64,000 nucleotides of DNA from Pyrobaculum ferrireducens (lineage in GTDB: Archaea > Thermoproteota > Thermoprotei > Thermoproteales > Thermoproteaceae). Of this stretch, positions 1 through 64,000 are shown piece by piece. Position 1 is the stretch's first letter, and each line of letters begins with the position of its first letter. The notes beneath the pieces were generated by a model. It saw only the letters and a list, made by a program, of their open reading frames with translations, searched no databases and was not told where the DNA came from. The DNA is taken from assembly GCF_000234805.1 (NCBI RefSeq), contig NC_016645.1, positions 1,650,391 to 1,714,390 on the forward strand. Direction: 5' to 3'. A program made the translations under genes and the position numbers.

Positions 1-150
1 GGGAGGCGCGCCGTCCTGGGCGCCGACACGCCATCCCTATTGATGGATGGGGGCGGCGCCTACCTCTACCTCAGCGTCGTCGACAGAGAGGCCGGGGGGC
101 CGTGGGATATATATTTAATCAAGTACAGGCAGTGCGCCTATGCCTACTAG
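1..150 (+). CDS. C-terminal end of an unidentified protein (partial)
   Basis: An open frame runs from the first base to a TAG at 148-150 and gives 49 plausible residues ending in RQCAYAY. Its last codons overlap the ATG of the next gene at 140, which is typical of tightly packed archaeal genes. The visible part has no recognisable motif, so no function is proposed. The TATA box of the next gene lies inside this coding end. Confidence 0.45.
   Translation, partial: GRRAVLGADTPSLLMDGGGAYLYLSVVDREAGGPWDIYLIKYRQCAYAY
107..117 (+). promoter_or_regulatory. TATA box for the ATP-grasp gene
   Basis: The AT-rich string ATATATATTTAA is centred about 27 bases before the ATG at 140. This spacing suits a leaderless transcript starting at or near the start codon. 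It sits within the end of the preceding coding frame. Confidence 0.5.
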
Positions 151-1234
151 GATTTTGGTGACGGGCATCGGCGGGATGGGCGGCTTCAACTTCGTCTCGG
201 CCTTGAGGTATGCAGAGAGGGAGCTCGGCGGCCTCTATATCGTAGGGACCGACCACAGCCCCTACCACATAATGTTCGCCGACGTGGACGTGAGGGTGAG
301 GTCGCCGAGGCACGACGATCCCGAGTTCCTCAAGCTCCTCGTGGAGCTGGCGAGGAGGTACTCGATAGAGTTCCTCCACCCGCACCCGAGCGTGGAGGCC
401 AAGGTGGTCTCCGAGAATAGGGATGTCTTCCTCAAGATGGGGGTGAAGGTATATCTGCCCGATATCCGGGCCATATATCCCTCTAAGGACTTGATAGCCG
501 AGCGGTTGCGCGCGGCGGACGTGCCGGTGCCCGAGACGGTGGTGGTCCGCGACGAGGAGGACGTGTATAGGGCCTTCGACGCCTTGGGGGGCCCTCTCTG
601 GATAAGGGCTAAGGAGGGCGCCGGGGGCAGGCTGAGCCTGAAGGTCAACAGCCCCGAGGAGGCTTTGTACTGGATAAGGCTCAACGCCGTGCAGGGGAGG
701 GCCAAGCCGGGCGATTTCTTGCTCCAGCGGTATCTGCCGGGGAGGGACGTGGCATACGACTCCCTCTGGTACGAGGGGAGGCTCGTCATGGCCTACGCGA
801 GGGAGCGCCTGGAGTACCCGCTCCGCCATATATCGCTTTCCGGGATCACCGGCACCCCGTCGGTGGCCAGGTCTATCCGCGAGCCTGAGGTGGACGACGT
901 GGGGAGGCGCGCCGTCCTAGCCCTGGACCCGAGGCCTCACGGCTTCTACTCGGTTGATCTGAAGCAGGGGGCTGATGGGAGGTTCTACGTGACTGAGGTG
1001 GACGGCAAGTGGCACACCACGGCGCCGTTGTGGGGGGAGGCCTTCGCCAGAGCGTATGGGGACCAGTGCATGAACCTCGCCTTTGTCTACCTCGAGCTCG
1101 GCCTCGGGAGGCCGGCGAGGTGCGGGGAGGGGCGCGTCGACGCCTTCCCCGAGGGTCACTACCTCATTAGGCAGATGGACATGGGGGTCCTCCTCTATAG
1201 GGAGAGCGATGGCCGCGTCTGGAGGATCAGATAG
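140..1234 (+). CDS. ATP-grasp ligase (carbamoyl-phosphate-synthase-like)
   Basis: The 364-residue product starts with a Rossmann-like preATP-grasp domain (ILVTGIGGMGG near residue 5, then a strand ending VGTDHSP). An ATP-grasp fold follows: a helix opening with SKDLIAERLRAADVPVPE near residue 120, a nucleotide-binding strand LWIRAKEGAGGRLSLK near 155, and a metal-binding end FYVTEVDGKWH near 285. Such enzymes couple a carboxylate to an amine or other nucleophile using ATP. The substrate cannot be read from sequence. The gene overlaps the following HAD hydrolase by 26 bases, so the two probably act together. Proximity to glycosyltransferases suggests, as inference, modification of a sugar or small precursor. 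Confidence 0.8.
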   Translation: MPTRILVTGIGGMGGFNFVSALRYAERELGGLYIVGTDHSPYHIMFADVDVRVRSPRHDDPEFLKLLVELARRYSIEFLHPHPSVEAKVVSENRDVFLKMGVKVYLPDIRAIYPSKDLIAERLRAADVPVPETVVVRDEEDVYRAFDALGGPLWIRAKEGAGGRLSLKVNSPEEALYWIRLNAVQGRAKPGDFLLQRYLPGRDVAYDSLWYEGRLVMAYARERLEYPLRHISLSGITGTPSVARSIREPEVDDVGRRAVLALDPRPHGFYSVDLKQGADGRFYVTEVDGKWHTTAPLWGEAFARAYGDQCMNLAFVYLELGLGRPARCGEGRVDAFPEGHYLIRQMDMGVLLYRESDGRVWRIR

Positions 1235-1760
1235 GGTGGTCGTCCTCGACTTCGACGGAGTGATAGCGAGGCTGGACGTAGACTGGGCGTCTCTGAGGCG
1301 CGCCGTCAGGGACAGGCTCGGCCTTGACGTGCGTAGCATAAACGAGGCGTTTAGAGAGCTCTGCGGCACCCCGTTCTTCTTCGCCCTACACGAGTTCGTG
1401 GAGGCTTATGAGGTCGAGTCGGCGGCTAGGGCAGGCGTGTTCCCCGACGTGGCGCATTTCCTGGAGAAGTGGAGCGGAGTTGCGGCGATAGCCAGCATGC
1501 AGTCGGAGCGCGCGATACGTCTGGCGCTGTCCCTATCCGGCCTAGACGAGGCCTTCTCCGAAATAGCGGCCAGGCCCCGCTTCTGCTCCAAGGAGGCCGA
1601 GCTGAGGCACTTCGCCGAGAAGTACGGCGCCGATAAGATAATCTTCGTCGACGACAGATACGACAACGTGGAGGTTTGCAGAAAGATCGGGATAGCCGGT
1701 TGCGTGCGGCTCGACAGGAGACGCGGCGATACCCTCAGCGCATTGCTCCACAACCTCTAA
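1209..1760 (+). CDS. HAD-superfamily hydrolase
   Basis: The 183-residue protein carries HAD motif I (DFDGVI near residue 15, with nucleophile and acid aspartates), a helical cap, a lysine in FCSKEAEL as motif III, and motif IV VDDRYDN near residue 150. The chosen start is the ATG at 1209; the frame is open further upstream but that extension is the shadow of the ATP-grasp gene. It overlaps that gene by 26 bases, indicating translational coupling. The family mostly dephosphorylates small phosphate esters, so a phosphatase acting on an intermediate of the ATP-grasp enzyme is a reasonable guess. Its last 4 bases overlap the convergent glycosyltransferase fragment. Confidence 0.8.
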   Translation: MAASGGSDRVVVLDFDGVIARLDVDWASLRRAVRDRLGLDVRSINEAFRELCGTPFFFALHEFVEAYEVESAARAGVFPDVAHFLEKWSGVAAIASMQSERAIRLALSLSGLDEAFSEIAARPRFCSKEAELRHFAEKYGADKIIFVDDRYDNVEVCRKIGIAGCVRLDRRRGDTLSALLHNL

Positions 1761-2245
1761 CGCGCGCCGACCCTCCTCCAACATCTGTCCGAGATCGCGA
1801 GCCGCCGTGTGCTAGTGCCGCATCGCCGCGGCGTAAAGCCCGAGCCGTCTTCGATCGCCAGAGAGCCAACAACAGGCGTTGTCTGCAACAACACAGCCCA
1901 CGGTAGGTGTTCGCCTATCCCCAGCGGGATGTACGGATGTTCATGCGGTATGTATACAAAGCCACAGCCCTCGCCTACAAGCCTGGTGGCTAGCTTCTCT
2001 CCGTATTTCACATAGCAACGCCACTTTCCTCTACACACCCCCAAGGGCTCTGTCTCAACTGCATTTGAAACTAGTCCGTACATGGCGGAGTCCCCCACAA
2101 GTCGCCTGATGTCGTCCATGAGGGATTTCTTCACATCGCCTGGCATGTATAGACGATACTCGCCGCTTGGGAACCCCAGTATTGACTTCAGTGATCTGTA
2201 GGTACCACCTGTAAGTGACCCGGCGGGGGAAAATATGCAGATCAT
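1757..2245 (-). pseudogene. GT4-type glycosyltransferase, N-terminal half only
   Basis: The 162-residue frame begins like a GT-B glycosyltransferase (ICIFSPAGSLTGGTYRSLKS, a first strand and glycine-rich turn) and contains FVYIPHEHPYIPLGIG. It ends near residue 160 in an unrelated-looking tail and lacks the whole nucleotide-sugar-binding half with the E-x7-E motif. Its ATG overlaps the TGA of the upstream glycosyltransferase (ATGA), so it was the third gene of that operon. I read it as a 3' truncated gene; a short accessory protein is the alternative. Confidence 0.6.
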
Positions 2246-3393
2246 GCCAATATTGACCTCGCCTTTTCAATTAGTTTTTCCCACGTGTAGTGCCTCTCCA
2301 GTAGAGATCTGGCGTTCCGCCCAATATACCTCCTTAGCCCCTCGTCTGCGGCGAGCACGAGGATTGCTTCCGCCATCTTCCCTGGGTTGTCAAGCTCTAC
2401 TAGGTATCCAGTCTCCCCGTGAGTTAAGACTCCCCTCACCCCTAACGTGGCCTCGGCAAGTATTGCATTGCCGGTGGCCATATATTGATACATCGTGGTC
2501 CTCTCTGCTAGGTAAACCGCTGAGTACCTGGAGCCAGTAAGCACCAAAATGTCGGCTGATCGGAGGAACGAGAGGCGCAACGGATCGTTGGACAGGGGAG
2601 TCCTCTCTACATGAACCACATTCCTCAACCCCATCTCTCTAGCCATCTCCATAACCTCCCGCGGTGCTTGTATCAGCAGAGCCACGTCTCGTCTCTTTTC
2701 TTCCACTTTTTTAAAAGCTTTTAACAGCTTCCCCACGCCTAGTACCTCCTTACCTCCCACATACCAGAGCCCCCCGCTGTAGACTAACCTGACAGTCCCG
2801 CCGACATCTGGGTATCTATTAAGAAACAGAGAGGGAGGCACAGACATGGGGTCAAAGGTTTTTAGGTCAACCCCGAAGGGTAGATAGACAGAGCTGATCC
2901 CCATGCGCCTAAGAAGGCTATGGATAGCGCGTGACCACGCCAAGACGAGGTCCGCCTTCTTCAGCGATTTGAAATCCACGGCGTTTAAGTGCAGTGCGCT
3001 GTCTTCACAACTCCACAAATCCATCAAATCCACAACCACCTTCTTCCCTAGAAGCTTCGCCGCGTGGACTCCATAAGCGTTCATCACCACTATTCCCTCA
3101 CCCCCCACCTTTTTTAGACATGGGACATACAAGGCTTCGTAAAACACTGAGTCGAGCAACCGGCTCCGATCTTGGCGGGGACATTTATAAAACACGCCCA
3201 ACGGATCTCTAGAGGTGCTTTTCCGCGCCGATCTACCTGTTCCTCTCGCCGGTGCGTTGGGAACCTTCCCCGGACTGCGTACATAACCTGGAAAGGTCCT
3301 TAGGTAGTAGACAAGCATCCCGCAACATCTCTTGAAGAATATGGGCCGTGGATAAAACCTGGGATCAAAGATTGTGAAGTATATCCACTTCAT
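2242..3393 (-). CDS. Glycosyltransferase, GT4-like (GT-B fold)
   Basis: The 383-residue protein has a loose N-terminal acceptor domain and a recognisable C-terminal donor domain: a strand VRLVYSGGLWYVGGKE, a middle segment SADILVLTG, and an E-x7-type helix region (TTMYQYMATGNAILAEA) followed by GVLTHGETGYLVE. Family members transfer a hexose from a nucleotide sugar at the cytosolic membrane face. Both ends are coupled by ATGA overlaps to neighbouring glycosyltransferase genes. It appears to be the only intact gene of that trio. Donor and acceptor are unknown. Confidence 0.8.
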   Translation of the reverse strand: MKWIYFTIFDPRFYPRPIFFKRCCGMLVYYLRTFPGYVRSPGKVPNAPARGTGRSARKSTSRDPLGVFYKCPRQDRSRLLDSVFYEALYVPCLKKVGGEGIVVMNAYGVHAAKLLGKKVVVDLMDLWSCEDSALHLNAVDFKSLKKADLVLAWSRAIHSLLRRMGISSVYLPFGVDLKTFDPMSVPPSLFLNRYPDVGGTVRLVYSGGLWYVGGKEVLGVGKLLKAFKKVEEKRRDVALLIQAPREVMEMAREMGLRNVVHVERTPLSNDPLRLSFLRSADILVLTGSRYSAVYLAERTTMYQYMATGNAILAEATLGVRGVLTHGETGYLVELDNPGKMAEAILVLAADEGLRRYIGRNARSLLERHYTWEKLIEKARSILA

Positions 3394-4606
3394 AAATCTG
3401 ATAACAGCTTTGTGGCCCTATCTACAAATTTTTCAAAAATCAAATCCCGTGCCTTCTCCAGCGACTTGTTGGAGTAGTGCCTCCACATCTTACCGTCGCT
3501 TAATAACCTGGCCAGCGCCTCCACGGCCTCGCCTTCGTCTTTATAGCCGATCCCTGCTTCGCCCAGCTGGGCGAGATCTGTCCAAGCCCCGCCGCTTTTA
3601 TGCACCACTACGGGAACGCCGTGCCACATTGCCTCGGCCACTGCGATGCCCCAGTGCTCGTTTATTGTGGCGTGGAGAAAAACCCGGCAACTGGAGAGGA
3701 CTCGATTTATCTCCCCCCTACTTAAATTTTTTAGTAGCGTCACGTTGTTCTTAAGGCCTCGGAATTCCACAAAGCTAGCCAAGCTCTGGTAGTAGCTGGC
3801 GCTTGTTGGCGTAGAGGCGTCCCCCATAATCACTAGGCGCACCTCCGGCACTTCTTTCACTATTAACGGCGCTACTCTCTCCAAGACCCAGTGATAGCGC
3901 TTCTCATGGGAATAGCGCCCAAGCATAACCACACACGGCTCCTGCTCCTCGAAACTAGCTCTCTGGCCGGGGTCCCCCCAGATTAGGGGGCAGGGGCGGG
4001 TTTAGCACAAGCGGCTCCTCTCCATACAAAGCCTTTACCACCTCGCCTGTCCACCGGGAATTTGTCAAGACAAGTTCCGCTACCTCGAAGGGGTTGCCAC
4101 GGGCGTAGATTGGGTACAGCCTTGCGTATACCGCTACGTATATATTCAATGGAAATTTGCCGTATCTCTCCGACGTGTAGGGGTCATCTCTATAGTAAAA
4201 CCCAAGTGGCGATACCTCCTGTTGAATGTGGCTTCCAAGGGGAAGTGGATATATTCCACAATAGGCACCTTCCCTACGATGGGTTTGTAGGTGGGCATAT
4301 CTATAACCACTAGCCTTGGGCTGTACAGCTCCAGCGCCTTCTTAACGGGCCTCCACACAAATAGCCTTTGATGCAGCCCAAAGGACTTGAGGGTAATCCC
4401 GCCGGCCACCACAGGATACCTCCCCAGATCGATCCCAAACCTATCCATATATTTCTCCACCCTGAACTTCGTAAGCGAGGTAAGCACAGGTGTGTAACCG
4501 AGTCTCTCTGCGGCGACTGCAAGGCTTGCCATCACTAACTCCCCCCCCCCCCACCGGGCATGTCCCAGAAGTGGTGGGCAACTACACAGAAAAGGCCACC
4601 GGCCAC
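3390..4606 (-). pseudogene. ALG11-like GT4 glycosyltransferase with three frameshifts
   Basis: Reading across frames rebuilds one GT4 enzyme: HHFWDMPGGGGELVMAS at the N-terminus, VEYIHFPLEATFNRRYR in the middle, MLGRYSHEKRYHWVLERVA opening the donor domain, and EHWGIAVAEAMWHGVPVV as the E-x7-E region. The frame breaks at a run of 12 G (4541-4552), at a short T run near 4193, and near 3960. The start is placed at GTG 4606 because a TATA box lies about 24 bases upstream; ATG 4621 is the alternative. The ATGA overlap with the next gene is intact. Either phase variation at the G run or simple decay could explain it; three breaks favour decay. Confidence 0.75.
4541..4552. repeat. C12/G12 homopolymer tract
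   Basis: Twelve consecutive C on the plus strand fall in the glycine-rich loop (GGGG) of the broken glycosyltransferase. With 13 bases the upstream and downstream frames would join exactly, giving PGGGGGELVMAS. With 12, a TAG follows at once. Such tracts are slippage-prone. Confidence 0.9.
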
Positions 4607-4623
4607 ATAGGGATTATACATCT

Positions 4624-4634
4624 GGTTTTTAAAC
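4624..4634. promoter_or_regulatory. Bidirectional TATA element between glycosyltransferase and flippase
   Basis: GGTTTTTAAAC is nearly palindromic and lies about 24 bases before GTG 4653 on the plus strand and about 24 bases before GTG 4606 on the minus strand. One element could drive both divergent leaderless genes. Confidence 0.5.
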
Positions 4635-4652
4635 AGCTACATCTAACCCGCC

Positions 4653-6062
4653 GTGCCAGGTGCCAGACTGCTGGCCGTGGGAAGCGGCGTCTTCACCCTA
4701 CTCGTTTCGCTTATCTATGCTCTAACAGTCACACGCCGTCTCTCTACTCAAGACCTCGCCTTGGTGACTGTGATTAACGCGGGCCTCAGCGTTGCCATCG
4801 CCTTCATGGGCTACGTCACCACTTGGTACCCCAGAGTACTAGCTCAAGAGCCGCACCGCTACAACGAGCTGGTAGCTACCGAGTTGCTCACTTCGACAGT
4901 TGCGTGGGGCATATACGCCGCCTACCTAGCAACCACCGGCGTGCAAGATCCCGCGCTGTACCTACTAGGATACTTCATCATACTCCTCAATGGTTGGCCG
5001 GCGGGCGCCTACCTCTCCATATATAGCCAACGCCTCAGCGCAACGCTTACCTACGTCTCTCAGACCTTGAAGTTAGCAGGCGCCTACATGATAAGAAGCA
5101 ACCCTACCTTATACCTAGTCCTACTAGTCAACACCCTCATGTCGGTCCCCACCTTTCTTTCCAAAGTAGCTAAGCCCAACTTCGGCGGAGTTATACACTT
5201 CCTCAAAACCGCGCTGAGAGGTGCCCCCTTCCAAACCCTAATCCTCCTGAATAGCCTAGTGAATGCGCTAGTCATCTACGCAATACAGCTCGCCGGAGGC
5301 GGCCCCCTACTGGCATACTACTACATCTTGTTCCAAATAACAAAGTCGGTATATCCAAGCTGGATACTCACATCCCTCATGTATGGCTCACTCTTAAAGG
5401 AGGAAGACAAAGTCAGGAGGTCCCTACTTGACGGCGCGGTAATAATTAGCATACATCTACTCGCCGCCGCCATCATGCTAAAAACACCACAGTGGTTTAT
5501 AGCCCTACTCAGACCCGCCGAGATAAACAACCAGCCCCTAATAGAGGCCGTGGCGTACAACAGCCTAGCCCTCATATTAGGTAGCCACTCGCTCCACATA
5601 AACACCGTAATACTAGGCGTGGAGAAAAACATAGTAATTACACTAAAAGACAAGCCAGCTAAAGCACTAATATACGACCTCGCCACTTCCCCCCTCATCA
5701 TCACACTAATGTACTACACATCGGCCTCACTTTCAGCAAAAGGCATGGTCCTTACCTTCGCCCTGTGGAGCGCCCTATCAACTGTTTACAGACTTAAACT
5801 ATTAGGGTCGCAATACCGCCCCTTAGCAACTCAACTCTATCTTCCCACGCTAGTCGCATTTCTAGCCATCTACCTAACCCCCCTCCCCACAATACCATAC
5901 AAAACCGAGAATATCATTACCACAATAACGACATACTTGCCCAACGCCCTGTTAATAGGAGCCACGTCATACCTGTACCTCTACGCACTATCGCCACCCA
6001 CTAGAACAATAACAAAAATTCTCATCAACAAAATAATTCCTCAACGAGACACCACTCATTAA
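4653..6062 (+). CDS. Wzx-like polysaccharide flippase (MOP superfamily)
   Basis: The 469-residue protein is almost entirely hydrophobic, with about 12-14 predicted membrane helices and short polar loops. It opens with LLAVGSGVFTLLVSLIYALT, a start often seen in lipid-linked oligosaccharide flippases. Such proteins move glycan-lipid intermediates across the membrane. It is divergent from the glycosyltransferase trio and shares their promoter region, consistent with one glycan pathway. The GTG start follows a TATA box at leaderless spacing. Codon use turns AT-rich towards the 3' end. Substrate is unknown. Confidence 0.75.
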   Translation: MPGARLLAVGSGVFTLLVSLIYALTVTRRLSTQDLALVTVINAGLSVAIAFMGYVTTWYPRVLAQEPHRYNELVATELLTSTVAWGIYAAYLATTGVQDPALYLLGYFIILLNGWPAGAYLSIYSQRLSATLTYVSQTLKLAGAYMIRSNPTLYLVLLVNTLMSVPTFLSKVAKPNFGGVIHFLKTALRGAPFQTLILLNSLVNALVIYAIQLAGGGPLLAYYYILFQITKSVYPSWILTSLMYGSLLKEEDKVRRSLLDGAVIISIHLLAAAIMLKTPQWFIALLRPAEINNQPLIEAVAYNSLALILGSHSLHINTVILGVEKNIVITLKDKPAKALIYDLATSPLIITLMYYTSASLSAKGMVLTFALWSALSTVYRLKLLGSQYRPLATQLYLPTLVAFLAIYLTPLPTIPYKTENIITTITTYLPNALLIGATSYLYLYALSPPTRTITKILINKIIPQRDTTH

Positions 6063-6211
6063 AAACAAAAATAGAATTAAACAAATATAGATTATTACCA
6101 AACATAATTTCAACTATCAATAACTCCACCATGCAGAGCTACTCCCCTTACTGGACTACTTCAGGCAGAATGCTTCACGGCTTTATCAGTCCCCCATAAA
6201 AATGGCAACTC

Positions 6212-6445
6212 TCACACAACTTCTAACAAAATATTTGCCTGTGTCATGTCTAGTGTGAGGAGATGTGTATCCCTTCTTAAGGCGAGGACTATGTACACCG
6301 CGTCATATATGACAATGCCGCGACGTAGCCTCGGGAGAGATTTGGGCCCCAGAAACTTTTGTGACCAGCTAATCGCCGGTTTTATGCCTACGTACGCCTT
6401 AGACCACAGCTGTGGCTTGTTGTAATTTATAGCAAGGGGGAAGAT
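6212..6445 (-). pseudogene. VapC-like PIN toxin relic
   Basis: The open frame has no start codon and ends LLEVV*. It contains VIYDAVYIVLALRRDTHLLTLD, which matches the C-terminal half of PIN domains (a conserved Asp, the alternating hydrophobic helix, and a final LLTLD strand). The N-terminal catalytic Asp region is missing, so it is a truncated toxin gene. Confidence 0.5.
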
Positions 6446-6466
6446 TAAGGGGGTAAGGACGGGGGG

Positions 6467-6607
6467 AACTGGGCCGAGGAGTTAAGAAGCTTTGTAGAGG
6501 AGTGGATTAGAGAGCTGGAGGCCGAGGAGAACATATCAGCACTCAAAGAGGACATCGATGCAGAGGTCCCAGCGGGATTCGCCCCAGACATCGGTCAGAA
6601 AGTTTAG
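6467..6607 (+). pseudogene. Antitoxin-like relic (VapB type)
   Basis: A short frame (WAEELRSFVEEWIRELEAEE followed by ISALKEDIDAEVPAG) resembles the acidic helical C-terminal half of crenarchaeal VapB antitoxins. It has no start codon and ends at a TAG. A further antitoxin-like piece, VEKVANRIREAYRRGLI, follows near 6699-6752. These look like the debris of one or more vapBC pairs. Confidence 0.35.
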
Positions 6608-7100
6608 TGATAGCCTCTGGAGTCTCAGACCTCGCAGCCCTTATCCTAAAGAGGCTGAAAAAACAAGCCACATAATACGCTCTATCTGGTAGATTGGTGG
6701 TGGAAAAGGTGGCAAATAGGATACGAGAGGCCTACAGGAGAGGACTAATTTAGAGGCGGCCTATGGGCTATTTCGAATCTTAACCAGCTACTAGAAAGGA
6801 AAATTAAGCTAAGCCGGAGTTGGCATACCTTGGTAGCGCCATGGACATCGCCATGACACGTTCAAAATTCGCAAGCGTGGCAAAGCTACGGTGGGCGGCT
6901 GGTTCGTGGCTTCCTCTTGACGAGGGCGTGCTCGTTGTGGCGTTCTTTAATAGCAACTTAAGGCCTCGTGTTTGCGCCTGCGATCTTTTGCATAGAATAG
7001 GCGAATGCCCCGACTATGGGCGTCGGCGTTTCGGAGGCAAGCTGTGGCTGGTTATGCCTCGTAATAGATGCATCGCCTATTGGATCCCCGGCGCGTGTGT
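6608..7100. other. Gene-poor stretch with TA debris
   Basis: Apart from the antitoxin-like scrap near 6699-6752 and one copy of the TTAAG-AGCAA-CTTAA motif near 6946-6965, I see no convincing gene. An open frame at 6820-7137 has atypical composition (many Cys and Trp) and no family resemblance. Confidence 0.5.
6946..6965 (+). repeat. TTAAG-AGCAA-CTTAA-type motif, copy 1
   Basis: The string TTTAATAGCAACTTAAGGCC is one base away from the consensus TTTAAGAGCAACTTAAGGC found at three other places in this window. The core is a 5-base inverted repeat around a 5-base spacer. Confidence 0.6.
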
Positions 7101-7180
7101 GCTAGGTCCGTGGCTATGCTGGAGGCTATGCGGCTAGATTAGGGGCCCCTTCACCTTTTCTGTATGCCACCGTAGCGGTG
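7101..7180 (+). repeat. 80-base structured repeat, copy A
   Basis: This segment matches 12342-12423 over about 80 bases, sharing GCTAGGTCC, GGAGGCTATGCGGCTAGATT and TTCACCTTTTCTG. It ends in a small hairpin, ACCG-TAG-CGGT. In the other copy both arms change together (GCCG-TGG-CGGC), which supports a conserved RNA or DNA fold rather than a protein. Confidence 0.6.
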
Positions 7181-7437
7181 TCTTCTTGCGGGGGGCCGAA
7201 TAAAGAGGGGATTGTCTACACGAAGGTGGCCCGGCTATGTGGGAGAATGCCTCTGTCTAACGGGGCTACTCTCTGGTCAAGTGGCGGGGCTGGCGTCGCG
7301 GTGTGGGCCTGTTCTGCGGGTTGTGCCTATCCGTCTACCTGGCGCTGTGTGTGTCGCTGGTGGGCGTCTACGGGGGGTGGGAACATCTGTCGCCCGCCCG
7401 CGCCGCATGGTGACGGGCCTGGGGGGGAGTGCCGTGT
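7181..7437. other. No gene seen
   Basis: Open frames here are GC-biased shadows, several overlapping the end of the ATPase gene on the other strand. No motif was recognised. Confidence 0.4.
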
Positions 7438-8454
7438 TTATGTCTCGAGGGCTTTCTTCACGGCTTCTCTGTGGAGGGGTGTCTGCCACGCGACGTGTCT
7501 TCCTATTCCCAGCTCGGGATCCCTCTCGGGTGGTGGGGTGTCTATCCAGAACCAGGTGTCTCTTCTGTGTAGATTGTAGACTATGAGATTTCTCTTGTTT
7601 AACATGTCGATAAGTTCTTCGGGCGCGTCGGGGCTCCACAAGACGTCGGGGTCGTCTACGGCTTTTTCAAGCCAGTTGCGCCAGCGGCTCGCCAGCTGGG
7701 GGGTGACGTCTTTCTCCTTGGCGAGCCGCTCCACTAACCTCTCTACGTCCCAGCTGTGTTCGAGTAGGGTGGCCAGCGCCGAGGGGTTTCCGCCTGTCCA
7801 CCTCCACACCTCCTCGAAGGGGGGCTTCTCGCCGGGGAGCTGATTGTAGAGTTGCCGGAAGCCCTCCTCCGGCATATTCCACATGAGGTATAGGTCGGCC
7901 CATCTGTGCCTCCCGATTTCTCTCCTCGTCGCGCCTTCACTTGTGGCGGCTACGGCGATTATGTTTTCGTACTCGCCTGGTGGGTATTCGATGAGGCCGA
8001 GCATCCACTTGACGTAGCTAGCCGCCTTGTCCAGGCCAATTGCTTGAAAAACGTCGTCTGCCAGCACCGCCACCTTCCTCTTCCTCTTCTTGCGTATGAT
8101 GTATGTGGCGAGATGTATGGCGAGGTCTGCCAGCTTCACCTCGGCGACGCCGCTCCTCTCGGCGGCGGCCTCCGCCAGCTTCTTCGCTACCTCTTTTAGA
8201 TCTACATATGCGATGTACTCTCTCTGAAGGGGGTTGACGTAGATTACGTCGAAGCCGAGCTCCCTCAGCAACTCGGCCGACTGCTTCAGCCAGGCGGTTT
8301 TGCCGCAACCCTCCGGTCCGAAGACCAGTTTTACAAACCTCGTCCCCCGGGTGGCCCACTCCTCAATTCTCTTCAGCCCGAGCTCTCTATCGACGAACTC
8401 GACGTCTACCCCCCTCGCCAGCTTCAGCCTAATTCTATTCACACGACGCTCCAC
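7438..8454 (-). CDS. Archaeal PF01637-like (STAND/AAA) ATPase
   Basis: The 338-residue protein has Walker A FGPEGCGKTAW near residue 46, Walker B VAVLADDVFQAIG near 129, and WRWTGGNPSALATL near 215, the GGNP motif usual in this archaeal ATPase family. A C-terminal helical part ends with the strongly conserved block ERDPELGIGRHVAWQTPLHREAV, which recurs in the paralogue at 57575-58576 and in two relics. The role in Thermoproteales is unknown; these genes travel with PaREP1 genes. A TATA box near 8460-8470 would place a leaderless start at GTG 8442 instead of GTG 8454. Confidence 0.8.
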   Translation of the reverse strand: MERRVNRIRLKLARGVDVEFVDRELGLKRIEEWATRGTRFVKLVFGPEGCGKTAWLKQSAELLRELGFDVIYVNPLQREYIAYVDLKEVAKKLAEAAAERSGVAEVKLADLAIHLATYIIRKKRKRKVAVLADDVFQAIGLDKAASYVKWMLGLIEYPPGEYENIIAVAATSEGATRREIGRHRWADLYLMWNMPEEGFRQLYNQLPGEKPPFEEVWRWTGGNPSALATLLEHSWDVERLVERLAKEKDVTPQLASRWRNWLEKAVDDPDVLWSPDAPEELIDMLNKRNLIVYNLHRRDTWFWIDTPPPERDPELGIGRHVAWQTPLHREAVKKALET

Positions 8455-8609
8455 ATGCCGGAATTTAAAAATGCCCCCGGATGCGCCGAGGGACAGAACG
8501 CAGATCTCGTCTCACGCGCGGAATTTTTACTCCGTCCGCGTTTTGGGGCTGGTGGAGGTGTGCGTCGGGGGGCTGTTGGATCTCTGGTGGATGTGCTCAG
8601 ATCCCCGGG

Positions 8610-8629
8610 TTTTAAGAGCAACTTAAGGC
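8610..8629 (+). repeat. TTAAG-AGCAA-CTTAA-type motif, copy 2
   Basis: The string TTTTAAGAGCAACTTAAGGC matches the consensus exactly. It lies upstream of, and divergent from, the ATPase gene. The core TTAAG...CTTAA is an inverted repeat with the 5-base spacer AGCAA. Confidence 0.65.
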
Positions 8630-8749
8630 GTTGGTATTTAGCGCGGTGGGTGGTTGCCGCCGCGGTGGCTTGGGGCTCGTGCGGCTTTTTTGTAAGCCTG
8701 GTTTTAGATCGGAGTCGTGTGAGATTAGCAGATAAAGCTTAATAATAGG

Positions 8750-8825
8750 GACAGACGGGCTCAGCCTAACACCCTATTTCTAAAGATCTGCAGGCGTGGT
8801 TCTGGTCACCGCCAGCTCGGCGGAT
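8750..8825 (+). ncRNA. Degenerate copy of the 12467-12541 RNA candidate
   Basis: The block CCCTAT...AGATCTG...GCGTGG-TCTGGTCA-CGCC matches the RNA candidate at 12467-12541 in order and spacing. An AT-rich element (AAGCTTAATAATA) lies just upstream. The long closing stem of the other copy is weak here, so this is probably a decayed relative. Confidence 0.35.
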
Positions 8826-9850
8826 TTAGTCTTGCTATCGTTTTTGAGGGTTTAGCCTTCGGGCCCCAGGTGCTGTCTGATGTGGTTTGTTCGCGGGTGG
8901 AGAGGGAGGGTTTGTCTGGCGTGATTTTAGTCGGTGGGTCGTTTAGCTGTATCTACAGAGTGGTGTCTCTCGCGTAAGAGAGGACGCGGCGAGGGTTTTC
9001 AAAGCCGCATAGCCAGGCTCCCCTAGAGGCTGGCTCTCTTTGCGGGGTTGTGTGGAGATCGGCGTTGGGCGCCGGATTCAAAGCGCTAGTCTAACCACAG
9101 CACCTCCAAAAAGCCAACAAGGCAGACCTAGCGACGGCTAAGGGGTGGTATACAGCGCTTGCAAGCCACGCCGGAATTCTCTCCACCGCGAGAGATCCCG
9201 CCGCGGAATTAGAGGCGAAGCAAATAGACATGTCGAAGACGAGACGCATGATATCAACCTGGCGACTGTAAACATGTTGCTGGCTGGGTTCGCCTATGAG
9301 TCAAGTCGAGAGGCGTGGTTCCAGCTTCTCGGCCGCTGGGTGTAGATCTGAGGGCTAACCGTCCTTGCCGCTGTTGCGGGGTTATGAGCGGGCGCTCCCC
9401 TGTAATCCGGTGTTTTGTCTTGTGATATATTGAGGGGGCGTGGCACACCGGAGGAGTCGTGCCTTTTGTTGCTGGCAATCCGGCTACGGATGCGTTGTTG
9501 TGTGCGGTGTTGTGGATGCTTTGCTTCGGCGGTTTGCGGCTCCCCATGGGGCAGTTTATGAAGTCATGTATCTTTTACCACCGCGGTGGTGAGGTGTCGA
9601 AGGGGTAAGGCTGGGCTCTGAGAGGGATGTGGAGTGTCTATTTAGGGAGGTGCGCTGGTGGGGTCTAGCTCGTTCCTCGGGCGCTACCGCGGAGGCCACA
9701 TGCGGGGATCTGTACCCCTAAATAAAGCGTGTGGCTCGTTGCGGCGTCTCTGGCGGATGCGACGGAGATGGCATGCGGTTTATTGTGTCTTGGCTGATGG
9801 CGGCTGTGTGGCTGTGGTTGCGATAACCTTTTAACACTGTGTGTTGTATT
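8826..9850. other. Long region without a recognisable gene
   Basis: No open frame in this stretch has a family signature. It holds a nested hairpin at 9005-9045 and otherwise mixed-composition DNA. A TATA-like CCTTTTAAC at 9828-9836 belongs to the antitoxin gene that follows. Confidence 0.5.
9005..9045 (+). other. Nested hairpin
   Basis: CCGCA (9005-9009) pairs with TGCGG (9041-9045), and inside it AGCCAG (9011-9016) pairs with CTGGCT (9030-9035). Read on the minus strand it contains GGCTATGCGGCT, a string also present in both copies of the 80-base repeat. It may be a third, rearranged relative or a chance match. Confidence 0.3.
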
Positions 9851-9854
9851 AGAT

Positions 9855-10070
9855 GTGGAGGAGGTTGTTGAGGCTTTTGAAGAGGGTAGGAGGGTTAGGA
9901 GGGAGTGGGCTGATTGGGAGTTCATAAACTCGTTGCCTCCTAAGCTGAGGGCGGCTTTGAAGTACTACGTGGAGACGGGTGATATCTACGTGGCGTCGCG
10001 CATCGCCGGCCTCTCTGTCGATGAGTTTAACGAGCTGAGGATTAGGGCGCGTGTCCCCAGCGTCACGTGA
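9855..10070 (+). CDS. Antitoxin-like protein (partner of PIN toxin)
   Basis: The 71-residue protein has an acidic, helical N-terminus and a helix-turn-helix-like end (ETGDIYVASRIAGLSVDEF). That end is common in small archaeal antitoxins that precede PIN toxins. The GTG start at 9855 lies about 23 bases after the TATA box CCTTTTAAC, fitting a leaderless transcript. The gene overlaps the toxin gene by 20 bases, so the two are co-translated. It would bind and neutralise the PIN protein and perhaps autoregulate the operon. Confidence 0.65.
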   Translation: MEEVVEAFEEGRRVRREWADWEFINSLPPKLRAALKYYVETGDIYVASRIAGLSVDEFNELRIRARVPSVT

Positions 10071-10536
10071 GGCTCTTGCGGATACCTCTTTTCTAGTGGA
10101 CTGGGCTAGGTATTCCAATCGGAATCTCCTGTTTAAGCTTTTTGACGTGGTGCACGTCCCCGAGTCTGTTTTGAGGGAAATTAAGCTACCGCCGGCTGTA
10201 GATTGGGTTGCGGAGAGCCTCGCCGCTGGTAACATGGCGCTTTTCACGGAGACCCCCGACGTGGAGGAGGAGGCGCGTAGAATTATGGCGGCTGGCTGTG
10301 ATAAGCCGCTGAAGAGGGTGGACTTCCCCGAGGCTGTGTGCCTCGCCGCTGGGGTGAGGTTTGGGTACGTCGTCTTGACTGAAAACGGCGGCGCGTATTT
10401 TGCCCCGAGGGTGCTAGGCCTAGGGGTAGAGGTGTGGCGGGCGTTTGAGGTCATTGTTGAGGCGTGGCGCGCCGGCTACGTTGAGGATGTCGTCGGGGAG
10501 TTGAGGAGGTATGAGAGAGAGGCGTTGCATTTATAG
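10051..10536 (+). CDS. PIN-domain toxin (VapC-like ribonuclease)
   Basis: The 161-residue protein begins with the PIN signature LADTSFLVDW. It has an acidic helix (PESVLREI) and a later block FPEAVCLAAGVRFGYVVLTENGG, matching the order of PIN catalytic residues; the usual final Asp is replaced by Glu-Asn. PIN toxins are Mg-dependent RNases. The GTG start at 10051 overlaps the antitoxin gene. The 60-residue C-terminal extension rich in Glu, Val and Arg is longer than in a minimal VapC. Confidence 0.65.
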   Translation: MSPASREALADTSFLVDWARYSNRNLLFKLFDVVHVPESVLREIKLPPAVDWVAESLAAGNMALFTETPDVEEEARRIMAAGCDKPLKRVDFPEAVCLAAGVRFGYVVLTENGGAYFAPRVLGLGVEVWRAFEVIVEAWRAGYVEDVVGELRRYEREALHL

Positions 10537-10597
10537 AGTGGCGGCAAATCTACCCCTTTAGGGCTGGGTAAGGTTTTTAGCCGGCGTTTATTTAGAC

Positions 10598-11978
10598 ATG
10601 GTGGTGAGGCGCTCGGTCGCAGTGCCGCTTTTGCTGGATGGCAACCAGTTTCTGGACTTTCTAGAGCTGGAGAGGGGGTATAAGAAAGCTAAGCGACTTG
10701 TTGTAGAGTACTTAGTGCAGAATTACAAGGTTAGGAGCGCTAGTTACTTCAAGGTGTGGCACGAGGTGAAAGACGCGGTGAGGCGGCTCGGCCTGCCGTC
10801 TGCATACGCCCAGCAGGCGGTGAAAGACGCCATGGAGACGTACAACGCCTGGACTGAGGCTGGCAGGAGGCCTCCCGCGGTTAGGCGCGTAGCGCCCTAC
10901 GTCGCCGAGACCTCATGGCGCCCCAATGCGCTTACATCGCTGTCAGTACGCCTAATGTCTGAGAGGTACGCCGCGGAGCTCTGGCCCCACAAGCGCTTCT
11001 GGCTCTTCGAGTGGCTGGTCAGAATAGGCAGAGCCAAGAGATCGTCTACGATACGGCTGAGGCGGGTGAAGAACAGGGTATACGCCGTGTTTACGTACGA
11101 GGTGGAACCCGAGGCGGGAAAGGAGCCCGTAGCGATCATGGCCTTCGACGTGAACGAAAATACGGTAGTTGCGGCTCGGGTGGACCTGAAGGCCACAGTC
11201 GACAGAGTGTCGCAGTGGAATCAGCAGTGGATTCAGCCCTCTATATCTATCCGCGTCTTTAGAACCGACTCCGGCCGTCTGGCGAAGAGATACGACGCGG
11301 TTAGGCGCAGGTGGGCGGAGGAGTTCACCGTAGAGATAGACGGAAAGAGGCTTTCTGGCGCCCACACGAGGGACTACAGGAAGAGGGTTAAGAGGTTGAG
11401 GGAGCGGGACAGGAAGCGGGATAAGGTAAACAAGGTCGCCCACGAGCTCACTAGGGAGCCAGCAGTCCTCGTGACGGAGAACGTCGGTAAAAAGCCGCAG
11501 GAGGAGAATGGTAGAGGACAAAAAGAGCCCACGGCTCAGACACCGGATAAAGCAGACGCCCATTAAGGCCGTGGTAGAGAAGGTTAGGGATAAGGCGGAG
11601 GAGAGGGGACTAAAGGTTCTGCTGGTGTCGGCCTACAGAAACTCTAAGACCTGTCCAATACACGGCGTTGAGATGTCCTTCCCCCTCGGCCCAAAGCTCG
11701 GCCTCTGCCCGAGGGGCCACTGGGTGCACAGAGACGTAGCCTCTGTGCTGAATATGTTGAAGAAGGCAACAGAGAAACTGGAGGGGAAGTACGCAGAAGC
11801 CGTTAAGAGAGCTCTATCCGCCGTGGACGAGAAGATGTTAGAGGAGTGGTCCAGGCAGGTGCTGGAAGCAGAGGGGTCTATCCGAACCCCAAGGCCCGCC
11901 GTGCTGGCCCGGGCCAGCCCCATGACCCCCGCCGGGCGAGGAGACGGTGACCCCGATGGGGACCGAGGGCGCCTATGA
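10598..11978 (+). pseudogene. tnpB: TnpB RNA-guided nuclease, split by a frameshift
   Basis: The first frame (10598-11566) holds the N-terminal part, the RuvC-I aspartate in MAFDVNENTVV and the RuvC-II glutamate in VLVTENVGKK. The second frame (11508-11978) holds the zinc finger (CPIHG...CPRGHW) and the RuvC-III aspartate in HRDVASVLNML. The frames join near 11505 with one extra A or two missing bases. The second frame has ATG 11508 preceded by GGAGGAG, so separate translation of the C-terminal part is possible. As it stands no single polypeptide carries all three catalytic acids. All key residues are otherwise present, suggesting a recent break. Confidence 0.75.
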
Positions 11979-11998
11979 GCCGCCCCTCAGAGGGGCGG
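11946..11998 (+). ncRNA. Candidate omega-RNA / right-end hairpins of the TnpB element
   Basis: Two hairpins follow one another: CCCC-GAT-GGGG near 11951-11961 and a perfect 8-base stem CCGCCCCT / AGGGGCGG at 11980-11998 with loop CAG. They overlap and directly follow the tnpB 3' end, where TnpB guide RNAs are encoded. The guide would lie just beyond the element end. Confidence 0.5.
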
Positions 11999-12000
11999 GG

Positions 12001-12341
12001 AGGAGGCCATGAGGACTTCAGAGAGTTGCTGAGAAGGGCAAATATTCCAATTGTCTTGTAGCGACTCCGCCATTGCACGGTAACCACCGTGGGATGGCAC
12101 AGGTCAGTAAGGGCCGCCGCCGTAGTGTTGGGCCATCTGGTCATAGGCCGGTGTGTCGCAACCGCCGCGCCGTATGTGGAGATTTTGCGCACCGCACCGC
12201 GGCTTGACATCGATCTGCGATCTCACAAATGGGTAGCCTAGTTGGATAGGAGCGTCTGGGGTCTGGCTAGTTTCTGGATCTGGGCCGTTTGGGGTTGCTG
12301 GAGTATTTGTGTAGAGCGAGGGGGCGCCGTAGCGCGTCTGC
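12001..12341. other. No intact gene seen
   Basis: Minus-strand open frames cover part of this stretch but show no recognisable family. It may be the insertion target of the TnpB element and so contain remnants of an older gene. Confidence 0.35.
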
Positions 12342-12423
12342 GCTAGGTCCTTGGCTGTGCTGGAGGCTATGCGGCTAGATTAGGGGCGCCCTTCACCTTT
12401 TCTGGATACCGCCGTGGCGGCGC
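12342..12423 (+). repeat. 80-base structured repeat, copy B
   Basis: This copy matches 7101-7180 with roughly 85% identity by eye. The 3' hairpin reads GCCG-TGG-CGGC where copy A reads ACCG-TAG-CGGT, a paired A-T to G-C change. It ends about 17 bases before the TATA box of the RNA candidate at 12467. Confidence 0.6.
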
Positions 12424-12439
12424 TGTGTGTGGCGGAAAA

Positions 12440-12448
12440 GTTTATAAC
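12440..12448 (+). promoter_or_regulatory. TATA box of the RNA candidate
   Basis: AAAAGTTTATAACTT is centred near 12444, about 25 bases before the first base of the stem-forming segment. No plausible start codon lies at leaderless distance, which favours a non-coding transcript. Confidence 0.55.
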
Positions 12449-12466
12449 TTCGTGTGTAGAAGAGAG

Positions 12467-12541
12467 GCGCCGGGCGGGCTCCCCTCAGTTCCCTATCTTC
12501 AGAGGTCTGTCCGCGTGGATCTGGTCATCGCCCGCCCGGCG
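12467..12541 (+). ncRNA. Candidate small structured RNA
   Basis: GCCGGGCGGGC (12469-12479) pairs perfectly with GCCCGCCCGGC (12530-12540), an 11-base GC stem closing a loop of 50 bases. An inner CCTC/GAGG stem (12483-12486 with 12502-12505) is possible. The segment starts about 25 bases after a good TATA box. It does not fold as a tRNA and lacks box C and D motifs. Pyrobaculum species are known to have single-hairpin H/ACA-like guide RNAs, so that class is one possibility. A diverged copy lies at 8750-8825. Confidence 0.5.
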
Positions 12542-12662
12542 AATGTAATTATGCCGAGGGTTTAAGAATCGGATGTGGGGAGGGTTTTGTGGTTTTTTGT
12601 GTTGTCTGGGTTTTTGGCTGAGTTTGTGGGTGGCGGATGTGAGGATCGCCTAGGTGCGGCGG

Positions 12663-13220
12663 CTAGCGGAGGGCTGTCTTGAGCTCTTCCAGCGCCTTTT
12701 CCAGTTCTTGGCTCCACTTGACTCGGGGTTTGAGGGACTCGGCGTATCTAATCACTCCTTGGACGAGCTTAACCACGTCGTAAGCCGCCTCCTCGCTACT
12801 CCTATACTTAGAAAGGGCCATGTCGGGATCCGGCCCGTGGTACTGGTAGTCGTGGAGGTTAAGGGCCTTGTCAGTCCACAGAGAGATGTCGGGGTGGCCT
12901 ATCTGCTCCAGCATCTGGGAGAGGGTTTTCATCCTCCCAGTGGGCAGTCGGGGCACCGCCGTTGTCTCCAGCCACCTCCTCTCCTCCTCTGTCCTGGCGA
13001 GGGATTTCAGCTTGTCTAGCTCTAGCCTCAATAAGGCGGCCATTAGGGCTTTCCACGCCTGAGAGGCCTTGCCGGCGGCGTTTCTAACGAGGCCCTCTTC
13101 GAGGTATCTCAACGCCAGCCGGGCCTCGACGAAGGCCTCTAGGAGGCGGGCTGTTACATAGCCTTCGCTGGTGGGTTTAGGTAGGGGCTTATCCAAAGTC
13201 TTTGCCAGAGCCACGTCCAC
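12663..13220 (-). CDS. PaREP1-family protein
   Basis: The 185-residue helical protein starts near KPLPKPTSEGYVTARLLEA, has a central helix (YLEEGLVRNAAGKASQAWKA), and carries the family hallmark LHDYQYHGPDPDMALSKYR near residue 125. Three more copies occur here (15772, 49184, 58932). PaREP1/PaREP8 genes are a repeated family of Thermoproteales with no proven function. The helical layout with nearby invariant polar residues recalls HEPN domains, which is only inference. The TATA box TTATATTTAA near 13231-13240 is about 21 bases from GTG 13214, so that start is as likely as GTG 13220. Confidence 0.8.
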   Translation of the reverse strand: MDVALAKTLDKPLPKPTSEGYVTARLLEAFVEARLALRYLEEGLVRNAAGKASQAWKALMAALLRLELDKLKSLARTEEERRWLETTAVPRLPTGRMKTLSQMLEQIGHPDISLWTDKALNLHDYQYHGPDPDMALSKYRSSEEAAYDVVKLVQGVIRYAESLKPRVKWSQELEKALEELKTALR

Positions 13221-13350
13221 ACTAGCCAGTTTATATTTAATTAATGTGGCTTTTGGTGGCCGCCGCTCTGTAGTGGGCAGGCGTGTGGACTGGGGTGGTG
13301 GCTGTAGGCACCTACCTCGACGCCTCCGTCTTTACCGGTGTCTAGCGTCT

Positions 13351-13827
13351 TTATGCGTGGTTCTGGAGTATTTTCCTTGCCTCGTCTAGCATTTTCTTGA
13401 CTTTGTCTACGCCTGTTTTTACGTATTCTATTGTTAGCTTGCCTTCGTGGAATCCCCAGACGTGTAGGTCGTATGCGGCGTTCCAGCCGTCTTGGACCCA
13501 GTCGCCTAGGATTTTGGCGAGGGTTTTGCTCGCCATGCTGAGCAAGTAGGTGTACCACCTGCCCTCTCTGAGGAACCTGCCGTATTCGGGGGTTCTGTAT
13601 TTCTCCGCCAGGGCCTTTACCACCTCTTCGGCGGCTTTGTAGGCCTTTTCGCTGGCCTGGACGGCGTCGCCTTTGTTTACGTACTCCTGGCACTCCTCCA
13701 TGTACCTCTCGGCGAGTTTGAGCCTCTCCCTGGAGCTCTCCTCGGGATCCCCGGCGCTTAGGGCGTCAAGTAGGAGTTCCTCTACGTTAATTCCTCTCAT
13801 CTCCAGCTTTTTAATCAGCTCCTCCAC
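13351..13827 (-). CDS. PaREP1/PaREP8-family protein
   Basis: This 158-residue helical protein contains YMEECQEYVNKGDAVQASEK (a TPR-like helix pair typical of the family), KAAEEVVKALAEKY and the hallmark LHVWGFHEGKL near its C-terminus. It is the shorter PaREP subtype, paralogous to 57052-57570. GTG 13827 is chosen because a TATA box (TTTTAAATC, centred near 13853) lies 26 bases upstream; a longer frame to 13884 crosses that box. It may function with the adjacent longer PaREP1 protein, as both lie on the minus strand. Confidence 0.75.
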   Translation of the reverse strand: MEELIKKLEMRGINVEELLLDALSAGDPEESSRERLKLAERYMEECQEYVNKGDAVQASEKAYKAAEEVVKALAEKYRTPEYGRFLREGRWYTYLLSMASKTLAKILGDWVQDGWNAAYDLHVWGFHEGKLTIEYVKTGVDKVKKMLDEARKILQNHA

Positions 13828-13884
13828 AGTGTGGTTGGGAACTTTATCTTTTAAATCTCTCCCCAGTGCCGGGCAACTGGGCAC

Positions 13885-14387
13885 ACCGCCACGCGGAAGT
13901 GCAGATGCGCGTCCTGGGCGCGCTGAAGAGGCGGCATGTGGGTAGATTTTTGGGGACCCCCCAGACTTAAAAACCTAGGCCTAGGGCAGAGCCGTCACCC
14001 GGGAGTTTTATAGACAATGCAGGTTCCGCGGCGGCCGCCGCGTCTTTGAGGCGTTTACCCGACGCGGGACGCGCGGTCAGGGCGGCTGTCGTGCGTCGGG
14101 TGGAGGCGGTCTTTCAATTCTAAGGGCCTGCCCCCCATCGGCGAACACCGCTTCGACGCTCGGGTTAGAGACGGCATAACGCCCTCTACGCCACCACGAT
14201 GGACACAGCCTATACCTGCGTTTAGCTTAGAGCCACCTCCTAGCCTTGCGGGTAGGAACGGCGGCCTTCCACGCGCGATTCCCGCCGTGTGTTCTCTAAG
14301 GACTATCTTGCGGCCCGCGCCCGATCGCTTGGTGGTTGAGCAGTGCGTTCCGCAAGCCGGGGGCACGACGTCCTCTCGACTAGGCTT
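13885..14387. other. No gene seen
   Basis: GC-rich DNA without a convincing frame. It includes the perfect 12-base palindrome CCTAGGCCTAGG at 13974-13985. The TATA box for the HEPN gene begins at 14388. Confidence 0.4.
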
Positions 14388-14415
14388 CTATTTAAACCGG
14401 GGGAGTAGCTTCCAT

Positions 14416-14770
14416 ATGCGGCTTTTGGAACAGCTTGATAGGGTGAAGAGGTATCTGGCCTTGCTGAGGGAGAGGCTGGAGGGGGGCGGGGACTTGTTTG
14501 CCCTTGAGCGCCTCGCGGAGCTCGTGGCCCAGTCTGTTCTCGACCTGGCGGCTATGTGGGCGGCGGCTGAGGGGGGGCGAGAAGCCGGCCACCTATAGGG
14601 ATCTGGCGGCATTCTTGGCGCGGAAGATAGGCTAAGGGGGGTTCCTGAGGCGCCTCGCCTCTTTTAGGAATATAATTGTGCGTAGATATTACCAGCTGGA
14701 CGAGGCGAGGGAGCTGGAGGCCTTCCGCGAGATCGCCTCCACTATGCCGCAGATCGTCGAGGCCCTGGAG
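14416..14770 (+). pseudogene. HEPN-domain (DUF86-like) toxin, frameshifted and interrupted
   Basis: Starting at ATG 14416, about 23 bases after the TATA box CTATTTAAACC, the frame encodes a HEPN-type helix set (LDRVKRYLALLRERLEGGG, LERLAELVAQSVLDLAAMW). At the G7 run near 14571 the frame shifts to EKPATYRDLAAFLARKIG. It meets TAA at 14633, then continues in the same frame as FLRRLASFRNIIVRRYYQLDE. In HEPN toxins this last block carries R-x4-6-H (usually RNIIVHRY); here the His is Arg. The gene therefore has one frameshift, one stop and a lost catalytic His. Confidence 0.7.
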
Positions 14771-15178
14771 GCGAAGTTGCCCGGCGATCCTTGCATAGAC
14801 GACGTGGGGAGGCTGAGGGAGGTTTTCGAGAGGCACGGCGTGGTTTACGCCGTCGTCTTCGGCTCCGTGGCCAAGAAGGGGTGCGGCCGCGATCTTGACC
14901 TAGCCGTCAAGTTCACGAGGCCGGTAGGTCTGTGGGATCTCGCGGGCTTCGCGGCCGACGTGGCGGAGGCCCTGGGCCTCGACTACGGACAAGTAGACGT
15001 GGTGGACATAGACACGGCGCCCCCCGGCGTCCTCCTATCTATCCTCGAGGGAGTACCTGTGTACAACGAGGAGAGGGCGAGGGAGGACTTGGCGCGGAGG
15101 TACATAGAGCTCCTAGATGTGGGCGAGGCTTGGCACGCCGCACAGCAGAGGCTCGCGAGGCGGCGAGGCCGCGCGTAG
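14678..15178 (+). CDS. Minimal nucleotidyltransferase (MNT) domain fused to HEPN tail
   Basis: The 166-residue frame begins inside the HEPN C-terminal helix and then carries the nucleotidyltransferase motif VVFGSVAKKGCGRDLDLAV (GS...DxD) near residue 60. A third acidic site VDVVDID lies near 105. MNT antitoxins of HEPN-MNT systems modify their toxin with nucleotides. Here both domains seem to have been one polypeptide, since no start codon separates them convincingly; GTG 14678 is the first usable start now. The MNT part looks intact and may outlive its toxin. Confidence 0.7.
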   Translation: MRRYYQLDEARELEAFREIASTMPQIVEALEAKLPGDPCIDDVGRLREVFERHGVVYAVVFGSVAKKGCGRDLDLAVKFTRPVGLWDLAGFAADVAEALGLDYGQVDVVDIDTAPPGVLLSILEGVPVYNEERAREDLARRYIELLDVGEAWHAAQQRLARRRGRA

Positions 15179-15771
15179 AGAGATTTAGCCCCCGGCGATC
15201 CTTCATACCTCTATCAATCCGCCGCCTAGCCCATTCTCTGCCACTTCCTCAGATGTTGGGCCTCTCCGCCGTTAATTCGCGGACATACCGGACCTCCCGG
15301 CGGCATTCCCGACCCCCATTACGGCGGGGACAAAGCTGGAGACGGCGAGGGGCATGCGAATCCCGCATGTCTCCGACGCAGATCTGTTTATCGACCCCTC
15401 CTCTGGCCGTTATCTTTAGCGGCCTCCCGGGACCCCAATCCCCCTTCAACTACAGTTCTTAAAGAGCCGCGCCAGCTCTACACAACTATGTCTACGCACA
15501 ACGCCTCAAGCCTATCGATTAGCTGTCTAGCCCCCGCGGTATGGGTATTCCTTAAAAACGGCGTTAGCTAACACATCGCGCCGACTACGGCTATGCCAAT
15601 GGACCACGCCTACAGCCTCTTCTAACACCTCCCCTATCGGGAGCTACAGAACGCCCCACGTTACTTATTTATCCCAATACGGCGTACATACGTGACTATC
15701 CACGAAATAGTAGGACTTTCAAAAACTGTCTAGGCGGATTTTATCTCATAATAAGCTTTTAAACCTGCCGC
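15179..15771. other. No gene seen
   Basis: About 590 bases without a recognisable frame, RNA or repeat. The AT-rich end (AAGCTTTTAAACC, 15753-15765) is the TATA box of the PaREP1 gene that follows. Confidence 0.45.
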
Positions 15772-16329
15772 ATGTACGTGGATGTGGAGGTTTTGGAGAG
15801 GCCTCTCCCAAAGCCCTCTGCGGAGGACTACGTCAATGCCCGCCTTCTTGAGGCGCTTGTGGAGGCTGGGCTGGCTCTTGAGTACCTCCGCCGCGGCCTC
15901 GTTAGAAACGCAACGGGGAAGGCTTTTCAAGCTTGGAGAGCGTTGATGGCGGCCCTCCTCAGACTTGAGTTAGATAAGCTGAAGACTCTAGCCAGAAGCG
16001 ACGAGGAGAAGAGGTGGCTAGAGTCCACCGCGGTGCCCCGGGTCCCGACCAGCCGTATGAAGGCTCTGTCCCAGTTGCTTGAGGAGGTTGGGCACGCTAA
16101 GATTGCCCTAGGAACTGCTCTGGCTCTTAATCTCCACGACTACCAGTACCACGGGCCGGATCCGGACATGGCCCTGTCGAAGTACCGTAGTAGGGAGGAG
16201 GCGGCTGGTGACATCCTATTGTTATTGAGGGAGCTCGCCGAGAGGGTAGAGGCGCTGAGGGGTAGGGTCAAGTGGGGCGGAGAGCTGGAGAAGGCGCTGG
16301 GGGAGCTGATGCGGGAGCTGGCGACGTAG
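15772..16329 (+). CDS. PaREP1-family protein
   Basis: The 185-residue protein shares the layout of the other long PaREP1 copies: PLPKPSAEDYVNARLLEALV, a central helix GLVRNATGKAFQAWRALMAA, and YHGPDPDMALSKYR near residue 127. The upstream TATA element lies only about 12-15 bases before ATG 15772. Leaderless spacing instead points to a start at GTG 15778 or 15784. The same spacing occurs before the 58932-59489 copy, so these two are close relatives. Confidence 0.8.
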   Translation: MYVDVEVLERPLPKPSAEDYVNARLLEALVEAGLALEYLRRGLVRNATGKAFQAWRALMAALLRLELDKLKTLARSDEEKRWLESTAVPRVPTSRMKALSQLLEEVGHAKIALGTALALNLHDYQYHGPDPDMALSKYRSREEAAGDILLLLRELAERVEALRGRVKWGGELEKALGELMRELAT

Positions 16330-16626
16330 CTACATATGTTTCTGGGTTTTGCGCTTCTCCACAGTCGTGGAGCCTTGAGGTATTGGAGAGTGGCGGGATA
16401 GGGGGATTTGCCGCGTGTAGGTGGGGGGTTTGTTGCCTGGCAGTTGGGTAGCCGTGGTGGTGTGTGGATAACTGCCTTATGTGCTGTACGGCGGCCTGGA
16501 GTTTTCTGTTGGATCTGCGCCGCTGTGCCTTACTGAGGCTGTGGAGATTTGCGGATATCTGCAGAATAAGACGCCTTAGCTCTGACGTCTGGGAATTTTT
16601 ATTAAATTTAGGTTATTCAGTTGTGT
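16330..16626. other. Intergenic, promoter at the end
   Basis: No gene is visible. TTTATTAAATTT near 16598-16608 is a TATA box about 24 bases before ATG 16627. Confidence 0.4.
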
Positions 16627-16851
16627 ATGAGAGTTGTTAGGGTGTCTAAGAAAAACACGGTGTATATACCTAAGGAGATCGCCGACGCGCTGGGCATTGG
16701 AGAGGGGACACTGCTGGAGCTCCGGGTAGAGGGAGGCACACTGGTGGCCGTGCCGATCCCCAGCCCACTTAAGCTAGCCCTCGAGGGGCCGAAGTTCGCC
16801 AAGACCACCGTGGAGGAGTTTGAGAGGGAGAGCGAGGAGGTGCAACCGTGA
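16627..16851 (+). CDS. vapB: AbrB/SpoVT-type antitoxin (VapB)
   Basis: The 74-residue protein has the swapped-hairpin AbrB pattern: VVRVSKKNTVYIPKEIADAL, GIGEGTLLELRVEGGTLV and VPIPSP. The acidic tail (FERESEEVQP) would contact the toxin. ATG 16627 is chosen over TTG 16621 because of the leaderless TATA spacing. It overlaps the toxin start by 4 bases (GTGA). It is predicted to bind its own promoter and the PIN toxin. Confidence 0.85.
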   Translation: MRVVRVSKKNTVYIPKEIADALGIGEGTLLELRVEGGTLVAVPIPSPLKLALEGPKFAKTTVEEFERESEEVQP

Positions 16852-17270
16852 AGAGGGTACTTCTCGACACCTCGTTTATCCCGCCCATACTGGGGGTCGA
16901 GGTGGAGGGGGCGGCGCCGGTGCTGAAGAGGCTCGATGTGCTGTCGAGGAGAGGTGAGGTGGGGCTTTACTACTCGGATTTCTCCATACTAGAGGCTTTG
17001 TGGAAAATTGCAAAAACCAATTTCGATATTAAGAGAGTGGAGATGGGACTTAGAAGTATTGAACTGGGCCTCCGGAAGGCCTACGCAGACCGCCGCGTCT
17101 TTCTAAAGGCTCTGGAGCTCAGGGGGAGGGGCCATCGGGATGTGGTAGATCTGCTTCTCTACGCAACCGCCGCAAGAAACCACCTCCTCTTCCTGACCAT
17201 GGATAGAGACCTCATAAACTTTCTTGAAAATGCTGGCGAAGATATAAGCATTGTGGTAAACACGCTGTAA
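16848..17270 (+). CDS. vapC: PIN-domain toxin (VapC)
   Basis: The 140-residue PIN protein has LLDTSFIPPILG (first Asp), an acidic residue in SDFSILEALWKI, HRDVVDLLLYATAARNHLLFLTMDRDL (third and fourth acidic sites) and a final strand. It forms a type II toxin-antitoxin pair with the preceding vapB, with which it overlaps by 4 bases. It is expected to cleave RNA. GTG 16848 is the start implied by the overlap. Confidence 0.85.
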   Translation: MKRVLLDTSFIPPILGVEVEGAAPVLKRLDVLSRRGEVGLYYSDFSILEALWKIAKTNFDIKRVEMGLRSIELGLRKAYADRRVFLKALELRGRGHRDVVDLLLYATAARNHLLFLTMDRDLINFLENAGEDISIVVNTL

Positions 17271-17280
17271 GGCGTAGATA

Positions 17281-17880
17281 AGCGCGGCAGTAGCCGTAAC
17301 CGCGACGGTCACCAAGGAGCAGTTCATATTTGGCAAGATCTTCAAAGAGGGGGCACAGCTTGAGGCAACAACAGGCGACGTTGTGGCCTTCACCACCTGC
17401 TAAGGCTACCTAGGCAGGTGCAACGTCCAGGTGACCATAAGCCCCAACAAGTTGCCGAGGTACATAGCGGGCTCCATCTACACCAGAAACGAAGGCGGCA
17501 CCTGCGCCATAGGCGCGTACACCATGCTCCACTACCCCAGCCCCGCCCGCTTGAGATCGCCGCTGTTGAGGGTGCCCAACAGCGAGAGGTGCGAAGGCAA
17601 CTTCACAGAGATCACGTACGACGACATGCTTGACATATTGGTCAACGGCAACGACGCGGCGTTCCAAAAGGAGAGGGGCTGGAAGTACGGCTTCCCCGGC
17701 ATGAAGAAGATAAACCAGTGCTACCCCGAGAAGTTCGTCTACTACACCGGCAGAGACCAGTACAACCAGGCCGAGCACACCTGGTTCGCCGCCATGTTCG
17801 GATCCCCCAACCAAGCCGGCCACGGAGGGTTCTGCGCCACCAACGTTGCATCGGGAGGCTCCTACATACTGGGCGGCAGC
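17281..17880 (+). pseudogene. Molybdopterin oxidoreductase, N-terminal fragment
   Basis: One frame reads a complete N-terminal region of a DMSO-reductase-family catalytic subunit: VAFTTC, then RCNVQV, GGTCAIGAYTMLHYPSPARL, ITYDDMLDIL and FVYYTGRDQYNQAEHTWFAA. The expected iron-sulfur site C-x2-C-x3-C reads C-stop-G-Y-L-G-R-C: a TAA at 17401 and Tyr where Cys is expected. The frame ends near GGSYILGGS at about 17880, where an unrelated iron-sulfur gene begins in another frame. It is a deletion remnant of a respiratory enzyme, possibly a sulfur-compound reductase. Confidence 0.7.
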
Positions 17881-18325
17881 CCTCAAGCCCGCCGACAGAT
17901 CGGTCTCGGTACACCCTTCGAAATGCGCCGAGTGCGGCCTCTGCATATCCGCGTGATCCACAGACGCCCTCTCGGCCGCCGGCGCCGACGACGTCGAGAT
18001 CGCGGTGGCGCTGGCCAAGGCGAGGCTCCACGGCACATCCCGCGTCGCCTTCACCTGCTACAAGTCGGCAAAGCCCGGCGCCGAGGGCAGATACGTCTAC
18101 AGACTGCCGTGCATAGGAGCCCTCGGCCCCGAGTGGGTCCTAGAGGCGGCGGCCGCGGCGGGGGAGGTGGAGGCGTACTGCCCCGACCTCAAATGCCCAG
18201 CCGCCGGGCCAAGGCGGGGCTGAAGGTCGTGGAGGAGGTAGCCGAGGCATTCGGCTTCGAAAAGGTCGAGACGGGGGAGGACCGGGCCGTCGTGAGGACG
18301 CCCCAAGGCAGTCTCCTACTCGGGC
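17881..18325 (+). pseudogene. HdrA/MvhD-like iron-sulfur protein fragment
   Basis: In the second frame, SVHPSKCAECGLCISA is followed by TGA at 17954-17956 exactly where the fourth cluster Cys is expected. The frame then continues with DDVEIAVALAKARLHGTSR and YRLPCIGALGPEWVLEA...CPDLKC, a block like the F420-non-reducing hydrogenase delta subunit (MvhD). The frame shifts near 18215 (VVEEVAEAFGFEKVETGEDR) and again near 18320. It would have passed electrons between flavin and iron-sulfur partners; it is now broken. Confidence 0.6.
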
Positions 18326-18823
18326 ATGCGGCGCAGGGACTACATAGAGGTCCTCTCGAAGTTCAGAGACGCCTACACCGGCAAGAAGATCCAGGCGGTC
18401 AAGATGTGCAGAGTCGACATAGACCCAAGCAGGTGCTCGCTCTGCGGCGTCTGCTTCGCCAAATGCCCCCAGAGGGCCTTCGACGTCTCCAGATCAGGAG
18501 AGTCAATAAAGCTGACCCTAAACCCCTTGAAGTGCGTCGGCTACGGCTACTGCGAGTAGATCTGCCCCGAGAAGGCAATAGCTGTGGGAAGCCACGACAC
18601 CCTACCGCCAGAAGTAGAAGAAAAGGCAGAGGACCACGTCGTCAAGTGCAAGTCATGCGAAAGACCCTTCGACACGTCGAAACACATAGAGACAGTCAAG
18701 CGGAGAATGGGCATAAAAGGCGACCCCGAGTGGCTCTACATGTGTCCCCACTGCCGCCGCTACCACACAGCAAAACGCATGCTAGAGTCGGCCCTAGGCA
18801 AGACGCAAACCCCCAAGAGATAG
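18326..18823 (+). pseudogene. Ferredoxin-type 4Fe-4S protein interrupted by TAG
   Basis: The frame carries one good 4Fe-4S motif, CSLCGVCFAKCPQ. A second motif is damaged: CVGYGYCE-stop-ICPEKAI, with Tyr at the second Cys and TAG at 18557-18559. The same frame continues after the stop with VKCKSCERPFDTSKHIE and MCPHCRRYHTAKRML, a Cys-rich domain often found at the C-terminus of hydrogenase-type iron-sulfur subunits. It follows two other redox remnants. Decay is likelier than readthrough because the cluster ligand is lost as well. Confidence 0.65.
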
Positions 18824-19226
18824 CCCACCCCCAGCCCACCCCCCGCCGGCGCCTCCAGCCGGAAAATGCATTCAGCCACCACCAGCCCAAACCAGACAAC
18901 AAGCAGACGAGACAACCCACAAAACATCAAATCAAGCCTTCGCCACCGCCCGCCGTGTGGCTACCGGCGTGTTACAGTTAACAGATGACGCCCCGCCACC
19001 ACCCACTAAGCCCGCCCCCCAACAAATCCCTTCACCCCCAAAACCCCCAAGGGCGGCAACACACAATCAACACAGGGGAGGGCGTAACCACCCACCCCAC
19101 CTATAGCTGGATCCCCCCCACCCCACCCCACAGAGGACGAGAACAGCCGGCGAACAGCGAGCCTCAACAGCCGGCGCGCCACCCCCGCGGAGAAGGCCGA
19201 CGCCTCAACCCCCGCCCCGCCGATCC
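18824..19226. other. C- and A-rich intergenic stretch
   Basis: The plus strand is strongly depleted in G and T over about 200 bases (18820-19120). No gene, repeat unit or hairpin stands out. It separates the decayed redox cluster from the convergent coiled-coil gene. Confidence 0.4.
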
Positions 19227-19619
19227 TCAGCTCTTCCTGGCAATCTCCACCAACAACTTCTGCATGTCAAGAAGCAACGCGTACACCCCATCAATCCTCT
19301 TATTCGTCTCGTCAATACGCCTACCCAGCTCCTGGGCTATCGCGTCTATTCTCTTATTCGTCTCGTCGATTCGCATATTTGTCTCGTCTATCTTCTTGCT
19401 TATCTCGTCAATCCGTCTGTTGGTCTGGTCTATCCTCTGGTTTACCTCGGCAATCTCCCTCCTAATCTCGTCAAGCTCCTTCCCTATCGTCGCCAAGTAG
19501 AGGAGGAAGATGTCTTCAGTGGACAGCTTCTTGCCCTCCCTCAACTTGCCGAGCACAGACTCCACAGCCACCCTAAGCGCCTCCTGCGCCAAAACCCCCA
19601 AATCCCCAGACACGTACAT
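19227..19619 (-). CDS. Coiled-coil protein with RIDETNKRID repeats
   Basis: After a helical N-terminus (VLAQEALRVAVESVLGKLREG, KKLSTEDIFLLYLATIG), the protein is a long coiled coil built from 7-residue units related to RIDETNK, ending in LLLDMQKLLVEIARKS. Two relatives lie at 52643-53095 and 54380-54910. A TATA box (CATATTTAAACATATAG, centred near 19638) favours a leaderless start at GTG 19613 or ATG 19619; the frame is open to 19679. The function is unknown; the coil implies oligomers or a partner protein. Confidence 0.65.
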   Translation of the reverse strand: MYVSGDLGVLAQEALRVAVESVLGKLREGKKLSTEDIFLLYLATIGKELDEIRREIAEVNQRIDQTNRRIDEISKKIDETNMRIDETNKRIDAIAQELGRRIDETNKRIDGVYALLLDMQKLLVEIARKS

Positions 19620-19679
19620 AGAAGAAGCCCCATATTTAAACATATAGCTAACAAGTCTAGGAGTCGAAGATTTATCCAC

Positions 19680-20100
19680 ACTACGCTACTTCATTTCTAA
19701 GCGCGGCGGGCGATCGTGGCTGTGGATCAGATGACCTCAGCTGAGGAATCTCCTCTTCGGCGGATTCCTCTACATGAAAACGAGCTGGCGGCGGTCGTTG
19801 CACTGGCCCTCGGGCGAGGAAGCGCAGAGGCCGCCCCGCGACAGGGCGCCTCCTCGAAGGGGGTCGGGGTTGCATAAGATAGGGAGCTCGGGGGGAGCCC
19901 GCCCCCGTTAGTGTTGCACTACTCCGTAAATATAAACCTTTTCCGCCAGCCACTCGGCGCATCTCTCAACTGCGGCAAGTTCCTCGCGATGGGCCAGATC
20001 CCACCCCACTTAGCCCAACTGGAGTACGTGGACAGAGCGGAGTTTAGGGAGGCAGGCGGCGTAATCTGCTTGCGGAGGGGTTGCCTAGTTGTTAGTTAGG
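19680..20100. other. No intact gene seen
   Basis: A plus-strand frame at 19911-20099 (HYSVNINLFRQPL, VDRAEFREAGGVICLRRG) reads like protein but is short and unmatched; it may be a relic. The TATA box TTTTTAAGC at 20101-20109 serves the next antitoxin gene. Confidence 0.35.
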
Positions 20101-20128
20101 TTTTTAAGCTATTGGAAAAATATACTTT

Positions 20129-20350
20129 ATGGCGGTGGTCAAGGTGACGCGTAACTTCCAGATAACGATCCCGGCAGATGTCAGGAGGGCGTTGGGAATC
20201 CGCGAGGGGGATCGACTGTTGGTGGAGGTCGAGGGGGATAGGATAGTGATTAGGAAGGTTGCGGGGGCGTTGCCGAGGATTAGGCTAGGGATGAGGCTGA
20301 CGCCGGAGGACATAGACAGGTTTGTAGAACAAGGCGCAGTCGATGGGTGA
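20129..20350 (+). CDS. vapB: AbrB/SpoVT-type antitoxin (VapB)
   Basis: The 73-residue protein shows the canonical AbrB fold sequence VVKVTRNFQITIPADVRRAL, GIREGDRLLVEVEGDRIVIR and a helical tail ending in DIDRFVEQGAVDG. ATG 20129 lies about 24 bases after the TATA box TTTTTAAGC, as in leaderless genes. It overlaps the toxin gene by 8 bases. It should neutralise the following PIN toxin and repress its own promoter. Confidence 0.88.
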   Translation: MAVVKVTRNFQITIPADVRRALGIREGDRLLVEVEGDRIVIRKVAGALPRIRLGMRLTPEDIDRFVEQGAVDG

Positions 20351-20729
20351 GGCTGTAGTCGACACGAACGCGGTGATATACTACGTGGTCGAGGATTCGC
20401 CGTTTCATAAGGAGGCCGAGGCGCTCCTCGACTCTCTAGACGTCTGGCATCTCCCCACCGTCGTCGTCCATGAATTAGTGTGGTTTTTCAAGAAAGCGGC
20501 GCCGGATAGGGGGATCGAGGTCTTGAGGGCCCTCCTGGGATACGAGAAGGTCGTCGTGGAGTGCGAGGACTTGGCGTCTTTGAGGAAGGCAGCCAGCGCG
20601 GGGCTCGCCTACTACAACGACCTAGTGGTTATCCTGACGGCGAGGAGGCTGGGCCTCCCCTTGGTCACTTTCGACAAGAAGATGGCGAGGAGGGCCGGTG
20701 CCTTTGGGGTCCCCGTGCTTAAACCTTAG
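20343..20729 (+). CDS. vapC: PIN-domain toxin (VapC)
   Basis: The 128-residue protein matches a full PIN domain: VVDTNAVIYYVVED (first Asp), PTVVVHELVWFF (acidic second site), AGLAYYNDLVVILTARRLGLPLVTFDKKM (third site and final Asp) and a C-terminal strand GVPVLKP. It is the toxin of the pair with vapB 20129-20350, overlapping by 8 bases. It is predicted to be an Mg-dependent RNase. All four acidic positions are present. Confidence 0.88.
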   Translation: MGEAVVDTNAVIYYVVEDSPFHKEAEALLDSLDVWHLPTVVVHELVWFFKKAAPDRGIEVLRALLGYEKVVVECEDLASLRKAASAGLAYYNDLVVILTARRLGLPLVTFDKKMARRAGAFGVPVLKP

Positions 20730-22246
20730 GGCGGCTAGGCGCGTTTGTGCAGTTAGACCCGCCGCCTGGGGCGTCCCGGCGACCCTCTCGGCGAGGCGCC
20801 TCCCGCGGGGCGAGGCACACGCGGGGTCCCTCGCGGCGTGTATCACCGCGACATGTAGCTCTCGAAGCTCCGGATCCCCTGTCGAGACATGCCGAGGGCC
20901 CGGCCACCCCGGTCACCACGAGGGCCCCCCCGGCGCATTCAGCCGTCTTGAAGAGGCCTTGGATGCCTCCGGCGGCTCGCATGCTGTTTAGGCCAGGCGG
21001 GTGCATCTCCCAGATGCGGCCGCCTCGACAGGCCTCGCGACCTCTGCAATCAGCTTTTACGTAGACTATTTCAGATCTCGGTCCGGCGTCCAGCCAAACG
21101 GCGAGGAGGCCTCCGCCACCCGCGAAGAAGGCCCTAGGTCCCGCGTAGCCTCGACGTCCTGTATTTACGTGTGAAGCTCCACAGTTTAGCGCCCCCTAAT
21201 TAGCGGCCCGGGGACATCTCGTACAGCCTCCGGGCGGGGGAGTAGGGGAGACGGCAGATCCCAGACCGCGCCGAGCACCATGTGCCTCCTCCATTCCTTC
21301 TCCGCCAGGTGGAGCCGTGCGGCGGTGCCAGCCAAGGCGTAGCTCAAACAGGCCTGCGCCGAATATAAGACGGGGCCGCAACGTGGCCAGCTGGCGGCCA
21401 GTGCCGCATGGAGAACTCGCCGTCCCTCCCCCCGGCCGAGGCGCGTCGAGGTTGATCTGGGGTGTAGCCGCGGCAGAGATCTAGGCGAGTAGGGGTAGCT
21501 CCCCGTTCTGGAGATCGTGTCTGCGGGCCCGCGGATCCGTCGCCTTGAGGCCGCCGGGTGCCGACATGTTTATCCCCCCCATGTTGTTTGCCCCAGCCGC
21601 GTTGAGCTACGCCACGGCGGTTATCTCCAACATGCCGCCACGAATCTTGACTGCAAGGCTGGCAACGGTGAGTTCTTGAAGCCGCCATGTGATGCGGCGG
21701 AGGTCCCCTCGACCTCCACCCGCAAGCCGCAGTGCCCGCCTCTGAGGCAAACGAAGAACCGCCTCCCTCACATTCGGCCTCCTCATAACCCCCCGATGCT
21801 AAAATAGGCGAGGCCCCCCGCAACACCCAGCCACGAAACGGCACCCCCCACAGAAGACGCCAAGAGGCCCCCGCGCCGCCACGAGACCGCGCAACGGAAT
21901 ACTCGGCCAGCTTGAAGATTTAGACCGCTGTGTATTTCGCGGCGGCCGGCGCGGCTAGCCTCAGCCACCTGGCTAAGTGCACCGCGGCTTTGAAGGGGGT
22001 GCCCCCCGTCCTAGGGCGCGGCAGGAGTCGGTGGCGGAGTCGTCCCTCCAGATGAGGTTGCGGCCGTCGTGTACTGAGAAGCCGAAGGCGGGCGTCAGCT
22101 AGGGGCTCGCGGTGTATATGCGATCGCCGCCACCACCCCGCCACAGCCCCCGCATCAAGCCGGAAAACTGGGCCGAGCCGCCCCGCTGATACCCAAAACC
22201 GCGATCCCAACAAGACGGCGCCAGCACCCAGGCAACGCCGACCCGC
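20730..22246. other. 1.5-kb region with decayed coding DNA only
   Basis: No intact gene is visible. Minus-strand stretches look like eroded protein sequence, for example AGANNMGGINMSAPGGLKA near 21560-21600, ACLSYALAGTAARLHLAEKE near 21290-21360, and MRAAGGIQGLFKTAECAGG near 20930-20990. Stops and shifts break them and I could not assign a family. The region probably holds one or more old pseudogenes. Confidence 0.4.
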
Positions 22247-22267
22247 GGCCTTAAGTTGCTCTTAAAA
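22247..22267 (-). repeat. TTAAG-AGCAA-CTTAA-type motif, copy 3
   Basis: On the minus strand, TTTTAAGAGCAACTTAAGGC begins within the last codon and stop of the APS kinase gene. It matches the consensus exactly. Here it sits at a gene end, unlike copy 2, so a simple promoter role is unlikely. Confidence 0.6.
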
Positions 22268-22813
22268 TTTCGGGAGAACCCCCAAATCCGCCAAAAACCC
22301 CAACAGCCTCCCCACACTCACCTCGACGGGGACCCCCTCGTTGACGAGGACAAGGTCGGGGCTCTCCGGCTCCTCGTATGGATCGTCCACCCCAGTGAAG
22401 TTCTTGACCTCCCCCGCCAGCGCCCTTCTGTAGAGGCCCTTCGGGTCGCGCCTGACGGCCTCCCCGAGGGAGACCTTGACGTAGACCTCGAAGAAAGGCA
22501 CCTCCTCCTCCACTATCCTCCTCACCTCAGCCCTCACGTCCCTGTAGGGAGAGACAAATGCGGCGAAGACCGCCACGCCGTTCCTCGCCAAGAGGCGCGT
22601 CACCCACGCCACCCGCAGAAGATGGCGGCGCCGGTCATCCCGAGAGAAGCCCACGTCGGTGCTTATCGTTGAGCGCGCCCAGTCCCCATCCAGCACCTCC
22701 GCCCTCACCCCCACCTCCCTCACCCGCGCCGCCGCCAGCTGGGCAATCGTCGACTTGCCAGACGCCGGCAGGCCAGTCAGCCAAACCACGAAACCCCTCT
22801 CCAGACACCTCAT
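22262..22813 (-). CDS. cysC: Adenylylsulfate (APS) kinase
   Basis: The 183-residue protein has Walker A GLPASGKST near residue 14, DGDWAR near 42, FVSPYRDVRAEVR near 87 (the ISPYR-type motif), DPKGLYRRALAGEVKNFTG near 122 and DDPYEEPE. It phosphorylates APS to PAPS, the sulfate donor. Length is normal for a stand-alone APS kinase. Its ATG overlaps the TGA of the phosphodiesterase gene (ATGA). No ATP sulfurylase or PAPS reductase is nearby, so PAPS may serve sulfation of surface glycans; that is inference. Confidence 0.9.
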   Translation of the reverse strand: MRCLERGFVVWLTGLPASGKSTIAQLAAARVREVGVRAEVLDGDWARSTISTDVGFSRDDRRRHLLRVAWVTRLLARNGVAVFAAFVSPYRDVRAEVRRIVEEEVPFFEVYVKVSLGEAVRRDPKGLYRRALAGEVKNFTGVDDPYEEPESPDLVLVNEGVPVEVSVGRLLGFLADLGVLPKF

Positions 22814-23814
22814 AGGACAGACTCGAGAAACCGCGCCACGTCAAGCGCGTGCATATCCCGCTTCCTCGCGTCCCCCCAGGTGGCGGCGTAGAAACCGTTG
22901 AAGCTGTGCAGAGAGTCGTCGGGGCCCCTGTCGTTCCCCTCAAGCCAAGGCGACCCGTAGCCGACGGTCTGCACCGGCCTAACCCGCAGAGAGTCGAAGT
23001 AGGCCATGAGGTCGGGGAAGTCCCCCCTCACCGACCGGTAGAGCTCCCCCGGCTCGTAGACAGCGTTGTGGATATAGCCCCACGGCGCCTTGAGCACGCG
23101 GAGCCTCCTCCTCAGCTCCCTCTTCAGATCCTCAGCCTCCTCCCTAGACACCACTCCACGCGGCCTATCCACCGTGTTTACAAACAGCCGGGCGTAGTAC
23201 CCACCCCACGCCACCACCTTCGTCCGCCCCCAGTCCACCACAGACTCCACATCCACCCCCCCAGAAGGCTCCGACTTGAAGGAGAGGAGCCCCCACTCCG
23301 CCAGAAGCTCGTTAAGCGCAAGCACCCCCCGCTGCGCCTGGTTCCCGTGATCCGACACGACGAGGATCTCCACGTCACGCGGCAGACGCCTCCTCAGCCG
23401 CCCAAAAAGCTCGTCAACCAGCCTGTAGAGACGCGGGACCTTGTCCTCGTGGGGGTTCCCCGGCGCGTATAGCGGGTGCTCCGGATCCCAAAACTTCTGA
23501 AAAAGGTGGTGAACACGGTCAGTCCCAATCTCGTGCAGGACAAAGACATCCCACTGGACGGCCTCCATAAGCCGCTCAGCCACGGCAAACCGCCTCTCCA
23601 CCATCTCCACCAGCGCCTTGAAAGCCTCCTCCTTCCGATCCGTGCGGTACTCCACGTCGAAGACGTACCCCGGAAACATCTCCATAACCCCCGGCGGGTA
23701 GGCCCACGGCCGCCCCCGAGGCGTCAAGAAGTCAGAAATCCACACTCCGTACTCTCTCGGCGCATTCCTCAAGAACAAACTCACTACATCGCAAACTGCG
23801 ATATATGATTCCAC
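22810..23814 (-). pseudogene. Alkaline-phosphatase-superfamily phosphodiesterase, N-terminally truncated
   Basis: The 334-residue frame has the C-terminal metal sites of type I phosphodiesterases: IGTDRVHHLFQKFW near residue 97, VVSDHGNQ near 152 and a His in LHSFNGFYAATW near 315. The N-terminal metal Asp and nucleophilic Thr, normally in the first 100 residues, are absent, and the sequence upstream of 23814 is unrelated AT-rich DNA. It is probably inactive, though coupled to APS kinase by ATGA. Family members hydrolyse phosphodiesters or sulfate esters. Confidence 0.7.
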
Positions 23815-23909
23815 AAGTCCGTCGCACCAAATTAAACAACCACTAGACTAATGCATACGACAGTCAACGCAACCTGTCAACATTTAAAAGTTGTTAAACT
23901 AAACGTCAC
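23815..23909 (+). promoter_or_regulatory. Promoter region of the UDP-sugar dehydrogenase gene
   Basis: CATTTAAAAG at 23881-23890 is a TATA box centred about 24 bases before ATG 23910. The stretch is AT-rich and marks the junction with the truncated phosphodiesterase. Confidence 0.5.
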
Positions 23910-25199
23910 ATGAAACTCTGCGTAGTAGGACTCGGCTATGTAGGCCTTCCAGCCGCCGTGGTATTCGCAAGCAGAGGAATCCCCGTAATAGGCATAGACA
24001 TCGACCACAGAAAAGTAGAGGCAATAAACAGAGGGCAAACCCCAATAAAAGAGCCAGGTGTCGACACGCTATTGAGACAAGCCGTAGCTGATGGCAAGCT
24101 CACCGCCACCACCACGCACGACGCCCTACGGGAATGCCAGGCTATAATCATTGCAGTTAACACGCCAGTAGAAGACGGCGTGGTAAACCTAACCCAGCTA
24201 AAAAACGCACTTGAAACAGCCGCCAAGAACCTAAACAAAGACACTCTAGTCTCAATAGAATCCACAGTGCCACCAGGTACCACGGAAAAAATAGCAAAAC
24301 CAATTCTAGAGAAAAGCGGTTTAAAAACAGGCCGAGACTACTACCTAGCCCACGTCCCAGAACGCATAGCCCCCGGCCGAGCCATAGAAGAGCTAACCAC
24401 AGCGCCTAGACTAGTCGGCGGCGTAGACCCACCCTCCACTCAAAGAGCTATAGAGCTCTACACAACAATAAACAAAAACCTGTACCCAACAGACGCCACC
24501 ACAGCCGAATTCACCAAACTAATAGAAAACACATACCGCGACGTAAACATAGCCCTAGCAAACATCTTCGCATTAATGGCCGAAAAACTCGGCATAGACG
24601 TCTGGGAAGCAATACGCCTCGCCAACACACACCCAAGAGTCCACATACACCTCCCAGGGCCCGGCGTAGGAGGACCCTGCCTTACAAAAGACCCCTACAT
24701 ACTAATAACCGCCGCATCTGTCGAACACGCCAAGTTAATACAGCTCGCCAGAGAAATAAATAGACAAATGCCCACACACTTCACCCACCTAGTACTCACA
24801 GCACTCAAAAGACACTCGATAAACCCCCGAGAAGCAACAGTGGCCATACTCGGCGTGGCGTACAAAGGCGGAATAGACGACACAAGAGAAACCCCAGCCC
24901 AACCAATTATCCACCTACTAAAACAACACGTAGCAGAAGTCAGAGCCCACGACCCCTACACGCAAGAAACCTTCGGCGCCACCCCCACCACAACAGTGGA
25001 AGAAGCCCTAGAAAACGCAGACGCCGCCGCCATAGTAACAGACCACCCACAGTATAGACAACTAGACTGGAAAAAACTAGCCCCCCTAATGCGCCACAAG
25101 ATTATAGTCGACGGACGCAGAGTCGTAGAACCCCACACGGCCATTGAAGCCGGATACACATACTACGCAATAGGATACGGCAAGGCATTCAAGATATAA
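23910..25199 (+). CDS. wecC: UDP-sugar 6-dehydrogenase (UDP-ManNAc dehydrogenase-like)
   Basis: The 429-residue protein has the N-terminal NAD-binding motif VVGLGYVGLPAA and AVNTP. The hinge region VPERIAPGRAIEEL precedes the catalytic Cys in GPGVGGPCLTKDPY near residue 255. A C-terminal UDP-binding domain follows (ILGVAYKGGIDDTRETPA). It oxidises C6 of a UDP-sugar to the uronic acid in two NAD-dependent steps. The VPER-IAPG region and a 2-epimerase close by favour UDP-ManNAc (WecC type) over UDP-glucose. It leads an operon with the FkbM methyltransferase, 5 bases downstream. Confidence 0.85.
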   Translation: MKLCVVGLGYVGLPAAVVFASRGIPVIGIDIDHRKVEAINRGQTPIKEPGVDTLLRQAVADGKLTATTTHDALRECQAIIIAVNTPVEDGVVNLTQLKNALETAAKNLNKDTLVSIESTVPPGTTEKIAKPILEKSGLKTGRDYYLAHVPERIAPGRAIEELTTAPRLVGGVDPPSTQRAIELYTTINKNLYPTDATTAEFTKLIENTYRDVNIALANIFALMAEKLGIDVWEAIRLANTHPRVHIHLPGPGVGGPCLTKDPYILITAASVEHAKLIQLAREINRQMPTHFTHLVLTALKRHSINPREATVAILGVAYKGGIDDTRETPAQPIIHLLKQHVAEVRAHDPYTQETFGATPTTTVEEALENADAAAIVTDHPQYRQLDWKKLAPLMRHKIIVDGRRVVEPHTAIEAGYTYYAIGYGKAFKI

Positions 25200-25204
25200 A
25201 AGCC

Positions 25205-25906
25205 GTGAAAATTTATATTTCAAGATATTATTATATATTAATATCTAAAATTTCACCACAAAAAATTATGAAGTTCAAAGCAGAAAAATATATCTTTTAC
25301 GCAGAGGCAAGAGACTGGTGGAGATTTATACAACCTTTTGAGCCGAAGACACGAAAATTCCTAGAAGAACACATAAGAGGCGCATCGCTCTTTATAGACA
25401 TAGGCGCACACATAGGGATCTATGCAATACCCGCCTCACACTATACAAACGTAATAGCATTTGAACCAGAACCCACAAATTTCTTCCTCCTCTACAAAAA
25501 CATCATAACAAATAATGCACACAATAAAGTCGTACCGCTGCCGCTAGCAATTTCAGATACGTACGGCATAGATGAATTATGCATATCAGATACCTCTTCG
25601 GGTCATCATACACTAAATAAAGAACATAATTGCCATAAAAAAATTACTATAATAAAAACAACACTAGACCAGATATTAATACATTTCAACAGTAAACCCG
25701 ATATAATAAAAATAGATATCGAAGGCCATGAAGACAGGGCATTCCACGGCATGAAAAAAACTCTTGAACACAAACCAGTATTAATCGTGGAAACTACCGA
25801 TAAATCGCATTTATATAAATATTTAACCTCTATAGGTTACAAAGCTATAAAACTAGACTGCTGGAACGAAACTTTGTGCAACTATGGCTTCACGCCACTA
25901 TTTTAG
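25205..25906 (+). CDS. FkbM-family methyltransferase
   Basis: The 233-residue protein has a SAM-binding motif I FIDIGAHIGIYAIPAS near residue 60, the acidic FEPEPTNF near 87, and KIDIEGHEDRAFHGM near 160, all typical of FkbM enzymes. These O-methylate sugars or polyketides. The coding DNA is much richer in A and T than the gene before it, pointing to a different origin. The GTG start at 25205 lies directly after the dehydrogenase stop. It is a candidate glycan O-methyltransferase. Confidence 0.82.
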   Translation: MKIYISRYYYILISKISPQKIMKFKAEKYIFYAEARDWWRFIQPFEPKTRKFLEEHIRGASLFIDIGAHIGIYAIPASHYTNVIAFEPEPTNFFLLYKNIITNNAHNKVVPLPLAISDTYGIDELCISDTSSGHHTLNKEHNCHKKITIIKTTLDQILIHFNSKPDIIKIDIEGHEDRAFHGMKKTLEHKPVLIVETTDKSHLYKYLTSIGYKAIKLDCWNETLCNYGFTPLF

Positions 25907-26213
25907 TCCCGTCAAAATTACAGTAAAAGAAGTCCGCGGACACTGCGCCGCAGGCTACAAACCAGGCGATGAGATACAAGCCGAAAAATTCTACATAAAA
26001 CCCACCCAGCTACCGATATGCCTCCACGCCCTAGCGGCCATGCTGACGCTACTAACCCCCTTCATGAAGGGAATCCCCGCAACCGCTCTAGGCATAGGAA
26101 CACAAGACCACATCGGATACGTCCAGTGCCCAGACCCAGGCCTCCCTTACACATGCGGCGGAACAGTAGTCTTTGAGCTGAGAAGAGAAGCTACAACTTC
26201 GACTTCACAATAG
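25884..26213 (+). CDS. TIGR04076-family protein
   Basis: The 109-residue protein matches the TIGR04076 pattern: ITVKEVRGHCAAGYKPGDE, then PICLHALAAMLTLLTPFMKG and VQCPDPGLPYTCGGTVVFEL. Conserved Cys (GHC, ICLHA, QCPD) suggest metal or redox chemistry, but the family has no proven activity. The start overlaps the end of the FkbM gene by 23 bases, and its end overlaps the convergent wecB by 23 bases. Confidence 0.75.
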   Translation: MASRHYFSPVKITVKEVRGHCAAGYKPGDEIQAEKFYIKPTQLPICLHALAAMLTLLTPFMKGIPATALGIGTQDHIGYVQCPDPGLPYTCGGTVVFELRREATTSTSQ

Positions 26214-27282
26214 ACACAATCCTCTCAGCCGCCCTCCCATCCCCAAAAGGAGACGCGTCAGGAAGCTCTACACCCCCCGACAACACCCTCTCCAACTCCG
26301 CCAACACAACCACAGGGTTAGTTCCCACAACCCGCGCAAACCCAGCAGACACAGCCTCAGGCCTCTCAGTAGACATCCTCAACACAAGCACAGGCTTACG
26401 GATAGCCGGATGTGTAGCCTCCTCCTGAAGCCCCCCAGAATCAGTCAACACAACCCTACAATTCCTCATCAAAGCCAAAAACTCAAAATACCCCAAAGGA
26501 GGCAGAAGTTGCACATGGGGGATGGAACCCACCACATCCCAAAGCCCAAACTCAGAAAGCCTCCTCTTAGTCCTCGGATGTACAGGAAAAACCAAAGGAA
26601 TAGGACTTCTCTGAAGCACCCTAACAAAATCCCTCAACGTCTCCAACCGATCCACATTCTCAGCCCTGTGAAACGTCACCACACCAAACTCACCAAACCT
26701 AACACCCTCCAAAACTTTGGCCTCTACCTCCTTCACTTTATCCAGATACATAGTTATAGCATCAATAACGGTGTTGCCCGTCACAAAAACCTCACCCCAA
26801 ACCCCCTCCTCCAAGAGATTCCTCCTAGCCAACTCAGTCGGCGCAAAAAGCATATCCGACACATGGTCAATCATACGCCTATTATGCTCCTCAGGCATAC
26901 GCCAATCAAAACTACGCAACCCAGCCTCCACATGACCTAGCTTTATACCCAGCTTAACGGCAGTTAAACCAGCCGCTAACATACTATTAGTATCGCCCTG
27001 CACCAACATAATACTAAGACGACGACCCAAATTCGCCACAGCACGCTCCAGCTTAATCATCATCTCCCCAATCTGAGCCGCAGGACTACTATTCTCAAGA
27101 GAAAAACCCACATGAGGCTCCGGAAGACCCAACTCTTCGATAAAAACCCTACTCATTTCAAAATCAAAATGCTGACCAGTATGTACAAACACAAAATCTA
27201 TACCAGCCCCCTCAAGCCTCTTCACAACAGGCGCCATCTTAATGATCTCAGGTCTAGTACCAACAACAATCAAAACAGACAT
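26191..27282 (-). CDS. wecB: UDP-N-acetylglucosamine 2-epimerase
   Basis: The 363-residue protein is full length for WecB: VGTRPEIIKMAPVV, VHTGQHFDFEMSR, VQGDTNSMLAA, HVEAGLRS, MPEEHNRRMIDH, VTGNTVIDA, VHPRTKRR and LTDSGGLQEEA are all present in order. It interconverts UDP-GlcNAc and UDP-ManNAc, the substrate of the dehydrogenase at 23910. A TATA region (about 27295-27306) precedes ATG 27282 at leaderless spacing. A dead second copy lies at 33666-34145. Confidence 0.92.
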   Translation of the reverse strand: MSVLIVVGTRPEIIKMAPVVKRLEGAGIDFVFVHTGQHFDFEMSRVFIEELGLPEPHVGFSLENSSPAAQIGEMMIKLERAVANLGRRLSIMLVQGDTNSMLAAGLTAVKLGIKLGHVEAGLRSFDWRMPEEHNRRMIDHVSDMLFAPTELARRNLLEEGVWGEVFVTGNTVIDAITMYLDKVKEVEAKVLEGVRFGEFGVVTFHRAENVDRLETLRDFVRVLQRSPIPLVFPVHPRTKRRLSEFGLWDVVGSIPHVQLLPPLGYFEFLALMRNCRVVLTDSGGLQEEATHPAIRKPVLVLRMSTERPEAVSAGFARVVGTNPVVVLAELERVLSGGVELPDASPFGDGRAAERIVSIVKSKL

Positions 27283-27312
27283 AGATAGAGGAAAAAATAT
27301 TTTTAAAAAAGC

Positions 27313-30300
27313 TTACCTTACCACCGTAGTCCAGTCCTCAAACGGATAATACACGTAATACTTCGTATAGGTGCTACCCCACCTCCACACCACTGGCAGA
27401 GAGGGCAACTGGGCCCAGTACATCGTCGACACGTCAAACTTCTGCCCAGGAGCCCCGTAGTTAGCCACAGTCACAGAAAACGTAAACTGCGTGCCAGCAG
27501 GAAACGGACCAGAGACATACCCAGGACTCACGCTGTAGTAGCCAGGCGTGTAGCGCTGATCAAAGTCCAGCCACGGCGTATACGGCCTTGAAATAAACGC
27601 ATACATATCCCTAACTATATACGGCAGGGAGAACCTCACATAATACGTCCCACTACCAACCACCTGAGCAGGCAGAAGCGACATAGCTGGCAGAGCCCTC
27701 ACCCTCACAGTAATAGGTTCAGAAGCGCCACTCCTCCCGTCGTACAACACAGACCTCACCACTATAGCAAACACCCCACCCTCAGGCTTGCTGTGCGGAT
27801 ACAGCCAGTTCCTGTAGTTAACACCGGGGAACCACACAACCCTCTTAGCCACGTCAATGGAACCAGCGCCTGTGTTAACCCACTGGAACACGCCCGATCC
27901 TAAATAGTCAAAGTAGGAAGCACCCTGGCCAAGGTAAGCACCAGCAAACTGACCGTCTGGACCAACGGCGAAGCCAATAAGCGAGGTGTCGGGCTGGCTC
28001 CACGAAGCCTCGGCCTCCAGCGCCAGAGCGCTACCCCCAGCTGGCCTCACGAAGTAAACACGCCAGTCACCAGACTCAAACCTCCAAGCCCAGTCAGTGG
28101 CACCCCTGATAGACCTCGCATCAGGCCACCTCCCGTTAGATCCACTAGTCAAAACCAACCACCCACCACTCACATCGGTATACACATTAAACGAATACGG
28201 AACAGACATCACCTTCCCAGTCACGTTGTTGGTCAATATAAGCTGGCCAATATAGGTAGTGGGGACGGCGTTTGAAGGAACACTCACAGTGAGCGTAAAG
28301 GTGTAGGAGCCGCCAGGCGGTATAGTTGCCGACGAAGGAGATACAGAAACCCACGGATCTCTAGATAGGCCTTCCACATATGTAATATTTACGCGGATAG
28401 GCACAGGCGGGACATAGCTAGGCGCGCCGGGTCCCCGAACCAAGTCAACGGTAACCACTATACCCCTATAAGAGCCGAGCTTAAACGTCGGCAGAGATAT
28501 CGTGGCGAGGTTCCAGTTAGCCCAATTATAGCCGTAATTTACCAATATCATTTCATCAGGGTCAGGCATGCCGTTACCATTTGTATCACTCCTCCAAATG
28601 TGGATCCACACCCTCACCCTGACATCCATTCTGTAGTCACCATCACTATCAAATGCACTAAACGGAATCGTAGCCACCACCTCCATAAAGCGATAAGTCA
28701 TAGTGAGATTGGAAGAGGTAAACACCCAATAGGTCCTGTTATAAGGCGCACCCGACGCCAGAGACAGCGAGGCGCTCAACGTCTGAGTTCTAATCACCAC
28801 AAACTGGCGGGGAGACAGGCTTACAGCCATAGTCTTGTTTGTCGGGTTCCTAACCGTCAGCGTAACGGACTTCGACCCACCGCGGGCGACGTCGCCAAAG
28901 AACACAACGCCGTCAAATCTCGAAGAGGCCGCTGGAGGCATGGCGCACCTGGAAGGCGCAAGGTCCGTGCCAAGCCACCACAACATATACGCCCTGATGT
29001 TGTCACACCACTGCCAACGCCAAATACTCCCAGCCTTAGACGCGTACTGGGACCATAGAGAATTACTAAACACTAGCGCCTCGTACGTAGCCGCAGTTCT
29101 GCCAGCCAGCAACCGGGCAAGCGAGACGGCCCTATAGGCATCAACACGGCCAAAGCCCTCTGTAGCAGTGTCATATCCCAAGTACTTCGCCGAAGATTGA
29201 ATCACGGCCTTTACAAGCGCGGGGTCGGCAGACCTCCCCAACACTTGGTAAACCAGCGCCGCCACACCAGCCGTGAGCGGAGTCGCGTAGCTAGTACCCC
29301 CGAACAAAGTGTAGTTCACGCCCACAGGCGCCGCGGTGAAGCCAAACGCCCCAACATTAACAACATCAGGCTTAATAAAGCCCACCACCGTAGGACCCCT
29401 CAGCGACCAGCTAATCACCTCGTCACTACTCCAGCCAGCCCCCGAGGCATATACCGTGTTGTTCATCTTCGTATAGACATACGCAAAATGAGTCGAAGTA
29501 GAGGCACCCGTAGTCAAGACACCAGGCGAGGCCCCTGGGCTCGTGATAGTGCCGTAGCCAGGTCCGCCATTTCCCCCAGCCTGCACAATTAACACACCGG
29601 GGTAGCGCGGGTCTAAGTAACCCGGAAGCGCCAGCCCAGCAACAAACACAGACTCGAAATCATATCCGAACGCCCCAACGTCATAGGCAAAATAAGAAAT
29701 CCCCCAGCTATTGCTAATAACATCAGCCCTCCTAGACCCCGTGAAGTAGAACTGCCCAGTATACGGATCAACGTCAAAGCCAGCGGCCCACAACATGCCG
29801 CCCTCCACATTACCCGCCCACAGCGCCTTGACGCCAATGATCCCAGCCCCAGGCGCTATGCCGGTTAGCCTCACCGTGCCCAACCCAGGGATATTATAGA
29901 CCACCACCCCCCTGCCAGCGGCAGCAGACGCCGCGGCTGTGCCATGCCCGTCAAAGTCATAGAAAATACTCAGCCACCTCCCGTCCCTATCCCAGCCAGG
30001 GTGAATCTCAGCAGGATAACTAAACCACCACCACAAGTCGTAGAAGAACCCACCAGCAACACCAAGGGAAATATCAGGAAAGCCATTCCCGTCATAATCC
30101 GGCGCTATCACCCTATTGCTCCAATACCTCAGCACAGAACCCCTCGCATAAGGATCTATAGGAGGAACTTTCTCATCGTCAAATCTACAGTTACGATTAA
30201 CATCTACAAACACATAACCATAATAGTCCCAGCCCTGCGGCCTCCACGCCAAAACACCAGCAACCACCAGCCCATACCCAGGCACAAACATATATGTTAC

Positions 30301-31149
30301 GCCAAATCTAAACTCACCAACCCACGAAGGACTAACTCTATAGTAATCACACGGCGGAGAAATATATACAGGCCACGGAGTCAGAGTTGTATATAGTCTC
30401 CCCCCTACGTATAGATGAGTTGAATTAACACGAGTTACAGGCTCCAGCAATAATACTTGTGACTCATCGGCGTCAAATACTAGAGGCTCTCTGATATTGA
30501 CACCCTTGTACAGACCCGACCAGTATCTTAAAGCAGTGGTGAGATCCGGGTGACCATAATCCACACCAGTATCCACAATTGCAATATTCACCCCACTTCC
30601 ATCCACCCCGTAAACCCTCTGCGCCAGAGACGCGCCTATCAAATCTCGAACAACGGCGTTCAGCGTACCAATCCCCCTCTCACTAACCCCATCTGGCAGA
30701 CGCGGCATCGTGGAGGGAACCGGCTTAGACAAAACAGCCTCAACATGCTCCCTGTAGCCAGCAAGCAAACGATTAACCACCTCAGGCCTCTCAGCAACCC
30801 TAAACATGTAGCGACCCTCCCTATCCTTCACAACTTTCGACACCCTGACCTCGGTAATACTTACTTCTCTTCCATTTATGCTTACCCTTTTACTATGTGT
30901 ATATAGTTGCGTAAACATTTCATGTACTTTATTTACCACAGAGTCGGGAACCCCCTTCTTAAATATCACAGTGGAGACTATATATCTCTCACCACCAGCA
31001 GTAATGTTGCCCACAAATACATTAACCTCTGGACGGGCGGGATCCCCGATCTGATACCTTTGAACATCACCAATTTGGGCTAACGCCACAGCACCAACCA
31101 ACGCTAACACTATTACAGCCAGCAACCCAATCCTATTTGTAGAACCCAT
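27313..31149 (-). CDS. Large secreted subtilisin-like protease (S8)
   Basis: The 1,278-residue protein starts with a signal peptide (IGLLAVIVLALVGAVALAQ). A propeptide-like region of about 160 residues follows. The catalytic triad is split: Asp in IVDTGVDYGHPDL near residue 193, His in DFDGHGTAAAS near 402, Ser in GGTSYATPLTAG near 615, with the oxyanion Asn in VQAGGNGGPG. The 200-residue insert between Asp and His is rich in Tyr and Trp. The C-terminal 600 residues look like beta-sandwich modules. It resembles pyrolysin-class extracellular proteases. No C-terminal membrane anchor is seen. A TATA box (ATTTTAAAAT, about 31170-31180) fits a leaderless start. Confidence 0.88.
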   Translation of the reverse strand: MGSTNRIGLLAVIVLALVGAVALAQIGDVQRYQIGDPARPEVNVFVGNITAGGERYIVSTVIFKKGVPDSVVNKVHEMFTQLYTHSKRVSINGREVSITEVRVSKVVKDREGRYMFRVAERPEVVNRLLAGYREHVEAVLSKPVPSTMPRLPDGVSERGIGTLNAVVRDLIGASLAQRVYGVDGSGVNIAIVDTGVDYGHPDLTTALRYWSGLYKGVNIREPLVFDADESQVLLLEPVTRVNSTHLYVGGRLYTTLTPWPVYISPPCDYYRVSPSWVGEFRFGVTYMFVPGYGLVVAGVLAWRPQGWDYYGYVFVDVNRNCRFDDEKVPPIDPYARGSVLRYWSNRVIAPDYDGNGFPDISLGVAGGFFYDLWWWFSYPAEIHPGWDRDGRWLSIFYDFDGHGTAAASAAAGRGVVVYNIPGLGTVRLTGIAPGAGIIGVKALWAGNVEGGMLWAAGFDVDPYTGQFYFTGSRRADVISNSWGISYFAYDVGAFGYDFESVFVAGLALPGYLDPRYPGVLIVQAGGNGGPGYGTITSPGASPGVLTTGASTSTHFAYVYTKMNNTVYASGAGWSSDEVISWSLRGPTVVGFIKPDVVNVGAFGFTAAPVGVNYTLFGGTSYATPLTAGVAALVYQVLGRSADPALVKAVIQSSAKYLGYDTATEGFGRVDAYRAVSLARLLAGRTAATYEALVFSNSLWSQYASKAGSIWRWQWCDNIRAYMLWWLGTDLAPSRCAMPPAASSRFDGVVFFGDVARGGSKSVTLTVRNPTNKTMAVSLSPRQFVVIRTQTLSASLSLASGAPYNRTYWVFTSSNLTMTYRFMEVVATIPFSAFDSDGDYRMDVRVRVWIHIWRSDTNGNGMPDPDEMILVNYGYNWANWNLATISLPTFKLGSYRGIVVTVDLVRGPGAPSYVPPVPIRVNITYVEGLSRDPWVSVSPSSATIPPGGSYTFTLTVSVPSNAVPTTYIGQLILTNNVTGKVMSVPYSFNVYTDVSGGWLVLTSGSNGRWPDARSIRGATDWAWRFESGDWRVYFVRPAGGSALALEAEASWSQPDTSLIGFAVGPDGQFAGAYLGQGASYFDYLGSGVFQWVNTGAGSIDVAKRVVWFPGVNYRNWLYPHSKPEGGVFAIVVRSVLYDGRSGASEPITVRVRALPAMSLLPAQVVGSGTYYVRFSLPYIVRDMYAFISRPYTPWLDFDQRYTPGYYSVSPGYVSGPFPAGTQFTFSVTVANYGAPGQKFDVSTMYWAQLPSLPVVWRWGSTYTKYYVYYPFEDWTTVVR

Positions 31150-31399
31150 AACTGTCCAAAATTCTGGTATTTTAAAATATTACGTATATGGTCATAGTTA
31201 TAGCCTACATATATATTTAGTTAGTTAAGATGGGTAAGCACCAGCTGACGCATCCATTTGCTTGGTGCAAAACAATTAACCATGAGAATATCTGTCGTAA
31301 ATCTCAACCTCACTATATTAAATACTTCTGCGTAGAGATATTCAGTAACCTCTTTCGGCATAAGTTACAGCCCTAAAACGATACACCTAATACTGTCTA
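31150..31399. other. AT-rich intergenic with protease promoter
   Basis: Contains the TATA box ATTTTAAAAT about 26 bases upstream of the protease ATG, and no gene. This is where composition switches to AT-rich. Confidence 0.45.
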
Positions 31400-31663
31400 T
31401 CACCACTTCCAAACCTTGTAAACCCTAATACTCAGAACCCTCTGTGTCGCCTCGTCGGATTCTCTACAAAAATACAAAATTTTCTCGGTGATATCCTGGG
31501 GATCTCTAGGCGGCGCCAAAAAGCCACCGTAACCATCTACTATCCGATCCGCAATACCACCTACTCTTGTACCCATCACAGTTTTACCCCGCAACCGCGC
31601 TTCAATCACCACAAACCTCCACGCCACCTGAAGAGAAGGTACCACAACCACGTCACTAGCCAC
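31400..31663 (-). pseudogene. GT4 glycosyltransferase, C-terminal fragment
   Basis: The 87-residue frame reads VVVVPSLQVAWRFVVIEARLRGKTVMGTRVGGIADRIVDGYGGFLAPPRDPQDI in consecutive pieces: the E-x7-E region and following loop of a GT4 enzyme. The preceding two-thirds of the gene are missing. It is a relic. Confidence 0.65.
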
Positions 31664-31934
31664 GACAACTTAGATTGCGTAAAACAATAAAAATAACGTT
31701 GCTTTCAACACTAAGCCCCCACTAAACGCCTAAAGAATATCGAGATCTCCCCTCTACCTATCACAAATACAACATCTTAATGCCCACTCAACACAATTAC
31801 TATAGCCCTTATTGAATACTCCACTCCACATTTCGGGTAGCGAACAGTAAAAATAGCAATCCCTATTCCTAACCCCTTCCGTGACTTCTCTCTATCTAAT
31901 TAATTAAAAAGCTTTACATCAACCCTATAAGGGA
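31664..31934. other. AT-rich region, no gene seen
   Basis: No frame or motif recognised. It separates two glycosyltransferase scraps that may come from one former gene. Confidence 0.35.
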
Positions 31935-32030
31935 CTAGTAAATCTTCTCCAGCGAATACAATTTTGATGCCTCTTCAAATACAGCTTTGCTAGCCACAAT
32001 CAAGGCATCGAAAACTCTTCTCACCAACAT
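31935..32030 (-). pseudogene. GT4 glycosyltransferase scrap
   Basis: The 31-residue frame MLVRRVFDALIVASKAVFEE...LYSLEKIY resembles the stretch of GT4 enzymes where the acceptor domain meets the linker (DAVIAVS-type). It ends at a TAG. With 31400-31663 it may be all that remains of one gene. Confidence 0.35.
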
Positions 32031-32360
32031 ACCGTGACATTACTCAACCTGGTACCATGCCTCACAGAAGGTTCATTAAGAAAATCATTAGCCGTGAAGC
32101 GTAACGACGAATGACACTCTGTGCCCCTAATTAGTAATATTAGTAATAATAATTGTAATAAAGAACATAAAAATATATAAATCCATCCCGCCTAGATCTC
32201 ACCACATGCACCTCCACGCCACGGTGTAGTAGTCTAGATGATTTTCTCAAAAGACAATTATTAAGTTAAATCATCATAGAATGTCCAACTAAGTAGATAC
32301 AACTTTGAGCTTTGCTTTAATAAAATCTAAAAGACTAACTTAGTATTTATTTATAGAAAT
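32031..32360. other. AT-rich region, no gene seen
   Basis: AT-rich DNA with no recognisable frame, repeat or RNA. Confidence 0.35.
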
Positions 32361-33605
32361 TCAAATAGTTTTATTTGTACATACATTAAGTAATCTTTCT
32401 AGTAAAATATTAGCAATTTTTTGATAATCAAATTTCTCTGCAATTTTCCGCGAGTTTGTCGATAATCTAAAATAAAGCGATTTGTCATATAATAGTTCAA
32501 TAATCTTTTTAGCAACATCTGATGGTTCAGGTTTACAAAACAATATATGTTCTCTATCCCTAATGCCATAGAATTTAAAAATTTCATGATCTGTTGCAAT
32601 TACAGGTACGCCTAAAGCCCATGCTTCTATAATCTTTATAGGCAGTACGCTTTCTGTTACTAGAGTCTTAGGTCGTGGCAAAACCAATACATGAGACCGC
32701 GCAAGCACTTTTAATGCTTCAAAATGCGGCAACGAACCCACCATTTCACAATTAACACCCAACTTGTTACACAATATTTCGATCTTCCTCCTATCAGGAC
32801 CGTCACCCACTATTACTAACTTAATACGTTTACCGACATCTAACCGTCTCAATAAAGACACCGCTTTTACAACCACATCTATACCCTGCCACCAGACTAA
32901 AGAACCTACAAAAGCTACAACAAATTCATTTGAAAAAACTCCATTACTTCCCTTGGTCATAATTTTACTCACCTTTTGCAAATCTATACCTGGAGTTATT
33001 GCCACAACCGATCCGGAAGGAATAACCCCTCTTCTAAATACTAAATATTTTAATAATAGCGGCGAAACGAGGCCAACTATACGTGCACGAGCGAGGGCAT
33101 GTCGATCAGCACTAATGATGAATCGTTTTACAAAATTAATTACTGTCACCTCTTCCTCTCCTAAGGACACGAGTTTTACAAGCGTCCTATTCCTAAGCAT
33201 AGGCATGAGAAGAAAACCCAGAGCATTCCACGAATTCCTTACGTAGATACACACTTCATGTTTAGTGAAAAAACTATATAAATAAACAGCCAACGCAATG
33301 ACTAAACTAAAGAATGATGAAAAAATATAATATGTAGATACTATACCAGTTAGAAGTATAGGTATATATGTAACACCTTCCAAAACTTGTAATTGTGCTC
33401 TGAATTTATTATACTTAAAAAGCATTTTTAACGATAAATTATAAAAAACGTAACATTTACCATTGAACTTAGATATAAATTGTTTACATAAGTGATTTAT
33501 TAACTGTCGCTCATTAACCGCATCACCCGTGTTACCCAAATATGTTGAATAAACGACAAGAAGTTTTTTTCTCGATGTTTTTGAATTAATTTTATAGCTT
33601 TTCAC
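32361..33605 (-). CDS. Glycosyltransferase, GT4 family
   Basis: The 414-residue GT-B protein has an N-terminal acceptor domain (KLLVVYSTYLGNTGDAVNE) with a hydrophobic membrane-associating segment near residues 85-115. The donor domain carries VVAFVGSLVWWQGIDVVVKA near 230, VIVGDGPDRRKIE and ESVLPIKIIEAWALGVPVIAT (E-x7-E region) near 330. Its coding DNA is very AT-rich and uses codons unlike the wecB or protease genes, so it is probably acquired. It is intact but flanked by pseudogenes. Specificity is unknown. Confidence 0.82.
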   Translation of the reverse strand: MKSYKINSKTSRKKLLVVYSTYLGNTGDAVNERQLINHLCKQFISKFNGKCYVFYNLSLKMLFKYNKFRAQLQVLEGVTYIPILLTGIVSTYYIFSSFFSLVIALAVYLYSFFTKHEVCIYVRNSWNALGFLLMPMLRNRTLVKLVSLGEEEVTVINFVKRFIISADRHALARARIVGLVSPLLLKYLVFRRGVIPSGSVVAITPGIDLQKVSKIMTKGSNGVFSNEFVVAFVGSLVWWQGIDVVVKAVSLLRRLDVGKRIKLVIVGDGPDRRKIEILCNKLGVNCEMVGSLPHFEALKVLARSHVLVLPRPKTLVTESVLPIKIIEAWALGVPVIATDHEIFKFYGIRDREHILFCKPEPSDVAKKIIELLYDKSLYFRLSTNSRKIAEKFDYQKIANILLERLLNVCTNKTI

Positions 33606-33665
33606 TTTGATTTACAATATAAGCTTCAATATTTGAAATAAATATGATAGTATATTCTCTCTTAA

Positions 33666-34145
33666 TCATGCATCAACAACAATAGAGCCAACGAGGTATA
33701 GATGTGTCTTGTCAGTACCCTCCATGAGTAAGTTGTAGTAAGCGAGCTTTGTCGGGGCAAAATGCATAAAGGCAATTGCGTCGGCAACTCTGCGATACAC
33801 CTCCTCAGGCATATATAGGTCATAACTTCGCATGCCAGCCTCGTCGTGAATAAAAGGCACTCCCTCATAAACAGAGGCGATACCAGCCGCAAGAGTAGTC
33901 GCGGTATCTCCCAACGCATATACCGCAACGATAGCATCCTCTCTAACAGATCCCCTTCTGCTGGGATATCAAGATATACATGAGGCTCAGGTAATTTAAG
34001 TTCCTAAAAGAAAACCCGGCTCATCTCGTAGCTGAAATGTTGCCCACTCCACACCAGAGTATAGTTCCCCCACCTCTCGAGCTCTCGAATAACAGGCATA
34101 GCCTTGATGATCTCAGGACGTGTCCCAATAACCACAAGTTGCCGA
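33666..34145 (-). pseudogene. wecB: UDP-GlcNAc 2-epimerase relic
   Basis: Reading across frames gives VVIGTRPEIIKAMPVIRELE, SGQHFSYEMSRVFF-stop-ELKLPEPHV, then after a shift GDTATTLAAGIASVYEGV, DEAGMRSYDLYMPEEV and VGSIVVDA. These match WecB at 26191-27282 position by position. A TAG, a frameshift near 33915 and loss of the C-terminal half mark it as dead. Some active-site motifs have drifted (HVEAG became HDEAG). Confidence 0.75.
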
Positions 34146-34180
34146 TTTTCATCGTCGGAGTGTATCTACAAGATCCATAG

Positions 34181-35933
34181 TCATGGCACTACAAATATCC
34201 TCACAGGTCCGCTGAAGATACACGTCTTGTTCATTACCCAGGGCCACACACTCAGAGATATCGAATCCACCATATCCACCGCACGATCTCTCAATACTAG
34301 GAAGGTGGATTTACTACTCAGCAAAAAGTCTGGCGTAACATATAGGCCATAGCCACCGGCCCATAAGAAAACTCCGTCACTAGTTGAGAACCCCCGATAT
34401 ATGCTTTGAACCCATAGATACTTCCACCTCATATAGGAACCCGCGCGCCAATCAACTAGTACGAGTGGAGCCCTTAATAGCGGCGCAATTAAATCCAGCG
34501 CTTGCTTCTCCTGATATACAATAAGTCCAGTGGTATAGGTGTAAGGATATACAGTATATCTGTTGCCCGGCATAAATACAGCAGAGTACAGAAAGGCAAA
34601 TACCACAAGTAGCAGGAGAAAGCAACTAAAGAAGCGCCGCCTCAGCCTATGCAAGGCTATTGGAGCAAGCGCGGCGGCGAGGCAGATCGAGGGAAAGCCC
34701 AAATATCTGTCAAGAACAAGGGCCGGGAATGAAGTTACGCCCACTGTAGCTAATGCAATAAAGACCATGAGAACAAACGCCAATGTCCTTAGTCTCCATT
34801 CATACACAAAAACGGCAAGAGTTAATGACACAACTACCGCTACGCCTAGCCATGACAATACCGTCACTGGAGGCGGCTTGACGGGGGAGGATGCGATTAA
34901 GATTTTCTCTCCCCTCAAGAAGGCAATAAGGGCATTTACTACTGATGTATATGACGACCCTAGTACAGATATCAAGGTAGTATATGTAGCATATATTGAA
35001 AAGATAATTATATATATATTATAAGAGAAATCTTTAAAAAATCACTCTTATACCTATTATTAATATAATGTATTAGTAATATTATAAGTAACCAAGTTGC
35101 AACACCCCCGTGTCCTATAATTACCGCTGTAGACAAAAGTAGCGCCAGAAGCGGTGTTGTGGCTAGCGTTAGGTACAGGAGAGACAAGACAGCGCTGTAG
35201 GCTTGCGGTATGAACCATACAGACCATACAACTGCCAATGGAATTAGCAGGATTACAACGGCGCCATATGGAGAATTTGTGCCGGCCATTTTACGCGTTG
35301 CCAGATACACGCCAAGCGGAAGGGCAAAAAGGTAAAGGAGCCCAATTGCTACACTACTCCACACCGCGTTGAAACTGGCTACAAAAGAGAGCTCGGCGTA
35401 GAGAAGCGAGACAAGCGGAAAGGGATAGGCTAGGTGTCTCATAGTGACGTCCTCTAGATTTCCAGTTTCCATAAGTTGAGCAGCTTGTGTAGCGTCGCGC
35501 CAAGTGTCGTTACCGAAGCTGGGGTATATTGCGAGTACATCACAGCCACTAACACGCCTACGATACTTGCTGTAATGGCCACCTTCTTAAAGACTCGGTC
35601 GTCTAGTAGGAGCACAGCTCCCAAGGCTACCCCCGTCGCTACCAGAGATGGCAACCCGGTGTGACCAAACACTACAACCTCTGTTTGCGCTGTTGCGAAA
35701 ACAGCCAGAGGAAGAACCCACGGCGAAACAGGCAACTTATATCTCTCCAGCTTGATATTCGCCGGTTTGTCCGTTAGGTATATCGTGGCTAAGGCCAGCA
35801 CTCCTGTTATATTAGCTAAAATAAATACAGATTGAGATAAATATGACCTAATATATAGGTATATGTTAATTATAAATCCCGTAAAAATAAGTGATATTAT
35901 AATAAGCTTAAGAGAAAATGTGCTACGTAGCAC
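34181..35933 (-). pseudogene. Polytopic membrane protein, frameshifted
   Basis: Three consecutive open frames (35933-35454, 35472-35008, 34975-34181) are all strongly hydrophobic and join into one protein of about 580 residues. The breaks lie near 35465 and at an A/T run near 35020, where KSDFLK would continue as DFSYNIYII. About 12 membrane helices are followed by a soluble C-terminal part (VDWRAGSYMRWKYLW). The layout resembles large archaeal membrane glycosyltransferases or polymerases, but no motif is decisive. Length and context parallel the intact 588-residue gene at 37948. Confidence 0.6.
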
Positions 35934-36030
35934 TTTCTCTATTACAAAGCACCCATGCCGGAGACATACGGCATCACGCTAATAACTCGCACCACAAGCT
36001 GAAGGAGGCTTAGCTGGTGGTGATCTAGAC

Positions 36031-36278
36031 CTACAAATTGTTTAGGGCTACCAGGTGAGACGCGGCATAAACACCTCTAATCGCACCCTCAACAGTTTCG
36101 TAATTCATAACATCACCCCTAACAAATTTAATAGTACCAATAACGTGCCTGAGGTTAGCGCGCTTGTGGATAAGTTATCAAGGACCCCAACGCTGTGCCC
36201 AGCTATGACCAAAGCCCTAGCCAGGTGAGAGCCGATGAAGCCAGCTCAACCCGTGACTAGAATCCTCGGCGTTTCCAT
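36031..36278 (-). pseudogene. NAD-dependent sugar epimerase, N-terminal relic
   Basis: The start METPRILVTG is followed by TGA where Gly is expected, then AGFIGSHLARALVIAGH and VGVLDNLSTSA, the Rossmann motif of extended SDR sugar epimerases. A frameshift then leads to FVRGDVMNYETVEGAIRGVY before a stop. Only the first 85 or so codons survive. Confidence 0.65.
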
Positions 36279-36279
36279 A

Positions 36280-37443
36280 TTAATCGAGGATACTTAATAT
36301 GTATCTGGGTAGTTGTCTTGACGACTCCTCAAGGCGTTTAAGCACGACACCACTGGTTTTAAGCCCTATTTCGAAGACTTTTTTAGTGTCCTCAGCAACT
36401 AGGCTTAATACCTTGTCGGCCATATCATCCGCATCACCAACTTTAAACACGAACTTCTCTGCCGGGGTTCCCCTAAGTACTTCAACGGCGCCGCCTGCAT
36501 TGGACACCAACGGCACCGTGCCAGACACAGCAGACTCAACCACGGCGTACGGCAACGGCTCCTCATTTATCGACGGAAACAACAAGCCCCAGGCATACCT
36601 ATGCACCCGCATTAAGTAATCATGAGAAACTCTACCCACAAACTCAACATTAGGAAGCTTAATGACCCTCCTATAGTTACCGAACAACCTAAGCCTAACA
36701 CCGGACCTAATTAACCTGGGCAGTGCTCTAAGCAGTATGTGGAAACCCTTTATGAAGCTATCACCCCCAACATATATAAGTAGTGGATCCTTCGTTAATT
36801 CCTTACCCGTAAAACTCACCTCGGGTGGTGGATTGTAAACAACGGCGGACCTCCCAACGGGCAAGCCGTAACTAAGGGCAAGGTCCAGTTGCTTCCTCGT
36901 TACGAAAATCACCAAATCTGTGCGAAGGAGAGCGAGCCAGTACAGGTACTTAGTACCGTGCAGTATGCCCGTAAACAATGCCCTGGCTAGGCTCCTGTTC
37001 TCAAGAAGCTCCACAAGTATGTCAGAACGTAGGCCCGGACCTAAATTACTCAGCACCACGGATGTGTAGGTTAGGAGTTGGTGATTGTGTATGTGAAAAA
37101 CAACCCTAGCCCTGGGATTCACACGCTTAATAATTAAGGCGAGGGGAAGTAAGGTATGCGATGGTATGTAGACCACGTCGGCCCACTTAATTAAACCCCT
37201 AATATAATCGATTCCAAGTGTAGTTAAGGCCCACTCAACCGGTTTAACCCCACTCCTAAGGGCACTCCACGTCACATACCTACAGCACTTGAGCACGTCA
37301 GTAGTAGGCTTGGGCGTGCTGGAAACAACGATTACGTCAAAAACCCCAGCCAAGTAACGCTTCAGGAATATGTATGTAGCCAACTCGGCGCCACTACCCT
37401 CGGGCCAAAAGAGCTTGGTCAAGACGAGAAGCCTCGGCTTCAT
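36280..37443 (-). CDS. Glycosyltransferase, GT4 family
   Basis: The 387-residue protein starts KPRLLVLTKLFWPEGSGAEL (acceptor domain). It carries VVFHIHNHQLL near residue 115 and the donor domain DPLLIYVGGDSFIKGFHILL near 225. FPSINEEPLPYAVVESAVSGTVPLV (E-x7-E) follows near 300. ATG 37443 is chosen because it overlaps the TGA of the upstream GT2 remnant (ATGA), keeping the old operon structure. It transfers a sugar from a nucleotide donor; specificity unknown. Confidence 0.83.
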   Translation of the reverse strand: MKPRLLVLTKLFWPEGSGAELATYIFLKRYLAGVFDVIVVSSTPKPTTDVLKCCRYVTWSALRSGVKPVEWALTTLGIDYIRGLIKWADVVYIPSHTLLPLALIIKRVNPRARVVFHIHNHQLLTYTSVVLSNLGPGLRSDILVELLENRSLARALFTGILHGTKYLYWLALLRTDLVIFVTRKQLDLALSYGLPVGRSAVVYNPPPEVSFTGKELTKDPLLIYVGGDSFIKGFHILLRALPRLIRSGVRLRLFGNYRRVIKLPNVEFVGRVSHDYLMRVHRYAWGLLFPSINEEPLPYAVVESAVSGTVPLVSNAGGAVEVLRGTPAEKFVFKVGDADDMADKVLSLVAEDTKKVFEIGLKTSGVVLKRLEESSRQLPRYILSILD

Positions 37444-37898
37444 GACCTTAAAAGCCATGGAAGTCTCCTTAATACGTAGCCGAAGCCCCTAGCCATATCC
37501 CACAACGCCATGTACGGCACCAAAAACGGCTTGCCCAGGACGCCCACGTACGTATCGCCAACCCTCCTCAAATCAGTAAACTGAGCAAAACCGCCAATGC
37601 GCGGCTTTAGGAAGATGAAGCGAAACTTGCTATCCTCATAAACCCCAATACCGCCACGGGCAACACCACTATCGAAATCAAATAAGTTAATAAACTTTAT
37701 TTGAATATTTCCTGGGGCTTTATCATTAGCGGTTTTGTGCAAATATTCAAACGTATCGTCTGAAGAACCATTATCAACTATCACTATTTCTATAGATCTA
37801 TATTCTATTTTAAACAAGCTGGCTAATACTTCACCAATTATTTGTTTTATTTTCTATGTAACCATTATTATAGTTATCAGTGGTCTAGACGTATGCAC
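37440..37898 (-). pseudogene. GT2 glycosyltransferase with internal deletion and stop
   Basis: GTG 37898 opens RPLITIIMVT, followed by an in-frame TAG, then KIKQIIGEVLASLFKIEY and EIVIVDNGSSDDTFEYL, the GT-A nucleotide-binding start. The next residues already resemble the C-terminal end (YVGVLGKPFLVPYMALWDMA), so the catalytic middle with DxD and the acceptor site is deleted. Its stop is coupled to the next gene by ATGA. Confidence 0.7.
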
Positions 37899-37947
37899 CT
37901 TTATCGAACTTCACCTTAAAGGTTATGGGTCAGGTGACTTTTCATTT

Positions 37948-39714
37948 TTAACGAATTAAGATAATATAGTAACTACCCCACATACCAATTAAATCATACG
38001 TTTTGTTCATAAGTATTATTTTATAGTTATCTAGAAGATACAAATCAATAAAACGCTGACCTAACCTATCAAATTTAATACCAATTAGCATCGATAATCT
38101 ATTAGGTGTTTTAAGTAAATACGATAATTGGTAATAAGATAATGGTACAGCTAGCCTAGGGTCAGTATATTTAATATAAAATGCAGTTTTATTACTTAAT
38201 AGATAAAAGATATTCTCAGCTATTAGCCAATCTGTACTGCTAGGAAAAGGTATATACTCGCTAGCAAGAAATGTTCCAGTGAGAAAAGTAATTCCAGCAA
38301 TAATTCCTACACTTAATAAGCTAACTATTAACATTTTCTTCTTGTTATTTAAATTTAAGACATTTCTCTTACTAATTTTTGGCCCCTTTCTATTTTGATT
38401 AAATACATAACCTAAAATAATGGGTGACAACAAAAATGCTGTATAAAAATACCGTCTCATCATAGGTGAAAGGAAAACTAATGAATAATACGTTAGAATA
38501 GTTAAAATAATACCATCCATAATGTAATCATAGCTATTTCTATAGTAATTATATCTATTATATGATAAGTCTATTATACATTGGAATAGCGAGAAAATAA
38601 CGGATGCAATAAGTAAAGTCTCAGTATAAAATGCAAAAGATGGTTCCTCACCAAGCCATACAGTACTAGATTTAAAAGTTTCTACGATGTTCTTTCCTTG
38701 AAACAGGATCTTTATAAGGGAGCTTAGAAAATCAGATACTGTAAATATACCTCCTCCATACATAGCATATAAGGCTACTGAATATATCCAATATATAAGG
38801 GCAGTTAAGATAATTATTACCATATTTTGTACAATAAATTCATTCATCTTAATTCCTTTTCTAATCTTGTAGAATATCAGTGAGATTATAGTTGAATATG
38901 TCAATACAAATATAAATACTAGAGGCACTGTAGGATGCGTGACTGCAGATGTTATTGATACTATCAATATAATAGCTGAAGTTTCTAGCCTGTACTTAGA
39001 TAATCCTAGATATAAGATAAGCAAAATCTCTAAGAGAAAAGCATACGAAAGTGTCTGTGGAATGAAATTTATTACAGGTAAGGCAGTTTGCTGATAAAAT
39101 AAAGAGCTTAACACAATGCCCATAGTTAATTTGTCGATTTTCATATGCCGTAAAATGATATAAGTGAAGAGAAATATAAGTAAATTAAGTAAAATAATAT
39201 AATAGTTATCTACTCTATTCATAGGTAAATTTGCTATTTCTTTAAGTAAATAATTTAAAAACGCAATAACTCCAAAAGTTCGATAATATTCACTCTCATA
39301 AATAGAGAATGATATACTATAGTGACCAGTTTGCCCGATGAGCGAAGCAAAACCCCAAAACCTTCCCTCATCATATCCAATTATACTAAAGCCATACTTA
39401 CTTAAAATCCCTAGTGGGGATGATAACAAGATAATGAGCATAGCTGTTAAGAAGAACTTATCTTCAGACATTATAGCAAGGATCATTGCTATGAATGAGA
39501 TCAACATAATACCTAGCGCACTAGTATTGATTAACCTAAAGAATAACATTAAACTTGCTATTAAAATGGCTAGCATATTAATATATCTCTGGTAATAGGA
39601 TAAATGAAACTCTAAAGTTGAGTCTAATTCACGATCTTTAAATTTGTAAAGTAAACCTAATGCCAATATGTTTATAAATATCATAAGAATAATTTTATCA
39701 ATATCCATTATCAA
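37948..39714 (-). CDS. Polytopic membrane protein of unknown function
   Basis: The 588-residue protein has about 13 hydrophobic helices (for example YINMLAILIASLMLFFRLI, FILLLNLLIFLFTYIILRHM-like segments) and a C-terminal soluble domain beginning near residue 460 (SEYIPFPSSTDWLIAENIFY). This layout is shared by archaeal membrane glycosyltransferases and glycan polymerases, but no catalytic motif is certain. The DNA is among the most AT-rich in the window. Sitting between glycosyltransferases, it may act in glycan polymerisation or ligation; that is inference. Confidence 0.6.
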   Translation of the reverse strand: MIMDIDKIILMIFINILALGLLYKFKDRELDSTLEFHLSYYQRYINMLAILIASLMLFFRLINTSALGIMLISFIAMILAIMSEDKFFLTAMLIILLSSPLGILSKYGFSIIGYDEGRFWGFASLIGQTGHYSISFSIYESEYYRTFGVIAFLNYLLKEIANLPMNRVDNYYIILLNLLIFLFTYIILRHMKIDKLTMGIVLSSLFYQQTALPVINFIPQTLSYAFLLEILLILYLGLSKYRLETSAIILIVSITSAVTHPTVPLVFIFVLTYSTIISLIFYKIRKGIKMNEFIVQNMVIIILTALIYWIYSVALYAMYGGGIFTVSDFLSSLIKILFQGKNIVETFKSSTVWLGEEPSFAFYTETLLIASVIFSLFQCIIDLSYNRYNYYRNSYDYIMDGIILTILTYYSLVFLSPMMRRYFYTAFLLSPIILGYVFNQNRKGPKISKRNVLNLNNKKKMLIVSLLSVGIIAGITFLTGTFLASEYIPFPSSTDWLIAENIFYLLSNKTAFYIKYTDPRLAVPLSYYQLSYLLKTPNRLSMLIGIKFDRLGQRFIDLYLLDNYKIILMNKTYDLIGMWGSYYIILIR

Positions 39715-39789
39715 TAGCCTTATGCATTAACTTACTAAACTTCATGACTTCATCACTTAGTAATCTTTTAAGCGCTGCGGCGCTTACGA

Positions 39790-40736
39790 TCATTTCACGA
39801 AATCACCCATCATGCTATTGACAGTTTTCTCAATAGCTTGTGCGCTATTTAGTTTTGGTTTGAAGCCTAGGGCTTTTAACTGATCTATCTTGAGGGCTAT
39901 TTTCTTCACGTCGCCCAGCCAGCCTACCCCATGTGCGACTGGTTTATGGATTATTTTTACGTCCTTGAGCCCCATGATTTCGATGACTATTTTGGCTACT
40001 TCGTCTACAGTTATCCAATCCTCAGACGCGACGTTGAAGATACTGAATGCGTCATCGGTCTTCTTCCAAGCTAGTATTGTGGCCTCCACCGCATCGTCGA
40101 TGTATATGTAGCTCCTAACCTGGGTACCATCGCCAAGCACCTCAAGCTCCCTTGGGTTAGCCCTGAGTTTGTTCATGAAGTCCCAAACAACGCCGTGCCT
40201 AAGCCTCGGCCTAACAACATTGGCGTACCTAAGCGCCACAGCCTTGATCCCGTAGAGTCTCGTGTAGGCGTGTATTAGGTTTTCGCAAGCCGCCTTACTA
40301 GCCCCATACACGGAGACGGGCCTAATCAGTGCACCTTCACTAACTGGTATTTCAACTGGCTCACCATAGACCGAGCTTGAGGACGCGAAGACCAACTCCT
40401 TAACACCTCTCCTCCTCATTGCCTCAAGTAGGTTGAATATGGCTACCACATTCTCGTTGAAGTGAGTCTCCGGGTTTGTGGTGCTTACCCTAACCTCCGG
40501 GTTCACTGCGAAGTGAAAGACAGAGTCCACCCCATCCACGGCCCTGAGCGCATCCTCCGGCCTCTTTAAGTCCCCAATGATAACCTCTACCGAATCGCCG
40601 AGGTGCCTTAGGTTCTCCAGCCTGCCGCTACTTAGGTTGTCGATCACCCTAACCTAGAGATCCTCATTAACCAACCTACCACCACATGACTACTAATACA
40701 CCTAGCCCCACCAGTAACTAAGACTGCCTCGCCCAA
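39790..40736 (-). pseudogene. UDP-sugar 4-epimerase/dehydratase with broken N-terminus
   Basis: The open part (285 codons from 40647) has the extended-SDR features: SSSSVYGEPVEIP, catalytic YGASKAA (Y-x3-K), RYANVVRPR and SYIYIDDAVEA. Upstream, in another frame, AVLVTGGARCISSHVV corresponds to the NAD-binding start, which should read GGAGFIGSHL; two of its three glycines are lost. A frameshift near 40650 separates the parts. Without a Rossmann glycine loop the protein should not bind NAD, so I call it a pseudogene despite the long open frame. Confidence 0.65.
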
Positions 40737-40740
40737 ACTA

Positions 40741-41139
40741 TTACCCACCTGAGTAGATGCTTAATAGTTTATTCACTATCTCGTCCCAGGAAGCACAGAC
40801 TTCCTACCCTCAGCCCCCAATCTCCTGCCCAATTCCTTATCCTGTGCCAGTGTTGCTATTGTCTCCGCAAGTGCCGCCGGATACCTGGATGGTACCAGGA
40901 GTCCATTGACCATCTGTTTAACCCTCTACGGCATCTTGCCGATTGCCGAGGTTGTGACCGGCTTTCCCCTAGCCTAAGCCTCAGTCATGTAGAGGGAGAA
41001 GACCTCAGCGTAGTCGCTGATGCTGGGGAGAGTAAGGCCTATTGACGCATCGATTGTGCCGATCTTGGCTTCCTCCTCGACGCATCATGTGAACACAACT
41101 CCGTGTATCACTGATAAGAGAGACTACGAAGGAGAATAC
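40741..41139 (-). pseudogene. GT4 glycosyltransferase, C-terminal relic
   Basis: The segment aligns by eye with the C-terminus of the GT4 gene at 42385: IGTIDASIGLTLPSISDYAEVFSL versus IGAIDASVALTLPSVSNYVEVFSL. Two internal TAG codons (TEA-stop-ARGKPV, MP-stop-RVKQ) and a frameshift before WDEIVNKLLSIYS mark it as dead. It is a partial tandem duplicate. Confidence 0.7.
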
Positions 41140-42207
41140 TTAGCCTTCCTTAATTAGTTTTCCAATGATTTCAATATATCTCTTTGCTATGGTTAATGTA
41201 GTCAAACTGCTTAATGAATTCAATGCCATTTGTTGATAATTTGATCCATAGCTCTTCGTCGACCAGCAATTTTTCAAGTGCCGCGGCGTAGTCCTGAGGG
41301 TTTAGACTCCTTACCCTCACTCCATTGTATCCATCTACAATGACCTCCTCAGGTACCGCATGTGAAGCCACTACAGGCATACCACAAGCCATGGCTTCCA
41401 TGGCCGTGAATGGAAATACCTCATTACTTGATGGTAATATTAATGCCTTAGCGCCACATAAAATCCTTACCTTTTCCCCCTCTTCAGCATTAAAGTACAA
41501 TTGAGTGAAGTTGTTACCCTTAGCTAGTTCTTCTACTTGCTTTGAATACGGTCCTATTATGGCTAAGTTAACGTCATACCCCTTCCTTTTAAGTAAATTG
41601 ATAGTTTCTATGCTAATTTCTGGTTTCTTCACGGGTCTGGTGCCTATGTGTACTATGGTATTGCTCCGTTGCCGGTATCCTAACGGATTATAGAGGCTTA
41701 GCTTCATTGGTAATGGTATTATGGTTTCACAGTTAACTATACCAGCATACTCTTGTCTACTTTTGTTAGAAACGCAGATTACCATGTCGTAGGTTGCATA
41801 GAGTGCCTTGATTATCAAGCGTTGAATTTTTGAAATAGAGATAGGCCCATGAGCAACCGCAATCTTTGGTCTAAAGCTTAATGGAATAACCCCATTAACT
41901 ATAGCGACGTCTATCCCCTCTTTCTTGAAAAGCTTAGCTCCTTTAGTTAACCAGTCAAATGCTATTTTACTCCAAGGATCCCCATGTGTTGGCTTATCCA
42001 TTAATGTCAATACCTCCAGCTCTTCATCTAATGAATGCATGTTCTTAAACCACCTATTAACTCACTCCTATTAACGCCATAGAAGCCCCAGCTAATCACC
42101 ACAACGTCATGGCCAAGCTTCTTGAACGCCTCCCCAAGCCAGGCTATAAACCTGTTGACACCGTCGATGTGCGTTATGTATTCGCGGCGTATTAATGCAA
42201 TTTTCAT
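41140..42207 (-). pseudogene. GT4 glycosyltransferase with two frameshifts
   Basis: ATG 42207 opens KIALIRREYITHIDGVNRFI (acceptor domain). Near 42035 the frame shifts and continues HSLDEELEVLTLMDKPTHGD. The donor domain follows: IVHIGTRPVKKPEISIETI, then VFPFTAMEAMACGMPVVA (E-x7-E). A second shift at the very end would restore KRYIEIIGKLIKEG. All motifs are otherwise sound, so inactivation is recent or the breaks are sequencing errors. It is ATGA-coupled to the short frame upstream. Confidence 0.65.
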
Positions 42208-42392
42208 ACCAGCCACTTTGTAGGCTTAGCTACAACAGCTAGTATCTCGGCTAGATCTGGGGATACGGTTGATGCTACTTCGTCAATTAACGTGAAGTAA
42301 GATAAAATTGATCCATCACAAGTATCAAGTTTAATGATGTTATCTGTCCTCTCTCCATATGTGTTTAACAGATCCGCAGTGACTTTAACCAT
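42204..42392 (-). CDS. Short unidentified protein
   Basis: The 62-residue frame starts at ATG 42392, overlapping the end of the upstream GT4 gene, and ends with an ATGA overlap into the next glycosyltransferase. It reads MVKVTADLLNTYGER, TLIDEVASTVSPDLAEILAV. I recognise no family; it could be the stump of a larger deleted gene kept by its position in the operon, or a small genuine protein. Confidence 0.4.
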   Translation of the reverse strand: MVKVTADLLNTYGERTDNIIKLDTCDGSILSYFTLIDEVASTVSPDLAEILAVVAKPTKWLV

Positions 42393-43533
42393 TGAATGGA
42401 CTAGATGCTTTGCTATATATTTTCAATAACATATCCACCACTTTACTCCATGTAACCACACTGCTCTTTCCAGCCTCACCAAGTTTCTCTCCTAACCCCC
42501 TATCTTGAATCAGTATTGTTATTGCTTCTGCTAGGGCTTTAGGGTTCCTAGGCTGTACCAGCAGTCCGTTGACCATGTGTTTAACCCTGTATGGTATTTC
42601 GCCTACCGCTGATGCTATTACTGGTTTTTCCCTTGCCCATGCCTCTGTTATGGCTAATGAGAAAACCTCAACATAGTTACTTACGCTGGGTAGGGTTAGG
42701 GCAACGGATGCGTCAATGGCCCCAATCTTAGTGTCTTCATCGACGAAGCCCGTGAATAAGACTTTATCGCTGATGCCGAGCTTGCTGGCTAGTTCCCTAT
42801 ATGGCCTTTGGTCTCCTGGCCCTACTATAACGGCTTTCAGACTGGGCTCCTCCTTGGCGGCTATTGCCAAGGCTCTTATGAGCACATCAATGCCTTTCAG
42901 TCTATGGAGCCTCCCCACGTAGACTATGAACGGATCCCGTACGCCGTATTTACGCCTAAACTCCTCGGCCATGTTCGGCTTCCTGAGGGGCTCCTCATCA
43001 ATGCCGTCAGGGACGTACTCTGCCTCTATGCCGTATCTATTTCTTAATATTTCCATGTCTCTGAAGCTTTTAACGAGCCTAACGTCGCTGATCTCAATTG
43101 CCTTCTTGACGCTCCACCTGCCGTAGCGTGGTGCCAGTAGCCTAATTAACCTGCTTGGGTGGTCGTTGAACGCGTCGACAGCCATGAAATGTACCACGGT
43201 CCTGGCGCCAACTTTCCTAGCCTCCTCAACCATCTTGACTGTAAATAGGCTGTTTTGGCTATGTCCATGGACAACATCTGCATTCTTCAAAACGCCCCTA
43301 GGCGCCTCCAGCGGGTAGGTTAAGTCTGGGTAGCCTAGCCTGATTGACTTAACCCTATGGATGTGGACGCCGTTTATAACCTCCTCCCTAGGCCTATCAC
43401 CGGCGCCATAGGTGCTTGTCACTACGTGGACCTCGTGGCCAAGCCTAGCCATGCCCTCAGCCAGCGCCTTAACAACATTCTCAATACCGCCAACCACGGG
43501 CCAATAGTGGTGATGTACGTGGATTATCTTCAT
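42385..43533 (-). CDS. Glycosyltransferase, GT4 family
   Basis: The 382-residue protein is a textbook GT4 enzyme: HVHHHYWPVVGGIENVVKAL (glycine-rich acceptor loop), DVVHGHSQNSL, DPFIVYVGRLHRLKGIDVLI near residue 205 and VEVFSLAITEAWAREKPVIAS (E-x7-E) near 295. ATG 43533 is chosen because it overlaps the TGA of the upstream gene (ATGA); the frame is open further but is not coding there. A dead C-terminal copy lies at 40741-41139. Confidence 0.88.
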   Translation of the reverse strand: MKIIHVHHHYWPVVGGIENVVKALAEGMARLGHEVHVVTSTYGAGDRPREEVINGVHIHRVKSIRLGYPDLTYPLEAPRGVLKNADVVHGHSQNSLFTVKMVEEARKVGARTVVHFMAVDAFNDHPSRLIRLLAPRYGRWSVKKAIEISDVRLVKSFRDMEILRNRYGIEAEYVPDGIDEEPLRKPNMAEEFRRKYGVRDPFIVYVGRLHRLKGIDVLIRALAIAAKEEPSLKAVIVGPGDQRPYRELASKLGISDKVLFTGFVDEDTKIGAIDASVALTLPSVSNYVEVFSLAITEAWAREKPVIASAVGEIPYRVKHMVNGLLVQPRNPKALAEAITILIQDRGLGEKLGEAGKSSVVTWSKVVDMLLKIYSKASSPFNG

Positions 43534-44651
43534 GGTGATAGTTCGCTGTAGAGTTTCTCGTATTTGGGCAGTATTTTGTTCCATACGTGTTTTTGCGCCC
43601 ATTCCCTGGCTTGAACGCCGAGCTTCTTCCTTAGTTCCTTGTCGGTTAGTAATGTGGTTATGGCTTCTCCGTATTTCTCTGGCTTGGGCTCCGCCCATAG
43701 GCTCGCCAGATTTGGTGGTGCGGCATCTGCCTGCCCTCCATTTCCCGTTATTATTGATGGTGTCCCGTGGATCCCGGCCTCAAGTAGCGTTATTCCGAAC
43801 GGTTCATATAGTGATGGCAGTGCGTAGACCGTGCTTTCGAGATATAGCCTGTGCTTCAGTTCCTCGCTTACCTCGCCCAGATACTGCGCGCTTATGCCGT
43901 GTCTCTCTGCGTAGTTTAGCACGTAGTGGATTAAGCCTTCGTCCGGCCCTGCGAGGATTAGCTTGGCGTCTCTCACTTCCTTGGCTACGTGTTTCATCGC
44001 CTTGAGGAGTAGGGTTATGTTCTTTGATTTGCTTATCCTGCCTAGGTAGAGGACTTGGTTCTCGGCTTTAGCGTCGCTGTTAACGTTGCATCTGTCCTCC
44101 TCGACGCCGTTTGGTACGACCTCTATCTTGCCTTCATCAAGGCCTAGTCTCTTGGCGATGTTTGCTTCGTGCCTTGTCAGTGCTATGTATTTGTCGTAGG
44201 TCTTCAGGTAATTTCTGCCGAATATGTCCGCCAGCCTGTGGTATGTCCAGGTGATCATGCCTAGTTGGTTGAGTTTGTGGAATGGTGCGTGGCCGTGTAG
44301 TAAGGCTTTGAATCCCATGCCTCTCCTTAGCTTGGCTACTTGGAGTACATGTGGGTGTCTCCAGGCGTGTACGTGGACTATGTCGGGCTTCAGTGCCTTT
44401 ATGACCTGGGGTAGTTCTGGGCTGTATGAGCCGTGGCTCCAAGTTACGGTCGGCTTAAGCCTAATGACCTTGACGCCATTAATCACCTCCTCCCTAGGCA
44501 GTGAGCCGATGCCGCTTGTCCTAAGCCTATTGTAGGTCACCACGTAAACCTCATGGCTCCTGGTAGCCATGTGTTCGGCTATGTGCTTAACCACGTCCTC
44601 GACGCCGCCAATAACGGGGTGGTAGAAAGGCGCTACGTGAATTATCCTCAT
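43530..44651 (-). CDS. Glycosyltransferase, GT4 family
   Basis: The 373-residue protein parallels its neighbour at 42385: HVAPFYHPVIGGVEDVVKHI, DIVHVHAWRHPHVLQ, NQVLYLGRISKSKNITLLLK near residue 200 and LPSLYEPFGITLLEAGIHGTP (E-x7-E) near 280. The two are probably an old tandem duplication with different specificities. Both ends overlap neighbours by ATGA, so it belongs to one operon running from the FkbM gene down. Confidence 0.88.
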   Translation of the reverse strand: MRIIHVAPFYHPVIGGVEDVVKHIAEHMATRSHEVYVVTYNRLRTSGIGSLPREEVINGVKVIRLKPTVTWSHGSYSPELPQVIKALKPDIVHVHAWRHPHVLQVAKLRRGMGFKALLHGHAPFHKLNQLGMITWTYHRLADIFGRNYLKTYDKYIALTRHEANIAKRLGLDEGKIEVVPNGVEEDRCNVNSDAKAENQVLYLGRISKSKNITLLLKAMKHVAKEVRDAKLILAGPDEGLIHYVLNYAERHGISAQYLGEVSEELKHRLYLESTVYALPSLYEPFGITLLEAGIHGTPSIITGNGGQADAAPPNLASLWAEPKPEKYGEAITTLLTDKELRKKLGVQAREWAQKHVWNKILPKYEKLYSELSP

Positions 44652-45457
44652 GCTCGCATGCCCTTGACTATTGTTACAGTTGGTTTAGCTATTTGTGATA
44701 CGACGAATCTATAGGTGGCAATTAGAGAGCCGTAACTCCTTGGTTTTATCCTTAGCCATGTTGCTGACAATTCCTTTCCTATTTTATGATGTTGAATGTA
44801 AGTCTTAAATCCCTGGTTTCTTAAGATCTCTATTATAGTATTGAGATCTCCATGTACTTCAACAGCTATCTTATGTACATCTTTAATATTGGAATTTTTT
44901 AATACGCGGTATTCGGCTCCTTCAATATCCATTTTAATGATTGTTTTACCTCTGGCAAGTTTAATTATGTTATCAAGTGTTATTGCTTTAACCTTTATTC
45001 CGTTGCCGTGAAGCCCGGAACTTACGTGGCTTCCTTCACTCCACCAGGAAAGTTTTAGGTTTATGGTTTCCTCCGAATCCCATACTGCTCTATTCAATAT
45101 TTTAACGCTGAGCTCTTTTTTACTAATTAACCAACTTAGTGCTTTAATGTTATCTATGCAGAGCTTTATGGCTAATGGATTAGGTTCTACAGCAATTATT
45201 GTAGAGCCTGGAGAAGATTTTATAATAGAGTATATCGTAAACGAGCAGTGGTGAGCTCCAAGATCAATTATTGTATTAGCCTCTTTAATCTCGGTACTTG
45301 TGAAGTATACATTGTCGAAAATATTTTCCTCTATGGAGCCGAAGCCGTCTGTGAATACGTGAAGAGATAGAGGTCCGATTTTCAACGTAGTGAAGGGATG
45401 AAGAATATTCAGTAAACGGATAAATCCTCTCCTTAAGAGATCAAACTGGGTTAACAT
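44648..45457 (-). CDS. FkbM-family methyltransferase
   Basis: The 269-residue protein shows ANTIIDLGAHHCSFTIY (SAM motif I) near residue 60, IAVEPNPLAIKL near 87, and IIKMDIEGAEYRVLKN near 172. The first 40 residues are extra and hydrophobic, perhaps for membrane contact. It overlaps the GT2 gene upstream by 17 bases and the GT4 gene downstream by ATGA. It probably O-methylates a sugar of the glycan made by this operon. The DNA is more AT-rich than the GT2 gene. Confidence 0.82.
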   Translation of the reverse strand: MLTQFDLLRRGFIRLLNILHPFTTLKIGPLSLHVFTDGFGSIEENIFDNVYFTSTEIKEANTIIDLGAHHCSFTIYSIIKSSPGSTIIAVEPNPLAIKLCIDNIKALSWLISKKELSVKILNRAVWDSEETINLKLSWWSEGSHVSSGLHGNGIKVKAITLDNIIKLARGKTIIKMDIEGAEYRVLKNSNIKDVHKIAVEVHGDLNTIIEILRNQGFKTYIQHHKIGKELSATWLRIKPRSYGSLIATYRFVVSQIAKPTVTIVKGMRA

Positions 45458-46592
45458 GCACTGAATTCTTTTGGGTTAATGTAAATGATAAAAGGAAATT
45501 ATGTCTTTGTTTAGATCTTAGTATTATCTTATCTTCTTTCTTCCACATTATTTCTTTTGTCCAGAGGTTTCTAAGAGCGGCTATCATCAAGTACATCTGC
45601 ATGGCGATCCACGTGCGGTAGGGCTTGTGGGCTAGTAGGGCTAGCCCGAGGGCCGCCAGCGCCCAGCCTGGGGGCCCGGCGGCTAGGGCTGTGGCTAGGG
45701 CGGCTGGGAGTAGCCAGGGGTTGACGAGGTGGAGGTAGGCCTCGGCGTAGAGCACGGGCCTGAACCGGGACGGGGTTTTTAGCCTCAGCGATGCGGCGAA
45801 GTTTTGTATGAGGTGTTGTGCCCTTCTTATCCTCCACCTCCAGTATTGGCGGGGGACTAGCTCGACGCAGTGAAGATCCTCCGGGGCTATGGCCCTGTAG
45901 CCGAAGGCGGCGATGAGGACGGCTGTGTGGCTGTCGTCTGCGCCGAGGTGGGTGGGGAAGCCGCCTATCTTCTCCAAGAGCTCTTTCCTGAAGGCGGCTA
46001 GCTCTCCGTGGAATATGGGGGTTGCCCACTTCTTGCTTTCGGCAAGCCGCAGTACGTTGTAGTAGTCGCGGTAGGCGGCCTCCACTCCCCCGCCGCCGGC
46101 CGGTCTCTTGAGGCAGGTGACGGCGCCGACGCTGGGATCTGCGAGCCACCTCGCCGCCTTTCTCAGGGTTTGGGGGTCGGGCCAGTGTGAGTCTGCGTCG
46201 GTTATCACGACGATGTCTCCCCTGGCGTGTTTTAGGGCTAGGTTGAGGGCGTGTGCTTTTCCGTTTCTCTGGGGCTCTCTCAGCACCTCCAGGGGGGCTT
46301 GCCTCTGCCTGGCCCAGCGCTCTGCTTTTTCGGGGGTGCCGTCGGTGGAGGCGGAGTCGACGACGATTATCTGGAGCTTGTCTGGGGGGTAGTCCTGCCT
46401 GGCGATGTCGTCGAGCTTGGCTTCTATGAGGGGGGCCTCGTTGTATGTGGGGATTATGATGGTGATGGTGGGGGTGTGGCCCTCGCGCGGCTCGACGCCC
46501 CAGGGCCTTCTGAGCCACCTCCTGGCGTATAGGTAGTAGGCGAGGGGGGCGGCGAAGTGGGCGGCGGCGAGGGCCGCGGCGGCTTCTATCAC
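45441..46592 (-). CDS. Membrane-bound GT2 glycosyltransferase
   Basis: The 383-residue protein has an N-terminal helix, then ITIIIPTYNEAPLIEAKLDD, VVDSASTDGT and VVITDADSHW (DxD) near residue 125. The acceptor acid lies in GGFPTHLGADD near 215 and QYWRWRIRRAQHL (Q/RxxRW motif) near 255. C-terminal helices follow (LLPAALATALAAGPPGWALA). The QxxRW-type motif plus membrane helices is typical of processive or lipid-directed GT2 enzymes. A degraded copy lies at 49990-50643. It is first in the operon that continues to 40741. Confidence 0.87.
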   Translation of the reverse strand: MIEAAAALAAAHFAAPLAYYLYARRWLRRPWGVEPREGHTPTITIIIPTYNEAPLIEAKLDDIARQDYPPDKLQIIVVDSASTDGTPEKAERWARQRQAPLEVLREPQRNGKAHALNLALKHARGDIVVITDADSHWPDPQTLRKAARWLADPSVGAVTCLKRPAGGGGVEAAYRDYYNVLRLAESKKWATPIFHGELAAFRKELLEKIGGFPTHLGADDSHTAVLIAAFGYRAIAPEDLHCVELVPRQYWRWRIRRAQHLIQNFAASLRLKTPSRFRPVLYAEAYLHLVNPWLLPAALATALAAGPPGWALAALGLALLAHKPYRTWIAMQMYLMIAALRNLWTKEIMWKKEDKIILRSKQRHNFLLSFTLTQKNSVHVNPV

Positions 46593-46865
46593 GGCTTCTG
46601 TAGAGCGGCCGTGAGCTTCTGCACGTCGGGCGTGGTTGCAACGGTGCCTCTCTGCATGGCCGCCTGGGTGTGTCTCTGGGGTGGCGTCGCCTCTCCGCGT
46701 CGCTGGGTTGCCTGGTCGCGGCGGTGGCTGGCATGGGGTGTAGGAGGGCGGCTGTGGCGTGGTCTTGGCTGTGGCCTCTGGCCGGCGTGGGGGTGGGCTT
46801 GCTTGAGAGCGACGGCGGGTGGACTCCGGCGGTGCCTGGGCGCATCCCTCTGTAGGCTTGGCATC
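46593..46865. other. GC-rich intergenic, no gene seen
   Basis: Open frames on both strands are compositional artefacts. No repeat or hairpin stands out. Confidence 0.35.
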
Positions 46866-47816
46866 TCAGCTCTGTTTTAGTTTGTTTTCGAGGGCTTGTG
46901 TGACGGCGTCTACGTAGGTGGGCCACCTCAGGTCGCGTGTTTGGATGACTTTTTCGGCGGCTTCTTTGTATACTTCTTGTAGGATTTTTTCGAGGTGTTT
47001 TACGGCGGCTTCGTGGCTTTTTGTGGGCGGCGACGCGGCTTTGGGGTAGAGGCGTAGTATTTTTTCTTCGCGTTCTAGGTGGTAGTATTTTTGGAGGGTT
47101 TTTAGGAGTAGGTCGCCTGTTTTCCGTACTGCCCGCTTTATGCCTGTCGGCCCGGCTAGCCGTCTGTAGTCTGGCGGCGAGAGTTGGTAGAGGTCGCGGG
47201 CCAGCTGGTACGGCCACGGCCGGTACCAGAGGGGTATTGCGTTTCTTGGGTGGAGGCTCCAGTTTTTGGTTGCTTTTATCCAGGCGATGAGGCGGCGGAG
47301 TGGGTGGGTTCTGGGCCCTCTGTATGTCGCCACTGTGATGTTTTTGATATATATCTCTCTGAGGGCGTCTTCTATCCAGCTCCTTACCGTGTCTGGGTCG
47401 GCGGCTATTAGTGTGTAGAAGTCTTTTATGTGTGTGTCTTTGACGTATCCGCTCGGCTCGATTATGACGTCGAGCTCGTCGTCTGTGATTGCGGCTGCTT
47501 TGGGTATTCTGGGGTCTGCGTATATCTCAATTTCTAGGGATACGCCGGGTGGGCAGTTGTCTATTTGGAGGACTACCCCCTCGGCGCCGTGTTTAAACGG
47601 CTCTGCGAGTTCTGCGATTTCTTCTTCTGCCGTTCTCCGTTTTATTTCTCTGATTCGCTGGTCGAGCACAACGTCGGGTGTCCCGCGCCATGTGTATACA
47701 ACGGCTTGGCGGGGGCCGCAAGCGGAGGCGAAGGCTAGGGCTACCGCCGTGGCCGCCCTTCTGGCGCTTGTGGGTAGGAGGCCTGCGCGGGATCTCCAGA
47801 GCTTTATGCCTATCAT
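46866..47816 (-). CDS. Uncharacterised protein, last gene of a three-gene operon
   Basis: The 316-residue protein has an alpha/beta N-terminal half (GLLPTSARRAATAVALAFAS, QAVVYTWRGTPDVVLDQRI, VVLQIDNCPPGVSLEIEIYA) and a helical basic C-terminal half rich in Lys, Glu and Arg. I recognise no family. Its start overlaps the preceding nuclease-like gene by 4 bases (ATGA), so the two proteins are probably made together. It could be a regulator, effector or structural partner of that gene. Confidence 0.6.
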   Translation of the reverse strand: MIGIKLWRSRAGLLPTSARRAATAVALAFASACGPRQAVVYTWRGTPDVVLDQRIREIKRRTAEEEIAELAEPFKHGAEGVVLQIDNCPPGVSLEIEIYADPRIPKAAAITDDELDVIIEPSGYVKDTHIKDFYTLIAADPDTVRSWIEDALREIYIKNITVATYRGPRTHPLRRLIAWIKATKNWSLHPRNAIPLWYRPWPYQLARDLYQLSPPDYRRLAGPTGIKRAVRKTGDLLLKTLQKYYHLEREEKILRLYPKAASPPTKSHEAAVKHLEKILQEVYKEAAEKVIQTRDLRWPTYVDAVTQALENKLKQS

Positions 47817-48352
47817 AGCGGGAGTATTCCGATTTCTGTCACTCCGAACTGTTTTAATACTCTCAACGCCTCGGAAGCTCTTTTAAACCTTATAGAGATG
47901 TAGGGCATTCCCTCTACCAAGGTGCTCGGTGTGCACGTGACGTCTCCCACATCTACTCCAAACCCTTTTGTGAACATTCTTCTGAGGCGTGTCATTAGTT
48001 TTTCGCATGCGTCGTCCACTTTTGAACTATCTACTGCGACGAGTAGTGCCGCGTCTTGTTCGTTGAATAGGCTGAGGGTGTCTTTGGCTTTTCTCAATAT
48101 GTGGCGTCCAAGCGATGCGCTTGTGGATAGGCATAGTTTTACTTCTATTATGTATCTGCGTGTGGATGTGGCTATGAATAGATCGGCCTTTCTGCCTCTG
48201 TGGGTGGTGTCGTTTTCTGGGCATTCTATTCTTGTAACGTCTCCCAGTCTCTGAATTTTTTGGATGATGTTTTCTCTATTTCTGTCATAATATTCCCGGT
48301 GGTGGGGATCGTGTCGTTTTAGACAGTCTACAGCTGTCTCTATTTCGCTCAT
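47813..48352 (-). CDS. PD-(D/E)XK-like nuclease-fold protein
   Basis: The 179-residue protein contains HRGRKADLFIATSTRRYIIEVKL. The Asp in KADLFI and the E-x-K in IIEVKL, about 12 residues apart, are the metal-binding pattern of restriction-endonuclease-like folds. A DNA-handling or RNA-handling nuclease is likely, but the family is not identified. It follows the 117-residue gene by 28 bases and overlaps the 316-residue gene by ATGA. A defence or selfish-element role is inference from fold and neighbourhood. Confidence 0.6.
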   Translation of the reverse strand: MSEIETAVDCLKRHDPHHREYYDRNRENIIQKIQRLGDVTRIECPENDTTHRGRKADLFIATSTRRYIIEVKLCLSTSASLGRHILRKAKDTLSLFNEQDAALLVAVDSSKVDDACEKLMTRLRRMFTKGFGVDVGDVTCTPSTLVEGMPYISIRFKRASEALRVLKQFGVTEIGILPL

Positions 48353-48380
48353 TTCTTGTGTCTGGAGTGCTACTCCGGGG

Positions 48381-48734
48381 TTAGTTTAGTGCTGTTTTCC
48401 ACCTCTTGGGGGTGTTCAGCCACTGTATTCCGAGGGCTACTGCCTTCTCCTCGTCTGCCTCGATGCCTCTGGCGCGGGCTATGGCGAGCCCCACGGCCTT
48501 GGCCAACAGCCGGAGGGGGGTGGTGAGCCTCAGGACCTCCTCGGCGGCTCTTCTTAGGGCCTCTACGAGGGTGGGGGATTTGACCCTGCCCCCTCTTCTT
48601 AGGTAGAGGATGGCGGCGTCTATCAGCGCCCTGGCGGCGGGGCTCACCCTTGTCCAGACGCCTCTGCGCAGTGCGCGGCTTTTGAGTGCTGTGAGCGACA
48701 GCAACGTCGGTGTGAACCCCGCCGCCAAGAGCAT
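48381..48734 (-). CDS. Small helical uncharacterised protein
   Basis: The 117-residue protein is predicted mainly helical (ALIDAAILYLRRGG, LRLLAKAVGLAIARARGIEA) with a basic N-terminal third. A TATA box (AATAAATAC, about 48752-48760) lies about 22 bases upstream of ATG 48734, making this the promoter-proximal gene of the operon with the nuclease-like gene and the 316-residue gene. No family is recognised; size and position would suit an antitoxin or regulator. Confidence 0.5.
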   Translation of the reverse strand: MLLAAGFTPTLLSLTALKSRALRRGVWTRVSPAARALIDAAILYLRRGGRVKSPTLVEALRRAAEEVLRLTTPLRLLAKAVGLAIARARGIEADEEKAVALGIQWLNTPKRWKTALN

Positions 48735-48769
48735 ATCGTGCAGTGGATGGGGGTATTTATTGGTTTCGT

Positions 48770-49183
48770 AGATGTCCGCCGCCGTGTCCCGCGGGTGTGG
48801 GCGCGCCGTTTCCCAGCCTTTCTTTGTAGTGGCGCGTAGTGGGTGTCCGTGGAAGTCCCCGCGGTGTTGAGGGCGCGGTCCTCATGGGGTGGGTGTGTCT
48901 GGAGGGTTTACTGAGGTGAGTGCCTCGGCTGTGGAGGTGTGCGGTGAATGGGTGTGAGCCGTGGTGTGCTTCGTCGGGGGGGGGGGGGCCGTGTTGGCGT
49001 GGGTGGGGGGCTGGTGGGGGGTGTGGCGTGTCGCTGGCGGCGTTGCGTTTTTTCCCGCGCCGGCTCCCGTCTGTGGGGTGTGCCGGGCCTCGCGGCGGCT
49101 CCTGGGGGGCGGCTTTTGGGGCCGTTTGGGGCGCGTGTGTCGCGCCGAGTTTGGATCTCCCGGTGTCGAGCGTCTCGCGGCGG
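48770..49183. other. GC-rich region, no gene seen
   Basis: Strong G-richness on the plus strand (a G11 run near 48978-48988) opens frames on both strands without any family signal. Confidence 0.4.
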
Positions 49184-49735
49184 CTAGCGGAGGCTTGTCT
49201 TGAGCTCTTCCAGCGCCTTTTCCAGTTCTTGGCTCCACTTGACGCGGGGTTTGAGGGCCTCGGCGTATCTAATCACTCCTTGGACGAGCTTAACCACGTC
49301 GTAAGCCGCCTCCTCGCTACTTCTGTATTTCGACAGGGCCGTGTCGGGATCTGGGCCGTGGTGCTTGTAGTCATGGAGGCTCAACGCTAGAGAAGTCCAC
49401 AGAGAGATGTCTGTATAGCCTATCTGCTCCAGCATCTGGGATAGCGCGGTCATTCTGCCGGTGGGGACGCGGGGGACTGCCACAGTTTCAAGCCACTTCC
49501 TCTCGTCCTCCGACCTGGCCGCAACCTTCAGCTCCTCAAGCTCAAGTCTTAATAGGGCGGCCATCAGCGCCCTCCACGCCTGGAAGGCCTTGCCGGCGGC
49601 GTTCCTCACGAGGCCCTCCTTAAGGTATCTCAACGCCAGCCGGGCCTCCACTAAAGCCTCTAGGAGGCGGGCTGTTACATAGCCTTCGCTGGTGGGTTTC
49701 GGCAATGGGGCCTCTAATGCTTTGGCATGCTCCAC
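49184..49735 (-). CDS. PaREP1-family protein
   Basis: The 183-residue protein is closest by eye to the copy at 12663-13220: APLPKPTSEGYVTARLLEAL, GLVRNAAGKAFQAWRALMAA, YTDISLWTSLALSLHDYKHH and YRSSEEAAYDVVKLVQGVIR. Even the 3' flank GCGGCGGCTAGCGGAGG is shared, indicating recent DNA duplication. GTG 49735 is chosen because a TATA box (TTTATATC, centred near 49757) lies about 22 bases upstream; a longer frame to 49798 runs through that box. Confidence 0.8.
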   Translation of the reverse strand: MEHAKALEAPLPKPTSEGYVTARLLEALVEARLALRYLKEGLVRNAAGKAFQAWRALMAALLRLELEELKVAARSEDERKWLETVAVPRVPTGRMTALSQMLEQIGYTDISLWTSLALSLHDYKHHGPDPDTALSKYRSSEEAAYDVVKLVQGVIRYAEALKPRVKWSQELEKALEELKTSLR

Positions 49736-49989
49736 GTACTGCACGGCGAATCTGTTTATATCTATTTCGCCTATCTGGCGGGATCGCGGTGTGTGCATAG
49801 CTACGGCAGATCGTAGGCGGCTTCCTGCCGACGATACAGGCTCGCGCGGCGAGGTGGAAGAGTATTAAAGACGTGGGCCGGGGCTGGCCGTGTTGGAGGT
49901 AGCCGCCGCGCACTTCGGCGTCCCTCTGGCCTACTAAGCCGTGGCCAAGGGGTGGGCCTCTGCGCCTTGGGACTTCAAGAGGGGCCCGC

Positions 49990-50643
49990 GTGCGCCCCCG
50001 CATCGCCGTGATCGTCCCGATTTGCGACGGGGCTGTGCCCACAGACTTGATGCTCGCCAACATAGCCGAGCAGGTCTACCCAGGCGAGGTGGAAGTGATA
50101 GTGGCCGACTCCGCCTCCTCTGACTGCACTGCCGAGGGGGCCGAGCGGTGAGCCGGAAGGCTACGCGTCAAGGTGTTGTGGGTGCCCGAGTGGCGGGGCG
50201 AGTCTTGCGCCTTGGGCGAGGGGTTGAGGCACGCGGACGGCGACGTGGTGATGGCCGACGGTAGCCGCGCCGCGGCTTAAAATCGCTACTTTGGAGTAGA
50301 GGGCGGTGGTTTTCGACGACGTGGAGGTCTATGAATATGTCCCCCGGCGGTACTGGAGGTGGAGGGTGGGGGGCCCAGCACCTCGTACAGAGTTTCGCCG
50401 CCTCGCCGAGGCTAAAACGATGGCGTATTTCAAGCCGGTGCTCTACGCCGAGGCCTACCTCCACTTGGTCAACCCCTGGCTGGTGCCGGCGGCCTTCGCG
50501 GCGGCGGTCGCGGCCGGGCCTCCGGGCTGGGCGCTGGCGGCGTTGGGGCTGGCCCTACTGCCCGCACCCCCTACAGGACTTGGACGGCCATGCAGATTCA
50601 CCGGCGCGGTGATCAGAAGCATGTGGGACAGACAGCTGGTATA
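49990..50643 (+). pseudogene. GT2 glycosyltransferase relic
   Basis: GTG 49990 opens RIAVIVPICDGAVPTDLML, then VEVIVADSASSDCTAEGAER-stop (TGA), then LRHADGDVVMADGS. After a deletion, another frame gives YVPRRYWRWRVGG and FKPVLYAEAYLHLVNPWL. The pieces match the GT2 enzyme at 45441 in order, including the QxxRW-like and C-terminal membrane parts. A frameshift, stops and a missing middle show that it is dead. Confidence 0.75.
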
Positions 50644-50789
50644 GGAGAAGAAAGAGGTGGCGGCGCCGCGTTGAGATCTCCGGCGGAGCCCGCCCCCAAA
50701 CGATGTTTTAAGCCTTGTCTACATGGGCTCTACGGATCGCCACGATCGGCGCTTGTCGACCTCTAGGTGGGCGAGCCTCGGCCTCTTCT
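50644..50789. other. Intergenic, nothing seen
   Basis: Short spacer between a GT2 relic and an ATPase relic. Confidence 0.3.
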
Positions 50790-50858
50790 TTACCGTCTTG
50801 CTGATTTAAGCTCCCTCTTAACCGCCTCTCTGTGTAGGGGGCCTTGCCAAGTCACGTA
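50790..50858 (-). pseudogene. C-terminal scrap of the PF01637-like ATPase
   Basis: The last 22 codons read VTWQGPLHREAVKRELKSARR, matching the C-terminal block VAWQTPLHREAVKKALET of the ATPase at 7438. No other part of the gene is present. Confidence 0.55.
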
Positions 50859-51070
50859 TATGAACAGCGACCTAGCGATTGCCAACCCGACAACGGCAAC
50901 CCTCGTCCTGCGTCGTGCACAGCAGTCCATGCCCGCCGCAGGCCCGCGCGCTCCCGGCCGTGCACCTTCCGGCGCAAGGGCCGGCACGCCTGCCAGATCC
51001 CATAGCCGTTCCACTCAGGGAGTCGGCGGAGTCACGCCGCGGATCCCATCCGCCGTGATCTTGTCGACGA

Positions 51071-51469
51071 CTACTGACAGCCTCCGGCGTAAAAGATCAC
51101 GACGCCTACCTTCTTCGCCCTCTTCTCAACGTCGTCCTTGGTATAGCCTTCATATTCCAATACTTTGTTTCCGCAGTAATATGTGGTCTTCGGGTAGTCG
51201 CCTGTACAAGCTACCTCTACTCTGAGCTTTCCGCCGTCTTCATACACCTTCACTATTATGTCGCCCATATCCTCCCAATAATCCGAATCCTCGAACCCGA
51301 TCACCACGGCCTTAGCACTGCCCCATGTCTCCCTAAATATGGTGTGGGGCAGGTCCAGCAGCCGCCTCAGCTTCTGCGAGCCCTCGCGTCCTATCTCTAC
51401 ATCAATTTTGGCCAACACCTCGTCCCATACCCTCTTGAGGAAGGACCTGTTTGTCTGCATATCTTTCAC
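51071..51469 (-). CDS. Hypothetical 132-residue protein
   Basis: The protein has a charged helical N-terminus (FLKRVWDEVLAKIDVEIGRE) and a beta-rich second half (DIIVKVYEDGGKLRVEVACT, VGVVIFYAGG). A TATA-like TGTATATATTAG near 51480-51491 lies upstream of ATG 51469 at leaderless distance, so the gene is probably expressed. I recognise no family. It sits among ATPase relics, so it may be cargo of the same repeat modules. Confidence 0.5.
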   Translation of the reverse strand: MKDMQTNRSFLKRVWDEVLAKIDVEIGREGSQKLRRLLDLPHTIFRETWGSAKAVVIGFEDSDYWEDMGDIIVKVYEDGGKLRVEVACTGDYPKTTYYCGNKVLEYEGYTKDDVEKRAKKVGVVIFYAGGCQ

Positions 51470-51623
51470 TAAATCCTCTAATATATACAGCTATTGCTCC
51501 ACTTCTCCCTTACGCCTGCCGGCTGTCCTAATCGCAGACCCGAAGTTTTCACGCGTCTGTCCGCTCATCGCAATGGAGAAATCCCGTACGGCGTCACGTG
51601 GCGCCGAGCGCTCGCCTGGCGGC

Positions 51624-52030
51624 CTACCTGTGGAGGGGCGTCTGCCGCGCAACGTGCATCCCTATCTCCAGCTCGGGATCCCTCTCGAGCGGCGTGTATA
51701 TCCCGGTTTGCGGAGCTGGCGTGTCGTCGACCGCCGGGTTCAGCTTGACGAGCTTGTCGGGGGGCAGTCTGTCCCTAGCGAACAGGTAGTCCGGAGCGTC
51801 GACGGCTTCTCTTAGCCAGCTCCTCTCGGCGTCGGCAAGCCCCTCTACAAACCTCCTCAACCTCTTGGATCTCGATAGGCTATCCTTTACGCGGTCGGCG
51901 TCCCGACCCGCCTTGTACAGATCCGCGAGCACATCCGGATCTCTATCTGTCTGTCTCCGGATCTCCCCGAAGGGGGCCCGTCGCCAGGTTTCCGCCTGTA
52001 GAGCTCCTCGAACACGCCTCTCGACGTAGG
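51624..52030 (-). pseudogene. PF01637-like ATPase, C-terminal relic
   Basis: The frame ends ERDPELEIGMHVARQTPLHR, matching the ATPase C-terminal block. Upstream, ADAERSWLREAVDAPDYLF and PDVLADLYKAGRDADRV align with the helical region of the ATPase at 57575. The FEELYRRKPGD part lies in another frame. The P-loop half is gone. Confidence 0.65.
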
Positions 52031-52139
52031 CGTTGTGTTGGCTCATCTGTGTTGGCCGATGTCTCTTCTCGACGGACCCCGCTGGCGGCCGCCGCGATTT
52101 TTTCGTACTTGGCTGGGGGCGCTCTGGTGGATTGGCGAC

Positions 52140-52440
52140 GCCTCTGTGCACACCGCCGGCTCTCTGGCCTCGATTCGTCGACGGCCGCGGCGGCTTTTCC
52201 TCTGGCGGCTCCGGATCGCCTCCTTGGCGGCGTCGAGGACAGGCCGGCGGATCTGGCGGGGGTTTGTTGGCTGGTCGCCTCGGCGGCTGAGGGAGAAGCT
52301 CTTCGGATCGGCGGTTTTGAACTCGGCGATTACCCCTCCCCCCTCGGGCGTGTTCGCGTAGGTGGCATCGAAGCCTGGCCCTTGGGAGCTCCGCCGGCTT
52401 CCTGAGCCGAGCCGCCTTTCCGCAACTCTCAGCTCTGTAT
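52140..52440 (-). pseudogene. Possible nuclease-fold relic
   Basis: A minus-strand frame reads GFDATYANTPEGGGVIAEFKTADPKSFSLS in adjoining pieces. Asp in FDAT and E-x-K in AEFK would fit a PD-(D/E)XK core. The sequence around it degenerates into Arg-rich frames. It may be the end of a large PaREP2-type gene; this is uncertain. Confidence 0.3.
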
Positions 52441-52642
52441 ACCGCGTCTACGGGTGCGTGCTTTCCTCTGTTGCTCCTCCACGCCTCTGAGGGCGGCCTC
52501 CTGTCTACGAGCTGTCCGTCGTGTCCGCGAACCCCCCGACCCTCGCCGTCTGGAGTCCCCTTCTGGGCTGAGGTCCCCGGCGCCTATCCCCCGTAGGGCC
52601 CGGGGCTACTGTCCACGTCCGGCAGATGCCTCCCGGCGGGGG
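52441..52642. other. No gene seen
   Basis: GC-rich spacer before the convergent end of the coiled-coil gene. CGGGGGCTAGCGGCTGG near 52634-52650 resembles the 3' flank of two PaREP1 copies. Confidence 0.3.
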
Positions 52643-53095
52643 CTAGCGGCTGGCTAGCCTCGTCTTTATCTCGGCCACGTCGCTTCTTAGCAATGTGACC
52701 TCTCTGTACATGTCCGCAATTAGCTTATGCACGTCGAGCATGGTTTTCTGCATCTCGGCGACTGTCCTCTGAGTCTCGGCGATGGTCCTCTGCATATCGG
52801 CTATCGTCCTCTGCATGTCTGCGATGGTGCGCTGAACCTCTCCGATCGTCTTCTGCACCTCGCCAATTTGCTGATAAACCCCGTCTATTCTCTTATTTGT
52901 TTCGTCTATGCGTTTGTTTAGTGAATCGGCGAGGTTATCTATTCTTCTGTTGGTCTCGTCTATTCTCTTATTCAGATCTCTCACCACGGCGATTGTCAAA
53001 ACGGCGAGGTCTTCCGGCTTGAGTTTTTCGCCTTTTTCCAGCTTCTTCATAACAACTTCAAGAGCCTTGTCAAGAGCAAGAGAGAGGTACTCCAC
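52643..53095 (-). CDS. Coiled-coil protein (RIDETNKRID family)
   Basis: The 150-residue protein has a helical head (YLSLALDKALEVVMKKLEKG, KLKPEDLAVLTIAVV), then heptads RIDETNRRIDNLADSLNKRI, then repeats of VQRTIADMQRTI, and ends VAEIKTRLASR. Head and tail are nearly identical to the gene at 54380-54910, but the middle repeat number differs. GTG 53095 is about 22 bases after the TATA box TATTTAAG (53113-53120). Function is unknown; it is divergent from the nuclease-like gene at 53281. Confidence 0.7.
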   Translation of the reverse strand: MEYLSLALDKALEVVMKKLEKGEKLKPEDLAVLTIAVVRDLNKRIDETNRRIDNLADSLNKRIDETNKRIDGVYQQIGEVQKTIGEVQRTIADMQRTIADMQRTIAETQRTVAEMQKTMLDVHKLIADMYREVTLLRSDVAEIKTRLASR

Positions 53096-53112
53096 GTATG
53101 GAGTTGTGGTGG

Positions 53113-53120
53113 TATTTAAG
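53113..53120 (-). promoter_or_regulatory. TATA box of the coiled-coil gene
   Basis: GTACTTAAATACC on the minus strand is centred about 22 bases before GTG 53095. The surrounding string GTAAGGTACTTAAATACCACC closely resembles the promoter at 58687-58697. Confidence 0.55.
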
Positions 53121-53250
53121 TACCTTACGCACGGTTGCTCTGGCTTGGGGGGTTGTCCGTTCCTCCGGCGCCCCTGTCTGCCGTTGCTTGTTGGGTGTGG
53201 TGGTTTGGCGGTGTGTTGCCGTGGGTGGGGGGTCGTCTTGTGGGGTGGTT

Positions 53251-53260
53251 ATGTTTTTAT
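53251..53260 (+). promoter_or_regulatory. TATA box of the coiled-coil/nuclease gene
   Basis: ATGTTTTTATAG is centred about 25 bases before GTG 53281. This spacing decides for that start over GTG 53269. Confidence 0.45.
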
Positions 53261-53280
53261 AGTGGTGTGTGGGGTTTTTT

Positions 53281-54135
53281 GTGTCTCTTGTGGAGGAGTT
53301 GAGGCGTGTTTTGCTGGAGCATCCGGAGATTCTGGTGGAGGTGTTGACGGCTAGGCCGCAGATCCTCTACGAGGCGCTGGCGAAGATTGCGCCGTGGGAG
53401 AAGCTGGCCACCAAGGAGGACGTGGCGAGGCTGGAGGGGGAGATAGCGGCGCTGAGGGGCGACGTGGCCGCTCTTAAAAACGACGTGGCTGTTCTGAAGA
53501 GCGACGTAGCAACTCTTAAGGGCGATGTTGCTACACTGAAGAGCGACGTGGCGAGGCTGGAGAGCGATGTCGCTGTGTTGAAGGACGAGGTGACGGCTGT
53601 GAAAAGTGACGTGGAGGTTCTTAAAGGTGACGTCGCCACGCTGAAGAGCGACGTCGCTGTGTTGAAGAGCGACGTTGCGAAGCTGGAGAAGAGTATTGGG
53701 GAGGTGGAGCGCAGGCTTGGTCTTAGGATTGAGGCGCTGGGGGCGCGGTGGGGTGTGTGGAGTGAGGAGGCGTTTAGGGCAGGGGTTAGGGAGCTTCTTA
53801 GAGAGGCGGGCTTCTCGGTGGAGAGGTGGGTCTACTTCGACTCCGAGGGCTACGTCTACGGCCACCCGGCGGAGGTGGAGCTGGACGTGGTGGTGAGGGA
53901 CGGCTTGGTGTTCGCTGTGGAGATCACGGCGGCGGTTAAGAGGGGGGACCTGGTGGTGGTGAGGAGGAAGGCCGATCTGTACGAGCGCGCGTCCGGCAGA
54001 AAGGTGGACAGGGTTCTCATAATCACGGCGTTTATCCACGACAAGAACCCGGCGCTGGTGGAGGCCGCGGCTGGGAGGATGGGGATAAGGATTGTGAAGC
54101 CGGAGGAGGCGGGGGCCGCGGGCGGGGGCGGCTAG
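53281..54135 (+). CDS. Coiled-coil protein with C-terminal nuclease-like domain (DUF3782-like)
   Basis: The 284-residue protein opens VSLVEELRRVLLEHPEIL and then has about 14 tandem heptad units related to LKSDVAV or LKGDVAT (residues 50-145). It ends in an alpha/beta domain: GVRELLREAGFSVERW, then VELDVVVRDGLVFAVEITAA. The D...E pattern resembles a PD-(D/E)XK fold, but the expected E-x-K Lys is Thr (EIT), so activity is doubtful. GTG 53281 fits the TATA box at 53251-53260; GTG 53269 is an alternative. Confidence 0.65.
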   Translation: MSLVEELRRVLLEHPEILVEVLTARPQILYEALAKIAPWEKLATKEDVARLEGEIAALRGDVAALKNDVAVLKSDVATLKGDVATLKSDVARLESDVAVLKDEVTAVKSDVEVLKGDVATLKSDVAVLKSDVAKLEKSIGEVERRLGLRIEALGARWGVWSEEAFRAGVRELLREAGFSVERWVYFDSEGYVYGHPAEVELDVVVRDGLVFAVEITAAVKRGDLVVVRRKADLYERASGRKVDRVLIITAFIHDKNPALVEAAAGRMGIRIVKPEEAGAAGGGG

Positions 54136-54349
54136 GGCCCGCCGTCGCTGCCTCCGTAGGCGGGTCGTCGGCGTGTTGCGCCGGCTCCGTGCAGATGGTT
54201 GCTGGGGCGCGCCGCCGCTGGCGGGTCTTTGAGCAACTTAAGTCTCGGGGAGCGATCCGGCGCACAGGTTTGTGGGGGTGGGCTCGTCTGGGGGTGTTGT
54301 CTGTGTGGGGGAGCGGGGAGTGGGCGCCGGCGCGCCGCCGGGGTGCGTC
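54136..54349. other. GC-rich intergenic with motif copy 4
   Basis: No gene is seen. The TTAAG-type motif (GAGCAACTTAAG) lies at 54231-54242. Confidence 0.4.
54225..54242 (+). repeat. TTAAG-AGCAA-CTTAA-type motif, copy 4
   Basis: TCTTTGAGCAACTTAAG keeps the right arm and spacer but lacks the AA of the left arm. It is the most diverged of four copies. Confidence 0.4.
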
Positions 54350-54360
54350 AGTTATTTAAA
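54350..54360 (+). promoter_or_regulatory. TATA box of the second coiled-coil gene
   Basis: TTATTTAAATG is centred about 25 bases before GTG 54380, fixing that codon as the leaderless start. Confidence 0.55.
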
Positions 54361-54379
54361 TGCTCAAATATTTCTTTAC

Positions 54380-54910
54380 GTGGAGTATCTTTCGCTCGCT
54401 CTTGACAAGGCTCTTGAGGTGGTGGTGAAGAAGCTGGAAAAAGGCGAAAAACTCAAGTCTGAGGATCTCGCCGTCTTAACCATCGCAGTGGTGAGAGACC
54501 TAAACAAAAGGATAGACAACCTCGCCGATTCACTAAACAAACGCATAGACGAAACAAACAAGAGAATAGACGCCGTAGCCGAAGCCCTCGGCAAGAGGAT
54601 TGACGAGACTAACAGGAGGATTGATGCTGTTGCGGAATATCTAGGTAGGAGAATAGACGAGACGAATAAAAGAATAGACGCTGTGGCTGATTCTCTCGGT
54701 AGGAGGATTGATGGGGTTTACCAGCAGATTGGTGAGCTTCAAAAAACTATTGCCGATATGCAGAGGACTATCGCCGAGACTCAGAGGACGGTTGCAGAGA
54801 TGCAGAAGACTATGCTAGACATGCAGAAGCTCATGGCCGAGATGTATAGAGAAATCGTCCAGCTGAGAAGCGACGTCAGCGAGATAAAGACGAGGCTAGC
54901 CAGCCGCTGA
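54380..54910 (+). CDS. Coiled-coil protein (RIDETNKRID family)
   Basis: The 176-residue protein has the same head as 52643-53095 (YLSLALDKALEVVVKKLEKG). A longer set of heptads follows (RIDETNKRIDAVAEALGKRI and four related units), then the TIAETQRTVAEMQKTMLDMQ coil and the tail SEIKTRLASR. Expansion and contraction of repeat units explains the length difference between copies. GTG 54380 is fixed by the TATA box. A trimeric or dimeric coil is expected; no function is known. Confidence 0.7.
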   Translation: MEYLSLALDKALEVVVKKLEKGEKLKSEDLAVLTIAVVRDLNKRIDNLADSLNKRIDETNKRIDAVAEALGKRIDETNRRIDAVAEYLGRRIDETNKRIDAVADSLGRRIDGVYQQIGELQKTIADMQRTIAETQRTVAEMQKTMLDMQKLMAEMYREIVQLRSDVSEIKTRLASR

Positions 54911-54965
54911 GCCGCGGACGCGGCAACGCCAGGGGGCGTACGGTATATATTCGTTATGGGCAGAT

Positions 54966-55306
54966 ATGGGGATTGCATTTGTGGAGGCTGTGATAAACGG
55001 CGTGAGGTTCAGGGCCTTTGTTGACGCCGGCTTCAATGGCGGTGTGTTGGTGGGGCGTGGAGTTGCCCAGAGGCTTGGGCTACGCATAATTGGGAGACAA
55101 AGAGGAGGACTGTGGACAAAAGAGTCGTCGAGCTGGACGTCTCCTATGCAAAGCTCGGGCTCTACGGCGAGGGGGCTATGTCATTTGAGGTGATAGACTA
55201 CTCGCCGGTAGATGTCTTCATCGGGGTGAGGGCCCTCGAAGCCCTGGGGTTCGTGGTGGATCTAGCCGCGGGCACCCTTAAGAAAATAGGCCTAATAGCG
55301 GTATGA
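54966..55306 (+). pseudogene. Retropepsin-like aspartic protease, frameshifted
   Basis: The first frame gives FVEAVINGVRFRAFVDAGFN then GVAQRLGLRIIG. After a one-base shift near 55095 the second frame gives VVELDVSYAKLGLYGEGAM, DVFIGVRALEALGFVVDLAAG and KIGLIAV. This is the layout of single-domain archaeal aspartyl proteases. The catalytic D-T/S-G reads D-A-G, itself unusual. It is either a recent pseudogene or affected by a sequence error. Confidence 0.55.
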
Positions 55307-55432
55307 AGCCGACGCCTGCCAGACGGCGCAAAACCGCTGGCTGTCCGTAGGGCCACGGCTCTGGCAGGTGCGGTGGATCCGTCGACGTAGAGTTGTGAAA
55401 AGACTCGGCCGAGTCAAAACCAGCTTAACTCA
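55307..55432. other. Intergenic, nothing seen
   Basis: Short spacer between convergent decayed genes. Confidence 0.3.
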
Positions 55433-56065
55433 TTAAACGACCGTCTGCCGCGGACTCGTAGCTGGGGGTGGTGGCGGTTGCTGGCTACGTTGTGTGGGTT
55501 TCATATGGCTGGCTATTAACTCGATGAGTTGGGCGGGGGTTGGGTCGAGTTGCCTTGCTTTGTTGCCCAGCTCCAGGCCTGCTACGTGGTGGAAGCCGTG
55601 GATCGTGGTCCAGTAGTCGCCGACGGGTGTGTTGGATGCGGAGTGGCGGTGTTTCCAGGTGAGGTACATGGCGAGGTATGCCTTCTTTTTGCCGTCTTGG
55701 TTGCTCCTCTCATGCCCCAGCGCGGTGATGTTTTTGAGGAGTGGCGGCGCCGCTTTGAATATTAGGTGGTTGAGGCTTCTGTGGTTTAGGTAGTGCATGT
55801 GGACGGCGCCGCCGCAGTCGACGTCTCTCGCGTCGCCGTCGAGGGGGCGTGTATTTCGAGCCCGGCGCCGTAGTCCTGCAACATCGCCACTGCTCTGTTG
55901 CATATCTGATCTTTGCCGCCGCCCTCGCATATGCAGACCGCCTCTTGTATGCAGTAGCACTCGTATACCTCCTATCTCTGTGGCTTCTTGTGGAGCGTAT
56001 GCCTAATACGCCGGGTAGGAACATCAAGTCGCTTTTCCCCTCGACGAAGATAATGGTCGTTATGG
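55433..56065 (-). pseudogene. TOPRIM-like partner domain of a decayed ATPase system
   Basis: TIIFVEGKSDLMFLPGVLG near 56010-56060 looks like the first strand and catalytic Glu of a TOPRIM/DUF3226-type nuclease. The following sequence is spread over frames (CICEGGGKDQICNRAVAMLQ). The last 121 codons (55433-55798) are open: LNHRSLNHLIFKAAPPLL, NQDGKKKAYLAMYLTWKHRH, VGDYWTTIHGFHHVAGL. It follows the ATPase pseudogene directly. Confidence 0.45.
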
Positions 56066-57020
56066 ACAGTTGCCTCTTAGGTCTTCGTCTAGTTTTGTAA
56101 GGGCTTTGTAGGCGGTTTCTCCGTCGTGGAGGCGTAGGGTGCCCCTGGCGCCTGTCTCTATTAGGAGGATTTGGCTGAGGTCCGCCTTTTCGAGGAGGGC
56201 TTGTAGCATTTCTCTACGATATGATCCACTGGACGTCTTGTGTGTTGGCTATGAGCTCAGCCGCTTTTTCCATGAGCCAGGGGTGGAGGTGGAGCTCGAC
56301 GTTGTCGTAGATGACTATGTCTCTGGTGGCGGCTAGCACCATTAGCACCAAGGCGGCGTATCCACTGCCTAGGTAGTGGATTGGTATGTCTCTGTTTTTG
56401 ACTATGACTATGTTTTGTCTGTCAAATTCGTCAGTTTTGAGGCCTACGAATTTTATCTCTAGCTCTTTTAAAAACTTGTCGAACAGATCAGCGGCTCTGT
56501 AGTAGTTTATTAATTTTGTCAGCGAAGTTGTGAAGGGCTGGGCTAGGGGGTTCGGCGTAGACAGCACGACGAAGTTGTAGCTGGGGATGCTGATTTTACC
56601 CGCCTTGGTGACGTCAAGCCGGGGCTGTCCTGGGAAGTATTCAACTTTTAGATACGCCGTCTCACGGCCGTTTTGGGCTTGTAGTCCTCTTGTGTATGGG
56701 CTACGGGGGGCTAGGATGGGTAGCTGTTGTGCGATTTGGGCCAGCTCTTCGGGGGTCAGCCCGCCTTTGAAGTCTACGCCGTCTATTGATATTTCAAAGC
56801 CGTCGTTTAACAGCTTGTAGAGCCATAGGTCGTCCATTCTGAGGCTTGAGGCGATGGTGGAGAGAGACGGCCCTTCTTCGGGGTTTGCGAGGAGTAGGAG
56901 CGAGGCCGCGACTGCCTCTAGTATCAAGGTCTTGTAGGCGCCGTTGCACCCCACGACTACGTTGACTCTCCTCAGCTCGATTTCGCCTTCTGGCGACTGT
57001 GAACTCCGCCGCCCTTATCC
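56063..57020 (-). pseudogene. AAA (OLD/RecF-like) ATPase, decayed
   Basis: Across frames it reads IKRIRAAEFTV, then EIELRRVNVVVGCNGAYKT. Walker A should be GxNGxGKT, but the second-last Gly is Tyr. Later come LGSGYAALVLMVLAATRDIV (signature-like), IVIYDNVELHLHPWLMEKAA (Walker B with ENPE-type variation) and, after another shift, SYRREMLQALLEKADLSQIL. Two frameshifts and the damaged P-loop indicate loss of function. With the TOPRIM-like piece it resembles ATPase-nuclease defence systems. Confidence 0.6.
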
Positions 57021-57051
57021 TTTTTATAGCAATCTAGGGGTCGGCATATGT

Positions 57052-57570
57052 CTAGTGGCCGCCGACTATTTTTAGGGCTTCCTGGACTATTTTCTCCACA
57101 TCTGGTAGTCTTTCACCTACGCCCTCGGCGTCTAGCTTGGCCTCGTGGAAGCCCCACACGTGGAGTACCCACGCCGCGTCCCAGGACTGCCTAAACCACC
57201 CGCCCACTTTTTTCGATATCTCGGCGACGGCCTTTTCTAGGTCCGTGACTGTCCACCTCCCCCTCTCCTCAACCCTAGACAGTACGTCTTTTAGGTTGTA
57301 GTGTTGCGTTAAGGCCTTGACAGCCTCCTCGGCGGCTTTGTAGAGCTTCTCGCTGGCTTGAGCTGGATCTCTGTGTGCCAGCTCTCTGCCCTCCTCTAGG
57401 TACTTCACAGCTAGCTCAAGCCTAGCTTTTGCGCAGGCTTGGGGGTCTAGGTTGAGGGCTTTTGCCAACGCCGCCACCACCAGCTCGCCTACGTCGAGGC
57501 CCCTCCTAGCGGCCTCCTCGTATAGGGACCTCGGGATCTCGACGGCGACTGTCCCCACGCCAACAACCAC
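57052..57570 (-). CDS. PaREP1/PaREP8-family protein in operon with ATPase
   Basis: The 172-residue protein has a ribbon-helix-like start (VAVEIPRSLYEEAARRGLDV), the TPR-like YLEEGRELAHRDPAQASEKL, KAAEEAVKALTQHYN and the hallmark LHVWGFHEAKLDAEG. It is a paralogue of 13351-13827. It starts 4 bases after the stop of the ATPase at 57575, so the two are one transcription unit. The tight linkage suggests the ATPase and PaREP protein act together. The biochemical role is unknown. Confidence 0.78.
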   Translation of the reverse strand: MVVGVGTVAVEIPRSLYEEAARRGLDVGELVVAALAKALNLDPQACAKARLELAVKYLEEGRELAHRDPAQASEKLYKAAEEAVKALTQHYNLKDVLSRVEERGRWTVTDLEKAVAEISKKVGGWFRQSWDAAWVLHVWGFHEAKLDAEGVGERLPDVEKIVQEALKIVGGH

Positions 57571-57574
57571 GCAG

Positions 57575-58576
57575 TTAGCTATATGTCTTTAACGCCCGCT
57601 TGACGGCTTCTCTGTGGAGGGGTGTCTGCCACGCCACGTATCTCCCGATGCCGAGCTCTGGATCTCTCTCGGGCGGCGGCTGATCTATCCAGCTCTCGGG
57701 GCTTCTCTCTGGGAGGTGGTATATGATGAGGTTTTTCTCGACTAGTTCGTCAACTAACTCCCTGGACGCGCTGTGCCAGAGGTGGTCGGGATCCTCGACG
57801 GCTTCTCTAAGGTGGTTTTCCCACCTCTTGAGGAAGTGGTGTGTGAGCCCCTTTTCTCTGATTATGCTGTTTATGACCCGGCTGTGGTCCCAGCGCGCCT
57901 CGTAGAGTTTTGCCAGGGCTCTGGGGTTTCCGCCTGTCAGCCGCCACGCCTCTTCGGGGCTGGGCTTCTCGCCGGGCAACCGGCTGTACAGCTCTTCAAA
58001 CCCGTCTCTCGGCATGTTCCACATGGGGTCAGTGGTGGACCATAGATGTCTCCCTATCTCGCGGAGGCTTACCCCCTCGCTTGTTGCTACTACGGCTATT
58101 ATCTTGTCGTAGCTGGCGGGTGGGTGCTCTAATATGCCGAGGAGGCCTTTTACGTAGAGCGCCGCCTTGTCTAAGCCGATGGCTTGGAAGGCGTCGTCGA
58201 TTATTAATGCGAGTCTCCCCCTTCTCCTCCTAATCAACTCCTTGGCCACGTCTACCGCCACCCACGCCGCCCTGGCCCACGCCTCGCTTGAAGACTCCCG
58301 GAGGATTTCCAGAAGCCTCTTTCTCAACTCCCCAACCCCCACCTCGGCAGACACCTCCTGCTCCACCGGGTTTATGTACACAACATCGAAGCCCAGCTCT
58401 CTCAGCAACTGAGCCGACTGCCTCAGCCAAGCAGTCTTGCCGCAACCCTCAGGGCCGTAGACCACGTGGGGGAGGGCGGTACCTCTCTCTGCCCACTCCT
58501 CTACCTTCCGGAGTGCCTTCTCTCTATCTACAAACTCGACTTCAAGGTTGGCGAAGCCGAGTTTGATTTTTTTCAT
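57575..58576 (-). CDS. Archaeal PF01637-like (STAND/AAA) ATPase
   Basis: The 333-residue protein has Walker A YGPEGCGKTAW near residue 42, Walker B LALIIDDAFQAIG near 128, WRLTGGNPRALAKLYEARWD near 213, and the C-terminal block ERDPELGIGRYVAWQTPLHREAV. It is a close paralogue of 7438-8454. Its ATG overlaps the TGA of a 31-codon leader ORF (ATGA), and its stop lies 4 bases before the PaREP gene. Such ATPases may act as signal-transducing NTPases. It is intact, unlike two relics nearby. Confidence 0.82.
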   Translation of the reverse strand: MKKIKLGFANLEVEFVDREKALRKVEEWAERGTALPHVVYGPEGCGKTAWLRQSAQLLRELGFDVVYINPVEQEVSAEVGVGELRKRLLEILRESSSEAWARAAWVAVDVAKELIRRRRGRLALIIDDAFQAIGLDKAALYVKGLLGILEHPPASYDKIIAVVATSEGVSLREIGRHLWSTTDPMWNMPRDGFEELYSRLPGEKPSPEEAWRLTGGNPRALAKLYEARWDHSRVINSIIREKGLTHHFLKRWENHLREAVEDPDHLWHSASRELVDELVEKNLIIYHLPERSPESWIDQPPPERDPELGIGRYVAWQTPLHREAVKRALKTYS

Positions 58577-58668
58577 GTCTCTGGAAGATCTCGTGGGCTT
58601 AGTTGCAGGGCTCCGGCGCCGGTTGCTACCTCCAGCGCCTTTCTGGGGGTGGGGTAGGGGTGCTCCAC
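58573..58668 (-). CDS. Short leader ORF coupled to the ATPase
   Basis: GTG 58668 opens a 31-codon frame, VEHPYPTPRKALEVATGAGA...LSPRDLPET, ending in a TGA that overlaps the ATPase ATG. The TATA box at 58687-58697 lies about 24 bases upstream, so it begins at the expected leaderless start. The pattern VE...KALEV...L.P.DL matches the head of the coiled-coil proteins (VEYLSLALDKALEV...LKPEDL). It looks like the promoter and first codons of a coiled-coil gene captured as a leader for the ATPase operon. Confidence 0.5.
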   Translation of the reverse strand: MEHPYPTPRKALEVATGAGALQLSPRDLPET

Positions 58669-58686
58669 GTCTAGAGGGGTGGAGGT

Positions 58687-58697
58687 GTTTTAAGTAT
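58687..58697 (-). promoter_or_regulatory. TATA box of the leader-ATPase-PaREP operon
   Basis: On the minus strand GTAAGATACTTAAAACACC matches the coiled-coil promoter near 53105-53125 (GTAAGGTACTTAAATACC) almost base for base. The ATPase ATG itself is about 115 bases away, so transcription probably starts at the leader ORF. Confidence 0.55.
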
Positions 58698-58699
58698 CT

Positions 58700-58931
58700 T
58701 ACGCGCGTTGTAAGCCCCCCCGTGGGGGTTTTCGGCTTGTTAGACGGCCAACCTGACCTGGACGTCCTGCGGCGGGGACTTGCCGCGGTTTCTGAGGGTT
58801 CCGGTGCCGCCTCCGTCTGCGGCGCTGGCGGCGGATCTCTGCGGCTGGTTCGCTGTCACGTGTGGTTTGGAGTTTGGACGCGCCGCCTGCAACGCGGCGC
58901 TGACGTGGCCAGAGCCGTCTGGGACTTGCGG
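58700..58931. other. GC-rich intergenic, no gene seen
   Basis: No gene, repeat or hairpin was recognised between the PaREP1 gene and the ATPase promoter. Confidence 0.35.
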
Positions 58932-59489
58932 CTAGGCGTATAGCTGTCTCTCCAGGTCTTTTAGGGCGTTTTCCAGCTCTGGAGTCCACCTAATCCTTTC
59001 TCTTAGATCTTCTACTCTCTGGATAAGCTCTTTGAGGAGCAGGAGGATGTCTTTTGCGGCTTCTTCTCTTGTCCGGTATTTTGAGAGGGCCATGTCGGGG
59101 TCTGGGCCGTGGTGCTGGTAGTCGTGGAGGTTGAGGGCCTTATCTGTCCCAAAGGAGAACCCAGCAAAACCAACCTCCTCAAGCATCTGTGACAGCGCGG
59201 TCATTCTGCTGGTGGGCACCCTAGGCGCGGCGGTTGTCTCCAGCCACCGCCTCTCCTCCTCACTCTTGGCGAGGGATTTCAATTTGTCAAGTTCAAGCTT
59301 GAGGAGTGCGGCCAGCAACGCCCTCCACGCCTGGAAGGCCTTCCCCGCGGCGTTCCTCACAAGGCCCACCTTTAGAAACCTAACAGCAAGCCAGCCCTCC
59401 ACCAAGGCCTCCAGAAGGCGGGCAGAGACGTAGTCCTCGGCGGAGGGCTTGGGGAGAGGCCTTTCAAGAACCTCCACATCCACGTACAT
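58932..59489 (-). CDS. PaREP1-family protein
   Basis: The 185-residue protein is closest to 15772-16329: both begin MYVDVEVLERPLPKPSAEDY and share RAGLVRN-type and YHGPDPDMALSKYR motifs. The central helix reads GLVRNAAGKAFQAWRALLAA. The TATA box TTTTAAAC lies only 12-15 bases before ATG 59489, exactly as in the sister copy, so GTG 59483 or 59477 may be the true leaderless start. Function unknown. Confidence 0.8.
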   Translation of the reverse strand: MYVDVEVLERPLPKPSAEDYVSARLLEALVEGWLAVRFLKVGLVRNAAGKAFQAWRALLAALLKLELDKLKSLAKSEEERRWLETTAAPRVPTSRMTALSQMLEEVGFAGFSFGTDKALNLHDYQHHGPDPDMALSKYRTREEAAKDILLLLKELIQRVEDLRERIRWTPELENALKDLERQLYA

Positions 59490-59579
59490 GCGGCAAGTTT
59501 AAAATCTTCTGCAAGGGTTACGGCTACAGCGGCGAGGGGGCTGGGGGTAGATCTACGAGGCGGCGGTGGGACCCATGGC

Positions 59580-60173
59580 CTACTCAATGACGGCGCCGTA
59601 CACCGCGTCTATCCCCAGCTGTGTAGCTCTCTCCAGCGCCTCCTTGTCTATGTTCACTGCCACGATTATGAGGCGGTGTGCCTTCCGGCCGAGTATCTTC
59701 TCCACCGCCTCCGCCTTTTGGGCAAACCACTCCACGTCCTCGAGCTCGGCGTGGGACTTCACCTCCAGCAAATATATCCCCCCGTCGTGTATGTAGACGT
59801 CAACCTCGATCCTCGCCCCCGGCTTCAGATAACGGCCGTCTACATCCGTGTATACAAACTTCTCCACCCTCCCGGGCTCTATCCCCCTCTTCTCAAGAGC
59901 GTCTCTGTAAATTTCGAGAACTGTGCGCTCCAAGTCGCGGCCCCATCTACGGCCGAGAGAGCCCATGGCAACCTTAAGCTCAGCGACTGTTTTACTCAAC
60001 TCCTCTACTCTCTTGGCTAGCTCTTCTATTCTCTTGTTTGTCTCTTGAAACCCCGTTTTCATATACTCGGCTAGGGCCTTCACGGCGTCGGCCATTTCCC
60101 TCAGCTCATCAGACCTAGCCCTCCTAACAGCCCTCTCCACAACCTCCTCAAGCCTACCCCAGTCTAGCGCCAT
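59580..60173 (-). CDS. Coiled-coil nuclease-like protein (DUF3782-like)
   Basis: The 197-residue protein has an amphipathic N-terminal coil (ETNKRIEELAKRVEELSKTV, residues 40-75). The C-terminal PD-(D/E)XK-like core reads ARIEVDVYIHDGGIYLLEVKSHAELED, with Asp in EVDV and E-x-K in LEVKS, then a helix WFAQKAEAVEKILGRKAHRL. Unlike 53281-54135, the catalytic Lys is present, so nuclease activity is plausible. A TATA box (TTATTTAAAG, centred near 60199) is 26 bases before ATG 60173. The target is unknown. Confidence 0.75.
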   Translation of the reverse strand: MALDWGRLEEVVERAVRRARSDELREMADAVKALAEYMKTGFQETNKRIEELAKRVEELSKTVAELKVAMGSLGRRWGRDLERTVLEIYRDALEKRGIEPGRVEKFVYTDVDGRYLKPGARIEVDVYIHDGGIYLLEVKSHAELEDVEWFAQKAEAVEKILGRKAHRLIIVAVNIDKEALERATQLGIDAVYGAVIE

Positions 60174-60411
60174 GTGAGTATATTGCTTGTATCTTTAAAT
60201 AATTGGCTTAGGTGAAGGGTGTTGGAGGCTGAGTGGTTTATGGCGCGTTTTTGTGGCTAGTTGTTTACCATAGGTTTCGGTATCTGTGGCTATAGCTGGG
60301 GGAAATCCATAGCTGTGGTGGCTGAGTTTGGCGCGGTGTCTGGATGTGGTTGAACGAAATTTGTAGTGTGGGTGGGGCCCAGGGGTGGGGCTGAAGGCGG
60401 GGAGTGGTTAG
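60174..60411. other. Intergenic, nothing seen beyond the TATA box
   Basis: T- and G-rich spacer with no recognisable gene; the TATA box of the coiled-coil nuclease gene lies at 60194-60204. Confidence 0.35.
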
Positions 60412-61296
60412 CTACTTGGGGCTCCAGGTGGCTAGGGTTTTTTTAATTCCTTCTTCTAGTGTGATTTGGGGTGTCCAGCCTGTGGTTTTGGCGTGGGTTA
60501 TGTCGGCGACGCTGTGCCTTATGTCGCCGGGCCTCGGCGGGGCGTGCTCTGGCTGGCCCTTGACGCTGGCGAGTCGCATGACTATGCGGGCGAGCTCCCT
60601 TATTGAAACCGCCTTTCCCGTGCCTACGTTGTATACGCCGGTTGCGCCTTTCTCCACCGCCGTTGCTACGAAGCGGGCTACGTCCTCCACGTATATGAAG
60701 TCTCTTGTCTGCTCCCCATCGCCGAATATGACGGGGGGCTTGCCCTCCTTTACCCTTTGTATAAACTTCGTAATTACCCCGGCGTAGGGGCCTGTCTGGC
60801 CGGGGCCGTATACGTTGAAAAGCCTAGCTACCGTGAGCCTTTTAGTTAACATCTCTGCTATATGCTCTCCCGCCAGCTTAGAGAGGCCGTATGGCGACTT
60901 GGGCCTTGTTGGGTGTCTCTCGTCGATGGGGAGGTACTCGGGCTCGCCGTAGACCGCGGCTGACGAGATGTAGATTAGGTGGGCGCCTCTCTCCGCGGCC
61001 CGTTTGGCTACCTTGGCGGTGACGGCGGCGTTGTTCCACATATATTCATACGGCTTCTCCCAGCTTTCCGCGACGTCTATGTACGCGGCGGCGTGTACAA
61101 CCACGTCGGCGTCTGGGAGGTCCTCGTGTCTGAGATCTGCCCTAACCAGCGGCACCCCTGCCTCCTCCAGCCTCTCGAGGCCGGTGGCTCTCTCCAAGCT
61201 ATCCACAGCCACCACTCTGTAGCCAAGCCTCGCTAGATGGATAGCCACGTGGCTACCGATGAAGCCGGCGCCTCCTGTCACCGCCACTCTCACCAT
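60412..61296 (-). CDS. galE: NAD-dependent sugar-nucleotide epimerase (UDP-glucose 4-epimerase-like)
   Basis: The 294-residue extended SDR protein has VAVTGGAGFIGSHVA, HAAAYIDVAESWEKP, ISSAAVYGEPEYLPI, catalytic SPYGLSKLAGE (Y-x3-K), RLFNVYGPGQTGPYAGVI and DFIYVEDVARFVATA. It would interconvert UDP-hexoses at C4, or act as a related dehydratase or epimerase. It is the only intact sugar epimerase of this type in the window; relics lie at 36031 and 39790. The flippase gene upstream is 20 bases away, so the two may form an operon. Confidence 0.85.
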   Translation of the reverse strand: MVRVAVTGGAGFIGSHVAIHLARLGYRVVAVDSLERATGLERLEEAGVPLVRADLRHEDLPDADVVVHAAAYIDVAESWEKPYEYMWNNAAVTAKVAKRAAERGAHLIYISSAAVYGEPEYLPIDERHPTRPKSPYGLSKLAGEHIAEMLTKRLTVARLFNVYGPGQTGPYAGVITKFIQRVKEGKPPVIFGDGEQTRDFIYVEDVARFVATAVEKGATGVYNVGTGKAVSIRELARIVMRLASVKGQPEHAPPRPGDIRHSVADITHAKTTGWTPQITLEEGIKKTLATWSPK

Positions 61297-61315
61297 GGTT
61301 GTAAATATCTGGGTT

Positions 61316-62662
61316 TTAATCTAGTATATTTAGTAGTTTAGAGGCTAGGGGGGCTGCCTTCGCGTAGATGGGGTCTGGCAGTACTTGTCTAGCCACTTCC
61401 GCCACCTCGGCCCGGTTGACGATGCGTAGCTTAAGCGCCGCGGCGTAGCCCAGGGCGGCTCCGGCGGCTGCGGGGGCTATGCCCAGCGCCGCCATGGCGG
61501 CTGGCACCGCTGTTACGGCAATTTTTGGAGAGATGTGTGATATGAACGCGGCGACTCTTCTCTGCACCGCGGCGTAGTAAACAAGAGCCACGGCGGCGCC
61601 GGCGAGGAAGGAGGCCGCCACGCCTTCGGCTGATGCGCCGTATAGCAGGTACAGGATTATCCTGGCGGCGTTGGATGCGAGCCCACCCGCTAGAAACGTC
61701 CCGTAGGCCCCTTGGGCGTAGGTTAAGCTACTCAAAACGCTTGCGGGGAGTGATAGGATGTTTGCAACTGTGTAGATGACGAGGGCGGGGTAGGCCTGGG
61801 CGTAGTGTGCGCCTAGGAGCTCTAGGAAGTGGCGCCCGCCGAATATCAAAACGGCAGCTAGCGGAAGGGAGATGACTAGAGAGAGCCTCGCCGCCTTCTC
61901 GGCTCCTGCCTCTTTCCTATCTGTCGAGGAGAGGTAGGGTAGCAACACCCCTGTGATTATTGTGGCTGGCCCCACGGCCGCGTTTGCCAGTACCTGGGCG
62001 ATGTATACATACCCGGCCGTGGCGGGGTTGGCGAGATTGTAGGCGGCCACGACGCCGAAATTTGTGCCTAGTGTAGCCACGACGCCGGGGAGCCAGGCGG
62101 CGGCGCCGGCCTTGACGAGCTCCCTCATCTTGGTTAGCGAGGGTGTGGCCCGGCTGGCCGCTATGCCCAGTGCCGTCAGTATGGCGCCGGGTATGGCGTA
62201 GGTGGCCGCAAGGACGTCTGGGCCGTAGTGGGCGAGGAGTGGGGCGAGGGCTACCCTCGCCGTCTGTCCCGTCAGCGCGGCGATGAATATGGGGAAAGTG
62301 TCCAGCCTCGCCTGGAAGTAGGCTCCGTAGTAGGTGGATAACATCCCTACTATGGTCAGAAGCGCTAGTGAGGGCCTCCACAAGGCCGTTGACGCCGCTA
62401 CGGCGGCGCCGAATAAGGACAACGCAAGTGCACCTGATACGTATGCAGAGTCGCGGGTGGCTGGGTACAGCCTGGTGAGCGCCGTGGGCACGCCCAGCTC
62501 GAGTGCGAAGGCTAGTATAGAGGCGGAGGCCACTAAGTACGCCACCTCCCCCAAGACGTCCGCCTTGACTGTGGCGGCGGCGGCGAACCAGAAGAGGTAG
62601 CCCCCAAGTTGCGCGACGAGGTTAGAGGCGTATAGCCACATCCCCGCTCTATATACAGCCAC
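61316..62662 (-). CDS. Polysaccharide flippase (MOP/Wzx-like)
   Basis: The 448-residue protein has about 14 membrane helices and begins YRAGMWLYASNLVAQLGGYL, characteristic of archaeal MOP-superfamily exporters. Ala-rich helices dominate, with a charged loop around SSTDRKEAGAEKAARLS. It would move lipid-linked glycans outward. The GTG start at 62662 faces the DUF1616 gene; only 24 bases separate the two start codons. With the epimerase it makes a second glycan-export unit, separate from the flippase at 4653. Confidence 0.78.
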   Translation of the reverse strand: MAVYRAGMWLYASNLVAQLGGYLFWFAAAATVKADVLGEVAYLVASASILAFALELGVPTALTRLYPATRDSAYVSGALALSLFGAAVAASTALWRPSLALLTIVGMLSTYYGAYFQARLDTFPIFIAALTGQTARVALAPLLAHYGPDVLAATYAIPGAILTALGIAASRATPSLTKMRELVKAGAAAWLPGVVATLGTNFGVVAAYNLANPATAGYVYIAQVLANAAVGPATIITGVLLPYLSSTDRKEAGAEKAARLSLVISLPLAAVLIFGGRHFLELLGAHYAQAYPALVIYTVANILSLPASVLSSLTYAQGAYGTFLAGGLASNAARIILYLLYGASAEGVAASFLAGAAVALVYYAAVQRRVAAFISHISPKIAVTAVPAAMAALGIAPAAAGAALGYAAALKLRIVNRAEVAEVARQVLPDPIYAKAAPLASKLLNILD

Positions 62663-62668
62663 GGAGAG

Positions 62669-62684
62669 GCAAGTTTTATATTTA
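62669..62684. promoter_or_regulatory. Shared TATA region between divergent membrane-protein genes
   Basis: CAAGTTTTATATTTAAT is the only AT-rich string in the 24-base gap between GTG 62662 (minus) and ATG 62687 (plus). It lies 10-15 bases from each start. Leaderless spacing would put both true starts further inside: near GTG 62702 on the plus strand, and beyond the annotated start on the minus strand. Confidence 0.5.
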
Positions 62685-62686
62685 AT

Positions 62687-63262
62687 ATGTCTTGCGCCGT
62701 TGTGGACGTTTTACAGCTGGTTAAGCAATGCTCCACTGTGGAGGAGGCTGTGGAGGAGGTGGCCAAGAGGACTGGCAAGTCTAAATACGAGGCGGCGTAT
62801 GAACTCATGTTGCAGGTGAAGGCCGGGAGGCTGGCTGTAGAGTCGGGGGCCGACAACTTCCTTGCATACATCCTTGGGCCCGGGGGGGCGTGGCTTTGGC
62901 TAATAACGGCGATCACAGCCGCCGTGGTGGCGCTGGTGTTTCTAGCTCAGAGCCCGCCGCTGGTCTACCTGCGGTACGTCTTAGGCGCCTTCTTCGTGCT
63001 GTTTCTGCCGGGGTACGTGCTGGTGGAGGCTCTGTACCCCCGGGGGGACGAGCTGTCTCCGCTTGAGCGCCTGGCCCTCTCCATTGGCTTAAGCCTTGCA
63101 GTTGTCCCGCTGGTGGGGCTTCTACTCAACTACACCCCCTTCGGCATCCGGCTGGCGCCGGTGACGGCCAGCCTCGCAGTCTTGACTCTGGCGCTCGCCA
63201 TCTACGCCACGTATAGGCGCTACAGGTTTGAGGCTTTGGGGGCTGTATGCGGGACGAGGTAG
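62687..63262 (+). CDS. DUF1616-family membrane protein
   Basis: The 191-residue protein has a helical N-terminal domain with SKYEAAYELMLQVKAG, then membrane helices and the DUF1616 signature FLPGYVLVEALYPRGDELSPLERLALSIGLSLAV near residue 105. A last helix is followed by a basic tail. Archaeal DUF1616 genes often lie beside glycosylation genes, but the role is not established. GTG 62702 is an alternative start suggested by the TATA spacing. It overlaps the next gene by 16 bases. Confidence 0.75.
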   Translation: MSCAVVDVLQLVKQCSTVEEAVEEVAKRTGKSKYEAAYELMLQVKAGRLAVESGADNFLAYILGPGGAWLWLITAITAAVVALVFLAQSPPLVYLRYVLGAFFVLFLPGYVLVEALYPRGDELSPLERLALSIGLSLAVVPLVGLLLNYTPFGIRLAPVTASLAVLTLALAIYATYRRYRFEALGAVCGTR

Positions 63263-63915
63263 GGCCCTCCCTCGCCTTGATAGGAGCCGCCGCCACGCTC
63301 CTCGGCCTACTCCAGCCCAACCTCACGCCGCTGGTGGCTCTGGGCCTCGCCGCGTTGACAGTCGGCGTCTTGGCGTCTTGGGAGCCCGCGGCTAGGGAGA
63401 GGGTGGTGGCGAAGCTGGCGGAGGCTGGGTGGGAGAACACAGCCGCTCTTATACAAGCCATGGGCCTCCCCCCGAAGGCGTACTACGTACCGTCCGCCGT
63501 TGCGGGCAGGCCGGTTGCGGTGGTGGCCCAGGGACCGCCTCTAGAGGTGCCTAGAGGCGCCTTGACCTTCAAGACCCCAGGCGGCCCCGCGCTTGTGCTG
63601 GCGACGCCCGGCGGCAAGGCGCTTGAGCTGTGCGGAGAACTCCCGGGGGATCTGGGCGAGGCGTTGAGGACGTGCGTAGTGAACGCCCTCGGCCTCGCCC
63701 GCTCCGTGTCGGTGGCGGAGCGCGGCGGGGAGTATGTGGTGGAGTACTCCGGCGTTTCTGCGCCGGAGCTCTACGAGAGGCTTGTGGTGAGAAGCGCGCT
63801 TGGGGGGGTGGTGGCGTCGGTGACCGCCGCCGTCGCCGCCGAGGTGCTCGGCCGCCCCTTGGAGGTTGTGGAGGAGAGGCGGGTGGGGAGGAGGCTTGTG
63901 GTTGTGTTGAGATGA
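63247..63915 (+). CDS. Uncharacterised membrane-anchored protein
   Basis: The 222-residue protein has two hydrophobic helices within the first 45 residues (LIGAAATLLGLLQPNL, ALGLAALTVGVLASW). A soluble domain follows with AYYVPSAVAGRPVAVVAQGP and LVLATPGGKALELCGELPGD. A Val-rich segment lies near the end. The overlap with the DUF1616 gene and the ATGA overlap with the next gene place it in an operon. No family is recognised with confidence. Confidence 0.6.
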   Translation: MRDEVGPSLALIGAAATLLGLLQPNLTPLVALGLAALTVGVLASWEPAARERVVAKLAEAGWENTAALIQAMGLPPKAYYVPSAVAGRPVAVVAQGPPLEVPRGALTFKTPGGPALVLATPGGKALELCGELPGDLGEALRTCVVNALGLARSVSVAERGGEYVVEYSGVSAPELYERLVVRSALGGVVASVTAAVAAEVLGRPLEVVEERRVGRRLVVVLR

Positions 63916-64000
63916 GGCTTCCCTATATCGCAATGGCGACGCTCGCCGGGTTGGCCTCCGCCTTCTTCATACACCTCGGCGTATCGACGGTGGACGTGGT
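63912..64000 (+). CDS. Start of a membrane or secreted protein (partial)
   Basis: ATG 63912 overlaps the TGA of the preceding gene and opens MRLPYIAMATLAGLASAFFI, a likely signal anchor. The frame runs off the end of the window. It continues the DUF1616 operon. Confidence 0.55.
   Translation, partial: MRLPYIAMATLAGLASAFFIHLGVSTVDV

Follow-up and report, generated by a model that had tools for sequence, protein, structure and literature searches.

The PaREP1/8 family (PF05942) consists of HEPN proteins and is expanded in Pyrobaculum; paREP1 has been described as a HEPN-ribbon-helix-helix fusion (PMC2701414), and the family retains the H, not the R, of the Rx4-6H motif, with tandem PaREP, MNT and REase genes as its described neighbours (PMC3710099). 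In Pyrobaculum aerophilum many mRNAs are leaderless, and in a Saccharolobus extract leadered mRNAs without a Shine-Dalgarno motif are not translated (PMC7531240). Huber et al. 2019 (PMC6728339) tested 14 overlapping gene pairs of the ATGA type in Haloferax volcanii and Escherichia coli and reported strict coupling for 13 of them.

Here, I show that in Pyrobaculum ferrireducens the promoter and 14-codon head of a coiled-coil gene stand directly upstream of an ATPase-PaREP gene pair. The locus lies in the window, i.e. the whole stretch of 64,000 nucleotides that was analysed, which corresponds to positions 1650391-1714390 of the 2,467,972-bp chromosome. In window positions its features, all three reading frames being on the minus strand, are as follows:

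58689..58704, minus strand: promoter 16-mer GCGTAAGATACTTAAA, TATA-like (TTAAA), about 25 nt 5' of the leader GTG
58627..58728, minus strand: segment in which local DNA alignment shows homology to coiled-coil genes, from their promoter to codon 14
58668-58573, minus strand: leader ORF of 31 codons, GTG start, TGA stop, translation VEHPYPTPRKALEVATGAGALQLSPRDLPET
58576..58626, minus strand: leader codons 15-31, with no detectable homology to the coiled-coil gene
58576-57575, minus strand: ATPase of 333 aa, TAA stop, PF01637 (archaeal ATPase_2), Walker A GPEGCGKT
57570-57052, minus strand: PaREP1/8 protein of 172 aa, GTG start, PF05942, a HEPN domain preceded by two N-terminal helices of ribbon-helix-helix type

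The two larger products are recognisable members of their families. The ATPase matches PF01637 over the full length of the domain (E 3.8e-69, 233.4 bits against a cut-off of 33.2) and shares with that family the Walker A and B motifs, the invariant residues being G41, P42, G44, C45, G46 and K47. Its predicted fold (pLDDT 88.8) comes closest to AAA+ and STAND folds in the PDB, including NRC4, Apaf-1 and Avs3, with low TM-scores, for which reason the model supports only the broad class AAA+/STAND. The PaREP protein matches PF05942 (E 2.4e-32, 111.7 bits, curated cut-off 24.4), and its model (pLDDT 89.4) matches PDB 2q00, a Sulfolobus protein of PaREP/HEPN type, with a TM-score of 0.91 to the target and E 1.6e-5, which corresponds to the HEPN helical fold; two N-terminal helices are placed as in the HEPN-ribbon-helix-helix fusion. 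A comparison with known anti-phage defence systems in PADLOC gave no strong match, the best for the ATPase being marginal (E 0.004), PaREP having none and the rest being coiled-coil noise. Relative to the G009 orthologues, the ATPase differs by 4 non-synonymous and 6 synonymous changes and PaREP by 6 and 10; since pN/pS is 0.19 for each, both are under purifying selection and kept as proteins.

The coiled-coil part of the argument involves further features of the window:

53095-52643, minus strand: ccA, the coiled-coil paralogue closest to the leader, with the promoter 16-mer at 53115-53130
54380..54910, plus strand: ccB, a coiled-coil paralogue inverted relative to ccA
51606..52556, minus strand: decayed ATPase, found as tblastn pieces (residues ~10-60 and 168-329), its start position extrapolated

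With up to two mismatches allowed, the 16-mer GCGTAAGRTACTTAAA has only three matches in the 2.47-Mb genome, all with 0 mismatches, which precede ccA, a third coiled-coil gene (719 kb) and the leader. The relative G009 has two such sites, one before a coiled-coil gene and one before the leader. Local DNA alignment of the leader and its upstream DNA with ccA scores 62, the maximum in 2000 dinucleotide shuffles being 41, and the homology extends from about -60 to codon 14 of the leader. When the alignment with the coiled-coil gene was tested piecewise, the upstream 60 nt were matched by 0 of 1000 shuffles and leader codons 4-14 were equalled by 8 of 1000; codons 15-31 show no significant similarity (694 of 1000 shuffles as good) and have no match in the genus except the G009 orthologue. 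The original prediction had recognised the promoter, the start and the spaced residues of a coiled-coil gene upstream of the ATPase; promoter, start and head up to codon 14 stand, while the spaced residues beyond codon 14 do not. A similarity of codons 15-31 to the coiled-coil gene was rejected on that same shuffle count, and the likeness of the translated leader to the coiled-coil protein was set aside as evidence, not being significant alone (360 of 5000 shuffles). A search of the genus with the leader DNA found no second fused copy beyond the G009 orthologue.

Most relatives of the ATPase have a promoter-like element of their own. Genus, family and named genomes supplied the full-length copies, of which 67, not counting the window copy and its G009 orthologue, were scored for an A/T run of at least 5 located 16-38 nt 5' of the start, as expected for leaderless genes. 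Such a TATA-like box is present in 53, including most of the nearest relatives, and none of these 53 adjoins an upstream PaREP, ATPase or coiled-coil gene. The other 14 lack it, and in eight of them a PaREP or ATPase gene on the same strand lies immediately upstream, no more than 10 nt away or overlapping. Absence of the box thus goes with an adjoining upstream PaREP/ATPase gene (Fisher p 5e-7 over the 67 ATPases), and the A/T-run scoring is imperfect in that 6 of the 14 have no recognised upstream gene. At box-less ATPases outside the window locus, no short leader equipped with a TATA-like box is convincing (L162 and L130 are weak candidates), and no ATPase relatives were found on viral contigs. 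For the window ATPase no promoter of its own can be recognised; in a 74-sequence tree this copy falls, together with its orthologue, in a supported clade (95/100) of ten that are mostly promoter-bearing, so that its loss of a promoter is likely derived. It departs from its PF01637 relatives in standing behind what is probably a captured promoter and not behind its own leaderless one. One of two options offered at the outset, namely that a coiled-coil promoter had been fused to the ATPase operon, is accordingly supported: the locus shares the 16-mer only with coiled-coil genes, the homology runs to codon 14, and 53 of the 67 relatives have their own box. The locus is best read as a small genome rearrangement and not as a three-part system.

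The other option, an ancestral three-part system of coiled-coil protein, ATPase and PaREP whose first gene survives as the leader, is very unlikely. A case in point in its favour is the ccA locus: the start of the decayed ATPase, as extrapolated, lies ~87 nt 3' of the ccA stop on the same strand, which makes a present-day order of coiled-coil gene then ATPase (53.1-51.6 kb), and a PaREP1 gene follows further downstream at 49.2-49.7 kb; two coiled-coil genes elsewhere also precede PaREP1 within ~200 nt. Against this, no intact pair of coiled-coil gene then ATPase was found in the genus. Neighbours were counted in eight genomes, using distances between matched spans and an expectation from random placement, and a coiled-coil gene with an ATPase up to 1 kb downstream on its own strand was recorded twice, both cases representing one orthologous decayed-ATPase locus in two close genomes; the proposed order of the three gene types is thus not recurrent, the outcome that the original prediction had named as speaking against it. 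Coiled-coil genes within 3 kb of ATPases take all orientations, which fits shared islands, and box-less ATPases elsewhere follow PaREP or ATPase genes, never a coiled-coil gene. A deletion in an arrangement like that of ccA and the decayed ATPase would yield a leader of the observed kind; since the intact ATPase has closer relatives than the decayed one, the ccA locus shows that the order exists, not that this locus was the source.

Linkage between ATPase and PaREP is a different matter. In the eight genomes, PaREP lies up to 300 nt downstream of an ATPase on the same strand in 11 cases against 0.36 expected, about 30x, random placement being a lenient control for genes clustered in islands; the stronger point is the orientation bias, with 11 same-strand downstream, 5 same-strand upstream, 4 convergent and 0 divergent arrangements. 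If linkage is a guide, ATPase and HEPN protein probably work as partners, and a two-gene ATPase-HEPN module is plausible. Compared with the tandem PaREP, MNT and REase genes described as PaREP1/8 neighbours (PMC3710099), the partner in the window is a PF01637 ATPase. This same-orientation linkage, which was not found in the cited literature, may matter more than the promoter capture itself. A broader proposal, rather doubtful as it stands, is that in Thermoproteales PF01637 ATPase and PaREP1/8 HEPN protein make up a two-gene module, widespread and serving conflict or defence, to which whatever leaderless gene head is captured can contribute the coupled first cistron; in the window that head would be the coiled-coil relic. 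In L152, L153, L154 and L059 (another genus of the family, G014, and G001) the order is the reverse of that in the window, PaREP1 preceding the ATPase with an ATGA or GTGA overlap.

As to expression, it is fairly probable that the coiled-coil promoter with its 14-codon head was captured upstream of the ATPase-PaREP pair and that the leader is a leaderless first cistron which couples translation of the ATPase. Deletion or ectopic recombination in a repeat-rich island would have joined the coiled-coil head ~50 nt before the ATPase start, the junction replacing the ATPase's own promoter. Transcription would then begin at the leader GTG or close to it, which would make the leader a leaderless first cistron. 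After stopping at the leader TGA, the ribosome would restart at the overlapping ATPase ATG, and PaREP would come 4 nt after the ATPase. As codons 15-31 of the leader do not resemble the coiled-coil gene, the history of the locus may have had two steps.

Both gene junctions of the original prediction were confirmed: leader stop and ATPase start, on the same strand, share the ATGA at 58576-58573, and the ATPase ends 4 nt before PaREP (TAA-CTGC-GTG). The overlap alone is weak evidence, because an MK start, like the other ATGA starts (MR, MN), always holds TGA in the overlapping frame, and because the leader frame is open to the ATPase start in ~57% of composition shuffles; chance expectation, including the choice of frame, is roughly 0.2. 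That open frames as long as this one are not rare in the local composition also speaks for a captured promoter with an untranslated leader, in which the ATPase would be started internally behind a 92-nt 5' untranslated end; this is unlikely, for the sequence before the ATPase ATG shows no Shine-Dalgarno-like motif, and leadered mRNAs of this kind remained untranslated in the Saccharolobus extract (PMC7531240). By analogy with that system, a captured promoter whose transcripts begin 92 nt before the ATPase start should leave the ATPase silent if the leader goes untranslated. Termination-reinitiation at ATGA overlaps (Huber et al. 2019, PMC6728339) resembles the coupled reading in its overlapping stop and start and its co-directed frames, likewise in an archaeon; there the upstream partners are full genes, whereas here the upstream frame is a 31-codon relic and coupling is predicted. 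The locus is a readable promoter capture in an archaeon using leaderless mRNAs: a captured leaderless promoter brings its start codon along, so that expression of the recipient gene may come to depend on a coupled leader ORF.

Alternatively, selection might maintain the leader for a regulatory peptide, or the ATPase might be controlled by the leader RNA as an attenuator or riboswitch. The leader frame is open without indels in G009, as such a role would have it; yet the three substitutions that separate the two leaders are all non-synonymous (0 synonymous), RNA structure is not unusual (z 0.13) and Rfam gives no match, which leaves this explanation most improbable. The leader peptide shows no sign of selection (3 vs 0, three changes being too few to be firm), and a function for it is unlikely; under the captured-promoter reading, the leader probably only drives expression of ATPase and PaREP.

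Rearrangement is also apparent around the coiled-coil genes. The segment between ccA and ccB (window 53141-54330; L050 2986-4167) is inverted with respect to G009, with 96% identity over 1191 nt in the reverse complement only. The inversion swaps the promoters of both coiled-coil genes and flips a DUF3782/PDDEXK_10 gene, and it likely arose via recombination between inverted copies; inversions with paREP-associated ends have been reported in P. oguniense (PMC3558965). A second ATPase C-terminus fragment (residues 313-331) lies at 50802-50858, downstream of the decayed ATPase. Lastly, divergence from G009 is uneven across window positions 57052-59489, amounting to 1.0% for the ATPase, 3.1% for PaREP and 18.6% for the next PaREP1 upstream, which suggests gene conversion or exchange of that upstream PaREP1.
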